DNA from: Candidatus Zixiibacteriota bacterium
Lineage (GTDB): Bacteria; Zixibacteria; MSB-5A5; WJJR01; JAJRUJ01
Assembly: GCA_024277855.1 (NCBI GenBank)
Contig: JAJRUJ010000087.1
Coordinates: forward strand, 1 to 64,000
Direction: 5' to 3'
Length of the DNA stretch: 64,000 bases
Position 1 is the first letter of the stretch; every line of letters starts with the position of its first letter. Below are positions 1 to 64,000 of the stretch, piece after piece. The notes under the pieces were generated by a model that saw only the letters and a list, made by a program, of their open reading frames with translations, had not been told where the DNA came from and made no database searches. Made by a program: the position numbers and the translations under genes.

Positions 1-1
1 C

Positions 2-670
2 GACAGTCTTTTCGGCGTCGAACTTGATTCGCTGGCCGATCTGGTTACCTTCGGTATCGCCCCGGCGATGATTTTCTATTCGTTTAAATTCAAGGACCTG
101 GGCAAATGGGGCTGGGTCCTGGGTTTTGTCTTTGTCATGTGCGGGGCGTTCCGACTTGCCCGCTTCAATGTGGATGCGCGAGAGGGCAGCAAGGAATTTT
201 TCCCCGGATTGCCGATTCCGGGTGCCGCCGCCGCCCTGACCGGATATACTCTGGGCAGCTTTGAGCTTTGGGGCGAATTACGGTATGTGAAATTCCTCGT
301 TGCCCTGATCCTGGTTTGCTCGGGATTGATGGTTTCCGATATAGAATATGAAAAACGACCGATCTCGTTTCGGACCATGAAAGATCGGATCAAGTGGGCC
401 TATATCGTCCTGGGCGGGACAGCCATATTTATCCTGCACGAACTGGCCATTTTCCCGTTGGTTGCTATCTACATCCTCTATGGGCTGGGGCACGAAGCCA
501 CGGTTCTGGTCAAATCCGGCTTAAGTGGTGGGAGCGAATCCCCGCCGCAAAATAGTCGCCGGAGAGCGAACCCGCGCAAGACCCGCCCACCACGACGTCG
601 CCCGCCCCGGCGCCCCGATCAAAAACAGGGCGGACACGCCCAAGATGACAATCAATCCGATTCGGTGTGA
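2..670 (+). CDS. pssA: CDP-diacylglycerol--serine O-phosphatidyltransferase (5' truncated by window edge)
   Basis: Frame open from base 2 (DSLFGVELDSLADLVTFGIAPAM...) with CDP-alcohol phosphatidyltransferase features and multiple TM segments; Arg/Pro-rich C-terminal tail. Confidence 0.85.
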   Translation, partial: DSLFGVELDSLADLVTFGIAPAMIFYSFKFKDLGKWGWVLGFVFVMCGAFRLARFNVDAREGSKEFFPGLPIPGAAAALTGYTLGSFELWGELRYVKFLVALILVCSGLMVSDIEYEKRPISFRTMKDRIKWAYIVLGGTAIFILHELAIFPLVAIYILYGLGHEATVLVKSGLSGGSESPPQNSRRRANPRKTRPPRRRPPRRPDQKQGGHAQDDNQSDSV

Positions 671-747
671 CATGTTCGGCCCGAAAACGTATACTAAGGG
701 TAAACAAGCCGGCGGAGGGCAGGCAGACAGGTGAGGAAAACGACAGA

Positions 748-990
748 ATGAAAGCCATCGTAACCGTCAGACTAAAACCCGGCGTCCTCGACCCGCAGGG
801 CGTGACGATTTCCAACGCGCTTGGATCGATGGGATATTCCGGAGTGGATGAGGTGCGGTCGGGCAAGATATTTGAGTTGACTCTGGACAATGGCGATGTT
901 GCCGCGGTCCGGGCCAAAGCTGAAGAAATTGCCGACAAACTTCTGGCCAACCCCGTGATCGAAACCTACACCGTAGAGGTGCAGCCGTGA
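748..990 (+). CDS. purS: Phosphoribosylformylglycinamidine synthase subunit PurS
   Basis: 80 aa MKAIVTVRLKPGVLDPQG...ANPVIETYTVEV typical PurS; overlaps purQ start. Confidence 0.92.
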   Translation: MKAIVTVRLKPGVLDPQGVTISNALGSMGYSGVDEVRSGKIFELTLDNGDVAAVRAKAEEIADKLLANPVIETYTVEVQP

Positions 991-1718
991 AATTCGGCGT
1001 GGTGACATTTCCCGGATCGAACTGCGATTACGATGCCTTTACCGCCGTCCGTGATATTGTCCGACAGCCGGTAGAATTTCTCTGGCACGGTGATGCCGAC
1101 TTAAAAGGTTGTGACCTGATTATTTTGCCCGGCGGTTTCGCTTATGGCGATTACTTGCGCGCCGGGGCCATTGCCCGTTTCTCTCCGGTGATGAAATCGG
1201 TCATCGATTTTGCCAATAGCGGCGGACTGGTTTGGGGTATCTGCAACGGCTTCCAGGTTTTACTTGAAGCCGGACTGTTGCCGGGAGCGATGCTTAAAAA
1301 CCGCTCATTACAATTCTCCTGCCGCCAGGTATATTTGCGCACCGAAAATACCACTGCCCCATACACCCGGCATCTCGAGCCGGGGACCATTCTGGAAATC
1401 CCGATTGCGCATTCCGAGGGTAACTACTATGCCCCCGTCAAAATCCTTGACGAACTCGAGGCTAGTGGCCGTGTGGCTTTTCGCTATTGTTCGGCTGATG
1501 GTCAATTGGGTGACCAATTCAATCCCAACGGTTCGGCGCGTCATATTGCCGGGATTCTCAACGAAAACGGTAACGTCCTCGGGATGATGCCTCATCCGGA
1601 ACGTGCCGTCGAAACAATCCTGGGCTCAGCTGATGGTTGTCGTTTGTTTGATTCGGTGGTCAAATCAATCACCGCAGGTTCTGCCAAATCAATATCCGAT
1701 CAGGCGAGGGTAGCGTGA
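987..1718 (+). CDS. purQ: Phosphoribosylformylglycinamidine synthase subunit PurQ (glutaminase)
   Basis: Class I amidotransferase, LVWGICNGFQVLLEAGLLPGA and MMPHPERAVE motifs. Confidence 0.95.
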   Translation: MKFGVVTFPGSNCDYDAFTAVRDIVRQPVEFLWHGDADLKGCDLIILPGGFAYGDYLRAGAIARFSPVMKSVIDFANSGGLVWGICNGFQVLLEAGLLPGAMLKNRSLQFSCRQVYLRTENTTAPYTRHLEPGTILEIPIAHSEGNYYAPVKILDELEASGRVAFRYCSADGQLGDQFNPNGSARHIAGILNENGNVLGMMPHPERAVETILGSADGCRLFDSVVKSITAGSAKSISDQARVA

Positions 1719-2032
1719 ATCGGCGCGAGATCACATTCCTGCTGGTGGCGATGATTCTTGCGGCGGTGTTTGGCGGGCTGATCGGCGATGTTGTCGGTTC
1801 TTTTTTGCCGGACGGAACCATCAAGACCTTGTTTGTCAAACACTTAGAAGTCGGGATCGGGTCGAATACCTTCGCGACAATCAGCGATGGTTCTGATCCG
1901 TTCCGCTACGCACCCCTGACAATCAATCTTTTTGCGATCACGCTGACTTTCGGATTATTACTCAAAATCAACTTTGTCAGCGTATTATGTGTGTTATTGG
2001 TGTTTGTGTATTTCCGCTGGTGGTTTCTCTAA
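1715..2032 (+). CDS. DUF4321-like small membrane protein
   Basis: 105 aa, two hydrophobic segments, [17 protein letters not shown]...; ATGA-type overlap with purQ. Confidence 0.6.
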
Positions 2033-2058
2033 GCCGGCGATTCCCACGGAGGTGGGTT

Positions 2059-2265
2059 ATGATAGGCGGGCTTGGCGCACAAGAGTTGTTGTTGATTTTT
2101 CTCGCGGTTTTAATTTTGTTTGGGGCGAAGCGTATCCCGGAAATTGCTCAGGGCCTGGGCAAAGGTATCCGTGAATTTAAGGGCGCAATCAAGGAGACCC
2201 AGCGCGAAATTAAAGAGACGACCGACGAGATAACCAGAGACCCCGACAACGCCGAAAAAAAATAG
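2059..2265 (+). CDS. tatA: Twin-arginine translocase TatA/TatE family subunit
   Basis: [41 protein letters not shown]; start preceded by ggaggtggg. Confidence 0.92.
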
Positions 2266-2268
2266 ACT

Positions 2269-2715
2269 ATGTTCGATCAGGTAGATATCGACAAGATCTG
2301 CGACTGCCTCAAAGCAGCCGAAAAAGATTACGATACCGACCACTACCGGCTGAAACTCATCAATAAAGAAGAGCGCCGGATGCTGGTGCTCGAGTTGTAT
2401 CCGGCTGCCCGCCTCGGCTCACAGACCGGGGCGATGGTTGTTGTCTATACCTCGGGCGGCCATCTCCAGCTCCATCATTGTACCGGGTATGTCTGTTCCG
2501 ACGAACTTGGCGAAGTCACCTTTATCGGGGAACAATCCGGACGGCTTTCCGGCTTGGTTGTCGAGCGGGAGGCGGCCTGCTCACTCTACGCAAATGTCAC
2601 CCGTGACCTGGTTTCCGGCGATTTGACCCAACTGGGGGTCGAGGTGATGCTCTCCGGTGTTGCCCTTTCCCTGGCTGAGGATATTCTCAAGCAGGGACCC
2701 GGCGACAAGAAATAA
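2269..2715 (+). CDS. Conserved-looking hypothetical protein
   Basis: 148 aa ORF immediately after tatA, no recognised family. Confidence 0.6.
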   Translation: MFDQVDIDKICDCLKAAEKDYDTDHYRLKLINKEERRMLVLELYPAARLGSQTGAMVVVYTSGGHLQLHHCTGYVCSDELGEVTFIGEQSGRLSGLVVEREAACSLYANVTRDLVSGDLTQLGVEVMLSGVALSLAEDILKQGPGDKK

Positions 2716-2742
2716 AACTCAACGTAATTTCCCGGCGAGGGT

Positions 2743-2769
2743 CGAAACGGCGTGTTTCGTCCTTTTTTT
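2743..2769 (+). terminator. Rho-independent terminator
   Basis: cgaaac-ggcgt-gtttcg hairpin followed by tcctttttttatt. Confidence 0.7.
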
Positions 2770-2841
2770 ATTGGCCGGATCGGGCGATTATTGTTTTCCT
2801 TTGGCCGACACGAAAAACCCCCGGCGAACGGTGAATGGAAA

Positions 2842-3501
2842 ATGGTCTCCGGTATCACTCAGAAAACAATTAGCTCAAAAACGCGGCAATGGCTCAAGAC
2901 TGTTGCACCGTTTAACCGCGACCATCTCACTCTCGAACCGACCCGGGCCGCCTTGCTGGTCGTCGATATGCAAAACTATTTTCTGGCTCCCGGGGCGCCG
3001 GCGTATCTGTCGGCGGGGACAGTGATTCTGCCCGCTGTCAAAAAACTCATCGCGGCTTTTCGGGCCTCGGCACGGCCGGTCATCTTCACCCGGCACGCCC
3101 ATCACCCCGACGGCCACGATGCCGGAATCATGAAATGGTGGTGGGACAAGATGTGCACCGATGGTACTCCGGAGAGTGAGATTCACCCGGAGATCTCGCC
3201 TCTCGCTTCGGAACTGGTGCTGACGAAATGCCGCTACTCGGCGTTTTTCCGTACCGATTTGGAAACGATTCTCCGCTCTTTGAAAGTCGAGGATCTCGTC
3301 ATTGCCGGGGTGATGACCAACCTATGCTGTGAGTCGACTGCGCGGGACGCGTATTATCGCAACTTCCGCGTATTTTTTCCCGCGGACGGTACCGCCGCCA
3401 AGTGTGAAGAAATGCATGTCGGGAGCTTGATGAATCTTGCTTATGGTTTTGCGGTGATAACGACCATCGCAAAGATAATCGACCAGGTAAACGATGGTTG
3501 A
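2842..3501 (+). CDS. Isochorismatase-family cysteine hydrolase
   Basis: RAALLVVDMQNYFL..., K-R/C catalytic motif VIAGVMTNLCCESTARDA; start moved to 2842 because the longer ORF start (2752) lies in a terminator. Confidence 0.85.
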   Translation: MVSGITQKTISSKTRQWLKTVAPFNRDHLTLEPTRAALLVVDMQNYFLAPGAPAYLSAGTVILPAVKKLIAAFRASARPVIFTRHAHHPDGHDAGIMKWWWDKMCTDGTPESEIHPEISPLASELVLTKCRYSAFFRTDLETILRSLKVEDLVIAGVMTNLCCESTARDAYYRNFRVFFPADGTAAKCEEMHVGSLMNLAYGFAVITTIAKIIDQVNDG

Positions 3502-3505
3502 GCGA

Positions 3506-4429
3506 CTAATATTTCTGGCGGCGTTCGATTACATAATTCGAGCCGGGAAGTGATTTGGCATAGCTTTTCAAATCGGCAATCATGTGTGAAATCTCACCAA
3601 CATGTTTGAACATCTTGTTTTTATTAATCACGACGGCAATCGAGATACTCATAATCGGGTAAGTCTCGCGTGAGCCGCGACGGCTGCGCGAGATAATAAA
3701 TCCGTTTTTCAAATCGCGCGGTTCATACATCGCCGGAATCCGCTGATTGAAACGCCGGATAACTTCATTACAGACCGTTTTTACCTTCGTCGCGTCAATG
3801 ACAAAAATGAAATCATCGCCGCCGATATGTCCGACAAAACCACTCCGTTGGTTTTCATAGACAACATCACGGATCACCTGGGCCGCCATCTTGATGACCT
3901 TGTCGCCGGAGAAGTAACCATAGTAATCGTTATAGGCCTTAAAATCGTCCAGGTCGGCATAACAGACTGCGAAGCGACTCTGCTTTTTTATCTGCTCAGA
4001 AATGACCTCTTCAATCGCCGAGGGGCCCGGCAGCCAGGACGACGGATTGACGCTGATATCCCGCGAACACCGTCTGACCGCCAATGATAAACGTGCAAAA
4101 ACTGTTGGATCACTCAGCGGGCCGACCAATACTTCGTCGACCGGGGAGGCCAACGCGCGGTCCAGGTCACCATTGGTTGGGCCGGGGTGTTGCAGAATGA
4201 GGGGGATATAGGTCAGTAGCGGGATTGACCTGATCTTTTTCACCAGCGCCAGTTCGCTGTCCAGGGCGCCCATCCCGCCCAGAAAAATCATTTCCAGTGT
4301 CTTGCTCGCGGCGATACCGGTCAGTTGCCCGAACGTTCCGAAACGGTGCATTTCGGGTTTATACTCGGCAAGCGCCCGTTTGAGCACCCGGCCGGTATTT
4401 TTGCTTGATTGTTTATATGCGCAAATCAT
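3506..4429 (-). CDS. Receiver-like + GGDEF-family (GGDDF variant) protein
   Basis: AVCYADLDDFKAYNDYYGYFSGDKVI...FVGHIGGDDFIFV. Confidence 0.8.
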   Translation of the reverse strand: MICAYKQSSKNTGRVLKRALAEYKPEMHRFGTFGQLTGIAASKTLEMIFLGGMGALDSELALVKKIRSIPLLTYIPLILQHPGPTNGDLDRALASPVDEVLVGPLSDPTVFARLSLAVRRCSRDISVNPSSWLPGPSAIEEVISEQIKKQSRFAVCYADLDDFKAYNDYYGYFSGDKVIKMAAQVIRDVVYENQRSGFVGHIGGDDFIFVIDATKVKTVCNEVIRRFNQRIPAMYEPRDLKNGFIISRSRRGSRETYPIMSISIAVVINKNKMFKHVGEISHMIADLKSYAKSLPGSNYVIERRQKY

Positions 4430-4510
4430 GATCGACCCGGATAGACCGCGACCTCGGATATACCACGGTCTACCCCCTATCTATTAAATCGGCTGTCGAT
4501 AAGGCATTTA

Positions 4511-5500
4511 TTACAACGAGCTGCCCCGTTTGCCGCCTTCTTTTGCCTGCGATAACGGGTGGTATGAACGATATATCTCCTGAAGATACTGCCGGTCGAG
4601 ATGTGTGTAAATCTGTGTGGTTGAGAGTGATTCATGGCCAAGCATTGCCTGGACCGCCCGCAGGTCGGCGCCGCCCTCGAGCAGGTGGGTTGCAAAGGAA
4701 TGCCGGAAAGTATGCGGGGTTACCGCCTTGTCGATTCCCGCGGCGGCCACCCAGCGGTGGATTACCCGCCACAGACCCATGCGGGAGAAGGGACGCTTGT
4801 GGGCTGAAAGGAAAACCGCTTCGCCCGATTTAGGGCCGACAAACCGGCTACGACCGTCCGCCAGATATTTTTCTACCGTTGCAATCGCCGATTTACCTAC
4901 CGGGACGATTCGCTCGCGGTTGCCCTTACCGCAGACGCGGATCAACTGCTCGGAGAATAACAGGTCGGGGATACATAGCCCGGCCACTTCGGAGATACGC
5001 AGGCCGGCGCCATAGAGGGTTTCCAGAATCGCCCGATCACGCCGCTCCAACGGGACACAACGTATCGGCCCGGCGAGGATCCGATTAATTTCCTGTACCG
5101 AGAGGACCACCGGCAGTTTGCGGCCGATGCGCGGGGCCGGGAGCAGCCGGGCCGGATTGGTTGCCGACCGCCCAATCATCACCCGATAGCCATGAAATCC
5201 TTTGATTGCCGAGAGATAACGCGCCACCGATGACGCTTTTTTCTTTTTTGCGACGGGTGAGGTCAAATACCCGCCGACGATTTCCGGCGTGATATCATTG
5301 ATTGCCTTTATTTTTCTGCTGACGGCAAATCCGAGGTAGGCCTGCAAGTCACGCGCGTAGGCCTGGCAGGTGCTTTCGGTGCGGCCTCCGGTAAGACGGA
5401 GATAATCCAAAAAATCCCGTAACGCTGCGGAAAATTCCTTTGGCAATTGCGATTGATCGCCGTCGCTTGTCGTTGGCTTTTTGGTCGGAGAGCTCACCAC
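4511..5500 (-). CDS. Tyrosine recombinase, XerC/XerD family
   Basis: SAM-like N-domain plus catalytic GLRISEV ... HTFRHSFATHLLEGG ... LGHESLSTTQIYTH. Confidence 0.92.
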   Translation of the reverse strand: MVSSPTKKPTTSDGDQSQLPKEFSAALRDFLDYLRLTGGRTESTCQAYARDLQAYLGFAVSRKIKAINDITPEIVGGYLTSPVAKKKKASSVARYLSAIKGFHGYRVMIGRSATNPARLLPAPRIGRKLPVVLSVQEINRILAGPIRCVPLERRDRAILETLYGAGLRISEVAGLCIPDLLFSEQLIRVCGKGNRERIVPVGKSAIATVEKYLADGRSRFVGPKSGEAVFLSAHKRPFSRMGLWRVIHRWVAAAGIDKAVTPHTFRHSFATHLLEGGADLRAVQAMLGHESLSTTQIYTHLDRQYLQEIYRSYHPLSQAKEGGKRGSSL

Positions 5501-5533
5501 AGATAACCTTTGGCGGGGCAGAAGACGGTCATT

Positions 5534-6313
5534 TTACCAGCCCGCCCGATCAGTTGTCAATCCCGGACCGCGAGACAAAGCGATGACCACCGCCATGACC
5601 GACTCCGCCCCGCCGGCAAACAGGGTGCGCGTACACTCTTCAAGGGTCGCGCCGGTGGTCGAAACATCGTCGACCAAAATGACCTGCTGCCCGGCAATCG
5701 CAGCGGTCTGTCGCACCGCGAATGCCCCGCGAACATTCGCAATTCTTTCTTTGGGCGAAAGTTTTGTCTGGTCGGCTGTCTTGTGTGTCCGCACCAACGC
5801 TTCCCCGGCGATCCGTCCTGCCGTTGAATGTGCGACACCGGTCGCGATAGCATCACTCTGATTATACCCGCGTTGCTTCCGGCGACTCTGGTGAAGCGGT
5901 ACCGGCACGATGATTGTCCGGTCGGTGTCGGTAGTGAGGTGACGCCGCAGGTTTCGCCCGATCCGTCGGCCAAAAAACTCGCCAATCGCCAGTTGGTGTT
6001 GATATTTCAGCCCGTGGATCAGCTCGCGGTACCCCTTGTCGAAAAATCCGGCAAACCAGATCAGCGAAAGTGAGCCAACTCCGCCTTGTGCACAATCGGG
6101 ATGGGGCCGTCCGTCCGGCGCAAAATTCTGGCAAGCGGGGCAGAGGGGCGCGCGAAAATTCGGCAGTCGCTGATTGCAAATTCCGCAAAAGGGTACTGCA
6201 CGCGGGGATGGCCGCCCGCAAATCAAACAACCCCGGGGGTAGACCCAATCGACCAATGTCCGAAGCGGTTCACAGATTGCCGCCGACAGCGGTTTCTCCG
6301 GTGCGTGGGGCAT
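5534..6313 (-). CDS. comF: ComF-family phosphoribosyltransferase
   Basis: N-term Zn-finger CLICGRPSP..CGIC..PLCPACQ and PRPP motif VILVDDVSTTGATLEEC. Confidence 0.9.
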   Translation of the reverse strand: MPHAPEKPLSAAICEPLRTLVDWVYPRGCLICGRPSPRAVPFCGICNQRLPNFRAPLCPACQNFAPDGRPHPDCAQGGVGSLSLIWFAGFFDKGYRELIHGLKYQHQLAIGEFFGRRIGRNLRRHLTTDTDRTIIVPVPLHQSRRKQRGYNQSDAIATGVAHSTAGRIAGEALVRTHKTADQTKLSPKERIANVRGAFAVRQTAAIAGQQVILVDDVSTTGATLEECTRTLFAGGAESVMAVVIALSRGPGLTTDRAGW

Positions 6314-6314
6314 C

Positions 6315-7541
6315 TTAGTATTCCTGCCAGTGACGACGCACATTGACCAGCAGACCGATCATTACCCAAAAAATGACGAGTGAACTGCCGCCGTAGGAAA
6401 CGAATGGCAGAGGCAAACCGGTGACCGGAGCCATCCCGACTGCCATGCCGATATTGACCAGCATCTGAAAGCCAATGACCGCCAGAATACCACCGGCCAG
6501 TGATCGGTTGAAATTATTGCGGGGCATGGAACCGATCGAGACAATGTGCCACATCAGCAGAGCGAATAGCCCGATAATAATCATCGCCCCGAATAAGCCG
6601 AATTCCTCGCCGGCCACCGAAAAGATAAAATCGGTATGCCGCGCCGGCAAAAAATCCAGGCGGCTCTGGGTGCCCTGCAGGAACCCCTTGCCAAACAGCC
6701 CACCCGAGCCGATGGCGACTTTCGATTGGATAATTTGATAACCGGCGCCGGTGGGGTCGGTGCCGGGGTCAAGAAAGGTTAATATCCGTTTTTTCTGGTA
6801 ATCCAGCAATCGGCCCCAAATCAAGGGCGTGATGATCCCGAAAGCCAGGTTAGCCGCCACCACACCGACCGCGGTCCACAAATTCGGTCGGACATGGTTG
6901 AGTGCCACTAACACCAAAAGGAAGAAAATGATCCAGCTGATCCAGTGAAAGGCGAACACCAAACTTAACAACGGCGACAGAGTCAAAAACAGAACGAGGG
7001 GAGAGGCCCCCGCCCAAAACAGCATCGTCACGACAACCGCCCAAAACACCAGCGATGTTCCTAAGTCCGGCTGTTTAAGGACCAATCCCGAAGTAACCAA
7101 CACCAGAATCATAATTCCGGAGATTGCGCGCGGCGAGAGCACCGGTCGTTTCAGGTAGGCCAGATAACGTGACAAGGCGAAGATAACCGCCAACTTGGCC
7201 AGTTCCGACGGTTGGATATAGGCCGGTCCCAGTGAGACCCAACGCGCCGCACCGGCTTTTCGCCCGACAATAATCAGGAGAATCAAAATGGCCCAGATCC
7301 CCACCAGATAGACATAGGCAAACACCTCATGCATCCGCAACGGGATCAATACCGCAAAAATAAAGGCAACCAGCGCGACACCCAGCCAAATTATCTGGCG
7401 CAAATAGAGGTTACGGAAATATTCGCCCGTTGAATTGTGTTGAGAGCTATAGATCAGGATAATCCCGATAATCGACAGGGCAAGAGCACTGCCGATCAAC
7501 ACCGGATCATAATCGCGAATTTTGGCCCATACCTGCCGCAT
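6315..7541 (-). CDS. rodA: Rod shape-determining protein RodA (SEDS)
   Basis: SEDS family: GFLQGTQSRLDFLPARHTDFIFSVAGEEFGLFG, GMAVGMAPVTGLPLPFVSYGGSS. Confidence 0.95.
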   Translation of the reverse strand: MRQVWAKIRDYDPVLIGSALALSIIGIILIYSSQHNSTGEYFRNLYLRQIIWLGVALVAFIFAVLIPLRMHEVFAYVYLVGIWAILILLIIVGRKAGAARWVSLGPAYIQPSELAKLAVIFALSRYLAYLKRPVLSPRAISGIMILVLVTSGLVLKQPDLGTSLVFWAVVVTMLFWAGASPLVLFLTLSPLLSLVFAFHWISWIIFFLLVLVALNHVRPNLWTAVGVVAANLAFGIITPLIWGRLLDYQKKRILTFLDPGTDPTGAGYQIIQSKVAIGSGGLFGKGFLQGTQSRLDFLPARHTDFIFSVAGEEFGLFGAMIIIGLFALLMWHIVSIGSMPRNNFNRSLAGGILAVIGFQMLVNIGMAVGMAPVTGLPLPFVSYGGSSLVIFWVMIGLLVNVRRHWQEY

Positions 7542-7799
7542 ACCGGTATCTCCTTCGCCCGCTTGCAGAAGGAAAACTTATGCCGCAGGCCGACCGTGTC
7601 AACATAATTAACCAAATGTCCGGATACGGGTTGCCGGTTATCCTCACCGGTTAAATGCAACTGGCCGCATATTGAAGTACAGGTTGATCGACTTCGGGTG
7701 TCCGTACCAGCTGTTTTGATACTGTTTTTTTTCGCCCGATTATGTCAATATAACGTATAATACGATGGACAGGAACGGGATTGAGATGGGAGCAATGTC

Positions 7800-9209
7800 A
7801 TGCGGATGCGTTCAATCCGATCAATTATGTTGGCGGTTGCCTTGGTCATTATAACTGTGCCGGCTGTTTCGGCCTTGACCGTTGAGGAAATTGTTGACCT
7901 CTGTCGCGCGGGGTACGGAACCGAAGATATCCTGGAGTTTACCCGGACACTGGGCGTTGACCAACCGCTTGAGGTTGACGACATCGATAAACTTGATGAG
8001 GCCGAGTGCCTCTCCGAGTTGACCGAGGAACTGGCCCGCCTCTATGGCACCGATGAGGCCCGCGAATATGTTGCCAATACCGAGGTCGAGGGTGATGAGC
8101 ATAACGATGATTATAACTATGAATATGATTACGACTACGATTACGACTACGGATATAATAATCCCCATTCGACAGTGACTGTCTATGCCGGCTGGGGCCG
8201 TCCCTATGGTTGGGGGCGAGGTTGGAACTGGGGTTGGGGCATCAACACCTTTTGGGGGGACGACTGGTATTCACCATGGTGGGACATTGGTTATGGCTGG
8301 GGTTCGCCCTTTTATTCCTATTGGTACGATCCCTGGGATTATTACTGGTCGCGGCCCTACGGTTATTACTCGTACTATCAATGGGGGTATTGGCCGGGGT
8401 ACTATGACGGCGGCTATTATGGAAACTCCGGTCAATCCTACCGATATAAAAATGCCCATCTGAAAGCGAGCAAGACTCGTGGTCGATATGCTGCCGTGAA
8501 TAGGGTAAGCAAAGACCAGCGGGCCTATCGTACGAATGCGGCGCGTGCGGTGGTCCAAAAATCGTATGCCTCGCGTGATCGGGTGACCAAACGCGCCACC
8601 GCCTACGGGAAAACCACGACTTCTCGGAAATCAAAAGCCGACTATCGCGTGACCACGTCCGGAAAGAGTGGGAAATCAAGTACTGTCCGTAATCGATCCA
8701 CGTCGGGAACCTCTGCCGGGACAACCCACAAGAGCGGTATTTCGACCAGCGGAAAGAAACGCGTTGTTAAAACAAACAAGACTTCGGCCGGCAAGAACCC
8801 CGGGACGACAAGAGTCAAAACACAATCCGACGATTCCGTATCTCCCGGAACGACCAAAAAATCCGGGAAGGCCGTGAAGAAAACCCGACGTTCCCGGTCC
8901 CGCAGCAATTCGATCACTCGTCCGAGTTCGCGGCGCGCCTCACACGGTGATTCGTCATATCGTCGTTCGCCGCACTCATCGTCGCGTTCTTCGCGCGTAA
9001 CCAATCACTCGAGCTATCGACGGACCACGGCAGCGGCACGCGCCTCGACCGGCCGAGCAGGCGGTTACTCGCGGAGTTCGTCGTCGGGATCGTCGGTCAG
9101 CCGATCAGGCCGTTACTCGCGAAGTTCATCGTCGGGATCATCCGGGAGTCGGACCAAATCGGCAACGGGTTCGTCGGGCAGTTCGTCTCGTCGTTCTGCG
9201 CGCCGGTAA
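7800..9209 (+). CDS. Secreted low-complexity protein: signal peptide, acidic helical/DY-repeat region, W/Y/G-rich middle, S/R/K-rich tail
   Basis: MRMRSIRSIMLAVALVIITVPAVSA signal peptide; DYDYDYDYDYGYNN; GWGRGWNWGWG...YYSYYQWGYWPGYYDGGYYG; YSRSSSSGSS repeats. Confidence 0.8.
   Translation: MRMRSIRSIMLAVALVIITVPAVSALTVEEIVDLCRAGYGTEDILEFTRTLGVDQPLEVDDIDKLDEAECLSELTEELARLYGTDEAREYVANTEVEGDEHNDDYNYEYDYDYDYDYGYNNPHSTVTVYAGWGRPYGWGRGWNWGWGINTFWGDDWYSPWWDIGYGWGSPFYSYWYDPWDYYWSRPYGYYSYYQWGYWPGYYDGGYYGNSGQSYRYKNAHLKASKTRGRYAAVNRVSKDQRAYRTNAARAVVQKSYASRDRVTKRATAYGKTTTSRKSKADYRVTTSGKSGKSSTVRNRSTSGTSAGTTHKSGISTSGKKRVVKTNKTSAGKNPGTTRVKTQSDDSVSPGTTKKSGKAVKKTRRSRSRSNSITRPSSRRASHGDSSYRRSPHSSSRSSRVTNHSSYRRTTAAARASTGRAGGYSRSSSSGSSVSRSGRYSRSSSSGSSGSRTKSATGSSGSSSRRSARR
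9066..9161 (+). repeat. Two copies of a 48-bp tandem repeat encoding YSRSSSSGSS[V/G]SR..
   Basis: tactcgcggagttcgtcgtcgggatcgtcggtcagc / tactcgcgaagttcatcgtcgggatcatccgggagt, period 48 bp. Confidence 0.85.
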
Positions 9210-9216
9210 GATCGGT

Positions 9217-11097
9217 TTAACGATTTTTGAGCGATCCGGGCATCGCCGATTCGTCAAAGGAAACTATTGGCCTTGTCAAGGTGGTATCTGGAGTGGGTAG
9301 TTCTTCCGACGGGGACATAATCTCGGGATAATATTTCTGCAGATATGCTTCGATAATCTTGTTCGCAATCGGCGCGGCGACTGTCGAACCGTGGCCGGCG
9401 TTCTCAACAATTACCGCCACCGCTATTTTGGGGTTTTCTACCGGCGCAAAAGCGGCGAACCAGGCGTGTTCATTGCCGTGCGGATTCTGGGCGGTCCCCG
9501 TTTTACCGGCCATCGTATAGCGTTTGTCGGCCAGCCAATGGGCGGTCCCATGCTTGTCGGCAATTACCGCCGTTGCCCCGTCGATAATCACATCAATCGT
9601 CTGTTGCGAAAACGGTAACGCAAAGGATACCTCCGGCGCGGGCAATTCCCACTCCCGTCGGGGTATCCGATATCCGCGCAGAAAATGCGGCCGCATCACC
9701 CGGCCCCGATTGGCCAATCCGGCAATAAACTGGGCGATTTGCAGCGGGGTGGTTAACAATTCACCCTGGCCAATCGCCAGATTCGCTGCCAGTGTCTTTG
9801 TCCACCCCCGTTTGCCGTACCGGCGATTATAGTAATCGACATCGGGCACCAGGCCGGGGTCTTCGTCGGGCAAGTCAACACCGGTTTCGACACCGAACCC
9901 GCAGGCAGAGGTATATTTCGCCCAGGTGTCGATACCCATCTTAAGCCCGAGTTGATAAAAATATGTATCACACGACTGGGCGATTGCGTCCACGGCGGAC
10001 AGACTGCCGTGCCCGGACGCTTTATGGCAGCGGAAATACCGATTGCCGATCTGCAGACCGCCGTAACAGGGTTTGAATGTTGTTCCCGGATCAATAATCC
10101 CCTCTTCCAACCCGGCGCCGATTACCCATAATTTCGCAACCGATCCGGGTGGATAGAGGCCCTTGGTGGCTCGATTCATCAGCGGTCGCGCTGGATCGGC
10201 GAGCAGGGAATTCCAATCGTCCTCCGGAACGACACCGGAGAAAAGATTGGCCGAAAACCCCGGATGATTGTTAAAGCAGAGGATTTCGCCGGTGGACGGC
10301 TCGATGGCGACTACCACGCCCGAGCCATACTCGGCCAACAACGAATCAGCCAGGTCTTGCAACTCGACATCGACAGTCAGCATAATCACCGATCCCGGCT
10401 GAGGCGGTTCGTCGGGCACGCCGGGCATCGGACCGATCACCCGCCCCAATGCCGAAACTTCGAGATAGCGATACCCGTCGGTGCCGCGCAGGTGATCGTC
10501 ATATTCTTTTTCCAGTCCCGCCGCGCCGGTATACCCGCCGGGCCGCAAACCTCGTGACTTGCGCCGCGCAATGTCCCGGGCCGTCAGTTCGCGCGTGTAA
10601 CCGAGAAAATTCCCGGTCCAGGGTTTTTCGATATATCGTCGGGCGGCGGCAATCTGGAAAATAACTCCGGGGTAGTTCTCGATATGTTCTTCAAAATAAC
10701 AAATCGATTTGAAGTCCGCGTCACGGCGCAAGGCCACCGGCCAATACGGCATCGACCGACCGGCGCTTACTTTTCGCTGGAATTCCTCTTTCTCGGTGCC
10801 CAATTGCCGGGCCAGACGGTCGAGTACTTCGGTGTGACGGCGGATTTCCCGGGGGACAACCGAGATCAAAAACGAGGGCCGGTTACCGGCAATCTCGACA
10901 CCCTGGCGATCGACAATCGGCCCGCGCAGCGCGCTTTCGGGACTAACCCGCATGCGGTTTTCTTCCGAGACTGTGAGGTAATAATCTCCACGAAATATTT
11001 GCAGATAGACCAGACGGCCGCCGAGGAGCAAGACGAGTGCGAGGATTAGAACGCGGAGTACGACTCGGCGGGTCTGTGGTCTGACTCGTTCCGGCAT
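9217..11097 (-). CDS. mrdA: Penicillin-binding protein 2
   Basis: Transpeptidase motifs YPPGSVAKLW (SxxK), AGKTGTAQNPHG (KTG), PBP dimerisation domain; Met at 11097. Confidence 0.93.
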   Translation of the reverse strand: MPERVRPQTRRVVLRVLILALVLLLGGRLVYLQIFRGDYYLTVSEENRMRVSPESALRGPIVDRQGVEIAGNRPSFLISVVPREIRRHTEVLDRLARQLGTEKEEFQRKVSAGRSMPYWPVALRRDADFKSICYFEEHIENYPGVIFQIAAARRYIEKPWTGNFLGYTRELTARDIARRKSRGLRPGGYTGAAGLEKEYDDHLRGTDGYRYLEVSALGRVIGPMPGVPDEPPQPGSVIMLTVDVELQDLADSLLAEYGSGVVVAIEPSTGEILCFNNHPGFSANLFSGVVPEDDWNSLLADPARPLMNRATKGLYPPGSVAKLWVIGAGLEEGIIDPGTTFKPCYGGLQIGNRYFRCHKASGHGSLSAVDAIAQSCDTYFYQLGLKMGIDTWAKYTSACGFGVETGVDLPDEDPGLVPDVDYYNRRYGKRGWTKTLAANLAIGQGELLTTPLQIAQFIAGLANRGRVMRPHFLRGYRIPRREWELPAPEVSFALPFSQQTIDVIIDGATAVIADKHGTAHWLADKRYTMAGKTGTAQNPHGNEHAWFAAFAPVENPKIAVAVIVENAGHGSTVAAPIANKIIEAYLQKYYPEIMSPSEELPTPDTTLTRPIVSFDESAMPGSLKNR

Positions 11098-11116
11098 CGC
11101 CTTGCCTCTTCTCTGG

Positions 11117-11641
11117 TCAGTTCGCCGCTGGCCGCGACGTCTTACCGGATTCGGGGGTGACCAGCGGTCTGCGGAATGAACGCCAGGCCAACAACATGAC
11201 GACACCGACTACCGAGGTTATCGTAGCCGAGATCAATGAATCCGGCCATAAAGTTCTAAAATAGAGGCCGATATCGAATCCGGTCACCGGTAATAAATAT
11301 ATCAGGTCGTGCAACAATACCGCCGAGGCCAGGACCAGCCAGCGGGATAATCCTCGTTCCAGGAACAGGCGTTCGCGTGACATCCCCACACCCGCGCCGA
11401 TCAGAAGCTTGACCATCATCCCCCACCCCAAAAACGACGGCGTCAAACAGTCGGTAACAAATCCGACCAGGCCTCCGGCGATAATTCCGCGCGTGGGGCC
11501 GCCGGTCAGCCCGGCCAGCATGATTACCAGCAGACTCCAGCGAAGTCCCACCCCGCCCGGAGTCAAATGTTCGGCCAGCAATCCCTGAAAGGCCACGACC
11601 GAAAAGACAACGGCGGCCCAGCGGATGATCCTGGTGATCAT
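11117..11641 (-). CDS. mreD: Rod shape-determining protein MreD
   Basis: Hydrophobic 174 aa between mreC and mrdA, ATGA overlap with mreC. Confidence 0.85.
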   Translation of the reverse strand: MITRIIRWAAVVFSVVAFQGLLAEHLTPGGVGLRWSLLVIMLAGLTGGPTRGIIAGGLVGFVTDCLTPSFLGWGMMVKLLIGAGVGMSRERLFLERGLSRWLVLASAVLLHDLIYLLPVTGFDIGLYFRTLWPDSLISATITSVVGVVMLLAWRSFRRPLVTPESGKTSRPAAN

Positions 11642-12453
11642 TGTCCGGCCTCCGTGGTAGTTGAATCTGCGGGCGCATCGATTACAAATACTTCCTCTAA
11701 CGCTTCGAAACGGACAAACGGATCGACGGAAATTGTCAGGAAAAATTCCGTTGAATCAACTTCCACTTCGCGAACTTCACCCACCGGCAAACCCTCCGGA
11801 TATCGCTCGCCCCAGCCGGAGGAAATAATCGTGTCGCCAATAGCAACGTCGCCGTCAATCGGCACATAGTTAAACCGCAAATAGGGGCCGGCGGCCCACT
11901 GGACGATTCCGGCGGCGCGGCTGCGGCTGTCTAATCCCGCCACGCGGCATTCACGGTTCCAAAGTGAGCGGACGACCGCGAGTCCGCCCGAAATTTCCGC
12001 GACATTGCCGACCAGCCCGGCCGGTGTAACAACCGGAGCGCCGACTTGCGCCATTTCGCCCGGACCGGCCGAGATCCAGATGGTTCCCCGAACCGGGACA
12101 GACGGCGAACCGACTACTTCAGCAGGAATAACTCTGAATTGACTGCGGTTTCTAAACCCCAGCAATGCCCGCAATCGTCTGTTTTCGCGGGCCGCTTCGG
12201 CAAACCGTGCATTCTCGGCGCTCAATTTAACTACCCGGGCCAACAGCTCGTTATTCTCGCGGTAAACAGTGGCCAGTTTGCCGATCGCGTCATTCAATGT
12301 GTAGAATGGCGCGTAGGCGGTGCGGACCACCAGAGAGGAGACAGCATGTTTTTTTGTTGTGCCCGAGACGGTCAGCAACAATGCCACCACAAACAACCAC
12401 AGGAAAGTGGTTGAAGGGCCGGAAGTGAAAGGACGAATTCGTGGGAAGCTCAT
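11638..12453 (-). CDS. mreC: Rod shape-determining protein MreC
   Basis: N-term TM, coiled coil, VIPAEVVGSPSVPVRGTIWISAG..VVTPAGLVGNV. Confidence 0.93.
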   Translation of the reverse strand: MSFPRIRPFTSGPSTTFLWLFVVALLLTVSGTTKKHAVSSLVVRTAYAPFYTLNDAIGKLATVYRENNELLARVVKLSAENARFAEAARENRRLRALLGFRNRSQFRVIPAEVVGSPSVPVRGTIWISAGPGEMAQVGAPVVTPAGLVGNVAEISGGLAVVRSLWNRECRVAGLDSRSRAAGIVQWAAGPYLRFNYVPIDGDVAIGDTIISSGWGERYPEGLPVGEVREVEVDSTEFFLTISVDPFVRFEALEEVFVIDAPADSTTTEAGQ

Positions 12454-12477
12454 TACCCTGAGCCGGCGGTGGACCGG

Positions 12478-12930
12478 TTAATCAACCGAGTCCAGGACCA
12501 TAAATACCTCATCCGGAGTACGGGCCGCCGTCAGCTTTTCCCTGTTTGTTTCGCTCTTCATCAGAAAGGACAGCCGCGCCATGACATTTAAGTGCGCCCC
12601 AATCGCATCTTCGGGCGCGGCAATCAGGAAAAACAACGTCACCGGTTTTTTGTCCATTGCCTGGAACTCAATTCCTTGTTCCGATCGGGCAAAGGCGATG
12701 ACGATACCTTTAAGGGCGCGGGTCTTCGCATGCGGGAAAGCCACGCCGTAGCCGACGCCGGTGGTGACCAGTTTTTCGCGTTCGCGGACCGCTTTGAGAA
12801 CCTCGTCGCGATCCCGAACCATGTTTGACCGGGCAGCAAGATCAACCAACTCTTCGAGCACTTCATTTTTGGTGGTGGCAGCCAGATTAAAAGAAACCAA
12901 ATCTTCTTCACAAAACTTCGACAGTTTCAT
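12478..12930 (-). CDS. ptsN: PTS IIA (fructose/nitrogen-type) domain protein
   Basis: VGYGVAFPHAKTRALKG active-site His region, KPVTLFFLIAAPED. Confidence 0.88.
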   Translation of the reverse strand: MKLSKFCEEDLVSFNLAATTKNEVLEELVDLAARSNMVRDRDEVLKAVREREKLVTTGVGYGVAFPHAKTRALKGIVIAFARSEQGIEFQAMDKKPVTLFFLIAAPEDAIGAHLNVMARLSFLMKSETNREKLTAARTPDEVFMVLDSVD

Positions 12931-12968
12931 TACTCCTCCGCCGCGGCCGCATTATTCAATGCGGGCGC

Positions 12969-13133
12969 TTAATATTTTTCGGCCTCCTCGACAAGCATGA
13001 TCGGGATCTCATCTTCGATTGCATATCGCAGGCGGCATTTTTCACAAACCAATCTCGCATTTTCCTGCTCATATTGCAACTGTCCTTTGCAGGCAGGACA
13101 GACCAGGATTTCCAACAATTTCTTGTCAAGCAT
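12969..13133 (-). CDS. Trm112-family zinc-binding protein
   Basis: MLDKKLLEILVCPACKGQLQYEQENARLVCEKCRLRYAIEDEIPIML. Confidence 0.9.
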   Translation of the reverse strand: MLDKKLLEILVCPACKGQLQYEQENARLVCEKCRLRYAIEDEIPIMLVEEAEKY

Positions 13134-13206
13134 GGCTCTTCCTTCAAGATGAGCGTCAACTGTCACCTGTCAAAAATATGGAGTCGTATAATTCCCGGCG
13201 TGTTTC

Positions 13207-14178
13207 TTATTCGGCAAAATGCCCGATCTCCCGATATTTCCGATGTCGACGCTGTTGAAGTTCCGCCGGCGGCAGGGCGGATAGTTCACCGAGGTGAGTG
13301 AGCAGTGCCCTCTTGATCGTTTTTGCCTGCTCTTCCGGATTCCGATGCGCCCCTCCCAGCGGCTCGGGAAGGATCTCATCAATAATGCCGAATTCCTTCA
13401 AATCCTGCGCGGTTGGACGTAAGGCCTCGGCTGCCTCGGGCGCCTTCTGGACCGGCGTCGGATGGTCCTTCCAAAGAATTGCCGCACACCCTTCCGGCGA
13501 GATTACCGAATACCAGGAGTTTTCCAACATCAACACCCGGTCACCGATACCGACTCCCAGCGCGCCGCCGGAAGCCCCCTCGCCGATAATCAAACAGACA
13601 ACCGGCACGCTCAGCGCGGCCATATCCCGAATATTCTGGGCAATCGCTTCGGCCTGGCCCCGCTCCTCCGCCTCGATCCCGGGGAAAGCGCCCGGTGTAT
13701 CAATCAAAATCACTACCGGTCGGCCGAAACGGTCGGCCAGGTTCATCAGTCTCATTGCCTTCCGATAGCCCTCAGGGTGGCACATACCGAAATTATGCAA
13801 CAGTTTCTGCTTGGTTGTCCGGCCCTTCTGCTGGCCGAGAATCAGCACCGGCTTATCGTCGATCCGCCCCAATCCGCCAATCATGGCTTTATCATCGGCA
13901 AACCCTCGGTCGCCATGTAAGGCGATATAATCGTCGATAATCAATTCGATATACTCATCGGCACAGGGCCGCATAGGGTGGCGGGCCAGTTGAATACGTT
14001 GCCAGCGGGTCAGTTGCGAGAATGTGTCTTGGCGGAGTTTTTTGAGCTTATGTTCGAGGAGACGGATTTCCCTGGTGAGTTCGAGGTTTTCATCCGAAGC
14101 GAACTCCCGCATCTCATCGATTCGCTTTTCCAGCTCGATGACCGGCTTCTCAAAATCAAGGTATATTCCCGTGGCCAT
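13207..14178 (-). CDS. accA: Acetyl-CoA carboxylase carboxyltransferase subunit alpha
   Basis: LDFEKPVIELEKRIDEM..., HGDRGFADDKAMIGGLGRI, EGASGGALGVGIGDRVLMLENSWYSVISPEGCAAILWKD. Confidence 0.96.
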   Translation of the reverse strand: MATGIYLDFEKPVIELEKRIDEMREFASDENLELTREIRLLEHKLKKLRQDTFSQLTRWQRIQLARHPMRPCADEYIELIIDDYIALHGDRGFADDKAMIGGLGRIDDKPVLILGQQKGRTTKQKLLHNFGMCHPEGYRKAMRLMNLADRFGRPVVILIDTPGAFPGIEAEERGQAEAIAQNIRDMAALSVPVVCLIIGEGASGGALGVGIGDRVLMLENSWYSVISPEGCAAILWKDHPTPVQKAPEAAEALRPTAQDLKEFGIIDEILPEPLGGAHRNPEEQAKTIKRALLTHLGELSALPPAELQQRRHRKYREIGHFAE

Positions 14179-14195
14179 AACATCCCCTTATACGA

Positions 14196-15242
14196 TCACT
14201 TGACACGTGTCGTACGAAACAAAATAAATAACCCGCCGACCAGCGACAATACAAAAAACGCAAATACGATCATCCAGAATCGACGGTTACCGTAAGCCAC
14301 GGCCAGCGAAAAGCCGAATCCCGCCGCCGACAGGCCATAAAACAGTCCCCGCACCCCGCTTTCGGAAAAACCGTGGTTCATCAACCGGAAATGGAGATGT
14401 CCCCGATCAGCGGCTGTCGGCGGACGTCCCCTGGATACCCGCCGAATAATCGACCACGCGGCTTCGGCCAACGGTACCAGTGCCGCCAGGATCGGAACAT
14501 AGACGGCCACAACCGTAAATCGTTTGATCGGGACCCAAAGAGCAATGACCGCAAAGATATACCCCAGGAATAGAGAGCCGTTGTCACCGAGGAAAATGCG
14601 GGCGGGTGGGCGGTTATACAGCAAAAACCCGCCCAGTGCACCGGCCAGAATGACCGCCAGCAACACCGCGTCCGGAACATTTGAGCGGACACCGATGACA
14701 ATGACCGAAGCCAGACCAATCAGCGAAACACCACCGGCAAGGCCATCCATCCCGTCGATGATATTAACCGCGTTTACCAACAGGATAAACCAAATGAGGG
14801 TGATCGGGAGAGAAAAAACACCAATGTCAATTCCGCCGACTGTCGGGATCCACAACCGGCTGATGCCCAAACCGGAAAACCATAAAAATGTGCCGACCCC
14901 CGACTGCACGACCAGCTTTCCCACCGCTCCCATCGGACGGAAATCATCATACAGTCCCAGAAAAAATATTACGATCGAACCGATGAAGATTACCGTGACA
15001 TCGGCCGAAAAAAGGGCGAGCCGCTCCGGCTCAAACAGGAAAATGGCGGCAATCGCACTCCAGAATGCCAGGAATATCGCCACCCCGCCCAGCGGGGATG
15101 TTGGCTGATGGTGGCGCTTTCGCTCGTCGGGTTTGTCCAGCCAGTCGTACCGTCGGCTCAATCCAATTAATCCCCGGATCAGGCCAACTGTCAGCAACAA
15201 TGCACAAGTGGCGACAACCATGCCGATCATCCCCACGCTCAT
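14196..15242 (-). CDS. WecA/TagO/MraY-like undecaprenyl-phosphate glycosylphosphotransferase
   Basis: NAVNIIDGMDGLAGG, RIFLGDNGSLFLGY, ADRGHLHFRLMNHGFSE; Met at 15242. Confidence 0.9.
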   Translation of the reverse strand: MSVGMIGMVVATCALLLTVGLIRGLIGLSRRYDWLDKPDERKRHHQPTSPLGGVAIFLAFWSAIAAIFLFEPERLALFSADVTVIFIGSIVIFFLGLYDDFRPMGAVGKLVVQSGVGTFLWFSGLGISRLWIPTVGGIDIGVFSLPITLIWFILLVNAVNIIDGMDGLAGGVSLIGLASVIVIGVRSNVPDAVLLAVILAGALGGFLLYNRPPARIFLGDNGSLFLGYIFAVIALWVPIKRFTVVAVYVPILAALVPLAEAAWSIIRRVSRGRPPTAADRGHLHFRLMNHGFSESGVRGLFYGLSAAGFGFSLAVAYGNRRFWMIVFAFFVLSLVGGLFILFRTTRVK

Positions 15243-16111
15243 GCGCCGGCCCTCTTTTTTGGTATGGTTCTTTCCCGCAGATATAACAACAAGCTCAGCA
15301 GCCGGTTGCGCAACCATGCGCGCGGATAGTGTTTACGAAAGTATTCACGGATTGATGCCAAGTGGTAACGCGAGACCGCACTTTGGTCGGTGGATGACCC
15401 GCCCCAATAGTGGATCGCTGTCGCCGCTGGAATAAACCAGGTCTGGAGGTCAGCTTCCCACAACCGGCGGCACAAATCGGTATCCTCGACATACATAAAA
15501 AATCGCTCATCAAATCCCTCAAGCTCAACGAAAACATCCCTGCGCAGCAACAAACACGTTGCGGCCGCGGCATCGACCCAGGTCGGATACTCATAATCGG
15601 GAAGGGTATATTCCAATCCCTCGCTTCGCGGCTGGACAAAACGTGACAACAGCGATCCCCGCGAAAACCAGATATTGGCAAATGTCGGAAAACGCCGACA
15701 AGTCGGCTGAAAACTGCCATCGGGGAAGAGCATCCGACCCGCGGCTGCACCGCAACCCGGAAACGCCTCGATTGCGGCGGCCAGCAGATCGGCAACCGGC
15801 GAGGTCCACCGCACATCCGGGTTGCAAAAAAGAATATACTCTCCCCGCGCATGCTTAGCCCCGGCATTCGCCGCGGCGGCAAAGCCGCGGTTTTCCTGAT
15901 TGATAATCAGACGAATATCGAGCGGAGCATCCAAACACCACTGAGCAGTCTGGTCGCTTGAGGCGTTGTCGACCACAATAATCTCAAACCCGCCCTGCGG
16001 CGGATAGACTTGAATCGAGGCGATCAAGCCCTGTAGATAATTCAGGCAATTGTAGGTGACAGCGACAATGGAAAAGCGTGGCCGGCCGTCATTTTGGGAA
16101 GAATCAATCAT
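15239..16111 (-). CDS. GT2 glycosyltransferase (rhamnosyltransferase-like)
   Basis: FSIVAVTYNCLNYLQGLIASI...EIIVVDNASSDQT...FFMYVEDTDLCRR. Confidence 0.9.
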   Translation of the reverse strand: MIDSSQNDGRPRFSIVAVTYNCLNYLQGLIASIQVYPPQGGFEIIVVDNASSDQTAQWCLDAPLDIRLIINQENRGFAAAANAGAKHARGEYILFCNPDVRWTSPVADLLAAAIEAFPGCGAAAGRMLFPDGSFQPTCRRFPTFANIWFSRGSLLSRFVQPRSEGLEYTLPDYEYPTWVDAAAATCLLLRRDVFVELEGFDERFFMYVEDTDLCRRLWEADLQTWFIPAATAIHYWGGSSTDQSAVSRYHLASIREYFRKHYPRAWLRNRLLSLLLYLRERTIPKKRAGA

Positions 16112-16122
16112 CCGAAAACTGG

Positions 16123-16836
16123 TTACAACCGACCAAACATCCGCATCAGACGCAGCCGCCAGACCATCCAGATCGCCTCGCGAACAATTGTCCCGGACAT
16201 TTTGGAGGTGCCGCGTTCACGGTCGACAAAAACAATCGGGATTTCCTTGATTGAATATCCTTTTCGCCAGGCACGAAAACTCATCTCAATCTGGAAGGAA
16301 TACCCATTGGAGCGGACCGCGTCAAGATCAATCGCCTCCAGGACTTGGCGGTGGTAGCACTTGAACCCCCCCGTAGCATCCCGCAAAGGCAGGCCGGTGA
16401 TGAGCCGTGTGTATACATTGGCGCAGTAAGAAAGCAGCAGCCGTCCCATCGGCCAATTAATCACATTAACCCCTTTAATATAGCGGGAGCCGATGACGAG
16501 ATCGGCCTCCTTGGCGGTGCGCAAAAACTCAGGGAGAAAATCAGGGTTATGCGAAAAGTCGGCATCCATCTCGAAAATCAGGTCGTAGTCGCGCTCCAAC
16601 GCCCAGCCGAACCCGGCAAGGTACGCCTGACCCAACCCGGCTTTTTTCTCCCGATGGAGCACATGTACCCGGTCATTGCGTGCGGATTCTTCCGCGGCCC
16701 ACTTTCCAGTCCCGTCAGGAGAGTTATCATCAATGACCAAAATCGAAAAGCATTCGTCCCGGGCCAGAATCTCCGGAATGATCTTCGGCAGGTTCTCAAT
16801 TTCGTTGTAAGTTGGAATGCAAACCAACGCTTTCAT
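16123..16836 (-). CDS. Polyprenol (dolichol)-phosphate mannosyltransferase-like GT2
   Basis: ALVCIPTYNEIENLPKII...DDNSPDGTG...MDADFSHNPDFLPEFL...DATGGFKCY. Confidence 0.92.
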   Translation of the reverse strand: MKALVCIPTYNEIENLPKIIPEILARDECFSILVIDDNSPDGTGKWAAEESARNDRVHVLHREKKAGLGQAYLAGFGWALERDYDLIFEMDADFSHNPDFLPEFLRTAKEADLVIGSRYIKGVNVINWPMGRLLLSYCANVYTRLITGLPLRDATGGFKCYHRQVLEAIDLDAVRSNGYSFQIEMSFRAWRKGYSIKEIPIVFVDRERGTSKMSGTIVREAIWMVWRLRLMRMFGRL

Positions 16837-17074
16837 CGTTTTACAGATCCCCTCTGTTCCCAGCGGTTTTCTCCGGCTGTCTGTTTAATGTAACACCACC
16901 GCCCGCCCGATTCAATCCGATATTCCCGGCCGGTTGTCCATAAACGTCACCAGAAAAAATAAAATGACGCTGGTTATCTTCTTCGTCAATGGCGGTTATT
17001 GTTGAGCTTTACCGGCAGCATTCATGATTTTGCTCTCACTTGGCCGACCTTGAAGTGTCAACGGCCATCGCCGG

Positions 17075-18304
17075 TTAGATCCCATAGAGCTTGATGAATT
17101 CCCGGGCGATATTGGACGGATCGAATTGCAGGTTCGCCGACTCCCGGCCTGCGTGGGCCAGACGTGCGCGCTCATCAAAGTCGACTATCAGGTATTCGAG
17201 AGCGTCGGCGATTGCCTGCGGTTGACCCGGTTCGACCAACAGGCCGGTGCGGCCGTCCTCGATAATATCGGGTATCCCCCCCGACCGTGTGCCGATTACC
17301 GCCCGCCCGCAGAGTTGTGCTTCCAGGATCGTCATGCCGAAGCCCTCATTCTCCGAACAGAGGATGACAATGTCCGCCTTGCGGTATTCTTCGGCGAGGT
17401 CTTTAGCCGGCATCGTTTCAACCAGGGTGATCTCATCGGCCAGCCCTTTAACAAATTTCCGGTCGTGGATCTCTTTTTTAAGCGGCCCCTCGCCGACAAA
17501 ACGGTATCTCACCGGTCGACCCCGTTTTTTCAGGATTTCCGCGGCGTCCATCAGATCAAACAGTCGTTTTTGCTCCGTAAAACGGGCAACCGACAATACG
17601 ATCGGGATATTGTTTTGTGGCTCCTCACCCGGCGTAAACGGCCCCCGATCAACGGGCATGGGGATGACCCCGACTTTTTGCGGCGGAATATTCAACCGAT
17701 CGCACAACTGCTCTTTCAGCCAGGTCGAGACCGTCGTGATTTCATGGGCCTGGCGATAAACCCGTCCGGCCAGGAACCGCGCGACCCATTGCCGGTTCAG
17801 CAGGCGAATATCCGTTCCGTGAGAGGTCAAAATGAATTTTGTACCGGCTTGCCGAACCGCCTTGCGCGCCGCCCAGCCGGCGGGCATCCACCAATGTGCG
17901 TGGACGACCCGGGGCGCCACCGCGGCAATCTCTGCGGCGGCGGCCCGCTTGAATGTTTGCATGAAATTCCAGGTTGCCCGCGCACTTACCGGGGACGAGC
18001 CGGACCAGCGATCCAGGTCGCCCCGATACGCGACGACCTCCTGCGCATCGTTTCCATAGCGAAACCGATGGACTTTGATTCCGTCGAGGACTTCCAGTTC
18101 CCTGGCCCCCGGATGGTGCGGCGCCAACACACTGACCCCGACACCGTACCCGGCCAACTCGCGCGCGAGACGCCAGATAAATCTTCCGGCAAAATCGGTC
18201 TCATTGCGGGGGAAATTATGGGTGATAAACAAGACGTCGGCCGCCGAATCAGGCCGCTCGGCCGGGGGGACGGGGGGGACGCTCTTGAGGGAATCGGCAG
18301 CCAT
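17075..18304 (-). CDS. GT4 glycosyltransferase
   Basis: Glycosyl_transf_4 N-domain, SVARFTEQKRLFDLMDAAEIL...SENEGFGMTILEAQLCGRAVIGTRSGGIPDIIEDG. Confidence 0.93.
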   Translation of the reverse strand: MAADSLKSVPPVPPAERPDSAADVLFITHNFPRNETDFAGRFIWRLARELAGYGVGVSVLAPHHPGARELEVLDGIKVHRFRYGNDAQEVVAYRGDLDRWSGSSPVSARATWNFMQTFKRAAAAEIAAVAPRVVHAHWWMPAGWAARKAVRQAGTKFILTSHGTDIRLLNRQWVARFLAGRVYRQAHEITTVSTWLKEQLCDRLNIPPQKVGVIPMPVDRGPFTPGEEPQNNIPIVLSVARFTEQKRLFDLMDAAEILKKRGRPVRYRFVGEGPLKKEIHDRKFVKGLADEITLVETMPAKDLAEEYRKADIVILCSENEGFGMTILEAQLCGRAVIGTRSGGIPDIIEDGRTGLLVEPGQPQAIADALEYLIVDFDERARLAHAGRESANLQFDPSNIAREFIKLYGI

Positions 18305-19314
18305 CAGGACCGGGGCTGGCCTCTCTCCGAGGACGTATCGTCATCGGCGCTCGGTTCATTCTCCGGCTCAAGGCGGTGAGCGAGAATGGCAATATCCTCG
18401 CGCAGACTGGTCAGCAACTCGCCCAAAAAACCCATAGCAAAAAAGAGCGTTCCGGATAATGCCAACAGCATGACCAGGGTCAACAATGGCCGGTATCCCT
18501 GGTCGAGCACAAAGCGAAGATATACCGCCACCAACCCGACGGTAAAGGCCAGGGCGAGCATAATCATGCCCAGCGAGCCGAAAAACAACAGTGGTTTTTT
18601 CATGAACGACAATTGGAACTTTACCGCCAGCAGATCGAACAATCCAATCGGAATTCGCGAAATACCGGAAAATTTTGATTCACCCGAATGTCGCGAATAC
18701 AGCTTTACTTTTACTTCGCCGATTTTATATCCGGCCTCGGCCGCCATCACCACCAGATAGCGATGCCAATCGCGACGGAAAGTCAGCCCCTCGACGATTT
18801 CCCGCCGGAATGCTTTGACCGAATTCAAATCATGAACGCCGACCGGGAACAGAATCCGCGAAAGAGTATTATACACAAACGAGACCATCCGCTTGATCCC
18901 GTACGATCCCTGTTTCCAGCCGGTAACCACGTCATACCCCTGGTCGAACTTGGCGATCATCTTCGGGATGTCCTCGGGCAGGTACTGCAAATCAGCGGGG
19001 TAGAAGACATAAATGTCACCCCGGGCGATGGAAAACCCGGTTTCCAATGCCGCCGTCAATCCCCGGTTACCGCGATGGTGCATCACGCGCCAGAAATCAA
19101 ACCGTTCGGCAAGTTTGCAGGCGATATCGTGGGTGGCGTCCGTGGAGCCGTCGTCGACTAAGATCACTTCGCCGGTGAAATCGGCCGAGGCGAACATTTC
19201 GTCGAATTTCTCGGCCAGCAATTCCAGGTTACCCTCTTCACAATAGGCCGGGACCACCACCGAAACATCGACCCGGCCGCCGTGGGGAACTGCTTTTCGC
19301 TCAATCGTATTCAT
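18304..19314 (-). CDS. GT2 glycosyltransferase with C-terminal TM segments (GtrB/ArnC-like)
   Basis: VSVVVPAYCEEGNLELLAEKF...DDGSTDATHDIA...YPADLQYLPEDIPKMI, two C-terminal TM helices. Confidence 0.9.
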   Translation of the reverse strand: MNTIERKAVPHGGRVDVSVVVPAYCEEGNLELLAEKFDEMFASADFTGEVILVDDGSTDATHDIACKLAERFDFWRVMHHRGNRGLTAALETGFSIARGDIYVFYPADLQYLPEDIPKMIAKFDQGYDVVTGWKQGSYGIKRMVSFVYNTLSRILFPVGVHDLNSVKAFRREIVEGLTFRRDWHRYLVVMAAEAGYKIGEVKVKLYSRHSGESKFSGISRIPIGLFDLLAVKFQLSFMKKPLLFFGSLGMIMLALAFTVGLVAVYLRFVLDQGYRPLLTLVMLLALSGTLFFAMGFLGELLTSLREDIAILAHRLEPENEPSADDDTSSERGQPRS

Positions 19315-21563
19315 CGTCCGATTATTGGCGCCAGTTGCGCCCGAATGGTCGGATCGTTGGGCACCAGCCGCAACAATTCGCCGGCGTGCTCTTGTGCTTT
19401 TCGCAGATACAGTCCGTCCTTGTTTTGTTCGTATAAAGTCATCTCACAATGGATCAGCCGACGCAGGGTCGTGTAATCCGACGGGTACTGCTCGATTGCT
19501 TTTTCAAAGTACAAACTTGCCGAGTCGAAGGTTGAATCGCGCATATAATACAACCCACGCAACCGCGCCACGTTATAGTTGTCCGGATATTTCGCGGCGA
19601 AGCGTGCGATATAGGTTTTCATTGAGTCTTCATCGCCAAAATCCAGGCTGCGCATCGCCTTTTCATAATCGGTCGGCTCGTACTTTTTGGCTGTCGAATT
19701 TGGCGTGTTCTCCGTGATGCGGAAGATGCCGACCGGCCGGTTGCCGATGTTGTATGACGTCACCCGGCGGCTGCGCCCGGCAACGTCCGGATAGTCGGTG
19801 AATGCTCGTCCCTTTTTGTTGTCGTCGACGACCGCCAGATGGGTAATCGGATATTTGTAAAACAGCGTATGGTCGACATTGGCGACGCCAAACATATACA
19901 CAATATTTTTTAACTCGTTTGCCAGACACAGGCCGGTGGCGTAGGAGCCGACCAACACCGCACCCGGCCCGAGGATTTCCCCCAGGTCTTCAGACGCTTC
20001 AACAATCGAGTGTCGCGTGTGATCCCACCAGCCGACGATCATCCGGCTCTGGAATATCCCGGCCCCGATCACGACCAGAATGACCAGTACTTCGGCCAGG
20101 CGGGTTGAACGGTTTATCTTCCGCCACCAACTGGAAATGTTGCGCCAGATACCGGGGAAGAGGAACCCACCGGCCAGTCCCGCCCCAATTCCCACAATTG
20201 CCGCGATACTATTCGCCGATCCCTGTCGCGCCGAAAGTCCCAATCCCGCCAGCAATTGGTAGACCGGGATCGCAAACAGGACCACGCCGAGGATCAGCGA
20301 CCAGAGTGTCGAGTATTTTCCTTCATGATCGCTCGACGACCGCCCACGCCGCACCAGGTCGGTCAGGATCAGGGCCGCCGCACCGGCCAGGGGTAACAAA
20401 AGCACCGTTTCATAACGCAGGGGACGGTAATTCCAGGGCATCAACGCCAGATAGGCGATCCAAAACCACAGTCCGACCAGCAGGTAGTCCGGCCTGATTC
20501 GTTTCAATTTCTCGCTGAACTTCCCGATGCGAGCCAGGGGTAAAAAGGCGACCGCCGCGCCGATAAAACCGAACACTGCCAGCAGCGGGAGCCGGGGGAA
20601 AAGCGCAGTATCCGACCCAAAAGAGAAGACCCGGTTAAAGAACCCCGAAACCGACGTCAACCCCTCCGGAGACCCATACAACCCGGTCGATTGTTCCGAA
20701 AGATACCGCCGCACTTCGGCCCCGGCGGGAAGATAGGCATACAACAGCCAAAAAATCGCGACAGCGGCAAAACCGGCCAGGACGTATCCTCCCGGTTTCA
20801 GCCATGCTTTCCTCACTTTGGTATCGTCCCGTTGCCAGGCCGCCAAAGTCGCCACTACCAGGAATACCGGCAAGGCGTGTAATGCAATCATCTTGCCGAA
20901 AAACGCCGCCACACCGACCGAGATTCCCGTGGCCAGCAACCAGCCGTCTCGCCCTTTCAGTCCCTTTGTGACCGGGCCGTCTCGCGGTATTCCGCGCGTC
21001 AGCAGATATACACCCAGCGCCAGCCAGAAATTCATCGGGTTTTCCAAAAACGGCAGTCGGCCATAGGAAAGGAAGATGTAGTTCGTCCCCAGAAAAAAGG
21101 CAGTCAACAGCCCGGCCAACCGGCCTTTCCAGCGACCGATGGCCAGTGAAAAGAAAAAAATCGCCCCGAACGAGAAGATGACTCCCACCAGGTTGCTTTG
21201 CCAGTAGCCGACACCAAAAACCGCAAAAACCACCCGGGCAACCACTCCGGTCGAGTTTTTCATGAACATGACCAGTCGCGGGTCGTCGAGCGGATTCCAG
21301 TCGTCGAAAATTTCAGCATTGCGGGCATACGAAGTGTATTGCGGGGGATCGGTCCAGACATCCTGACTCCAGAAAATGTCTGTTGGCGGATCGGCGGAAA
21401 GATGGTTAATCCGCAGAAATATAATCACTGCAAAGATGAGAACAGCCGCGATTATTCCAACCCAGCCCGGTAGTTGCAAGTCTTTCAGCGACCCTTTTTT
21501 TTTCTTTACGGGCTTTGTCGCACCCTGCGGCTTTACTGTGGTCTGTTTTTTCTTTTTGGCCAC
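19311..21563 (-). CDS. GT39/PMT-like integral membrane glycosyltransferase with C-terminal TPR-like region
   Basis: Multiple TM helices, FLGTNYIFLSYGRLPFLENPMNFW; C-term DSASLYFEKAIEQYPSDYTTLRRLIHCEM...RKAQEHAGELLRLVPNDPTI. Confidence 0.8.
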   Translation of the reverse strand: MAKKKKQTTVKPQGATKPVKKKKGSLKDLQLPGWVGIIAAVLIFAVIIFLRINHLSADPPTDIFWSQDVWTDPPQYTSYARNAEIFDDWNPLDDPRLVMFMKNSTGVVARVVFAVFGVGYWQSNLVGVIFSFGAIFFFSLAIGRWKGRLAGLLTAFFLGTNYIFLSYGRLPFLENPMNFWLALGVYLLTRGIPRDGPVTKGLKGRDGWLLATGISVGVAAFFGKMIALHALPVFLVVATLAAWQRDDTKVRKAWLKPGGYVLAGFAAVAIFWLLYAYLPAGAEVRRYLSEQSTGLYGSPEGLTSVSGFFNRVFSFGSDTALFPRLPLLAVFGFIGAAVAFLPLARIGKFSEKLKRIRPDYLLVGLWFWIAYLALMPWNYRPLRYETVLLLPLAGAAALILTDLVRRGRSSSDHEGKYSTLWSLILGVVLFAIPVYQLLAGLGLSARQGSANSIAAIVGIGAGLAGGFLFPGIWRNISSWWRKINRSTRLAEVLVILVVIGAGIFQSRMIVGWWDHTRHSIVEASEDLGEILGPGAVLVGSYATGLCLANELKNIVYMFGVANVDHTLFYKYPITHLAVVDDNKKGRAFTDYPDVAGRSRRVTSYNIGNRPVGIFRITENTPNSTAKKYEPTDYEKAMRSLDFGDEDSMKTYIARFAAKYPDNYNVARLRGLYYMRDSTFDSASLYFEKAIEQYPSDYTTLRRLIHCEMTLYEQNKDGLYLRKAQEHAGELLRLVPNDPTIRAQLAPIIGR

Positions 21564-21581
21564 CCGGCGGTTCCCCGTTAT

Positions 21582-22682
21582 TTAGTTGAAAAATCCCCGG
21601 ATACACTCACAGACTTCATCGATTTGCGCGTCGCTTAATTCTGCATACATCGGCAGTGAAAGAATCCGGTCGGCCCATTTTTCGGTCAGCGGATATGACC
21701 CCTCTCCCAAACCAAGATCGGCATACGCTTGCTGACGATGCACGGGCACCGGATAGTGAATCAAAGCGCCGATGCCTTGTTCACCCAGATGCTTCAGCAG
21801 TTCGTCGCGTTTCTCTGTACCGATAACAAACAAATGATACACCGATTGGCAATCGTCTTCTTCCGGCGGCAATTTTACCGGCAGATCGGCCAGCAAATCC
21901 CGATATCGTCGGGCATGAGCGCGTCGCGCGGCATTCCAGTCGTCGAGATGCCGCAATTTGACCGCGAGTACCGCACCCTGGATACCTTCCATGCGGTAAT
22001 TATATCCGACTTCACGATGGTAATATTTTTTGTCCGATCCATGATCGCGCAGACGGCGCATTCTTGCCGCCAGGTCGTCCGAATCGGTTACGACCGCGCC
22101 ACCCTCGCCATATGCTCCCAGATTTTTCCCGGGGTAGAAACTGAAACAACCAAGTTTTCCCAATGACCCCGTCTTCCTGCCTTTGTACCTGGCCCCATGC
22201 GCCTGCGCCGCATCCTCGAGAACCGGTATCCCGGCTTCAGCGGCGATAGAGTTGATTTTGTCCATTTCTGCCGGACGGCCGTACAGGTGTACCGGAACAA
22301 TCAACTTGGTCTTTGGCGTGATCGCCGCTTTGAGTTTTGCCGGATCGAGTGTATCGGTCGCCTCGTTCAGATCTACAAAGACCGGCGTCGCGCCTTGATA
22401 GGAGATCGGCTCGCAGGTGGCGATAAATGTATTTGCCGCCGTGATTACCTCATCGCCGGGGGCGATTCCGAGGGCCAGCATCGCCAGATGGAGGGCAGAG
22501 GTACCGGAGTTGACCGCGATACAATGCTTAGTCTCACAGTAGGCCGCAAAGTCCTGTTCAAAAGCGAGCACATATTTTCCCAGGGCGAAGGCGCAGTCAC
22601 CCACCACCGAAGCGATGGCCTCATCTATTTCGGGCTTGATTGACCGATATTGCGCTTTCAGATCAAGAAACGGAACACCCAT
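21582..22682 (-). CDS. DegT/DnrJ/EryC1/StrS-family PLP aminotransferase
   Basis: MGVPFLDLKAQYRSIKPEID...NSGTSALHLAMLALGI...EDAAQAHGARYKGRKTGSLGKLGCFSFYPGKNLGAYGEGGAV. Confidence 0.95.
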   Translation of the reverse strand: MGVPFLDLKAQYRSIKPEIDEAIASVVGDCAFALGKYVLAFEQDFAAYCETKHCIAVNSGTSALHLAMLALGIAPGDEVITAANTFIATCEPISYQGATPVFVDLNEATDTLDPAKLKAAITPKTKLIVPVHLYGRPAEMDKINSIAAEAGIPVLEDAAQAHGARYKGRKTGSLGKLGCFSFYPGKNLGAYGEGGAVVTDSDDLAARMRRLRDHGSDKKYYHREVGYNYRMEGIQGAVLAVKLRHLDDWNAARRAHARRYRDLLADLPVKLPPEEDDCQSVYHLFVIGTEKRDELLKHLGEQGIGALIHYPVPVHRQQAYADLGLGEGSYPLTEKWADRILSLPMYAELSDAQIDEVCECIRGFFN

Positions 22683-22865
22683 CGAAAACCCCTTCATTTA
22701 TAACGGGTTAAGATAACCCGCGCTGGCGCGATGTCAAGATGCTTCCAGATATCTTCTCGTTATTGTAGATATCGGGTCATAGACCAAGTTCATCAAGGAC
22801 TTATACACACAGACCGAATTAGGAGACGAGGGCTCCCTGCAATATTATCCCGATTCATCGTCAAC

Positions 22866-24587
22866 TTATCGCCGACTTTTCAGATGCTCGGCAAACTGCT
22901 CTTGGGATAGTGTATTGATGACATCCTCAGCACGCAGCCAGCCCTTGCGTGCCGCCCCGATCCCGAAGCGGAGATCATCCAGCCCCCGCAGGGAATGGGC
23001 ATCGGGATTGATCGCAATCCTGATCCCGCGCTCCTGCGCCGCTCGTAAATGCCGCCAGTCAAGGTCCAGCCGATGCGGTGAGGCATTCAATTCGATTGTG
23101 GTTCCTGACTCGGCGGCAGCGTCAAGAACCGCCTTCATGTCGAGTGGATACCCCTCGCGGGCCAGCAACAGTCGTCCGGTCGGATGACCGAGGATCGTCG
23201 TATGTGGATTCGTGATTGCCGCGGTTATCCGGCGCGTGGCTTCCTCCTCGGTCATGCTCAGCCGGGAGTGCACCGAGGCCACCACAAAATCGAATTTCTC
23301 CAATATCGTGTCCGGATAGTCGAGTTCCCCATCCCAGAGAATGTCCGATTCGATTCCCTTGAAAATAGTAAAATCGTCAAACTGTTCGTTTAATCTGTCT
23401 ATTTCTTCGTGTTGTTTGTCGATGTCCTCAATTTTCAAACCACCGGCATACGATGCAGAAACCGAATGATCGCAGATTCCTAAATATTCATATTTGTGCT
23501 CACGGCACCACTCGGTCAATTCGGCAAGGGTATTGGTTCCATCGGAATACACGCTGTGCACGTGCAGGATTCCGCGCAAATCCCCCAGGGTGATTAACTG
23601 CGGCAGTGACCCCTTCTCGGCGGCCTCGATTTCACCCCGATCTTCACGCAATTCCGGCTCGATAAACGGCAGGTCCAGCTTCGCGAAAATCGCTGCTTCA
23701 TCTTTGGTCTTCAGCACCGTGTCACCTTTGAACAAGCCGTATTCGCTCAATTTCAACCCGGCCTTGATCGCCCGTTGGCGCATGGCGATGTTATGTTCTT
23801 TCGAGCCGGTAAAATGAAGCAGAGTAGAGGGAAACTGGTCATCAGCGACCAAACGCAGGTCGGCGGAAATCCCGGTCGTTAATCGTACAGTCGTCTTGGT
23901 TTCGCCCGAGCCAAGCGTTTCGGCGATATTCGGCAGTTCGCAAAACTCCTCGGTCACCGCCTGGCGCGCCGCCCGGGGACAGGACGCAACCAGGTCGATG
24001 TCTTTGACCGTCTCCCGTCGCCGACGAATACTCCCTGCGACGGCCGCCCGGGCGATTTTTGGGTGGTTTTCGAGAAAGGCCAGCAATTCGGCGGCGGCGG
24101 CCTCCGCCTGGTGGATCAGATGGCGGCCGGATTGCTGTCGGACAAAATTAATCCCGGATAAAATCTTGTTTTGCGTCGCCAGGCCAAAACCTTCCAGTTC
24201 CACCAGCCGGTTTTCCCTACAGGCATATTCGAGTTCACCGAGATCGCTGATTTTCAACTGGTCGTGCAATACCTTGATCTTCTTCGGCCCCAGTCCGGGG
24301 ATCCGAAAGAGTTCAAAAATCGTCTCGGGGAATTCCGCCCGCAGTTTGTCCAGCAGACTCGAGCGGCCGGTGGCGGCCATCTCCTCGATCTTTTTCGCCG
24401 TTCCGTCGCCGATTCCGTTGATTTTACGCAACCCGCCACTCGCGATTAAGTCGGCAACGGTTTCCTCAGCGGATACTAACGCCCGAGCGGCAGTATTGTG
24501 CGCACGTACCTTGAATGCGTTTTCACCCCGCAATTCCAAAAACAGAGCAATTTCTTCCAGCGCTTCAGCGATTTCTTTTTTATCCAT
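22866..24587 (-). CDS. polX: Family X DNA polymerase with C-terminal PHP domain
   Basis: HhH region LRKINGIGDGTAKKIEE, DIDLVASC, PHP domain HVHSVYSDGTNTLAELTEWC...HPTGRLLLAREGYPLD. Confidence 0.94.
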   Translation of the reverse strand: MDKKEIAEALEEIALFLELRGENAFKVRAHNTAARALVSAEETVADLIASGGLRKINGIGDGTAKKIEEMAATGRSSLLDKLRAEFPETIFELFRIPGLGPKKIKVLHDQLKISDLGELEYACRENRLVELEGFGLATQNKILSGINFVRQQSGRHLIHQAEAAAAELLAFLENHPKIARAAVAGSIRRRRETVKDIDLVASCPRAARQAVTEEFCELPNIAETLGSGETKTTVRLTTGISADLRLVADDQFPSTLLHFTGSKEHNIAMRQRAIKAGLKLSEYGLFKGDTVLKTKDEAAIFAKLDLPFIEPELREDRGEIEAAEKGSLPQLITLGDLRGILHVHSVYSDGTNTLAELTEWCREHKYEYLGICDHSVSASYAGGLKIEDIDKQHEEIDRLNEQFDDFTIFKGIESDILWDGELDYPDTILEKFDFVVASVHSRLSMTEEEATRRITAAITNPHTTILGHPTGRLLLAREGYPLDMKAVLDAAAESGTTIELNASPHRLDLDWRHLRAAQERGIRIAINPDAHSLRGLDDLRFGIGAARKGWLRAEDVINTLSQEQFAEHLKSRR

Positions 24588-24814
24588 TGTTTTTGATCGC
24601 GTGTTGTCTTCACGTTTGGTATATGATCCGGTCGATTACAAATACCCAATCCCGGCCTTCAAGGCAACTCCATTCAGCCCGCACCCGGCAGGTATCTGGG
24701 TGAAACGAGGTGAACAAATAAGTAATTTGACAGTATAATAATCTGTCGGTACATTGTGCTTGTATCGTGGGGGGCACCGCGCTACTATTTACCGCATTGT
24801 CCGGGAGTACAACG

Positions 24815-25981
24815 GTGAACGGTCCAAATGAAAAATTCTGGGTAGAGATTGATCTTGGCGCCCTCCGGTGTAATATCCGCGCAGTCCAATCATATATTGG
24901 CCCGAAACGGGATATCCTCTTTGTGGTGAAGTCCGACGCTTATGGGCATGGAGCATTGGAAGTCGTCCGTGCGGCGTTGGCCGAGGGGGTCGAATCCTTT
25001 GGTGTGGCGACTGTCGCCGAGGCCCTGGCGTTGCGCGAGGCGAAAATCAGCGAAACCATTATTTTGTTGCAGCCGCCGCTCCCGTATGAATTCGGTGATG
25101 TTCTCGCCGCCGGGTTACAGCCCTCGATTTCGGATTTTGCCACGGCTCAACGGTTGTCCGCACTCGCGCTTGGTTTGCCGGTCCACGTCCATCTTGAGTT
25201 AAATACCGGCATGAACCGCATGGGCTTCGACCCTGCCACCGCCATCGAGGAAATTCTCCGGATCGCGGCTTTGCCCGATATCAATATTGCCGGGATCTTC
25301 ACCCATTTTCGCCCGGTTGATTCCAATCCGGCGGATTTTGATAAACCAATTCGGCAGTATAATTCTGTACTTGCTGAGATTGCCGCGCGGGGTTTGCCTG
25401 TCCCGCAGCGTCATGCGGCGTCCTCATTTTCAGTCTTGCATTGTCCGGAGGCGTTTTTTGATTGTATCCGTCCCGGCCTGCTTTTGTATGGCGGCTTCAA
25501 TGGCCGTCTGTCCGCCGCTGGACTACAGACCAAAACGGTCATGTCCTGTCACTGCCGCGTCCTGTTTACCCGCCGGGTCAAAGCGGGCGAATGGCTCCAT
25601 TATGGCAATACTTACCAGGCCCTCCAGGACATGAAGGTTGCCATTATCGCCGCCGGTTACGGTGCGGGCTATCCGAAATCGTTGTCCAATGTTGGGGAGG
25701 TTCTCATCGACGGCCGTCGCGCGCCAATCTGCGGGGTTGTGGGAATGGATATGACGATTGTTGATGTCAGCGCAATTGGAGAGGTTGGTACCGGCGACCT
25801 CGTCACGCTGCTCGGCGCTGACGGCGATGACCAAATCACCGCCGTGGAATTGGCGGAGAAAAGCAACACTATCCCATATGAAATCCTTTGTCGGCTGGGT
25901 CGGAACCTGCCCCGGATTTACGCCTATCCGGAGATTCATCCCCGGCATGAAAAAGAAAACGTTGGCATCACGACAGCGTAG
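24815..25981 (+). CDS. alr: Alanine racemase
   Basis: FWVEIDLGALRCNIRAVQSYIGPKRDILFVVKSDAYGHGA; GTG start at 24815 preceded by ggga-type SD. Confidence 0.94.
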   Translation: MNGPNEKFWVEIDLGALRCNIRAVQSYIGPKRDILFVVKSDAYGHGALEVVRAALAEGVESFGVATVAEALALREAKISETIILLQPPLPYEFGDVLAAGLQPSISDFATAQRLSALALGLPVHVHLELNTGMNRMGFDPATAIEEILRIAALPDINIAGIFTHFRPVDSNPADFDKPIRQYNSVLAEIAARGLPVPQRHAASSFSVLHCPEAFFDCIRPGLLLYGGFNGRLSAAGLQTKTVMSCHCRVLFTRRVKAGEWLHYGNTYQALQDMKVAIIAAGYGAGYPKSLSNVGEVLIDGRRAPICGVVGMDMTIVDVSAIGEVGTGDLVTLLGADGDDQITAVELAEKSNTIPYEILCRLGRNLPRIYAYPEIHPRHEKENVGITTA

Positions 25982-26015
25982 CCACCTCGTCAAGCGGTAT
26001 CGTGCCGCTTCCTGA

Positions 26016-28595
26016 TCAACCTCCCCTGCTGATTGCCACAACCTGACGGGCAAACTCGTCGTTCGGGAAATATTCCAGCCATTTACGGCAGGCGCGGATG
26101 ATCACATCGTCCAAACTTCGTGGTTGGGCAAAGATGATTAATGATTGAAACGCGATCGGGTCCGAGGGGTTCGCATAAAATGCCTGCTCAAGATATTTCT
26201 GCGCCACATCGAGGCGTCCCTGGCGTTCGGCCAAAAGACCGTAACCCATGTGGTAATACCGATTGTCCGGATTGACCTTCAGCACCTTTTCATATATTTT
26301 TACCGCGCTTGCGATGACCGAATCTGCGGCCGTGCTGTCACCCTGAGCGGTCAAATAGTCGGCCCAGACCAGCGGACCCCGCCAGTAATGCGGGAATTGC
26401 TGCGTAGCTCGCTCGGCCCATTCCAGCGATTTGGTTGTGTCGCCACGTCGGCGATAGGCCTCGGCGATTTGCAGAAACTTCTCCGGATAGATCATCATGT
26501 TGCCGGTTGTGCTTTCGCTGCGGAACAATTCAATATTGTCGACCCCCCGGTACTGACAGGAGTCGCCAAACAACGTGGCGTTGAGGTCGGGGTCGAATGT
26601 TCCCGACGCATCTTCAGGCACAACTTTATAGAGAATTCCTGCCTGTACCGCGTGGTTTTCCAGTCCGAATCGCGATTTACCCGCCAGGCTGCCGGAGAAA
26701 AATACCGGCCGCCGCCAGCGGTTATACTGCAGGATCAATTCGATTAACTGGTCCTGGACCCTCAGAGTTCCCCCGGTCTGCGGATTTGGCCGGGGAAAGA
26801 GGTATTCATTGGTGTGTGTGATCGGATCCGGATATTTTTCTGCAGGGCGCAACAGTTCATGCTTGTTGCCTGCCGGGTCATAAAGAGTGGTGGGTACTGT
26901 CCATAATATCATCTTGTCGGTGATCGTGGTATCCAGCAGATTGTAATTGTCCCGCATCTGTTTGATATACCAGTCGGTATTTCCCAGCGACAGGTTCACC
27001 ACCGAAACATCTTTGCGAACCCCATACGTCTCCTGTAGGCACCAGACAGGGAAGGTGTCGTTGTCTCCCGAGGTGAACAGGATCGCGTCCTGCTCACAGA
27101 AATTGAGAATATTGTAAGCATAATCCCAGGGGATGAAATCTTCCGAACGGTCGCAGGAGACATAATTCGCCTGCAGTTGATAAATCGGTAACAGGACAAA
27201 CACCAGCCCCAGCCAGCCCCATTTGCCGCTGATTTTTTTCTTTCGCGACCGGAAGAATGATTCGATCAAACCGGCCAGCCCAATCCCCATCATCATCCCA
27301 AAGAAAATGAATCCGGGGGTGAAAAAATAATCGCGGTCGCGCACTTCGATATAGGCATCACCGGAAATAGGGTCAAACCGTGTGCCATCGGCAAAATTCA
27401 TATACCAGACCAACCCGATCGAACCGAGTAACAGCAAGGTAATCATCAACATTGCCAACATTTTCTGGCGCGAGGCCAACCAGATACAGCCAAATATCCC
27501 CAAGGCAAAACAGGCCAGGAAGCCATAGCCGGTAAAACCATACTGGCCTTTGAAAAACCGCCAGAATCCCATCCGCGCATGGTCGCCGAGTTGGTTGGCA
27601 AAAAATTGACCCCGTCGTTTAAATGAGCGGATGATCATCGATTCCGACCCATATTGCTTTCGGGCCAGATAATAGCGGAACTTATTCAGTGTTTCGGGAT
27701 TGTTCTCATCAATCACCGGATTCTGGGCCGAGCGAATCGGGATATATAAATGGTTGCTGAATCCGGCGGCGGCCGCAATTAACAAGACACAAATAAGGAT
27801 CCAGGACCTTTTCCGAGTGGCGGTAATCGCCATGATTGCCGCGACGGCTGTCCAGCCCAACCAGGCCAGGGCAAACCAGTCAAAACTGATGGCAATCGTC
27901 AACAGCACCGCACCGGTGACCCAAATCCGCCAGTCTTTCCGTAGATTTTTGTCGATTAGCATCACGAACAGCATCACCGGTGGAATGACCATAAATGCCG
28001 TGAGATGGATCCCGATCGAGGCAAACCCGACATAGACGATGCCGATTAGATAGCGAGTTCCTTTCGGGGTCTCGCGGGTATCCATCCAGCGCAAAGCCAG
28101 CCAGATTACCGCGACAATGATGAACATCGACGGGCCGTAGACCTCGGTCTCGACCGCATTGTTCCAGTGCGTGTTGGAGAAAGCCATGAACAGCGAGCCG
28201 CAGATTGCCCCGACATAGCAGGCCGCGGTCTTCCAATCGTCTTTGCCATTTTCACCCAAAGCCCCTTTAATGATCCGGAAAAGGACAAAAAACGTGACCA
28301 TTGCCGCCGCCGCCGAGGTCAAGGTTGAAATCAGATTGACCCGCGCGGCAATATCGACCGAGGTGGGAAACATAGTAAAGACCCGTCCGATCAATACATA
28401 GAGCGGTGTTCCGGGCGGATGAGGGATACCCAGCGTCGAGGCGGAGGCGATAAATTCACCACAATCCCAAAATGAGAGGGTCGGGGCGCGAGTGAGATTA
28501 TAAACTACAAAAGTAAATAACCCGATGGCCCAACCCACGATAAACCGAATTTGATCGTCTCTTCTGCCGTTCAATCGTTCCATATTCTCATCCAT
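26016..28595 (-). CDS. DUF2723 (TMEM260-like) membrane protein with C-terminal TPR repeats
   Basis: NLTRAPTLSFWDCGEFIASASTLGIPHPPGTPLYVLIGRVF signature; C-terminal TPRs. Confidence 0.9.
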   Translation of the reverse strand: MDENMERLNGRRDDQIRFIVGWAIGLFTFVVYNLTRAPTLSFWDCGEFIASASTLGIPHPPGTPLYVLIGRVFTMFPTSVDIAARVNLISTLTSAAAAMVTFFVLFRIIKGALGENGKDDWKTAACYVGAICGSLFMAFSNTHWNNAVETEVYGPSMFIIVAVIWLALRWMDTRETPKGTRYLIGIVYVGFASIGIHLTAFMVIPPVMLFVMLIDKNLRKDWRIWVTGAVLLTIAISFDWFALAWLGWTAVAAIMAITATRKRSWILICVLLIAAAAGFSNHLYIPIRSAQNPVIDENNPETLNKFRYYLARKQYGSESMIIRSFKRRGQFFANQLGDHARMGFWRFFKGQYGFTGYGFLACFALGIFGCIWLASRQKMLAMLMITLLLLGSIGLVWYMNFADGTRFDPISGDAYIEVRDRDYFFTPGFIFFGMMMGIGLAGLIESFFRSRKKKISGKWGWLGLVFVLLPIYQLQANYVSCDRSEDFIPWDYAYNILNFCEQDAILFTSGDNDTFPVWCLQETYGVRKDVSVVNLSLGNTDWYIKQMRDNYNLLDTTITDKMILWTVPTTLYDPAGNKHELLRPAEKYPDPITHTNEYLFPRPNPQTGGTLRVQDQLIELILQYNRWRRPVFFSGSLAGKSRFGLENHAVQAGILYKVVPEDASGTFDPDLNATLFGDSCQYRGVDNIELFRSESTTGNMMIYPEKFLQIAEAYRRRGDTTKSLEWAERATQQFPHYWRGPLVWADYLTAQGDSTAADSVIASAVKIYEKVLKVNPDNRYYHMGYGLLAERQGRLDVAQKYLEQAFYANPSDPIAFQSLIIFAQPRSLDDVIIRACRKWLEYFPNDEFARQVVAISRGG

Positions 28596-28700
28596 GCTCG
28601 ATTAAGACTGCCGCTCGCTCAACCGATAACCGAAATGAGCGATTAAAGATAGCTTCCCGATCTTTTCGGGACAACGTAAATCGGAACAAGGGGTGTCTCA

Positions 28701-28976
28701 ATGTTTACCTGGTGTGCGATATTGTTTTTTCTGGGGATTTCCGCATTCCTGGATAGTCTCTTCAATTATGGCGAAATCTTCCGTCAGGTTAACTCTGTGC
28801 TGTTCATGTTGACCAGTCTGGGTTTACTCATTCGGACGACGACCAAAATGCGGGCCCGTATGGTTGAGCGGCAGGTCCGGCGGATCAATGAACTTGAAAC
28901 CCAGGTTGCGCAATTGACCGAGCAGGTCGCCGAATTAAAAGCGGAATCGCCCGCCAGGTCGGTTCCTGTCGGTTAG
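28701..28976 (+). CDS. Small membrane protein with C-terminal coiled coil
   Basis: Two TM-like segments then RINELETQVAQLTEQVAELKAE. Confidence 0.6.
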   Translation: MFTWCAILFFLGISAFLDSLFNYGEIFRQVNSVLFMLTSLGLLIRTTTKMRARMVERQVRRINELETQVAQLTEQVAELKAESPARSVPVG

Positions 28977-28989
28977 GAAATTCTGCGCA

Positions 28990-30840
28990 TTACTGTTCGC
29001 CGAGTTCCTTCATCAATCGTCGGGCCTCTTCAAGGTACGGGCTGTCGGCATGTTCGGTCAACACTCGGTAGAATACCGCTCGCGCCGAATCCGGCATATT
29101 CATTCCCCGGGCATAGACTGTACCTTGCGCGGTCAGGGCGGCCGGCATCAGAAAACCATCCGGATAATTGGCGATCAACAGGCCATAAGCCAGCGCCGCA
29201 CTGTCCGGCTGTTCCGACCGATCATAGATTTGTCCCAATTTATAGAGCGCATCGTCGGCCAGCCCGTTGGCAGAGTCTTCAGCCAATTTCCATAACAGTG
29301 TCCGTGCCGAATCGAGCCGGCCCTGCCGGGCCAGCAGCGAAGCGGTGGAAAATTTCTTCAGCGACCAATCCAGCGGTTCCCGATTTTCCTTGACCAGCAA
29401 CGAAAGGGCAATTGCATCATTGGCATAGAACCCCTGCGGGAACGTGGTCAACAGCGATTTGAGTGTCTGGATCAGCGAGTCGTATGCCTCGGCAAAAAAC
29501 AACAACTCCGTACGGCGAAAGGCCGCGGTTTCCTGCTGGTCGATGGTCAACCTGACCCGTGATGAGGCGGCATAGGCCGAATCGGCGCCCCGTAAGTCTC
29601 CGCGCCGCACCCGGCAATCGCCCAGTCTGATCGAACAGTCGAAAACAACCTGCCGGTCCCGGCCGATATCCAGGGCCTTGCGGTAGTATGTCTCGGCGGA
29701 ATCCAGATCATGAATCGATTCAAAGTAGACGTCGCCGATGGTCCGGTAGATTTCGGCCTTCCCGTCACGTTGCGGGAATAATTCGGCCACCTCGTGTAAG
29801 ATCGTCACCGCCGAATCGACCAGTCCCAACCCAACCATCGAGCGGGCGTACTGCAAACGCACGTCCACCGTCGAGGCGTGGTTCGGATATTTTTCGAAGA
29901 AGGTCAAACAGGCCCGGCGGGCTGGGGCATACCAGCGGTTTTCCACACATCGCTTGATATAATGTAACAAATTGACGGCCGGCTTTTCTGCGAGACGGTC
30001 GGCAATCAGGTATTCAGGCCAGGCCGCTTCCGGATCGCCGCTTTCCAACAATGATTCGGCGTAGAGCCGATGGGCCAGAAAATTTTCGGGATGATCCCGG
30101 ACAATCGATTGTAACGCCCCGGTTAGTTCATCGGTGCCGCCCTCCATTTGGACAATTGCCGCAATTTTGCGTTGAACTGAATTCAAATTACGAGGATTGT
30201 TCTGCAAATCGACAAAATACTCGCGAATTGCATCGGCATATTCCCGGCGGCTTTCATAGATATTGGCCAATTCGCGGGAGAAGAGCGTCCGGTCGCCGGT
30301 CTGTTTACGGGCCTGTTCGTACATTTCCACTGCCTGAACATGGCGGCCGTTGCGCAGATAGGTTTGGGCGACCAGCCGGAAAATCCTGGGATCCCGCGGC
30401 GGCGGCGTTACCAACGACACCAGTGTGCTTTCCGCCGCGGCATCCATCCCCAATTTGTACTGGCAATCGGCGATAACTGCCCGGTCTTCTTCCCGATCGA
30501 CCGAGAGTGACAGCCCGCTTTGCACAAAATCGAGCAATTCGGCATATTGTTTTGTCCGTTGGTATGCCCGTTTGAGCAGGCGGCGAAGATGTCGATCATT
30601 GGGCCGTTCCAATCGTAATTTTTCGAGCAGGGGCAGGGCATCTTCATATTTGCCGCGATTGAGTTTGTCCTCGGCGGCCTTCAACTGTGAGCTGTAGCGG
30701 TCCGGTGCAACCGGTTTGCCGGACTGTGCCCTGCCTGCGCCACCCAGGAGGGCAATGCACGAGACAATGAGAATCAACTGCCAACAAATGCGGACTGTTT
30801 TCCTATATCTATTCATACACATCCTTTTAACACGAGTCAT
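28990..30840 (-). CDS. Secreted/periplasmic TPR-repeat protein
   Basis: Signal-like N-terminus RICWQLILIVSCIALLGGAGRAQS and many TPR motifs; start chosen at Met 30840 (30816 also possible). Confidence 0.8.
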   Translation of the reverse strand: MTRVKRMCMNRYRKTVRICWQLILIVSCIALLGGAGRAQSGKPVAPDRYSSQLKAAEDKLNRGKYEDALPLLEKLRLERPNDRHLRRLLKRAYQRTKQYAELLDFVQSGLSLSVDREEDRAVIADCQYKLGMDAAAESTLVSLVTPPPRDPRIFRLVAQTYLRNGRHVQAVEMYEQARKQTGDRTLFSRELANIYESRREYADAIREYFVDLQNNPRNLNSVQRKIAAIVQMEGGTDELTGALQSIVRDHPENFLAHRLYAESLLESGDPEAAWPEYLIADRLAEKPAVNLLHYIKRCVENRWYAPARRACLTFFEKYPNHASTVDVRLQYARSMVGLGLVDSAVTILHEVAELFPQRDGKAEIYRTIGDVYFESIHDLDSAETYYRKALDIGRDRQVVFDCSIRLGDCRVRRGDLRGADSAYAASSRVRLTIDQQETAAFRRTELLFFAEAYDSLIQTLKSLLTTFPQGFYANDAIALSLLVKENREPLDWSLKKFSTASLLARQGRLDSARTLLWKLAEDSANGLADDALYKLGQIYDRSEQPDSAALAYGLLIANYPDGFLMPAALTAQGTVYARGMNMPDSARAVFYRVLTEHADSPYLEEARRLMKELGEQ

Positions 30841-30949
30841 ACTACAGGTTCCCAATCTCTTTCCCCTCACCCCGAGAAAGATATGCTGTGCCGCCAAAAT
30901 TCCAACGCAATAGCAACGGCCCGGCTTTCAAACGCAATTCCGGCATCGG

Positions 30950-31022
30950 CCATAAGAAAAGAGTGAGCCCGGCTGAGGTAGAGGGGGCTAGAAAACTACC
31001 CCAGACAACAAGACCCACTCAC
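30950..31022 (-). ncRNA. Candidate small structured RNA / 5' leader
   Basis: Minus strand AGTGAGT...GCTCACT closing stem, inner GGGGTAG-TTTT-CTA(G)CCCC hairpin, then CTCTTTTCTT; begins just downstream of a sigma70-like promoter. Confidence 0.3.
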
Positions 31023-31027
31023 TATTC

Positions 31028-31055
31028 ATTAAACCTTCTTTCTCAAAACTGTCAA
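31028..31055 (-). promoter_or_regulatory. Candidate sigma70-type promoter (TTGACA-16-TTTAAT)
   Basis: Minus strand ttgacagttttgagaaagaaggtttaat. Confidence 0.45.
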
Positions 31056-31293
31056 GGGTGTTTTTGCGGGATGGCCGGAATGCGAAAATCTTCATAATAA
31101 CCCTTAAGTCATAGGGTACAGCAGGTATGCCGCCGGGGGGTTGTTCCCCCGAACCATTTGCCTCACACGGTGATATCGGGCGGACAATGTCGGCAGAATA
31201 GCGGCAGCGATACCCATCCGCAGATAAACCCCTGGCCAAACACACTATTTGATTGCCTTTTGGCGCGCCGGCTGATAGATTAATTAGTTTTCG

Positions 31294-31983
31294 ATGGGTA
31301 CGGTGGCGGAAAATCTTCGACGGGTCAACGACCAGATCGCACAGGCGGTCCGGGAGATAGGGCGAGATCCCGACGGAATTACCCTCGTCGCTGTCTCCAA
31401 ACGAATGCCGGTTGCGGCAATTAATGAGGCGGTGGCCGCTGGACATAGAGTTTTCGGCGAGAGCAGAGTTGTCGAGGCCAAGGGGAAAATCCCGCAGGTG
31501 GCGGGAACGCTCGAGTGGCATATGATCGGCCACCTCCAGACCAATAAAGTCCGGGATGCGGTGGCATTATTCGATCTGATCCACTCGGTCGACTCGCTCC
31601 GCCTGGCCGAGGAGATCAACCGCCGGGCCGGTCAGAGCGGCAAAGTCCAGAATGTTCTGGTCCAGGTCAACACGACCGGCGAAACGCAAAAATCCGGCTG
31701 TGCGCCCGAGGAGGTCGATACTCTGGTCGGACAAATCGCCGAGTTGTCGAACGTCAGGGTGCAGGGCCTGATGACCATTGGCCCATTTGTCGATGATTCG
31801 GCGGTAATCCGCCGCGCCTTCCAGTTGTTGCGGAGAGCGTATGAACGGTTGCGGGGAACCGCTGAGGGACGCGTGCATATGAAGTATCTGTCGATGGGGA
31901 TGAGCGGGGATTTCACCCTTGCTCTCGCCGAAGGTGCCAATATGTTACGGATCGGTACTGCGATTTTCGGTCCGCGGCCGTAA
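31294..31983 (+). CDS. yggS: YggS-family PLP homeostasis protein
   Basis: ITLVAVSKRMPVAAINEAVAAGHRVFGESRVVEA...EWHMIGHLQTNKV...KYLSMGMSGDFTLALAEGANMLRIGTAIFG. Confidence 0.94.
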   Translation: MGTVAENLRRVNDQIAQAVREIGRDPDGITLVAVSKRMPVAAINEAVAAGHRVFGESRVVEAKGKIPQVAGTLEWHMIGHLQTNKVRDAVALFDLIHSVDSLRLAEEINRRAGQSGKVQNVLVQVNTTGETQKSGCAPEEVDTLVGQIAELSNVRVQGLMTIGPFVDDSAVIRRAFQLLRRAYERLRGTAEGRVHMKYLSMGMSGDFTLALAEGANMLRIGTAIFGPRP

Positions 31984-32025
31984 AGCAGAGTTAACAAAAG
32001 AACCCGTTGTGCGGATAAAAGGTAG

Positions 32026-32796
32026 GTGTGTATGAGCGATGCAGGATCACTGACGCCAAATGACCTGAGAAACCAGGTGTTTAAAAGCAAGATGCGAGGA
32101 TATGATCCGCTGGAGGTGGACGCGGTCCTCGAAGAAACCGCCGCCCAATGGGAAACACTGATCGGCGAAAACCTGCGGTTGCGCGAACAAAATTCGTCGA
32201 TTTCCGAGCAATCCAAAAAATACACCGATCTCGAGCAAACCCTGCGTGACACCCTCGTCGTGGCCGAAAAGGCCGCTGAAGAACGCGTCGCCGCCGCGCG
32301 TAAAGAAACCGAGGTTATTCTGGAGAAGGCCCGGTTGCAGGCCGAGTCTATCACCCGCGATGCTGAGGCACGGCTGGGTGACCACCGGCAACAAATCGGC
32401 GAACTGCAGGCAACCCGCGACCGGCTGAAAGCCGAGTTGGAGGGCTTACTTCACACCTTCCAGGTACAGTTGCAGCGATTTGGCGACATTCCCGAGCGAG
32501 AGACCACGCCGGCGAAACCGGTGGAATCGGTATCTGTCCCCCGAGCGGAGTCTGTCGCCGCGCCGCGTCCGGCCGCTTCGACGGCGCCGGGCAGTGAAGC
32601 CGAGGAGATGCCGTTGCCCGACGACGATCGCGCGGCCGATTTTGATGATGCGCTCAGCAAGATTTTCGGCGGTGAGCCCGATGCGCCCGTACCACCGAAA
32701 AATGCCCAGTTTGCCGGGCGGGAGAACAGTTCGACAAAGGTCAAATCCGATACTCCCGATACCGAAAATGATAAAGGTCCGGAGAATCGGGCCTGA
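32026..32796 (+). CDS. divIVA: DivIVA-domain protein
   Basis: LTPNDLRNQVFKSKMRGYDPLEVDAVLEETAAQWE followed by coiled coil. Confidence 0.9.
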   Translation: MCMSDAGSLTPNDLRNQVFKSKMRGYDPLEVDAVLEETAAQWETLIGENLRLREQNSSISEQSKKYTDLEQTLRDTLVVAEKAAEERVAAARKETEVILEKARLQAESITRDAEARLGDHRQQIGELQATRDRLKAELEGLLHTFQVQLQRFGDIPERETTPAKPVESVSVPRAESVAAPRPAASTAPGSEAEEMPLPDDDRAADFDDALSKIFGGEPDAPVPPKNAQFAGRENSSTKVKSDTPDTENDKGPENRA

Positions 32797-32844
32797 GACC
32801 AAGTCAACGGGCTTAGATCGTTGCGGAACTCTTGAGGGTATGTC

Positions 32845-33672
32845 ATGGATAATTTGAAACAGACGATTACGGAAGCAGCCGACTATATCCGCACGCAGGC
32901 GGACCTTGTCCCCGATATCGGTATTATCCTGGGCACCGGCCTTGGCTCGCTGGGTGATGGGATCGAATTGTCCGCCACCGTCGGGTATGAAACCATCCCG
33001 CATTTTCCGGTTTCGACTGTCGAAAGCCATGCCGGACGGCTGCTGTTCGGCACACTGGGCGGTAAGAACGTCGTCGCTATGCAGGGGCGATTCCACTTTT
33101 ACGAGGGTTACACGATGGCCCAGGTGACTTTTCCGGTTCGGGTCATGAAAGAACTGGGTATCAATATCCTTGTCGTTTCCAATGCCTGCGGCGGCCTGAA
33201 TCCGCAATTCAAACGCGGTGATCTGATGTCGATCACCGACCATATCAACTTGCAGGGAGCCAACCCGCTGATCGGCCCCAACGACGAATCGATCGGGCCG
33301 CGTTTCCCGGATATGTACAATTGCTATGACTCGGCTCTGGTCAAGTTGGCCGAACAGGTTGCGCTGGAGAAAAAGCTCCTGCTCCATAAAGGTGTCTATG
33401 TCTCGGTAACCGGACCAAACCTGGAAACCGCCGCCGAGTATCGATTTTTGCGTTGCATCGGCGCCGACGTTGTCGGGATGTCCACGGTGCCCGAGGTGAT
33501 CGCCGCCCGGCATCAGGGGACGCGGGTCGCGGGTTTCTCAATAATCACCGATATGGGTTTGCCGGATGCCCTGCATCCCTGTAACCTGGACGAGATTATT
33601 GCCGCGGCCAACGAAGCCGAACCACGGCTGAAGGCGGTAATCGGCGGGCTGATCGAAAAGATCACCATTTGA
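32845..33672 (+). CDS. Purine nucleoside phosphorylase
   Basis: PDIGIILGTGLGSLGDGI...MQGRFHFYEGYTMAQVTFPVRVMKELG...VVSNACGGLNPQF. Confidence 0.95.
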   Translation: MDNLKQTITEAADYIRTQADLVPDIGIILGTGLGSLGDGIELSATVGYETIPHFPVSTVESHAGRLLFGTLGGKNVVAMQGRFHFYEGYTMAQVTFPVRVMKELGINILVVSNACGGLNPQFKRGDLMSITDHINLQGANPLIGPNDESIGPRFPDMYNCYDSALVKLAEQVALEKKLLLHKGVYVSVTGPNLETAAEYRFLRCIGADVVGMSTVPEVIAARHQGTRVAGFSIITDMGLPDALHPCNLDEIIAAANEAEPRLKAVIGGLIEKITI

Positions 33673-33758
33673 AGTTGAGGGCTCTGTGGAATATCCGATA
33701 TGTGAAGCAAGTAACCGTAACTTTGTGAGACAACCCAGACCAGGGAAGTGTTGCACCA

Positions 33759-36700
33759 ATGTTTGATCCACTGCCGAAAGATTTTTCCTACCCGGATGAT
33801 GAGACCCGGACGCTGAAATTCTGGGCCGAGCAGGACATCTTCCGCAAGTCAATCTTATTGCGGAAAGAGAACGAACCATTTGTCTTTTTTGAGGGGCCGC
33901 CGACGGCCAATGGCAAGCCGGGCATTCACCATATTATCTCGCGGACGATCAAAGATACTATCTGTCGCTATAAGACAATGCGCGGCTATAAAGTAGGTCG
34001 TAAAGCCGGTTGGGACACCCACGGTCTTCCTGTCGAGATCGAAGTCGAAAAACAACTTGGGTTGGAAAATAAGGCCAGGATCGAGGCCTACGGGGTTGAA
34101 AAATTCAATCAGCAGTGTCGCGAGTCGGTCTTTAAGTACAAAAAAGAATGGGATGATCTGACGGAGCGGGTTGGCTATTGGCTTGATCTGAGTGATCCTT
34201 ATGTCACCCTTGATGTCAATTATATGGAAACCGTCTGGTGGATTCTCGCCCAGTTTTTCGAACGCGACCTGCTCTATGAGGGTCACAAAATTGTCCCGTT
34301 TTGCCCGCGTTGCGAGACCGGCCTGTCCTCCCACGAGGTCGCGCAGGGCTACGAGGAGGTTGACGATCCTTCGGTTTTCGTCACAATGCCGTTGGTCGAC
34401 AATCCCGAGGTTTCCTTTTTGGTCTGGACAACCACGCCCTGGACGTTGATCTCCAACACCGCCCTCGCCGTAGCCGCCGATTCAACGTATCTCACCGTCG
34501 AATTCGAGGGCCGGAAGTTAATCCTGGCCGAGGCATTGGCCCAGGCCGTCCTTGGCGGCGAGTTTACTATTCTCGACCGTTTTCCCGGTAAAGATCTTGC
34601 CGGTAAACGGTATGTGCCGTTGTTCGATTTCTTCGCCGACCAGGCGGATAAGGCCTACTTTGTCATCACTGCTGATTTTGTTTCGATGGATGAAGGAACC
34701 GGGATTGTCAATCTGGCCCCGGCCTTCGGCGCCGATGACTACGAGGCGGGCAAACAGCACGACCTGCCCGTGTTCCAGCCGGTGAAAAACAACGGTACCT
34801 TCGATGAAACCATCAAACCGTATGCCGGTTTATTTATCAAAGATGCCGACCCGAAAATCACCGCCGACCTGAAGAAAGCCGGACGGCTTTTCCGGGTCGA
34901 GACGTATCGGCATAACTATCCGTTTTGCTGGCGCTGTAAATCACCCCTGGTCTATTATGCGCGCAAATCCTGGTATCTGAAAACGTCCGCTTTCCGCGAA
35001 CAACTCCTGGCGGCGAACCGGAAAATTAACTGGTATCCGCCCGAGATCGGCAGCGGCCGGTTTGGTGAATGGCTGGAGAACAACGTCGACTGGGCGCTTT
35101 CCCGTCAACGTTTCTGGGGTACCCCGCTGAATATCTGGGTCTGCGAATCCTGTGGAAAAAAGACGGCGGTCGACAGCATCGCCACCCTGAGAAAGAAAGG
35201 GCAGAACCTGCCCGACCCGATCGACTTGCACAAACCATACATGGATCGCGTAACCCTGACCTGCGAGTGTGGCGGGACAATGCACCGTGTGCCGGAGGTC
35301 ATCGACGTCTGGTTTGATTCGGGCGCGATGCCGTTTGCGCAATGGCATTATCCTTTTGAACACAAGGATGATTTTGAAACACTGTTCCCGGCGGCTTTTA
35401 TCTCCGAGGCGGTTGACCAGACACGCGGGTGGTTTTATTCACTTTTGGCCATTTCCACGCTCCTGCGCAACGAGCCGCCATATCTCAACTGCCTGTGCAT
35501 GGAATTTATCGTCGACAAGAATGGGCAGAAAATGAGCAAATCGAAAGGGAACATTGCCGACCCCTGGGAGGCGGTTTCCCTGTACGGTGCCGATGCGTTG
35601 CGTTGGTATATGCTCACTGTCTCGCAACCCTGGTTATCCAAGCGCTACGACCATGCGGCGGTCGGCGAAGTGAAAAACCGGTTTTTCGACACCTGGAAAA
35701 ACACCTACGCATTTTTTGCACTTTATGCGCAGATCGACAAGTTGCCGCTGGATAAAATCGCGCATCGCGCTTCGTCGAAAACCACCATTGATCGCTGGCT
35801 TCTCTCGCGAGTCCAGACCGTGGCGCGTACGGTGCGTGAGGCCTTCGATTCCTATGACTTGACCCGGGCCACCCGGTCGATTGCCGATTTTTTGGTCGAC
35901 GATGTATCTAACTGGTACGTGCGTTTGAACCGGCGGCGGTTCTGGTCTGCGGGGCTTGATGAGGACAAGCTCGACGCCTATGCCACTCTCTATCGTGCCC
36001 TGCTGGTCGTCTCCAAACTGACCGCACCGGTCGCCCCGTTCTTTTCCGAGACCATCTACCGGCGGTTGACCGACTCGGGCGAGGACAACCGGAGTGTACA
36101 CCTGGCTGATTTCCCCGAACCAGACAATGCGCTGGTCGATGAGAAACTGGAGGCCACTGTCGGTACGGTGCAGAAAATCGTCTCGCTGGGTCGGGCCGCG
36201 CGGATGAAAACGAATTTGAAAGTGCGCCAGCCGGTTTCCGATTTCGTCGTAATCCTGCCCGGTGAAGTCGATCAATCGGCGTTGGCGGCGGCGGCCGACG
36301 ATATCTGTAGTGAACTGAACAGCAAGCGTGTCGACCTCCGTAAATCGGGCAATGGCTTTCTCCAATTGAGTGTTAAACCGAATTTTGGCAAACTCGGCAA
36401 ACGAATCGGCGGCAACATGAAAGCCGTCGCCAGGGCGCTGGGCGAATTGTCCGGCGAACAAATCCATGCTTTCCGCGACAGCAACCGCCTGGAGTTGACC
36501 CTGGCGGGGACATCATATTTCTTCGAGGGCGATGATTTAATCGTTTCCATGTCCGGTCCCGAGGGGTATCATGTCGAAGCCGAAGGCGGATACGCCGTTG
36601 GTTTGAACACACAATTGACCGATGAATTGGTCACGGAGGGCTATTATCGGGAGTTGATCAACAAAATTCAAAATTTGCGGAAAGCCAGTGGACTGGCCGT

Positions 36701-36884
36701 CACCGACCGCATCAAACTCTCGGTGTCCACTACCGAACCGGTCCAAAAAGCGCTGGAGGCCTATCATGAACGGATTGCCCGGGAAACTCTCAGCGAGTCG
36801 ATTTCAACCGAGGGCGCTTTTGAACACCGGCTTGAACTCAAACTGAATGGTCAGCCGACCGTACTGAGTCTGGAAAAGATATAG
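33759..36884 (+). CDS. ileS: Isoleucyl-tRNA synthetase
   Basis: FFEGPPTANGKPGIHHIISRTIKD (HIGH region), GQKMSKSKGNI (KMSKS), 1041 aa. Confidence 0.97.
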   Translation: MFDPLPKDFSYPDDETRTLKFWAEQDIFRKSILLRKENEPFVFFEGPPTANGKPGIHHIISRTIKDTICRYKTMRGYKVGRKAGWDTHGLPVEIEVEKQLGLENKARIEAYGVEKFNQQCRESVFKYKKEWDDLTERVGYWLDLSDPYVTLDVNYMETVWWILAQFFERDLLYEGHKIVPFCPRCETGLSSHEVAQGYEEVDDPSVFVTMPLVDNPEVSFLVWTTTPWTLISNTALAVAADSTYLTVEFEGRKLILAEALAQAVLGGEFTILDRFPGKDLAGKRYVPLFDFFADQADKAYFVITADFVSMDEGTGIVNLAPAFGADDYEAGKQHDLPVFQPVKNNGTFDETIKPYAGLFIKDADPKITADLKKAGRLFRVETYRHNYPFCWRCKSPLVYYARKSWYLKTSAFREQLLAANRKINWYPPEIGSGRFGEWLENNVDWALSRQRFWGTPLNIWVCESCGKKTAVDSIATLRKKGQNLPDPIDLHKPYMDRVTLTCECGGTMHRVPEVIDVWFDSGAMPFAQWHYPFEHKDDFETLFPAAFISEAVDQTRGWFYSLLAISTLLRNEPPYLNCLCMEFIVDKNGQKMSKSKGNIADPWEAVSLYGADALRWYMLTVSQPWLSKRYDHAAVGEVKNRFFDTWKNTYAFFALYAQIDKLPLDKIAHRASSKTTIDRWLLSRVQTVARTVREAFDSYDLTRATRSIADFLVDDVSNWYVRLNRRRFWSAGLDEDKLDAYATLYRALLVVSKLTAPVAPFFSETIYRRLTDSGEDNRSVHLADFPEPDNALVDEKLEATVGTVQKIVSLGRAARMKTNLKVRQPVSDFVVILPGEVDQSALAAAADDICSELNSKRVDLRKSGNGFLQLSVKPNFGKLGKRIGGNMKAVARALGELSGEQIHAFRDSNRLELTLAGTSYFFEGDDLIVSMSGPEGYHVEAEGGYAVGLNTQLTDELVTEGYYRELINKIQNLRKASGLAVTDRIKLSVSTTEPVQKALEAYHERIARETLSESISTEGAFEHRLELKLNGQPTVLSLEKI

Positions 36885-37289
36885 TTGTATTTGGGGGAGG
36901 TGAGGCACTTGAGAAAACGGGAACTGGAGAAGTACAAAAAGCTCTTGCTGGCAAAACGGGCGGCAATCCTCGAGGACCTTGGACTCAAAAAAAACGTGCT
37001 GGGTTCCACGGTTAAGGATGCCTCCGGCGACCTTTCGACCTACTCATACCATATGGCCGATCAGGGAACCGACAGTATGGAGCGGGAGAAATCTTTCTAT
37101 TTTGCGTCAAAGAGTGGACGGTTTCTCTACCATCTCGATGAGGCCCTCCGGCGTATCGACGAAAAAACGTACGGTGTGTGCCAGGGGTGCGGTGAAGAAA
37201 TCAATGCCGAGCGGCTCACTGCGGTGCCCCATGCCCGGCTGTGTATCGAATGCAAGGAGAAAGAGGAACAACGGAACACCTCCCGATAG
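36885..37289 (+). CDS. DksA/TraR-type C4 zinc-finger protein
   Basis: YGVCQGCGEEINAERLTAVPHARLCIECKEKEE; exact (non-ATG) start uncertain. Confidence 0.88.
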   Translation: MYLGEVRHLRKRELEKYKKLLLAKRAAILEDLGLKKNVLGSTVKDASGDLSTYSYHMADQGTDSMEREKSFYFASKSGRFLYHLDEALRRIDEKTYGVCQGCGEEINAERLTAVPHARLCIECKEKEEQRNTSR

Positions 37290-37852
37290 CATCGCCCAAC
37301 CGCAACCGGTTGATCATCGGCGGCACTGTTGCCGGGCTGATCCTGGCCGACCAACTGACGAAACTGTTCATCCGGTTGTCTTTTGCCCTGGGTGAATCGG
37401 TTCCGGTTTTTGGCGATTTTTTCCGTTTGACCTACATTCACAACGACGCCGGCGCCTTCGGCATTTCCTTCGGTCACCCCGCAATCTATTTTGTCGCCTC
37501 GACGGTTATCGCCGTGCTTATCGTGGTCAGTCTCTATCGCGCCCCCGACCTTCGTTTGTGGGCCGTCTGGGGTTTTGCTCTGGTTCTCAGCGGCGCAGTG
37601 GGCAACCTGATCGACCGCGTCTGTTTTGGGGCGGTCACCGACTTCCTCGATCTCGAATTTTTTGATATGAACCTCCCGTCATTTTCCTTCCTCTTTATCA
37701 AATTTCGCGGTTATACGATGACTCGCTGGCCGATATTTAATCTTGCCGATTCGGCGATTGATCTCGGCATCGGTCTGCTCATCCTCTCAATTTGGCTCGA
37801 CGGCAGAAAAAAACCGGCGAGTGATTGCCCGCCGGTCGATGTTTCTGCATAA
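37250..37852 (+). CDS. lspA: Lipoprotein signal peptidase (signal peptidase II)
   Basis: ADQLTKLFIRL, YIHNDAGAFGISF, GNLIDRVCFGAVTDFLDL, FNLADSAIDLG; start uncertain. Confidence 0.93.
   Translation: MQGERGTTEHLPIASPNRNRLIIGGTVAGLILADQLTKLFIRLSFALGESVPVFGDFFRLTYIHNDAGAFGISFGHPAIYFVASTVIAVLIVVSLYRAPDLRLWAVWGFALVLSGAVGNLIDRVCFGAVTDFLDLEFFDMNLPSFSFLFIKFRGYTMTRWPIFNLADSAIDLGIGLLILSIWLDGRKKPASDCPPVDVSA
37803..37836 (-). terminator. Rho-independent terminator for the S9 peptidase gene, inside the lspA 3' end
   Basis: Minus strand accggcg-ggcaatcact-cgccggt followed by tttttt; located just after the peptidase stop at 37868. Confidence 0.7.
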
Positions 37853-37867
37853 TTCCCGGATTATTCT

Positions 37868-39787
37868 CTATTTTTCCACACGCCCGCCGAGATGTTCGGC
37901 CAAAAACTTTTCCGCCCGTTTGTAAAAATCCGTCCGGTTTTCCGGCCGGGCCAGCCCATGACCTTCGTTCTCGTAGACGACATACTCAACCTCCCGCCCA
38001 TTGGCTTTCAGCGTATCGACCATCTGGTCCGATTCGGCCCGCTTCACGCGCGGGTCGTTGGCACCCTGGACAATCAGCAGGGGGATTTTGATCTTGTCGA
38101 CGGAAAAATAGGGAGAGCGCTCGACCAGCAATGCCGAATCGGCCACCGGGTCACCCATCCGTTGCGTCAGGATTTTTAAAAATGGTGTCCAGTACGACGG
38201 AATCGACCGGTAAAAGGTAAACAGATTCGACGGGCCCATCATATCCACCCCGCAAGCATACACGTCGGGCGTATAGGCGGCTCCGGCGAGGACCGCATAT
38301 CCGCCGAACGACATCCCGAAAATACCCACCCGGTTGGGGTCGGCATATCCCTCATTCACCGCCCAGGCGACTCCGTCGGCCAGATCGAGTTGCATTTTCC
38401 CGCCCCACTCCTTGTTGCCGGCAGACATAAAATGATTGCCGAATCCGACCGACCCGCGGTAATTAATCTGGAGTACGGCATATCCGCGGTTGGCCATCCA
38501 TTGCACATCCGATCTGAACCCCCAACTGTCCCGTGTCCAGGGGCCGCCATGTACGTTGACAATCAGCGGCAGGTTCTTTGCCGGAACGCCCGGCGGCAGG
38601 GTCAGAAACGCCGGGAGATGCAGGCCGTCCCGGGCCTTGATTTCGACATACTGCATTGACGCCAATTCCGCGTTTTTCAATGACGGCTGACCGCTGAACA
38701 GGAATGTCGCCGTTTGTGTTTTGCGCTCATACAGGTAGTATTCAATCGGCGTCACATCCGCGGAATACGCTACCATCCAATACTCATCCGCATCGTCACG
38801 ACCGGCGACCATAAACTGACCGTCGCCAAGCGTCCGCAACGACTCAAAATCCGAGACCAATGATGAATCGAGGATGGTCCAGCGATTTCGGTCCTTGTTG
38901 AAAGCGACCGCTTCCACCCGGTGTGTCCGGGGATTGATCATCACTTCCCCGAGATCGACCTCGCTGTGTGCCGCCAGCACCGTCTGTTCTTTCGTGGCAA
39001 TATCAATCACTTTCAGCCGGACCAGGTCGGCGCCGCGTGAATCGGCGATGTATATGCCTTTGCCGTCGGGGGTGAACCCGTAGGCGCGGCCGCCGTCGTC
39101 GGTACCCCAGGTCACCAATGGGCGAAACTCCGCCTGGGGGTTGTCCCGGACTTGCAGTTGGAATCCGCCGTCGGCCGTGGCCGCCAGAGCGCCCAATACT
39201 TCAAATTCGGCATTTTGAATCCAACCGGCGACCGTGCCCGGATTCTCGGCGACAAGTTTTAATTCGCCGGTGGTCGGATTGAGCGTATAGGCGTCGAACA
39301 ACTGAGGAATTCGTTTGTTCATCTGAATCATAATGACGTCGGAAATATTAGGGCCGACAACTATAATCGACGCGCGAATATTGGGAAAGGGAGTGAGATC
39401 ACGGGTTGATCCATCCTCTATATTCACGACAATCAGATGGTCGTTTCCCCGCCCGTCGACATCCTGCGGGAAAATGATATGTTTGCTGTCCGGCCCCCAG
39501 TAATGCTGATGGATTCCTCGCCCGACATCGGTGGTAAGCGGGCGATCATCGTCCCCACCGATTGTCCTCACCCACACATTCAGCACCCCATTGTTGGGGG
39601 CCAGGTATGAGATGTAACGGGCGTCGGGTGAAATCCGGGCCTGGGTCTTGACCGGGTTGCCGAATAATTCCGCTTTGGGAATCAACGGTGTCGACTGCTC
39701 CTGCGCACAGCCGCTGAATAAAACCATCAGGGTAATTGTAAGCATCAAACGGTGAAACCGGGAGAGTCTGCTGAGCGTCGGGGCCAT
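37868..39787 (-). CDS. S9-family (prolyl oligopeptidase/dipeptidyl) peptidase, secreted
   Basis: Lipobox-like LFSGCAQE; beta-propeller; catalytic GIFGMSFGGYAVLAGA, GANDPRVKRAES, NEGHGLARPEN. Confidence 0.92.
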   Translation of the reverse strand: MAPTLSRLSRFHRLMLTITLMVLFSGCAQEQSTPLIPKAELFGNPVKTQARISPDARYISYLAPNNGVLNVWVRTIGGDDDRPLTTDVGRGIHQHYWGPDSKHIIFPQDVDGRGNDHLIVVNIEDGSTRDLTPFPNIRASIIVVGPNISDVIMIQMNKRIPQLFDAYTLNPTTGELKLVAENPGTVAGWIQNAEFEVLGALAATADGGFQLQVRDNPQAEFRPLVTWGTDDGGRAYGFTPDGKGIYIADSRGADLVRLKVIDIATKEQTVLAAHSEVDLGEVMINPRTHRVEAVAFNKDRNRWTILDSSLVSDFESLRTLGDGQFMVAGRDDADEYWMVAYSADVTPIEYYLYERKTQTATFLFSGQPSLKNAELASMQYVEIKARDGLHLPAFLTLPPGVPAKNLPLIVNVHGGPWTRDSWGFRSDVQWMANRGYAVLQINYRGSVGFGNHFMSAGNKEWGGKMQLDLADGVAWAVNEGYADPNRVGIFGMSFGGYAVLAGAAYTPDVYACGVDMMGPSNLFTFYRSIPSYWTPFLKILTQRMGDPVADSALLVERSPYFSVDKIKIPLLIVQGANDPRVKRAESDQMVDTLKANGREVEYVVYENEGHGLARPENRTDFYKRAEKFLAEHLGGRVEK

Positions 39788-39894
39788 TATATCCTCTCTT
39801 TAATCGGATGGGATTGAAACATCGCGTCTTTCATCCGGAGTCGTCAACTTAGACTTACAACCGGCCTGCTGTCAAGGGCAGTTCGATTCTTGGA

Positions 39895-41034
39895 TCAGGA
39901 GTGCGGCGCAAAGAGCGGAATAACCAGGCCTTGCATCGATGCTGGAACTTGTTGTATCTCTCCGGGAGAGCGGACAATGATTTTTAATGCTTCGGGGGGG
40001 ATCCTGGTTAAATCGACATCACCGCAGATGCGCCATTCCCTCTCCGGCCGCCAGTTACCGCCTTTTTTGCCGGGATTTTGAAAGAACGGCCGGTCGCTGG
40101 GAGAAAGTGACGCATAATCCGACGGTGAACCGTAAGTCACGCTTCGCGCACCGAGTATTTGGGCGATATCCTGCCGGATGGCAATCCCATATGGTTCCAG
40201 GTTCCAGCGCACATATCGCCGCCGCCAACGCATCAGGCGAATCGACTCGCCCGGCGGAAGCGAAGTAAACGAAACGACCCGATGGCCGTCCCGGATATGT
40301 CGCGCTGTGGCCCTGATTCGCCTCTCGTGCAGGATCCGGGCGAGAGTTGCCCGGCCGGATCGGGCATACGTTGGACCGGAATTGATCACTGCCCGATAGT
40401 ATTCCGCCGCTGTTTCACCCGGCCATTTGCTGTTGGCTGCGCGAGTCCAATGAACCAGATGCGGCTCGGTAAAATGAGAAAGAGAAACGAACTCTTCCTC
40501 CGGGCGAAGGCGGCGAGCATTTTTCTTCTGCCGGTATGCTACGGTGAATTGTTTGCAGATTTCTTTATTCCCGCATTTATCCTGGAGCAGGCCCGCCAGC
40601 GTACCACCGGGTTTGATCGAAACCGGATAGACGACGTCGGCCATTTCAAGCGCAGTCCGGTCTCGATCAGCCCAGGCCGATTTCCTTTTCGCCCCGCGAG
40701 CGGTTGGTGGCTGAAAAATGAAGTCCGATTTTTCGCTCTCGAGAGCATATTCCCGTCGGATAGATACCGTGATCTCCGCCGGTTTAGCAGCGGCGGTGAT
40801 CTCCGGCAAGTTGAGATTCGCCCGGTACGGGTAGGGGATAATAACCATTGTCGACCCGCCGCTTGCGCTTGCCAGATAGGTGACCAACTCCCAGGTCGAT
40901 AATCCGACACTGCCGATGATTGTCAGTCCGCGCTGGACCGCCTGGTCGACCGCCTTGCGCGTCGCAATAATCCAGGAATCGTCGCCTCGTGGAGTTTTCG
41001 TTTGACGGGAATTGAGAATGACCGCGTATGGCAT
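39895..41034 (-). CDS. SLOG/DprA-like N-terminal domain fused to a DUF2971/AbiGi-like C-terminal region
   Basis: GLTIIGSVGLSTWELVTYLASASGGSTMVII and WADRDRTALEMADVVYPVSIKPGGTLAGLL resemble SLOG/DprA; VVSFTSLPPGE...EPYGIAIRQDIAQILGARSVTYG...NWRPEREWRICGDVDL resembles DUF2971-type proteins. Confidence 0.55.
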   Translation of the reverse strand: MPYAVILNSRQTKTPRGDDSWIIATRKAVDQAVQRGLTIIGSVGLSTWELVTYLASASGGSTMVIIPYPYRANLNLPEITAAAKPAEITVSIRREYALESEKSDFIFQPPTARGAKRKSAWADRDRTALEMADVVYPVSIKPGGTLAGLLQDKCGNKEICKQFTVAYRQKKNARRLRPEEEFVSLSHFTEPHLVHWTRAANSKWPGETAAEYYRAVINSGPTYARSGRATLARILHERRIRATARHIRDGHRVVSFTSLPPGESIRLMRWRRRYVRWNLEPYGIAIRQDIAQILGARSVTYGSPSDYASLSPSDRPFFQNPGKKGGNWRPEREWRICGDVDLTRIPPEALKIIVRSPGEIQQVPASMQGLVIPLFAPHS

Positions 41035-41041
41035 GAGATGG

Positions 41042-41067
41042 AACGGCCGCCCTTACCGGCGGCCGTT
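41042..41067 (-). other. Perfect 10-bp inverted repeat (hairpin), between pruA stop and the SLOG ORF start
   Basis: aacggccgcc-cttacc-ggcggccgtt. Confidence 0.75.
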
Positions 41068-41122
41068 GATTCCTGATTGTATTTCAGCGGCCGATCCAAA
41101 CCGTAAATTTAACAAAAAACCG

Positions 41123-42751
41123 CTATTTCTGCATGAACGGATACCGGTAATCGGTCGGCGGAACAAAGGTCTCTTTGGTCGACCGTTGCGAAACCCAGCG
41201 CAGGAGATTGAACATACTTCCCGCTTTGTCGTTGGTTCCCGAGGCCCGACTGCCGCCGAACGGCTGTTGGCCGACCACCGCGCCGGTCGGTTTGTCGTTG
41301 ATATAAAAATTGCCCGCCGCATGGCGGAGTTTGGCGGCTAACTCAACGATGGCCTGACGATCACGACTGAATATCGCGCCGGTCAGTGCGTAGGGCGAGC
41401 CGGTGTTACAGTGCTCAAGCGCAAGGTCGATTTCGCGGTCCAGGTAGACATAGACTGTCAACACCGGGCCAAAAATTTCTTCGCACATCAACTTGAATTT
41501 TGGATTGGTTGCCTGAATCACCGTCGGCTCGATGAAATACCCCTTTGAATCGTCATGCCCACCGCCACAGAGGATCTCGGCGTCGCCGGAGTTTTTGGCA
41601 TACTCGATATACTCGGCAATGCTGTCGAACGCCGGTTTGTCGATCACTGCGTTCATGAAATTGGTGAAATCACGTGGGTCGCCCATCGTGATCGTCTCAA
41701 TTTCGGCCAGCAGACGTTCTTTGACTTCCGGCCAGAGCGACTCGGGCATGAACACCCGCGAAGCCGCCGAACATTTCTGTCCCTGATACTCGAAAGCCCC
41801 GCGCACCATCGCCGTGACCAGCGACGGAATATCCGCCGAGGGATGCGCAAAGATGAAATCCTTGCCGCCGGTCTCGCCGACTATCCGTGGATATGTGTGA
41901 TACTGCTTGATGTTCTTGCCGATCGTCTCCCACATCCCCTGGAATACCGCCGTCGACCCGGTAAAATGCACGCCGGCCAACTCGGGTGAGGCCAGCGCCG
42001 GGTTGCCGATCTGTCCGCCCGGACCCGGAACCATATTGATCACTCCCGGCGGCAGACCGGCCTTTTCGAGGATTTTCATGAGATAATAGGCCGAGTAGAC
42101 CGCCGACGATGCCGGTTTCCAGACCGAACAGCAGCCCATCAACGTCGGTGCGGTCGGCAGATTTCCGGCAATTGAGGTAAAATTAAACGGTGTTACCGCG
42201 AAAATGAATCCCTCCAGCGCCCGATGCTCGACATAATTCCAGCACCCCGGTGCCGACCAGGGCTGTTGCTGATATAGGGTTTGCGCAAAATATGGATTGA
42301 ATCGGTAGAAATCGATCAACTCGCAGGCCGCATCGACCTCGGCCTGAAAAACATTCTTGCTTTGGCCGAGCATTGTCGCCGCATTCAGAATGTTGCGATA
42401 CGGTCCGGCGAGCAGGTCGGCGGCCTTTAACATGGCCGACGCCCGCGCTTCCCACGGCATCTCGGACCATTCGGCAAATGCCTCGCGAGATGCTTTGATT
42501 GCCATTTCAACTTCTTTGGCGCCGCCCTTGTGGTAGCGGCCGAGCAGATGGCCATGATCGTGCGGCATCCGGCAATCGCCAAAATTACCGGTCGTTATCT
42601 CTTTCCCGCCGATTATCAGCGGAATCTCAATCTGCTCGGCGGCCATGCTGTCGAGTTGTTCGGTCAGAGATTCCCGTTCCGGCGAACCGGGCCGGTAAGA
42701 GAGGATTGGTTCATTCTCCGGGAACGGCACGTCAATAAACGCATTATGCAT
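41123..42751 (-). CDS. pruA: L-glutamate gamma-semialdehyde dehydrogenase (1-pyrroline-5-carboxylate dehydrogenase)
   Basis: ALDH fold: NFTSIAGNLPTAPTLMGCCSVWKPASSA, VGETGGKDFIFAHPSAD, EYQGQKCSAASRVFMPES; P5CDH-type. Confidence 0.93.
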   Translation of the reverse strand: MHNAFIDVPFPENEPILSYRPGSPERESLTEQLDSMAAEQIEIPLIIGGKEITTGNFGDCRMPHDHGHLLGRYHKGGAKEVEMAIKASREAFAEWSEMPWEARASAMLKAADLLAGPYRNILNAATMLGQSKNVFQAEVDAACELIDFYRFNPYFAQTLYQQQPWSAPGCWNYVEHRALEGFIFAVTPFNFTSIAGNLPTAPTLMGCCSVWKPASSAVYSAYYLMKILEKAGLPPGVINMVPGPGGQIGNPALASPELAGVHFTGSTAVFQGMWETIGKNIKQYHTYPRIVGETGGKDFIFAHPSADIPSLVTAMVRGAFEYQGQKCSAASRVFMPESLWPEVKERLLAEIETITMGDPRDFTNFMNAVIDKPAFDSIAEYIEYAKNSGDAEILCGGGHDDSKGYFIEPTVIQATNPKFKLMCEEIFGPVLTVYVYLDREIDLALEHCNTGSPYALTGAIFSRDRQAIVELAAKLRHAAGNFYINDKPTGAVVGQQPFGGSRASGTNDKAGSMFNLLRWVSQRSTKETFVPPTDYRYPFMQK

Positions 42752-43024
42752 ATAGTCAAACCCCCGTCAGAGTTATCACACCGATTGCTTTCGAATCGTT
42801 ATTATACCCAAAATACCGGGCATATTTCAATCTCCATTTTGCCCGGAATGGCAAGGACTGTTTCCGCAGAAACCGGCGGATCATTCGTCTTTTTCGTTCG
42901 ATCCGTCGGTCAAACCTGTGTAATTCCGGTTGGTTTTTCTTGTCCTAACTTGTGAGATGAAGTACTGTTAGGTCAGACACGTTTTCCCGGTTCGTCTGCC
43001 GGGGGAAGGGATAGCGAGCCGCCT

Positions 43025-44011
43025 ATGGCACGAAAACGGACCAGTCGGATTTCAATCTGGGCACGGATTGCCCTGTTGATCCCTCTGCCGGTCATTGCAT
43101 TCCTGATCTATTTGTCCGGAAACCAACCGCGTGAAGGATTATTTGTCTCCACCGCCTTCTCTGACCAACCGCCGGCCACGATCCTGACGACGCCGGTATC
43201 ACTACCCAATAAACTCCCCGAGGCAGATTTCCTGCTGGTGGATACAATCCAGTTTTACGATGCCGACAACCTCTACTTGAAGATCGACGGACATGACGCC
43301 GCTTTTTTCCGTTTCGGGTTTGTCTCGCTGACCTTCGCCGACTATCGTGGTCCCGACAGCGCCCTGGTCGATCTCTATGTCTATCGGCTGAACCGCCGCG
43401 AGAACGCCCTGGGGGTCTATGCTGCTGAGCGTTCCGAAGATCGTGCAAACCTCCAAATTGCCGATACAGGATATCGTTCCGGCGGGGCCACGTTTATCCA
43501 GCGTGGTCCATTTTATATTCAAATCATCCCGGAACCGCCCGGCGTGGTTACCGATAAAGCGGCGGCCGAGATTGTCGAAATCCTTTCAAAACTTATTCCC
43601 GCTTCGGCCGCACCCCTGGCCCAATTGGCTCGCTTTCCCGCCGGATCGCGGCTCGAAAACTCTGATGGGTATTTCCCCGATAATGCATTCGGCACTGACT
43701 TTGTCGGAGACATTTATACTACCGAGTACAAAACGACCGGTAACCCGGTGACGGCCTTCTATCATCAGTCCGACTCGGCGCGCGCAATGTTCGACCGCTA
43801 CCGACTATTTCTCGATGGCAACGCCGAAAAAGACCAACCGCTCACCATTAACGGTGTTCACGTGTATCGCTATCTCGATTATGGTGAGTTGGCCTGGATC
43901 TTCACCGTTGATGACATTTTTGCCGGTCTGTCCGGAGAGGCAAAGACCGAGGACGCAATACAACTCGTCACCCAATTGATTTCGTCGTTTAATCGGGGAA
44001 GAGCGGAGTAA
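43025..44011 (+). CDS. DUF6599-like membrane-anchored protein
   Basis: N-term TM; DADNLYLKIDGHDAAFFRFGFVSLTFADYRGPDSALVDLYVYRLNRRENALGVYAAER. Confidence 0.65.
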   Translation: MARKRTSRISIWARIALLIPLPVIAFLIYLSGNQPREGLFVSTAFSDQPPATILTTPVSLPNKLPEADFLLVDTIQFYDADNLYLKIDGHDAAFFRFGFVSLTFADYRGPDSALVDLYVYRLNRRENALGVYAAERSEDRANLQIADTGYRSGGATFIQRGPFYIQIIPEPPGVVTDKAAAEIVEILSKLIPASAAPLAQLARFPAGSRLENSDGYFPDNAFGTDFVGDIYTTEYKTTGNPVTAFYHQSDSARAMFDRYRLFLDGNAEKDQPLTINGVHVYRYLDYGELAWIFTVDDIFAGLSGEAKTEDAIQLVTQLISSFNRGRAE

Positions 44012-44018
44012 CCGGGCA

Positions 44019-44975
44019 ATGCAGCGCAGGCAATTCCTCATCCAGACTGCAAAGGCCTCTGCTATGGCGTTAGGGGTCACCGGCGCCGGCATCTGGCTGG
44101 CCGGTCGCAAGGCGACCGAATCCGATCGTGTGTTTGCCATCCCCGACTATTCGATCCCGCAGGATCGTCTCACCCGGAATTTTGTCGTTGTGCGCGGCAC
44201 CAATCCAGCGGCGATGGTCACTGCCGGGATGACCGAGTTGGGCGGTATCGGCAAATTTATTTCTCCGGGAGACCGCGTGTTGGTCAAACCCAATGTCGGT
44301 TTCGACCGACCGTCGTTTATGGGGGCAACCACCTCACCTGAAGTCACTGGAGCAGTGGTGCGCGCCGTTTTGGCGGCCGGCGCCGCCCGGGTGGTCGTAT
44401 CGGATAACCCGATCAATTCTCCCGCGGCCAGTTTTGGCCGCTCCGGGATCGGAACTGCGGTCGCGCAGGCCGGCGGGGAGGTTCGCTATCTGTCCGAGAA
44501 TGATTTTCGGGAGACTCATATCGGCGGCGTGGCCCTTGGACAATTCACCACCGCCGCCGCGTTGCTGGGTGGCGTGGATAAAGTAATCGGCCTGCCCACC
44601 CTCAAAGACCACAACCTCTCGGGTATGTCGTTTGCCATGAAAAACTGGTATGGGTTGCTGGGCCTTGGCCGCAATCGCTTCCATCAGGACATCCAGAATG
44701 TGATCGCCGATTTGGCGTTTATGATCAAGCCGACATTGGTCATCGGCGACGCCACCCGCATCCTGACCAAAAATGGTCCGACCGGTGGCTCGCCCTCCGA
44801 CGTTAAACCCGGCGGCACGCTCATCTTCTCCACCGACGCCGTGGCGGTTGATGCCTTCGGCCGTGAGATGCTCAAACGGTCTGCGGATATCTGCCGGTAT
44901 ATCCAACTGGCCGCCGACCGCGGGATCGGCACTTCCGACTACAACAGTCTGGGCTATATGGAGGTGCACGTCTAA
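44019..44975 (+). CDS. DUF362-domain protein with Tat signal
   Basis: MQRRQFLIQTAKASAMALGVTGAGIWLAG; VLVKPNVGFDRP...VGLPTLKDHNLSGMSFAMKNWYGLL. Confidence 0.88.
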   Translation: MQRRQFLIQTAKASAMALGVTGAGIWLAGRKATESDRVFAIPDYSIPQDRLTRNFVVVRGTNPAAMVTAGMTELGGIGKFISPGDRVLVKPNVGFDRPSFMGATTSPEVTGAVVRAVLAAGAARVVVSDNPINSPAASFGRSGIGTAVAQAGGEVRYLSENDFRETHIGGVALGQFTTAAALLGGVDKVIGLPTLKDHNLSGMSFAMKNWYGLLGLGRNRFHQDIQNVIADLAFMIKPTLVIGDATRILTKNGPTGGSPSDVKPGGTLIFSTDAVAVDAFGREMLKRSADICRYIQLAADRGIGTSDYNSLGYMEVHV

Positions 44976-46495
44976 TGCGCACCATCCGAGCGATTTATCA
45001 GTTGTTTTTCCTCGGGTTGTTCCTGCTTTTGCTGTATTGGGCGAGTTACGACCGGTTGGCCGGTTATCCGGTGCGGCTTTTCCTCGATACCGATCCGCTG
45101 GTCGCGGTCGGCACGGTACTTTCAACCGGTACTCTATATCGCGCGCTCTGGTACGCAATTCCCCTTCTTGTCCTGACTATTTTCCTCGGACGGTTCTATT
45201 GCGGCTGGATCTGTCCGCTGGGTGCGCTCCAGGATTTTGCTGCGCTGTTACGCCGCTCCCGGTTGAAAAAAAATATTCATGATAACGACTATCGCCCGAT
45301 CTATCGTTTGAAATACCTGATCCTGACCACTTTTTTGGTCATGGCCGCCTTTGGAATGCTGCAAATCGGCCTGCTCGATCCACTGGTCCTGCTTACGCGG
45401 GCGATGACTACGTCGGTTCTCCCATCTATTGACCGGGGTGAGAGTTGGCTGTTTCTCACCTCTCGTGAATTTGACCTGGGTTGGATCGCCGGCCTGCTCT
45501 TGATCTCGGTCCTGATCGCCGCGGTCTACCGGCCGCGACTCTGGTGCAAATTGCTCTGTCCGCTTGGCGCCTTGCTGGGGGTTTTCTCCCGTTGGTCGAT
45601 TTTTCATGTTCGCCGCTCATTGGATAATTGCGATGATTGTCGGATCTGCGCGGCCAATTGCCCGGCGGGGGCCGAGCCGGATAAGAACCTGCGCAAATCC
45701 GAATGTATGCTTCTGTTAAACTGCCTGGAGACGTGCCCGTCGGGATCGATTTCTTTTGGCGTGATGAATGACCAGGCGCCGTTGCCGGTAGCCGGGCCGA
45801 ATCTGACTCGTCGTCGGATTGCCGGGGCTGCACTGGCTGGTTTGGCGGTGCCGCTGGTCTTCCGTTCGCGTCCTTCGATTGTCGATACACCAAGGCCCCA
45901 GCTTATCCGGCCGCCGGGATCGCTGGCCGAACCGGATTTTCTCGCCCGTTGTATTAAGTGTGAAGAATGTATGCAGATCTGCCCAACCAATGTCCTGCAA
46001 CCGTCGATGACCGAGGCGGGGATTGAGGGGTTCTGGACCCCGGTGCTTAAAAACACCATCGGCTATTGCGAAGTCAACTGTGTGCTCTGCGGAGAGGTTT
46101 GTCCCACCGGGGCAATCGACAAAATCACCCTCGACCAAAAACAGGGGAGAGGTGAATTCAAGGGCAAACCAATTGTCCTCGGTACCGCTTTCTTTGACCG
46201 CGGCCGGTGCCTCCCCTGGGCGATGAACCGGCCATGCGTTGTCTGTCAGGAAGTCTGTCCGACCTCGCCCAAAGCGATCATTACCGACGAGGTGGTTGTC
46301 TATGAGGGCGATAAACGTATCGAATTAAAACGACCCCGGATTGAACCTGATCTTTGCATCGGTTGCGGTATTTGTGAACACGAATGCCCGGTTGTCGACC
46401 GCCGCGCAGTCTATGTCACCTCGGTCGGCGAAACTCGCTCAGAAAAAAATCGGATGATTCTTGATACACCGGTATCTACTGGAGGTAAATCATGA
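44975..46495 (+). CDS. Membrane-bound polyferredoxin (NapH/CcoG/YccM-like 4Fe-4S protein)
   Basis: TM helices with CGWICPLGALQDF and CKLLCPLGALLGV; several 4Fe-4S motifs e.g. CIKCEECMQICP, CEVNCVLCGEVCP, CIGCGICEHECP. Confidence 0.93.
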   Translation: MRTIRAIYQLFFLGLFLLLLYWASYDRLAGYPVRLFLDTDPLVAVGTVLSTGTLYRALWYAIPLLVLTIFLGRFYCGWICPLGALQDFAALLRRSRLKKNIHDNDYRPIYRLKYLILTTFLVMAAFGMLQIGLLDPLVLLTRAMTTSVLPSIDRGESWLFLTSREFDLGWIAGLLLISVLIAAVYRPRLWCKLLCPLGALLGVFSRWSIFHVRRSLDNCDDCRICAANCPAGAEPDKNLRKSECMLLLNCLETCPSGSISFGVMNDQAPLPVAGPNLTRRRIAGAALAGLAVPLVFRSRPSIVDTPRPQLIRPPGSLAEPDFLARCIKCEECMQICPTNVLQPSMTEAGIEGFWTPVLKNTIGYCEVNCVLCGEVCPTGAIDKITLDQKQGRGEFKGKPIVLGTAFFDRGRCLPWAMNRPCVVCQEVCPTSPKAIITDEVVVYEGDKRIELKRPRIEPDLCIGCGICEHECPVVDRRAVYVTSVGETRSEKNRMILDTPVSTGGKS

Positions 46496-47727
46496 GACGC
46501 CGTGAATTCATTCGTTCTGTCGGTCTTGGCGCGGCAGCTGTCGCCTCTGCCGGCGTTGTTGGCTGTACGAAAAGCGATGTGCCGGCAACAAAAGGGGAGA
46601 CCGCGGCCCGGACTGCCGACCAGGCCATCAAGTCTTATCGCGAAATCGGCACGACCGGTTTGAAAATGTCCGACATCTCCATGGGGTGTGGGCAACTGGA
46701 TAACCCGTATGTTGTCGAACGGGCCATTGATGTTGGTATAAACTATTTCGATACGGCCCCCGATTATGGCAACGGTCAATCTGAAATCACCCTGGGTAAA
46801 GTCTTCAAAGATCCCGCCAAGCGCGACAAATGTATCATCTGTACCAAAATTTGCGAGCGGGGCGCCTACGGTCAGCATTTAAACGTCGGCTCATCACCGG
46901 CCGAGGTCGTCGCGGTGGTCGAGGGTAGTCTCAAACGACTCAACACCGACCATATTGATTTGATAATGGTCCACGCCATCGGTGAGCGTGAAAATGACTT
47001 GCCCCGGCTGACCGATCCCGGAATGCTGGAGGCCGTAGCCCGGCTTAAAGAACAGGGCAAAATCGGTCATCTCGGTGTTTCCTCTCATGGCCCGCATTGC
47101 ATGGAGGATTGCCTGACCGCGGCAATCGAATCGGGTCATTACGCCATGTTCATGCCGGCTTACAATTTTGTTCAGCATGACCGGCTGGGTGAGGTTCTGC
47201 AGAAGGCCCGGGAAAAAGGTGTCGGGGTGGTCGCCATGAAAACACTCAGCGGCGCCAAGGAAGAAGACCTCAGCCGTTTCCAGGCGGACGGAAGCGATTT
47301 GGCTGCGGCTGCCTTCAAATGGGTTTTTACCAATCCGGCGGTAAGTGGTTTGGTGGTGACAATGCGTACAAGCGCCGAGGTGGACAAGTATGCCGCCGCT
47401 TCCGGCAAGCGGTTTGCCGCTGAGGATCAAGGCCTCCTCAATCAATATTCCACAGAAATCTGGTCTGAGTATTGTCGTACCGGCTGCGGCGACTGCTTGC
47501 CCCATTGCCCTCATGGTGTCGCCATTGCCGAGATCATGCGCTATGATATGTATTTCACCGCTTACGGCGATCATTATAAGGCAATGAAAGGGTTCCATGA
47601 TCTCCCGCCGGCGATGAGACCGAATGCCTGCCGCAACTGTTCAGCGCCCTGCCTGCAGGGCTGCGGCTACAATCTCGCTATCCGCGACCGGCTTCTGGAA
47701 GCTGCCGACCGGCTGCAGTTTGTCTAG
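46492..47727 (+). CDS. Exported aldo/keto reductase-family protein with C-terminal Fe-S-type cysteine motifs
   Basis: MRRREFIRSVGLGAAAVASAGVVGC (Tat + lipobox); AKR core YREIGTTGLKMSDISMGCGQL...INYFDTAPDYGNGQSE; C-term CRTGCGDCLPHCPHGV and CRNCSAPCLQGC. Confidence 0.92.
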   Translation: MRRREFIRSVGLGAAAVASAGVVGCTKSDVPATKGETAARTADQAIKSYREIGTTGLKMSDISMGCGQLDNPYVVERAIDVGINYFDTAPDYGNGQSEITLGKVFKDPAKRDKCIICTKICERGAYGQHLNVGSSPAEVVAVVEGSLKRLNTDHIDLIMVHAIGERENDLPRLTDPGMLEAVARLKEQGKIGHLGVSSHGPHCMEDCLTAAIESGHYAMFMPAYNFVQHDRLGEVLQKAREKGVGVVAMKTLSGAKEEDLSRFQADGSDLAAAAFKWVFTNPAVSGLVVTMRTSAEVDKYAAASGKRFAAEDQGLLNQYSTEIWSEYCRTGCGDCLPHCPHGVAIAEIMRYDMYFTAYGDHYKAMKGFHDLPPAMRPNACRNCSAPCLQGCGYNLAIRDRLLEAADRLQFV

Positions 47728-47751
47728 CGTGAATTTAAATGCCTATGGGAT

Positions 47752-47785
47752 GAAAAAAGAGCGGTTGCCGTTTGGCCGCCGCTTT
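47752..47785 (-). terminator. Rho-independent terminator after the GT4 gene
   Basis: Minus strand agcggcggcc-aaac-ggcaaccgct then cttttttcat directly after stop at 47787. Confidence 0.7.
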
Positions 47786-47786
47786 G

Positions 47787-48755
47787 TCATCGGAGATTAT
47801 GTGCGATCTTGCCACGAGATAAGATGTCTTCACATTTGTGCTGGAAATCATCCATATTACCCCTGGCGAAGACAACTGTGCCCTCCGGCCGTACGCAAAC
47901 ATCGCTGGCCACCGCCGGACAACCAAAATACAATGCTTCAGCGATACTGATCCCGTACCCGTCCACACAGGTCGGCCGCACCAGCAGATCGGCCTGCCTA
48001 AAAATCGGCCACAACTCTTTTTGTCCGGTCATAAAACAAATATTGTTGCCGAGTTTGCGTTTGGCAATCATCTCCCTGATCTTCCGGTAGTGGCCGCGTT
48101 CGCCGATCTCCGCCAACGCAAAGAGCAACCCGACATTGGGAAATTCAATCTGTAGTCGAGCGATGAGTTCGACACACATATCCAGCCCATACAAATCGAT
48201 TCCCTCGTGAAAAACCAACCGGAAGGCATTGGCGACGATCAAAGGCCGTCGCTGCTCAATAAAATCGCGGACGTCATTCGAATATGATTGCCGAATAGTG
48301 GTTTCATCCTCAAGTGACGGCGGCAAAAATGCCGGATGAATTGTCGTCGTATCCGGCAGGGAAAATCCCTGCTTATCAAATAGCTCACGCAGATGCGGCC
48401 CGACAAAGACCAGTTCGCCGCAACGACGCAGAAAAAGCTCGACGACCGCCGATTTCACCGGCCCCCAGTTCTCAAGGTCCTGTCCGCTGTGGATGGTGAG
48501 TCGGCATTTGCCGGCAAGATTGCGGGCCAGCAATGCCGACAAAATTCCGGTAGACAGCACATTCAGCTCGATCACGTCGTATGACGATGGTTGGAGTGAA
48601 AGCAAATGAATAAACCGGCCAAAACGATCGGGGTGGCCCACATCGACAGTGTCAACGGTATGTCCCTCGGCCGTCAATTTTCGCCGCAGGCGAGAGACAT
48701 AAACTGATACGCCACCAAGCGGGGGGGGAAGTGGGCCGATGATCAGTGTCTTCAT
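47787..48755 (-). CDS. GT4 glycosyltransferase
   Basis: MKTLIIGPLPPPLGGVSVYVSRLRRKL...QADLLVRPTCVDGYGISIAEALYFGCPAVASDV. Confidence 0.9.
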   Translation of the reverse strand: MKTLIIGPLPPPLGGVSVYVSRLRRKLTAEGHTVDTVDVGHPDRFGRFIHLLSLQPSSYDVIELNVLSTGILSALLARNLAGKCRLTIHSGQDLENWGPVKSAVVELFLRRCGELVFVGPHLRELFDKQGFSLPDTTTIHPAFLPPSLEDETTIRQSYSNDVRDFIEQRRPLIVANAFRLVFHEGIDLYGLDMCVELIARLQIEFPNVGLLFALAEIGERGHYRKIREMIAKRKLGNNICFMTGQKELWPIFRQADLLVRPTCVDGYGISIAEALYFGCPAVASDVCVRPEGTVVFARGNMDDFQHKCEDILSRGKIAHNLR

Positions 48756-48826
48756 TTGGGCATCCTTTCTGCAAGCGAAAGATTGCCCGAACACTCGATC
48801 GGTTCAATGGAATTTTTCAAGACGGG

Positions 48827-49216
48827 TTATTGGACTTCCACGATCTTCCAGTCATCACCATCCTGCGCAAAATGCAGCATGGTAACCGTCACATCTGGAT
48901 AGGCTTTGAGGATTTGGTCTTTCACCTTGCTCATATCCGCAAAAATTGTCTCGCGTTCGGCCTCAATCGATGAAAATGCCGCATGACCGCCGTATCCGGC
49001 ACAATCGTCGTGCTGGCTGATGAATATATTGGTCACGCCGTGTTTTTCACAGCAGAGTCCAATATTTTTTAGGGCGAACTCTTTTTGTTTGCACGCCCCG
49101 CCAAATGCGATAATATCGACATCTCCAACCAACCCCCGCCGGTCAATCCACTGGCGCAGAGTTTTTTGCAGCCGGTAATCCATGCAGTGCAAGATCAGGT
49201 TATTGCATTTCCCCAT
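48827..49216 (-). CDS. Minimal beta-carbonic-anhydrase-like protein
   Basis: 129 aa with CMDYR and HDDC zinc-site motifs (C11, D13, R15, H69, C72). Confidence 0.7.
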   Translation of the reverse strand: MGKCNNLILHCMDYRLQKTLRQWIDRRGLVGDVDIIAFGGACKQKEFALKNIGLCCEKHGVTNIFISQHDDCAGYGGHAAFSSIEAERETIFADMSKVKDQILKAYPDVTVTMLHFAQDGDDWKIVEVQ

Positions 49217-49361
49217 GGGTTACTCTCCCAAAAACTTGTTGCTTCTTTGACTTTGGCCGAGAAGATAGCCGATTGTTGCTGATGCCGCAAGCCGAGCCGC
49301 GCAGAAATGCCGATGGGGGGCCTGCTATTACAACCGGTCGTTGCTCGATTGGCGGGAAAAG

Positions 49362-49448
49362 CGGAGAGACTGGGATTCGAACCCAGGAGGCGCGTTAACA
49401 CCCACACGCTTTCCAGGCGTGCTCCTTAAACCACTCGGACATCTCTCC
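49362..49448 (-). tRNA. tRNA-Ser (anticodon GGA)
   Basis: Minus strand GGAGAGATGTCCGAGTGG...CACGC-CTGGAAA-GCGTG...CTGGGTTCGAATCCCAG-TCTCTCC-G; long variable arm, 7-bp acceptor stem, CCA not encoded. Confidence 0.95.
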
Positions 49449-49733
49449 GGTCTGCAACAGATGAACCGGCCCAAAACCCGTCGATCCACGCACCAATCTT
49501 ACCGTCTACGTCATTTGAAATCAAGCAATTTCAAGCCGTGAACGTCTCCACGGCAATCTCAATGAGAACCTTTGCCACCGAGGGAGTTCAAATGTACATT
49601 CGAACGAGCCAATTTTGGCGCAAAGGGGAGCTGAATCGGGTAGATTGGTCGATAAATCAAAGATAGGGCCACGTCGCAACGGCTAAATCGAGTTGACAGA
49701 ACAAGTATATGCCAAACCCCGATAGGTAACAAA

Positions 49734-51809
49734 GTGCCATCATTTAACCGCCAATTAGATCCGATTAGCGGGCTGCTGTCGCTGGTTAGTTTTGCCTGTT
49801 TTCTGATCATCGGGCTGCATTGGTTTTCCGTTTTGCAGTTGGCCGCCTGGATCGCTTTTTCGCTGCTTACAGCCCTGCCGGGATGGAGCCTGGGCTATAT
49901 CCTCGGCGGTCGACAATGGCTGGGACGGGTGGAGTTCTGGGCCGCCGGTGCCGTTGCCGGCTGGGCGATTTCGGGTTATCTCCTGCTGATCGTCGGCTAC
50001 CTCTCCGGGGGTGTACGGCTCTGGCCATTGTGGATATTGACGCCGTTGTTACTCCTCGGCGCCATAATCTTTAATCGATCGGACCGCCCGGCCCCCGGCT
50101 ACCATTTGGGCGAGTGGAAACGCAATCAATGGCGGGTGCTGACTCTCACCCTCGCGATTGTCATGGTCTTCATTACCCGCCCCTTTATCACGGTCGGATC
50201 GTTAACCCCCGATGGATATGCTTATCCCTGGTTATTCGGTTTCGATTTTACCAACCGGGTTTCGATTGCTGCCAATGGTGCCGTGAGCCTGCCGCCCAAC
50301 TATTTTCATATCTATGGCGAAACATTCTATTATTATATGCTCACGTATATTCATCCTATTGCCTTTAAACTCATGATGAACTCCGGCGTGGAAATGTTTT
50401 CCACCCTGCTGATGTGGTGTGTCAACCTGGCAGTCTGTTTTACCGTCCTGCTCGTGGCGCTCTTGCGGCTGTTTGTCCGACGGTGGAAAGCGTTGCTCCT
50501 TGCCATTCTTACCATATTTGTCGGTTACAGCTATTACTGGACCTACCTCGCGGTCAAGACCTATGCCCGCGCCAATCCGGATCAATTCCCCGCGACAGTC
50601 GGCGATGGTTTCTGGATGGGTTATTCTAATGTTTCCCATCTGGTCTATCGCTATTTTCTGGTTGAGCCGCAAACCGTTCTGGCCCTGGCGATTCTGCTGC
50701 CGGTCCTGGGATATTTTCTGCTCACGCGCGGCCATCTCCGACAGATCACCGCCGGTTGCGGGATCGGCTTTGCCCTTGGAATTGTTTTCGGCGTCGATGC
50801 GCTTACCACCTTATGGGTTGGGATGGGGATTGGCGTGCTGGCGATCGCCGATCTCATTGCATCGCGGAAAAACCTCCTCCGGCCCCTGATTGGCTGGGTT
50901 GTGGCCGGGCTGGTCGCGACGGTGATGGCACTCGGCTACTATCAGATAGGCATGTACTCCGCGGCGACTTCACAATCGCTGGTTATCGCGATGCACCCGA
51001 CATTCGCTAAAATATTCCCCGCTTTTATGCTGGTCGAATTTGGTCCCTTGATTATTTTTGGCTTGATCGGGGGCGGTTTGCTCTGGTCTAAAAATCGCGT
51101 CGGTGCGGGAATTTGGTGGTTGTTGCTGTTGATGGCCGCCTGGGCGGTCTGTTACCTGCAGTCGCAATATGACGATCAACTCGGGCTGCTCAAGGGTTCG
51201 CGGTTCTTGTTTATCATCTTTGCCCTGGGTGTCGGGGTTTTTGCCCAGTGGTTTTTCACTCGGTCACGGTCGTTGTTTGTCCGGATTGTCGTTGCGTTGG
51301 TCCTGCTCACCGCCATCCCGACCTGGGCCACCGACTGGTCGAAAACGGCCGATACCGGCGACCGCAGCGAGACAGTCTATGTGTATCCGGAGGATTATGC
51401 CGCCTGCAACTGGATCAAAGCAAACCTGCCCCCGGATGCAGTTGTGCAGTCGTCACCTTCCTACACCAATTATCATTGGACCGTTGCCCCGGCGCCGTAT
51501 TACTATCCATTGATTGCCAATTTTGCCGAGCGGCCGATGGCGGTCGGCTGTTGGGGAATGCCCCAGATGATTCCGAACATCAAAGATAAGTTTTATCATA
51601 CGTTGGCCGATATAACTACCGTATTTGAGACGACCAATATCGATACGATACTGGTGCTGCTGGACCGCTATCAAATCGATTATCTTTACTATGGTCCGCG
51701 TGAGCGGATGCGCTGGCCCGGATTCGAGGCGGTCCTGCAAAACTATCCGCAAACGTTCGTCAGGGAATATGACCGGGACAATGTCCAAATCTACCGTACG
51801 GTCCGCTGA
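49734..51809 (+). CDS. Polytopic membrane protein (glycosyltransferase-like)
   Basis: 691 aa with many TM helices, soluble C-terminal DYAACNWIKANLPPDAVVQSSPSYTNYHW typical of GT39/GT-C-like proteins. Confidence 0.7.
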   Translation: MPSFNRQLDPISGLLSLVSFACFLIIGLHWFSVLQLAAWIAFSLLTALPGWSLGYILGGRQWLGRVEFWAAGAVAGWAISGYLLLIVGYLSGGVRLWPLWILTPLLLLGAIIFNRSDRPAPGYHLGEWKRNQWRVLTLTLAIVMVFITRPFITVGSLTPDGYAYPWLFGFDFTNRVSIAANGAVSLPPNYFHIYGETFYYYMLTYIHPIAFKLMMNSGVEMFSTLLMWCVNLAVCFTVLLVALLRLFVRRWKALLLAILTIFVGYSYYWTYLAVKTYARANPDQFPATVGDGFWMGYSNVSHLVYRYFLVEPQTVLALAILLPVLGYFLLTRGHLRQITAGCGIGFALGIVFGVDALTTLWVGMGIGVLAIADLIASRKNLLRPLIGWVVAGLVATVMALGYYQIGMYSAATSQSLVIAMHPTFAKIFPAFMLVEFGPLIIFGLIGGGLLWSKNRVGAGIWWLLLLMAAWAVCYLQSQYDDQLGLLKGSRFLFIIFALGVGVFAQWFFTRSRSLFVRIVVALVLLTAIPTWATDWSKTADTGDRSETVYVYPEDYAACNWIKANLPPDAVVQSSPSYTNYHWTVAPAPYYYPLIANFAERPMAVGCWGMPQMIPNIKDKFYHTLADITTVFETTNIDTILVLLDRYQIDYLYYGPRERMRWPGFEAVLQNYPQTFVREYDRDNVQIYRTVR

Positions 51810-51813
51810 AGCC

Positions 51814-52500
51814 ATGACCGCCCGGCCGGCAGGGGAATATATCCTGATCCCCGCCTACAATGAAGCGTCGAAAATTGCGGAGGTGATCGACGGGCTGGCC
51901 GCCATGGGCTTTGTCAACGTCGTCGTCGTCGATGACGGCTCGGTCGACGATACTGCCCGGGTGGCCCACGAGGCCGGCGCAATCGTGCTTCGCCACCCGA
52001 TCAATTGCGGCGTCGGCGCGGCGACTGCTACCGGTTTTGCGTATTTGCGGGAGATTGATGCGGCCGCCGTGGCGACTTTCGATGCCGACGGGCAGCACGA
52101 TCCGGACAACCTCCCGGCGCTGTTTGCCCCGATCTATGAAAATGGTGTAGATGTCGTTGTCGGCTCCCGGATGTTCAATCCTGAGGGGATGCCTCTGTTC
52201 CGGCGGCTGGCTCAGCGTGCGGCGACTTTCTCAACATTTTTATTGTTCGGACAGTGGTCGACCGACACCCAATCAGGGCTGAAAGCCTTCTCCCGTCGAG
52301 CATTGTCGACGATTCAAATCAGAACCAATCGTTTCGAAGTTTGTTCGGAGATTATCGCCGAAATTCGGCGGCGCAAACTGACTATGTCCGAAGTACCGAT
52401 CAAGGTGATTTATACGTCATATTCCATGAGCAAAGGGCAGGGACTCACCGTCGGGATTCGCACTCTTGCCCGCTTGGTCATCGACCGGATTTTACGTTAA
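51814..52500 (+). CDS. GT2 glycosyltransferase (DPM-like)
   Basis: ILIPAYNEASKIAEVIDGLAAMGFVNVVVVDDGSVDDTARVA...FDADGQHDPDNLP. Confidence 0.93.
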   Translation: MTARPAGEYILIPAYNEASKIAEVIDGLAAMGFVNVVVVDDGSVDDTARVAHEAGAIVLRHPINCGVGAATATGFAYLREIDAAAVATFDADGQHDPDNLPALFAPIYENGVDVVVGSRMFNPEGMPLFRRLAQRAATFSTFLLFGQWSTDTQSGLKAFSRRALSTIQIRTNRFEVCSEIIAEIRRRKLTMSEVPIKVIYTSYSMSKGQGLTVGIRTLARLVIDRILR

Positions 52501-52512
52501 TAGGGAGAAGTC

Positions 52513-52878
52513 ATGCATCCGATACAGTGGATCATCCTGGCCTTCGCAGTAGTTGTCGAACTGCTGGTTATCGCCGGCCTGCAACGCGGACGGGTCTCGG
52601 CCAAGGGCCTGGTCTTCTGGACATTGGTCTGGACGCTGGTGGCCGTCGTTGCAATCTGGCCCGATATTACCTATCTGGTTGCCGACCTGGTTGGAATCAC
52701 CCGGGGCGCTGATCTTGTTCTCTATCTTGGGCTGATGGTAACTTTTTTTATTCTCTTTCGCAATGCGGTCAGGATGGAAAAAATCGAGCGTGACCTGGCC
52801 GCTTTGGTCCGCATCCTGGCCTTAAAGGGCGCCAAAGAGCCAGCCGACAGGGACAAAGACAATCGCTCCCCGGCGTAA
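52513..52878 (+). CDS. DUF2304 membrane protein
   Basis: 121 aa, three TM segments, position after a DPM-like GT2 as usual for DUF2304. Confidence 0.8.
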   Translation: MHPIQWIILAFAVVVELLVIAGLQRGRVSAKGLVFWTLVWTLVAVVAIWPDITYLVADLVGITRGADLVLYLGLMVTFFILFRNAVRMEKIERDLAALVRILALKGAKEPADRDKDNRSPA

Positions 52879-53023
52879 CGAGCAACCGTGCCGATAATTC
52901 GAAGCAGACAAATTACTTGACCAGCCCACGACTTGTTTCCATGGTTGATCTGTACGGCGTTTCTGGGTAATGGGGGCGCAAATACCCGGTTGACCGTTCA
53001 GTAATGGAGGTTTCTCAGCGATC

Positions 53024-56000
53024 ATGAGAAAACTCGTTTTTCATCCGTTATTGTTCGCAATTGCGCCGGTCCTGCTGTTATACAGCCGAAATGTGACTGG
53101 ATTCTCTCCAACGGTAATCATCTCGCCGATCCTGGCGGTGGGCGGCCTGGTGTTATTGTGCTGGCTGATTGCGGCCTTATGCTTGAGAAATATCCGGAAA
53201 GCCGCAATCCTGATTTCATTTTATGTTTTGATGTTTGCATCGTTTGGCCACGTCTTCACGATCATCGCGTCAGTTTTCCTCTATGGTTTTCCGGATCCCG
53301 GTCTGCAGAAGGCCTTACTCCTCATCTGGTCGATTCTGCTGGTTGTCGGGACAGTCGTTTGTTTGAGGTTGGACTCCAGCCTGGACCGACTAACCCGCAT
53401 GTTAAACACCACCGGGACCATCCTGGTTGTCATCCCGGTTGTGGTCACCTCGTTTAACCTGTTCAATACGCGACGCCAACCCGTGACGGATTATGGTGCG
53501 GATTCCGTCGTTACCCCCACGGTCACCGGCGACAGTACTGGTTTCCCCGACATCTATTACATCATCCTTGACGGGTATGCGCGGGGAGATGTTCAGGCCG
53601 ATATCTATGATTATCCGCATTCCGATCTGCTGGATTCTCTGAAGCGCGCGGGGTTTTATATTGCCGGGCGGAGTTGCGCAAACTATTGCCAGACACTCCT
53701 GTCAATTGCATCGTCTTTAAATTTCCAATATCATGGTGACATCTCCAAAACACCGCCTAGTATCTGGGATAGTCGGGGTTTATTGCATCACAAAATCCTT
53801 TATAGCAGGGTCGTGGATTTTCTTCGCGGGGAGGGTTACCGCATAGTGGCTTTTGCGACGGGTTACTTTCCCGCGGAATTGCGCACGGCGGACGAGTTCA
53901 TTCAGCCGGAATGGGAGAGCTGGACCTTGAATGAATTCCAGAGCGGCCTGCTTGCGACCACAGTATTCCCTACAATTTTGAAAGTACTCGAAAAAATTCC
54001 GGTCGCCGGGAACAAGTTGGGCGAGATATTGTATGGTCGGCATCGCCGGACGATATTGCACACACTTGATCGCTTGGCTGATCTGCCAACAGATGACCGG
54101 CCTCGATTCGTGTTTGCCCATGTGCTTGCACCACATCCGCCATTTTTGTTCGATCAGGACGGCGGCGAGGTTGACTTCTCCGGTTTTGCCCGGCTCTTCA
54201 ACGCCTCGGACGGCAATAATCTTCACTATTTCGACCCCAATTTGGTGCGGGCGTACCTGAAGAATTATCGTGAGCAACTGGTTTTTATCGAGAAGAAAGT
54301 GATGGCGGCAATTGACGCGATTTTGACTCAGTCTCCGGTTCCGCCGATTGTCATCCTGCAGAGTGACCACGGTCCCGGCTCACGGCTGGATTGGGACTCG
54401 GCCGAACGGACCGATTGCAGAGAAAGATTGGGAATTCTCAACGCCCTCTACCTTCCCGATGGGGGAGACTCGTGTTTGTACCCGACGATTAGTCCGGTCA
54501 ATACATTTAGGGTCGTGTTGAATCATTACTTTGGGGAGGATTTGAAGTTATTGCCGGACAAAAGCTACTTCTCAACCTGGGCCGACCCGTTTCGCTTCAT
54601 CGATGTGACCGACAGGGTGTATCCGGTCGACAGCAGCGTCCCCACTCCCGGTTCGACAGAAAAACCGAAATTAGTGGCACTCTTGTTTCTGCTTGGTGGA
54701 ATTTCTCTTTTGCCCGTGGATTGGAGACCGTACTATGATAGTCGAACCCATCAGGATTGGGGGGAGCAGGACGTCATGTCGGCGAATCGCATCGAACAAA
54801 CCACTCCGATAATTACCCCCGGGACAATCCGGGTTTTCTGGATTGTCGTCGTCGGCGCGCTCCTGGGTGTCTTGGTTCTATATGTACCCTTGCCGATTCT
54901 CGCCGGCATCCTGGCAACCGTCACTATCGGGTTATTGATCCTGCATAATCCATATTGGGGGTTATTGGCTTATCTTGTTGTCTTTCTCGTGCGTCCCCAG
55001 GAGATCTGGACTTCGTTCGGTGGGCAGTTCCATATCGAAAAAGCCCTCGCGTTGGCCGTCCTGGCCTCGACTTTTGTCTCTCATAAAGTGCGCATCGAGA
55101 ACAAAATCGTCTTCTCCGGGACAACTTTCGGTGTACTGTTGTTCACCGGGGTTATTTTTCTGTCGGTGCCGCAGGCGATCTGGCGCGGGGGGGCGGTGGA
55201 TACCGCAATTGAATTTGCCAAAATTGCCGTCTTGTTCTTCCTCGTCACCCAGCTTTGTAACTCGCCGAGGCGTATTCGTGTGCTGGTTTGGGTGTTTTTG
55301 CTGTGCCATCTCTGGATCGCCGGCAGCACCATTTATAGTTATTACACCGACCCGGCCTACATCCGCATGGGTATTCAACGGGCCAAGGGACTGGCAATCA
55401 CCATGGGCAACCCGAACTCCATCGCCGCTTCACTGGCGTTTTCCCTTCCTTTTGCGCTGATGATGATCAAAGCTTATAAGAACCTCCTCGCCCGGACGAT
55501 ACTGGTGATTTTGGTCGGTCTTTCGGTCTATGGAGTTATTTTCACCGGTTCACGGTCGGGTATGGTAACCCTGATCGTCCTGGCCTTTATCCTGGCTTTT
55601 CGCTCACGCCATAAATTCCCGGCCTTAATCGTCACCGTGGGGATTCTCCTCGCCGTGTGGTCGATCATGCCCGATATGTATCAAAAGCGTTTCATGACGA
55701 TCTTTGGCGGCGAGGCCGAAGAAGGTGACCAGGCCGGTGCCACGGCCTCCGCGATGGGCCGCTTACGCGGGTTGCGGCTTGGCTTTAAGATGTTCCTCGA
55801 CCGGCCGATCCTTGGCGTCGGGGTGGGTAATTTTGCTATCGCCTGGCTTGGAACCTACACCATTGACGGCATCCATGACTGGTCGCAACCGCACAATATG
55901 TTTGCCCAGCTTATCTCTGAACTGGGGCTGATGGGCTTGATCTCTTTTGCCGTTTTCATCGTTATGGTCACTCGGCAATATGGCCGAGTGATGAGCTATC

Positions 56001-56203
56001 TGCATCGTTTTACCCGTCCGCCTCCCGATCTGAAAGCGCTGGAGGGCATTACCGGAGCAATAGGGGTAGCTTTGATCCTGTTGATGATCTCAGGGCTGTT
56101 CGGCCATAACTTATACCGGTACAACTGGTATTTCTTTGCCGGGATACTGGTGGCGATCGAAGCGGTCATCGTAAAGCGGGAGTCTGCGACAAGGACCGAT
56201 TGA
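53024..56203 (+). CDS. Alkaline-phosphatase-superfamily/sulfatase-like membrane protein fused in frame with an O-antigen ligase (Wzy_C-like)
   Basis: N-half DIYYIILDGYARGDVQ...FVFAHVLAPHPPFLFD...IVILQSDHGPGS; C-half RAKGLAITMGNPNSIAASLAFSLPFALMM...TGSRSGMVTLIVL...DRPILGVGVGNFAIAW; internal Met at 54776 with upstream ggggggagcagg. Confidence 0.75.
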   Translation: MRKLVFHPLLFAIAPVLLLYSRNVTGFSPTVIISPILAVGGLVLLCWLIAALCLRNIRKAAILISFYVLMFASFGHVFTIIASVFLYGFPDPGLQKALLLIWSILLVVGTVVCLRLDSSLDRLTRMLNTTGTILVVIPVVVTSFNLFNTRRQPVTDYGADSVVTPTVTGDSTGFPDIYYIILDGYARGDVQADIYDYPHSDLLDSLKRAGFYIAGRSCANYCQTLLSIASSLNFQYHGDISKTPPSIWDSRGLLHHKILYSRVVDFLRGEGYRIVAFATGYFPAELRTADEFIQPEWESWTLNEFQSGLLATTVFPTILKVLEKIPVAGNKLGEILYGRHRRTILHTLDRLADLPTDDRPRFVFAHVLAPHPPFLFDQDGGEVDFSGFARLFNASDGNNLHYFDPNLVRAYLKNYREQLVFIEKKVMAAIDAILTQSPVPPIVILQSDHGPGSRLDWDSAERTDCRERLGILNALYLPDGGDSCLYPTISPVNTFRVVLNHYFGEDLKLLPDKSYFSTWADPFRFIDVTDRVYPVDSSVPTPGSTEKPKLVALLFLLGGISLLPVDWRPYYDSRTHQDWGEQDVMSANRIEQTTPIITPGTIRVFWIVVVGALLGVLVLYVPLPILAGILATVTIGLLILHNPYWGLLAYLVVFLVRPQEIWTSFGGQFHIEKALALAVLASTFVSHKVRIENKIVFSGTTFGVLLFTGVIFLSVPQAIWRGGAVDTAIEFAKIAVLFFLVTQLCNSPRRIRVLVWVFLLCHLWIAGSTIYSYYTDPAYIRMGIQRAKGLAITMGNPNSIAASLAFSLPFALMMIKAYKNLLARTILVILVGLSVYGVIFTGSRSGMVTLIVLAFILAFRSRHKFPALIVTVGILLAVWSIMPDMYQKRFMTIFGGEAEEGDQAGATASAMGRLRGLRLGFKMFLDRPILGVGVGNFAIAWLGTYTIDGIHDWSQPHNMFAQLISELGLMGLISFAVFIVMVTRQYGRVMSYLHRFTRPPPDLKALEGITGAIGVALILLMISGLFGHNLYRYNWYFFAGILVAIEAVIVKRESATRTD

Positions 56204-56465
56204 CTTTCTTTGTTTACTTTTTGGCCTTTGTCCGCTAAGATCAGTTGTAAATTGCCGTTGCCGGTCTTTACTTGTCCTGCGGCGGAACGAACAGGCCTCG
56301 CCCGGGTGGTTGTTCGAGTCTGGCCGGTGGAAAACGCGCCACCGGGCATTGGGGGGTTTTACCGACCGACGTCACTACGACGAGAATACATATCCGTGAA
56401 ACGGCGCTCTGGTGAATATCTGACCGTTGTGGGCGGTTCACGGTATTATTTGGAGGGTCCAGAGG

Positions 56466-59400
56466 ATGATCAGGTCATTGGTTACTATACTTTGTCTGTT
56501 GGTTCTATTACTGGTCGCCACTTCGGCTGACGCGCAGACAACATAACTCGATGCCGCCTACCTTTGTGGGATTGATGGGAGTTGCGAATACACGCCTCTG
56601 GTTGCCCAGCGCTATGAACTTGTCGTGACGACTGAATGCGGTGCCTGGCATGACCAACTTAAATCAGATAACCCCAATGTCATGACCTTTATCTATACCT
56701 CCGGCACCGACAATTACACAACCCCCGGGGCCACCGGTGGCTGGTATTACGGCCCCCGTGAACATGCCTGGCTGAAACAGCGCTGTGCCGAACTGGGATA
56801 CTCCACCGAGATTCTTTATATGCACTACTATGACAACACCGTCGTCAGCGGCTATTCCATCCCGGGGACCTATTCTTCCACGGTCACCGAATCCGATTCT
56901 GTCTCGCGTGTTCCGGTCTATCTCGGTTACTACAGCGGTGATGGTGTGGGCAGGATGCTGGTCAACTATTCGCATCCGATCACTCGCCAGTTGCAAATCG
57001 AATATGCCAAGCAAGCCTGGCTCAATCCGGACGCCGGGCATGACTGGCCGCAGACCAGTTCCTGGGATGGCTATTACATCGACAATTGGCTGGCCAATGA
57101 GTTAAGTCCCGCGATGGGGCAAATTGGTTCGGTGACTGCTGGCGGCCGATTGGCCGAACATCCCACCCGGGCCTACATCGGTTCCGACGAGGCGGTTGCC
57201 TGGTACCAGGAACAGATGCATCAGTTTGCCCGGGAACTGCGCGATACCCTGCATAATGCGGCCGCCTGGGCCCCGGACGGACGGCCGAAGTATCTTGCGG
57301 CCAATATTGCCAACACGTGGATTGATGATTTCGCCGATCCGGAAATCTGTGGGATCGATTACCTTCTACAGGAGTTCCAGTACAGCCCGATCCGCACGAC
57401 GGCGCAGGTGTTGCCCAAGGCGGCCAGCCGTGATTCGGCCAGTTACGCCAATGGGAGCTATACCCTTTACAGTGCCCTGCAACAGCTTTCGCCTTCCAAC
57501 GGCGAAGGGTCGGTGACACAGGCCGAGGCGCTCTACGGTAACCTTGCTTACTATTACGTCACCCGTTCGCCGAATACATATTTATTCCAGATGTACTCCA
57601 ACCCTTCCAATTACTGGATTGATCAGGGCGCGACATCGTGGGATACCCTCTCCTGGCGGGGATGTATGGACTACGAGATCGGCCCGCCGCTTGACCGTTA
57701 TTCACTTTTCGGCACCGGGACCGATCCGGCGGGATGGACCTATACTATTTACCAGCGCGAGTATGCCGACGCGCTGGTGATGGTGCGTCCGATCACCGAG
57801 TGGAACGCCGACATCACGCCGGAAACTGCGGTTGCCGTACAATTACCAGTCGCCTATCAACAACTTAATATCGATGGTTCACTCGGGTCTCTGTCCACGA
57901 CTTTTTCGCTCCGAAACGGTGGTGGCTTAATCCTGATTAAACCCGGCGGCGGACAGAGTTATCTCATCCCGCCGTTACCCTTCGATCCGGCCAATGGTGA
58001 AATCATTGCCGACCAGAATCCACTTCTCTATGTCAATAACGCGCAGGACTCGGAGTCGCGATCATTGGCCTATGAGTTCCAACTCGACGGTGACGGAGAT
58101 TTTTCCGGGGGAGATCTCATCAATTCCATCTCCGCGCAAATTTCCTCGCCCAGCAGTTCGACCACGGCCTGGGATCCATCGCTGACTCTGGCCGATGGGG
58201 CAACATATTACTGGCGGTGTCGGGTTTCCACGACAAGTGGTGAGGCGGCGGTATCTGAATGGTCAACGACTTTTTCCTTTACGATCAACCTGACCCAGAC
58301 AAACAACTGCCCGACCGCGCCAACCGCGTCCGCCCCGGCCGCTAATGCCCAACTAACCGACCTGACACCGTTTCTGGAGGTCACCAACAGTTCGGACCCG
58401 GATGACGACCAGTTAACCTATGGGTTCGTGATTTGCACCGATGCCGGAATGACCAGTATCGTCGGCTCGGTTGCCGGGCTCCCGCAAGGAACAGGAAATA
58501 CCGGTTGGACTGTCGATCCGCCGTTGACCGCGGGTCAGACGTACTATTGGTACAGCCGGTCGTTTGATGGCGCATGTTACAGCGGTTGGAGCAGTGTGCG
58601 TTCCTTCAGTCTCACGGGCACGAACCAGCCGCCGCCCGTCCCGGTCGCCATCTCGCCGACCAACGAGGAAACGGTGGTCGGCGACCTGATCCTGACCGTA
58701 CAAAATGTTACCGACGCCGAAAGTGACCAGGTCTGGTATCAATTCCTTATATACGATGGCGCGACGATCATCTATCAACTGGATGAAGTACCCGAGGGTT
58801 CGGGATCGACCACCGGGCTGCAGCCCGATATCGCACTTACGAGTGACCGGACATATTCCTGGCGTGTGCAGTGCCACGATCCATACTCATATAGTGGTTG
58901 GAGTGACTATAACTACTTCTATTACGTCGAAAATTCCTGTCCTCCCGCGCCGGGGATTGATTCACCGGCTAACGGGACGCAAACGACAGATACGACGCCG
59001 GTGCTGCGCGTCACCAACAGTAACTACAGCACGACGAATCCGTTGATCTATGATTTTGATGTGGCAACCGATGTGTCATTCTCCGCGATTGTCGCCTCCG
59101 CGACCGGTGTCACCGAGGGGTCATCGACGACTCAATGGACGGTCAGCCCCGCGCTGTCCATTGGCCGGATTTATTATTGGCGCGCCCGGGCTGTTGACGG
59201 CGACTGTGCCGGTGGCTGGAGTGCGACGACCAATTTTGGTATCCCCGGTGCCAACACCACGCCGCCGGTGCCGGTCGGTATCTCACCCCTTGATGAAGCA
59301 TCCGTTTCAGACAACGGCTTTTCCCTGGTGGTTGATAACGTCGACGATCCGCAGGGCGACCCAATCTGGTTTCAATTTATGATCTATCGCAATGGTCAGG

Positions 59401-60446
59401 CCATTTTGGCCCGGGACAACATCCCCCAGAGCGCCGGGCAGACGACCACGTGGCAGCCCAATATTATCCTCGACCATGGCGTCCAGTACAGTTGGCGGGT
59501 ACAGTGCCATGATCCGTATGCCTATAGTGGATGGACCGGCCATTATTATTTTAGTGCCTCCAACCAACTGCCGGATGCGCCCGAGTTGTATTCGCCGGGC
59601 AACGCGGACACTCTCTTGTCTCAATATGTGGTTCTCGCCCTGAACAATGTCGAGCCGCTGGGTGACGATGAGATCGCTTATGAATTCCAGGTATATAGCG
59701 ATCCCGCGCTGAACAATCTGGTTGGCATTACCGATCGAGTTTGGGCGGGCGGCGGCGGTCGTACTTCCTGGCTGGCGAATTTCTTGCCGGAGAATGGCAC
59801 CATGTATTGGTGGCGTGCACGCGCCGTGAGTGGACTTGATGTCGGTCCCTGGTCGGCAACATGGAGTTTCCTTTCCGCCTGGCTCGTCGTTGATGTCGAG
59901 GGGCAAATACCGTCGCTTATCGGCCCGCTCTCGGCTAAGGTGAACACGACACGCCCGCAACTCTCCTTCCGGAGCGACCCGGAGGTCCGGGGTGAGTCTT
60001 GTGAATTCGTCATTGCGGTTGATCCCGAATTTCAAAACCTTTCCGCCTATTCGGGAATCGTCGTGGTAGACGGCCCGGTTGTCCAGTGGACCCCGCGGGA
60101 AAATTTGGTCTCGGGATCAACTTACTACTGGCGTGTTCACTACCTTGGCGGTGAATGGTCAGAAACCGCCATGTTTACGATTCAGCCCGATGTCCACTTT
60201 GCGCCCAATCCCTTCCCGGTCTCCAGCGCCGAGACGGTTACCTTGCATAACGTTCCGGCCGGGGCGGAAATTCGACTCTATTCGGCATCCGGCAACCGCG
60301 TCGCTACCCTGGTCAACGATGAGCGTGACGATATTATCTGGGATGTAACCAACGATAGTGGCGAACCGCTGGCTCCCGGAGTTTATCATTTTACCGTCAC
60401 TGCCGCCGACTTGGATCTTAGAGGGAAATTTGTCGTTGCTCCCTGA
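56466..60446 (+). CDS. Large secreted protein interrupted by in-frame TAA (56544-56546): putative glycosyl hydrolase (GHL15-like) + Ig/FN3-like repeats + FlgD-like C-terminal domain
   Basis: 56466 MIRSLVTILCLLVLLLVATSADAQTT*LDAAYLCGIDGS... continuous with ORF 56625-60446; C-term HFAPNPFPVSSAETVTLHNVPAGAEIRLYSASGNRVATL...DNDSGEPLAPGVYHFTV-like FlgD/T9SS-type fold. Confidence 0.7.
58302..59561 (+). repeat. Two tandem ~630-bp units encoding paired Ig/FN3-like domains
   Basis: NNCPTAP...LTPFLEVTNS...YSWRVQCHDPYSYSGW vs NSCPPAP...TTPVLRVTNS...YSWRVQCHDPYAYSGW, offset 630 bp. Confidence 0.8.
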
Positions 60447-60473
60447 AGCCCGGATATCGAGAATTGAGAAATT

Positions 60474-60510
60474 AAAACGGCCCTCCCCGAACAGGAGGGC
60501 CGTCTTGTTT
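60474..60510. terminator. Bidirectional rho-independent terminator
   Basis: Perfect stem acggccctcc-ccgaaca-ggagggccgt flanked by aaaa (5') and cttgttt (3') between convergent genes. Confidence 0.8.
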
Positions 60511-60524
60511 ATGATTAACTCGGA

Positions 60525-61736
60525 CTATTCAGTCATTGTTGAATCGGCCGACGGTTCGATCGAAAGCGGAAGGGTAGCTCGATACGGCGCGATCAGATAG
60601 TCGCGGTAGTCGGCCGGGTTGCCGGTTTCCCCGGCCTCGGCCGCTTTGGCAATGTTATACATCTCTCGCGCGGTGAGATAATGCAGCACCCACGATTTTC
60701 CATCGTTATAGCGGGTTTCAAGATAGGTAAATGTCTCATCGAGTTCGGGGCCCCATACCGAAAGCGAATCGGCGCGGATTGCACCGTGGCAGTACAATTT
60801 CACAAAAACCCACTCCGGTTGCCCCGGAATATGGTTGTTTGTTTCGACCCAAACATCGGCTCGCCGGGGGGTGGCCAGAGTCTCGTGTGAGATCATCCCG
60901 ACCTCGATACTCGGATAGAAAATATGGCTCCAGTCGGACCAGTCTATCGTCAGGATCCCGTGCATGATCAGTAGATCACCTGAGGGCGGTGTTCCGACCG
61001 CCATCACGGTACCCCGCGCATATGATTTGGGCTTGGTCGGATCATCCAGGGCATAATAAAACCGGTTAATCATCGCCGGCTGGGCGGTTGTCTCGATTGC
61101 CGGAAATGTAAAATCGGCATAGCAGCCATACTCACGTAACAGGGTGATTTCGTTGTTCACGCCGCACATGTCACTGCCCTGGTACGTCCGCGAATTATCC
61201 AGCGCCCAGTTGCCGTGGACAAAACCAAATGTCGTTTCCGGCGGAGTCGATGTCGTCGTCATCCAGCCGTGGCGGGTGAAATTGTCGATGGCCTGCTGCA
61301 ATTTTCCGCCCAGCGTAGCCGGGGTGTCATGAAAATGGTGGAGTTGCAGTTCAATCTCGCCGTATCCCTCCCGGCAGATCGCGGTCAACTCATCAATCTC
61401 TTCGTCGTCAAATTGTTCCGCGGGATAGAAAAATGTGTGCTGCGGATGTCGACCGTCGGCATCGTAATGGTTTTTCCGGCTCTTCCGGAATTGCGTGATC
61501 CAGTGTTTCACATAGTCCACATTGCCGGAGGGTTCAAAATGGTCGCCGAACATGACCAGCAAGTGCCGTGGTGAATCTGAAGCGGTCTCCTCATCGGTCC
61601 CGGCAAATGCCTGTGATAGATAATCGCCGAACCAGATCTGCATTTTCTTGACTTTGATTGCCCGGTATCCCACGAGTGAGATTCCGACCAAAGCAATCAA
61701 GCCAAACAACATTATTATGGTTTTTCGCAGACGCAT
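60525..61736 (-). CDS. Membrane-anchored polysaccharide-deacetylase-like protein
   Basis: N-term TM; MFGDHFEPSGNVDYVKHWITQFRKSRKNHYDADGRHPQHTFFYPAEQFDDEEIDELTAICREGYGEIELQLHHFHDT. Confidence 0.65.
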   Translation of the reverse strand: MRLRKTIIMLFGLIALVGISLVGYRAIKVKKMQIWFGDYLSQAFAGTDEETASDSPRHLLVMFGDHFEPSGNVDYVKHWITQFRKSRKNHYDADGRHPQHTFFYPAEQFDDEEIDELTAICREGYGEIELQLHHFHDTPATLGGKLQQAIDNFTRHGWMTTTSTPPETTFGFVHGNWALDNSRTYQGSDMCGVNNEITLLREYGCYADFTFPAIETTAQPAMINRFYYALDDPTKPKSYARGTVMAVGTPPSGDLLIMHGILTIDWSDWSHIFYPSIEVGMISHETLATPRRADVWVETNNHIPGQPEWVFVKLYCHGAIRADSLSVWGPELDETFTYLETRYNDGKSWVLHYLTAREMYNIAKAAEAGETGNPADYRDYLIAPYRATLPLSIEPSADSTMTE

Positions 61737-61762
61737 ATGTCAACCAGACTTTCCTTTATCCT

Positions 61763-64000
61763 TCACAACTGATATCTCGGTTCACGATACGGAGTTGTCA
61801 ACACATGACGATAGTATTCGTCATAGCGTTCAATCATTCCGGGCATTGTAAAATCGCGTTGTACCCGTGTCCGTCCCGCCTCACCCATGGTATGGGCCAA
61901 TTCCGGATTATTCAACAGCAGAAGCAGTTTTTCAGCAATATCTTTGGGGTCTTTGGGCCGCACCAGGTAGCCGGTAACTCCTTCCTCGACCGCTTCCCAG
62001 TTCGAGCCGACGTTGGTCGCTATTACCGGCAACCCGGCTGCCATATACTCCAGGATTGAATTGGAAAAACCCTCGGACAACGAGGTCAAAGCGGCCACAT
62101 CAAATAGGCGGAGGTAGCTGATCACCTTTGGGGTTCGTCCGACAAACCGTACCCGGTCGGCGATAGCACATTCCTCAGTCAGCTTTCGCAGGTCATCGAT
62201 CAACTCGCCGAATCCGAGTATTACAAAACCGGCGTCGGGGCGCTCCCGGGCGACCAGGCCGGCGGCCCTGATGAAGTACTCAACCCCCTTGACCGGCCGC
62301 AAATTGGCAACCAGACCAACCAGTGGCTCTTCCGGAGCAAAACCAAGGTCGGCCTTGGTCAATTCCGCCGTTTCGGCCGTGCTGTCAAAGGCCGTCGTAT
62401 CCACACCATTGTAAATCACGTTGATTTGCCGTGGACCGGCGCCCTCCAACTTTTGTGTCTGTTGTTTTACCGAGAACGAATTGGCCATAATCCGATGCGT
62501 GAGACGATTGATGATACTCATCGTCCACTTTTGCAAAACAGTCAGGGCGTGACCAAAATTGCGCCGGCTGGTAATAATCCGCGGGACTCGAGCCAGAAAC
62601 GCGGCCGTGACACCGACCACGTGAGCCGCCGGGAAAAATGTCTGGACGATGTCGATTTTCTCCCGGCGGAGGAAATGTGAAAAACGCAAAATGTTCAAGT
62701 AGGCCGTCGGCCGGCGAAATGAGGGTACCTGGAGTTCATAGATTCGGCAGGGGAGATTCAGTGAACGCAGCCAGTCCGACACGACAAAGCAGGCGAGGTA
62801 CAACTCGAACTGCTCCGAGGGCAATTGCCGCAGGAGGTTGACAACCTGCATCTCGGTGCCTGCCTCACCCTGCATCTCATCGATCAAAAACAATAGTTTA
62901 ATCTTCCCGGACCGGCCGGCCGGTGCCGGCCCCAGCGGATGCTGTCGGCGGCGTTTGAGCGACAACATCATCGGCGTCGTTTCGATAGCAAATAGTGAAC
63001 GCGAAAACCGGCCGTCACCGTGGGAGAGCATTTCCGCATTCATGTCGATTCGGCGCAAGGTGTACGGATCGGCCTGAGGATCCACTGTTCCGTAGGTGAT
63101 CGTAAAGCCGGTGTGATACCCGGCTTGACAAACCCGCTCGGCCACACGTTGATCGTAATCCCCATTGGGATAGGAAAAGGCCGTCGTTTCATGCCCGGTC
63201 AGTTCAGCCACTTGCCGGCGGGAAGTTTCAATTTCCAGGGTAAGCTCGTCATCGGGTATTCCCGGTAAAATGCGGTGATTTACCGCATGGGATCCGAAAT
63301 AAATGCCGTTCCGGGACATCTCTGTTACTTCCTCGGCGTTGAGAAATGACCGCCCGGTTGGCCGCGTTTGCGAATTGTTATACACGTAATCCAGGACGGC
63401 ATGGAGCGCTCGGTCGGCAAACTCGTTGTCGAGACCTTTGAGCCGGTCGACCGCCTCGCGCGTATAATACCAGACTCGGTCGTCCTTATCTTCCAGAAGA
63501 TCGAAAACGATATCCGACAGGATATGGGCTTCAAAGAAGAACGCGTCATTTCTGCGCCGTTCCCGCAACAGGCGAAACGCGGCGTAAAGTTCGTCCTGCC
63601 AGAAACGTCGGGGGGTACCGATATATGATGTCGGCAAAAATATCAGCGCGGGTAACCCATGTTTCTTCAATACCGGCCAGGCCAGGGTATAGTTGTCCCG
63701 CCAACCGTCATCGAAAGTAATCATGCACGAACGCGGAGGGAAGGGCTTTCGGGCAAGGATATGTTTTTCGAATTGTTCGTAGGACAACGGGTGGTAATCA
63801 TGGGCGATTAATTCCACAAAAGAATCGAATAGTTCCAGGGGGATCGATTGAGTCGCCGAGGCAAAAACACTTTCATCGGCGGGATCACTGATCCGATGGA
63901 ACGCAAACGCCGCGCAACCGTTTTTCCACCGGTTGAGCAGCGGTTTACTCCCGGTCAGCCGCAGTATTCCGGCCAGTCCGGTCTTGATCAGTCTTCCCGT
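61763..64000 (-). CDS. Polysaccharide deacetylase fused to GT4 glycosyltransferase (5' end beyond window)
   Basis: Open frame continues to base 64000 (TGRLIKTGLAGILRLTG...); NodB-like MITFDDGWRDNYTLAWPVLKKHGLPALIFLPTSYIGT, then GT4 LFLIDEMQGEAGTEMQVVNLLRQL...LRPVKGVEYFIRAAGLV...SLSEGFSNSILEYMAAGLPVIATNVG. Confidence 0.9.
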   Translation of the reverse strand, partial: TGRLIKTGLAGILRLTGSKPLLNRWKNGCAAFAFHRISDPADESVFASATQSIPLELFDSFVELIAHDYHPLSYEQFEKHILARKPFPPRSCMITFDDGWRDNYTLAWPVLKKHGLPALIFLPTSYIGTPRRFWQDELYAAFRLLRERRRNDAFFFEAHILSDIVFDLLEDKDDRVWYYTREAVDRLKGLDNEFADRALHAVLDYVYNNSQTRPTGRSFLNAEEVTEMSRNGIYFGSHAVNHRILPGIPDDELTLEIETSRRQVAELTGHETTAFSYPNGDYDQRVAERVCQAGYHTGFTITYGTVDPQADPYTLRRIDMNAEMLSHGDGRFSRSLFAIETTPMMLSLKRRRQHPLGPAPAGRSGKIKLLFLIDEMQGEAGTEMQVVNLLRQLPSEQFELYLACFVVSDWLRSLNLPCRIYELQVPSFRRPTAYLNILRFSHFLRREKIDIVQTFFPAAHVVGVTAAFLARVPRIITSRRNFGHALTVLQKWTMSIINRLTHRIMANSFSVKQQTQKLEGAGPRQINVIYNGVDTTAFDSTAETAELTKADLGFAPEEPLVGLVANLRPVKGVEYFIRAAGLVARERPDAGFVILGFGELIDDLRKLTEECAIADRVRFVGRTPKVISYLRLFDVAALTSLSEGFSNSILEYMAAGLPVIATNVGSNWEAVEEGVTGYLVRPKDPKDIAEKLLLLLNNPELAHTMGEAGRTRVQRDFTMPGMIERYDEYYRHVLTTPYREPRYQL

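Follow-up and report, generated by a model that had tools for sequence, protein, structure and literature searches.

Within the 64,000-nucleotide stretch of a Zixibacteria genome analysed here (the window), ORF analysis revealed four genes, all on the + strand and together spanning positions 43025-47727. They encode a DUF6599 protein (gene 1, 43025..44011, 328 aa), a DUF362 protein with a Tat signal (gene 2, 44019..44975, 318 aa), a membrane polyferredoxin that is a NapH-NapG fusion (gene 3, 44975..46495, 506 aa) and an Fe-S aldo-keto reductase (AKR) with a Tat signal, predicted to be a lipoprotein (gene 4, 46492..47727, 411 aa). Genes 1 and 2 are separated by a 7-bp gap, genes 2 and 3 overlap by 1 bp at a TAATG junction, and genes 3 and 4 overlap by 4 bp (ATGA); these coordinates agree with an initial annotation, made from the sequence alone, that had described four co-directional genes with the same junctions. 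The motifs that it had singled out (MQRRQFL, MRRREF...VVGC, CGWICPLGA, CRTGCGDCLPHCP and CRNCSAPCLQGC) were all located in the sequence.

The neighbourhood of the window is syntenic with that of a genome of the same family, G028. An upstream P5C dehydrogenase gene was considered as a module member and rejected, as it adjoins the module only in G028 and is absent from that position in G075. Consensus promoters (9 versus 3.5 in shuffled sequence) and terminators (11 versus 5.5) were about twofold enriched, mostly lying inside genes or on the opposite strand, and were set aside.

Gene 1 matches DUF6599 (Pfam PF20244, 5.6e-29, residues 71-246). The N-terminus of this family is hydrophobic in 74 of 80 relatives and lipobox-like in 24 of the 80, and from its sequence the protein is predicted to have an N-terminal membrane anchor followed by an extracytoplasmic part. 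Its low-confidence AF2 model (pLDDT 66) points to two repeated alpha/beta domains, and a comparison of the model with the PDB returned no significant match; a PsbP-like fold, indicated by weak matches of this low-confidence model, was set aside.

Gene 2 belongs to DUF362 (PF04015, 1.6e-43). Residues R3, R4 and F6, K90, P91 and N92, K196, H198, K208, N209, H222, D244 and D261 are each kept in at least 93% of 72 relatives, a conservation that includes the twin arginine (44025..44030, + strand) of the Tat-like RRQFL signal already recognised in the initial annotation. With an N-terminal RR, a hydrophobic stretch behind it and TatC encoded in the genome, the protein is predicted to be transported by Tat. 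DUF362 and the lactate racemase LarA share the Pfam clan CL0471 (PMC11770544), and DUF362 residues H198 and K208 align to the motif His and Lys of LarA. By hhalign the similarity is not significant (E 0.03-0.5, probability <2%), and the DUF362 profile found no match in the PDB. LarC is needed for the nickel-pincer cofactor of LarA, and larC is absent from eight near-complete genomes that all carry the DUF362-polyferredoxin pair (G015, G022, G026, G027, G033, G036, G038 and G053). We rejected a reading of DUF362 as a LarA-like nickel-pincer enzyme on these two grounds, the lack of significant profile similarity and the absence of LarC from many pair-bearing genomes.

The gene 3 product matches Fer4_5 and many Fer4 models in Pfam, in line with the CGWICPLGA-type motif and the several 4Fe-4S sets that had been noted in it. 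Its first half matches NapH/MauN (2e-21, residues 2-261) and its second half NapG (1e-22, residues 305-482), with scores far below the equivalog cut-offs for both NapH (80 bits versus 269) and NapG (76 bits versus 234). An RRR stretch (R279-R281; 45809..45817, + strand), invariant in seven aligned relatives, precedes the fifth hydrophobic segment, which is predicted to be a Tat-dependent TMD5; an internal RR followed by a hydrophobic stretch recurs in 72 of 77 relatives. The combination of a NapH part, an internal RR before TMD5 and a NapG part with cluster motifs marks gene 3 as a dual Sec/Tat polyferredoxin.

Gene 4 matches Aldo_ket_red (PF00248, 7.7e-35) and, weakly, Fer4_9. Its AF2 model is a TIM barrel (pLDDT 84) for which Foldseek retrieved AKR14A1/YghZ and L-galactose dehydrogenases, so that Pfam, model and structural search agree on the AKR barrel proposed initially. 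The segment from the Tat motif (RR, residues 3-4) to the lipobox cysteine C25 lies at 46498..46566 (+ strand). The RR is invariant in six aligned module AKRs and present in none of 12 cytosolic Fe-S AKRs; together with the hydrophobic stretch that follows and the TatC encoded in the host genome, it predicts Tat transport. The Tat signal and lipobox ascribed to gene 4 are thus both present, with the lipobox a Zixibacteria trait (the window, L002 and L093) and not a module-wide one, as the aligned Nitrospirota and deltaproteobacterial orthologues lack it.

To place these features in context, we compared 96 AKRs: 23 from clade 1, to which gene 4 belongs, 6 sister rows, 55 from a second exported clade (clade 2), which also pairs with DUF6599 and retains the cofactor loop considered below, and 12 cytosolic Fe-S AKRs. 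The phylogenetic tree separates exported from cytosolic AKRs by a 100/100 branch, and clade 1 is supported at 100/99. Y92 occurs in all 96 sequences, and the other tetrad residues and eight cysteines occur in nearly all. Within clade 1, the tetrad D87, Y92, K119 and H161 is kept in 23 of 23 members, as are the two C-terminal Fe-S cysteine sets, C328, C332, C335 and C339 (47473..47511, + strand) and C380, C383, C387 and C391 (47629..47664, + strand), a conservation that bears out the Fe-S cysteines first seen in gene 4. The segment 46846..46878 (+ strand) holds the catalytic Lys119 and two clade-specific residues, Cys121, two positions past the lysine, and His129; all three are invariant in clade 1 (23/23), and the cysteine and histidine are present in 4 of the 6 sister rows.

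The groups differ in the PG...N loop after the last strand, which we take to be the usual, if not universal, NADP site, just as we assume the customary roles of the tetrad residues. At residues 288-300 (47353..47391, + strand), the usual site of this IPG...EN cofactor loop, gene 4 has VVT...Y, and [VI]-[TS] and [YF] replace PG...N in 23 of 23 clade-1 AKRs. P289, G290 and N/D300 are found in 51, 50 and 49 of the 55 clade-2 AKRs and in 10, 12 and 10 of the 12 cytosolic enzymes. The initial annotation had named a non-exported AKR with a normal NADPH site as one outcome that would speak against it; what we observed is an export signature and an abnormal loop. The replacement may remove nicotinamide binding. 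It is not proof that NADP(H) binding is lost, and the retained tetrad is a requirement for hydride chemistry; we thus describe the clade-1 enzyme as AKR-like in fold and tetrad, and it may or may not use NAD(P)H.

These residues bear directly on a closed cycle, in which the AKR would fold and bind NADP(H) tightly before its export and would couple two half-reactions, either alone or recharged through its Fe-S clusters. The tetrad conserved throughout clade 1 and the PG...N/D loop retained in clade 2 fit such a cycle, and the Tat export of an NADP-containing enzyme has a precedent in the glucose-fructose oxidoreductase of Zymomonas, reportedly established by Halbig in 1999 (cited in PMC7317946). 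That enzyme resembles gene 4 as a nicotinamide-type oxidoreductase exported by Tat; unlike the AKR, it has a Gfo/Idh/MocA fold and no Fe-S clusters. The loop replacement in all 23 clade-1 members speaks against the closed cycle, which also leaves unexplained why AKR and polyferredoxin share a distribution, as described below; we consider it rather unlikely.

We found the four families co-localised in several phyla and in two gene orders, which answers the check for co-occurrence across phyla that the initial annotation had proposed and goes against the other outcome that it had named as refuting, a lack of co-occurrence elsewhere. The order DUF6599-DUF362-polyferredoxin-AKR occurs in three Zixibacteria genomes: that of the window, that of L002/L092 (same contig) and G075, where the genes are divided between two contigs. 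A rotated order, AKR-DUF6599-DUF362-polyferredoxin, is found at many Nitrospirota loci and in one deltaproteobacterial genome. Scanning with gene 4 recovered all four genes at L002, in the window order, and at L003 (a deltaproteobacterial MAG) and L004 (a Nitrospirae MAG), both in the rotated order; the polyferredoxin of L004 is cut at a contig end, and a matching remainder lies on another contig. The rotated order recurs in L205-L208 and at further Nitrospirota loci, among which DUF362 and the polyferredoxin fall outside the fetched stretch at L234, L236, L237 and L239, and other sequence separates DUF6599 from DUF362 at L238 and L240.

The AKR shares an operon with the polyferredoxin at only part of the loci, and solitary AKR copies are found at L005, L006, L007 and L008. 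The solitary copies at L005, L006, L008 and L009 were dismissed as counter-evidence, since these genomes also contain another AKR gene that does lie ahead of DUF6599, DUF362 and the polyferredoxin; the L007 genome gave no polyferredoxin or DUF6599 match.

Gene adjacency revealed that the module is composed of two pairs, DUF362 with the polyferredoxin and the AKR with DUF6599. DUF362 directly precedes the polyferredoxin at 58 of 61 Zixibacteria loci, the three exceptions being two loci cut by a contig end (L153 and L184) and one interrupted by a run of N (L131); DUF6599 lies near the polyferredoxin at 37 of the 61. Of 24 Nitrospirota loci, 21 have the AKR directly followed by DUF6599 on the same strand, as do 10 of 19 loci from the G119 phylum, and a clade-2 AKR adjoins DUF6599 on the opposite strand at 12 of 37 Zixibacteria loci. 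Duplicate loci were removed from these counts, which are approximate per clade because the clades were split by score and not by tree. The earlier view of DUF362 and DUF6599 as accessory parts is thereby refined: each belongs with its own partner, and the two are not interchangeable. Together with the co-occurrence of the families and the export signature and altered loop of the AKR, this gives the initial interpretation partial support.

The same association is seen at the level of whole genomes. In Nitrospirota, a clade-1 AKR (E <1e-170) occurs in 13 of 198 genomes, and precisely these 13 and no others have a full-length clade-1 polyferredoxin (present in G120 as two parts, each on its own contig; Fisher p=1.3e-20); in Zixibacteria the polyferredoxin is present in 27 of 29 genomes with a clade-2 AKR versus 40 of 90 without (p=2.4e-6), both p-values being too small because genomes within a phylum share ancestry. 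In G277, G261 and G281, AKR and polyferredoxin lie on different contigs and both are kept. Chance or an inherited gene order with no functional link could account for the synteny between the window and G028, but two gene orders in different phyla, unlinked genomes that keep both genes and the gene overlaps speak against it; it is very unlikely, because the Nitrospirota AKR and polyferredoxin sets are identical.

The pairing also raises a broader role, in which DUF362 and the polyferredoxin would serve redox needs outside the cytoplasm more generally (such as maturation or repair, in connection with AmmeMemoRadiSam), with the AKR as one of several clients. Of 119 Zixibacteria genomes, 67 have the pair, most of them lacking a clade-1 AKR, and AmmeMemoRadiSam radical SAM genes, for which the literature searched gave no function, flank 18 loci. 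Against this stands the identity of the two Nitrospirota sets, and a general service of this kind appears quite unlikely.

The reading that we prefer, at a probability of roughly 0.4, is a quinol-linked extracytoplasmic redox module of two pairs, in which electrons would pass from quinol through the polyferredoxin to the exported AKR; it fits best with NapGH homology and the shared distribution. At the membrane, the polyferredoxin would draw on the quinol pool for electrons, with quinol proposed as donor by analogy to NapGH, and its 4Fe-4S chain would carry them to the periplasmic face. There, the two predicted C-terminal 4Fe-4S clusters of the AKR would receive them by Fe-S to Fe-S transfer, and a carbonyl-type substrate would be reduced in the TIM barrel. 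Since the NADP loop of clade 1 is replaced even though the tetrad is kept, the barrel probably needs no exchangeable nicotinamide; we infer this absence, as well as the transfer and its direction. A more specific version is tentative and somewhat doubtful: an AKR devoid of nicotinamide, whose tetrad would be driven by quinol-pool electrons delivered by Fe-S clusters and whose new active site would include Cys121 and His129.

The same wiring could also run in reverse, with the exported AKR oxidising an alcohol or sugar and the polyferredoxin delivering the electrons to the quinone pool. AKR chemistry is reversible, the direction is not fixed by sequence, and L-galactose dehydrogenases are among the best PDB sequence matches of the AKR. 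Characterised NapGH relatives, however, act as quinol dehydrogenases (PMC5449189), and the reversed flow seems unlikely.

The component families and the fusion polyferredoxin are already known. The literature searched, which covered few subscription papers, yielded no description of the AKR/DUF362/DUF6599 combination, of its paired structure or of the loop replacement in an exported AKR clade, consistent with the initial statement that no characterised pathway was known for this combination. AKRs are a textbook nicotinamide family. Because the exported clade keeps the tetrad, has its NADP loop replaced and matches a NapGH-type ferredoxin wire in distribution, our results suggest that a cytosolic reductase fold has been re-wired to the respiratory chain. 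If true, a nicotinamide-free AKR would be a new way of running AKR chemistry outside the cytoplasm, and the module provides DUF362 and DUF6599 with a first set of partners that can be tested, and links both to AmmeMemoRadiSam genes.

Compared with known systems, gene 4 resembles the cytosolic Fe-S AKRs in its barrel and tetrad, the same eight C-terminal cysteines and M249-K250; these differ in lacking a Tat signal, in their normal PG...N loop and in forming a separate clade (100/100). Gene 3 resembles a dual Sec/Tat polyferredoxin studied in deltaproteobacterium MLMS-1, likewise a NapH-NapG fusion with a twin arginine before TMD5, in which the region after TMD5 is exported by Tat (Tooke et al. 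2017, PMC5449189). That study noted homologues in Nitrospirae; it treats membrane insertion only, and the terms 'DUF362' and 'aldo' are absent from its text. Among the neighbours examined, none was identified as NapA. Like NapGH, gene 3 combines a NapH-like first half with a NapG-like second half, and a membrane ferredoxin with Tat-dependent periplasmic clusters, but it does so in a single fused protein, partnered with DUF362, DUF6599 and an AKR instead of NapA.

The genes surrounding the adjacent DUF362 and NapH-NapG polyferredoxin genes of Zixibacteria include, in a number of loci, members of the AmmeMemoRadiSam system. The AmmeMemoRadiSam radical SAM gene lies near this pair in 18 loci (family assignment tested with TIGR04337 in locus L130), where its companions are a second DUF362 gene and a gene for a spermidine-synthase-like membrane protein, frequently together with a MEMO gene. 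Loci carrying this gene set include, among others, L129, L130, L134, L138, L148, L155, L156, L159, L162, L165, L167, L168, L169 and L171. In L130 (8914-10053) and L129 (8251-9390), the radical SAM protein begins MDRRFFLRC..., a twin arginine followed by a hydrophobic stretch; judged from sequence, this apparently Tat-like start is unexpected in a SAM-dependent enzyme.

In two Nitrospirota genomes, a MEMO family gene (L236:3863-4669; L237:2328-3170; assignment tested with TIGR04336 in L236) precedes the AKR-DUF6599 pair upstream. Four further loci (L095, L098, L100 and L108) carry a tandem pair of clade-2 Tat-AKR genes, convergent with DUF6599 and adjoining a gene for a predicted exported hydrolase-like/TPR protein.

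Downstream of the module in the Zixibacteria locus L002, the opposite strand encodes a protein of 970 aa (7240-10152) that contains 44 cysteines and appears to carry a signal peptide. In the window, a 1059-aa ORF (53024-56203) matches Wzy_C (1.5e-19) and, in the same frame, weakly a sulfatase family (3.9e-6), and in a 684-aa ORF (61763-63817) a polysaccharide deacetylase domain is fused to a glycosyltransferase group 1 domain.
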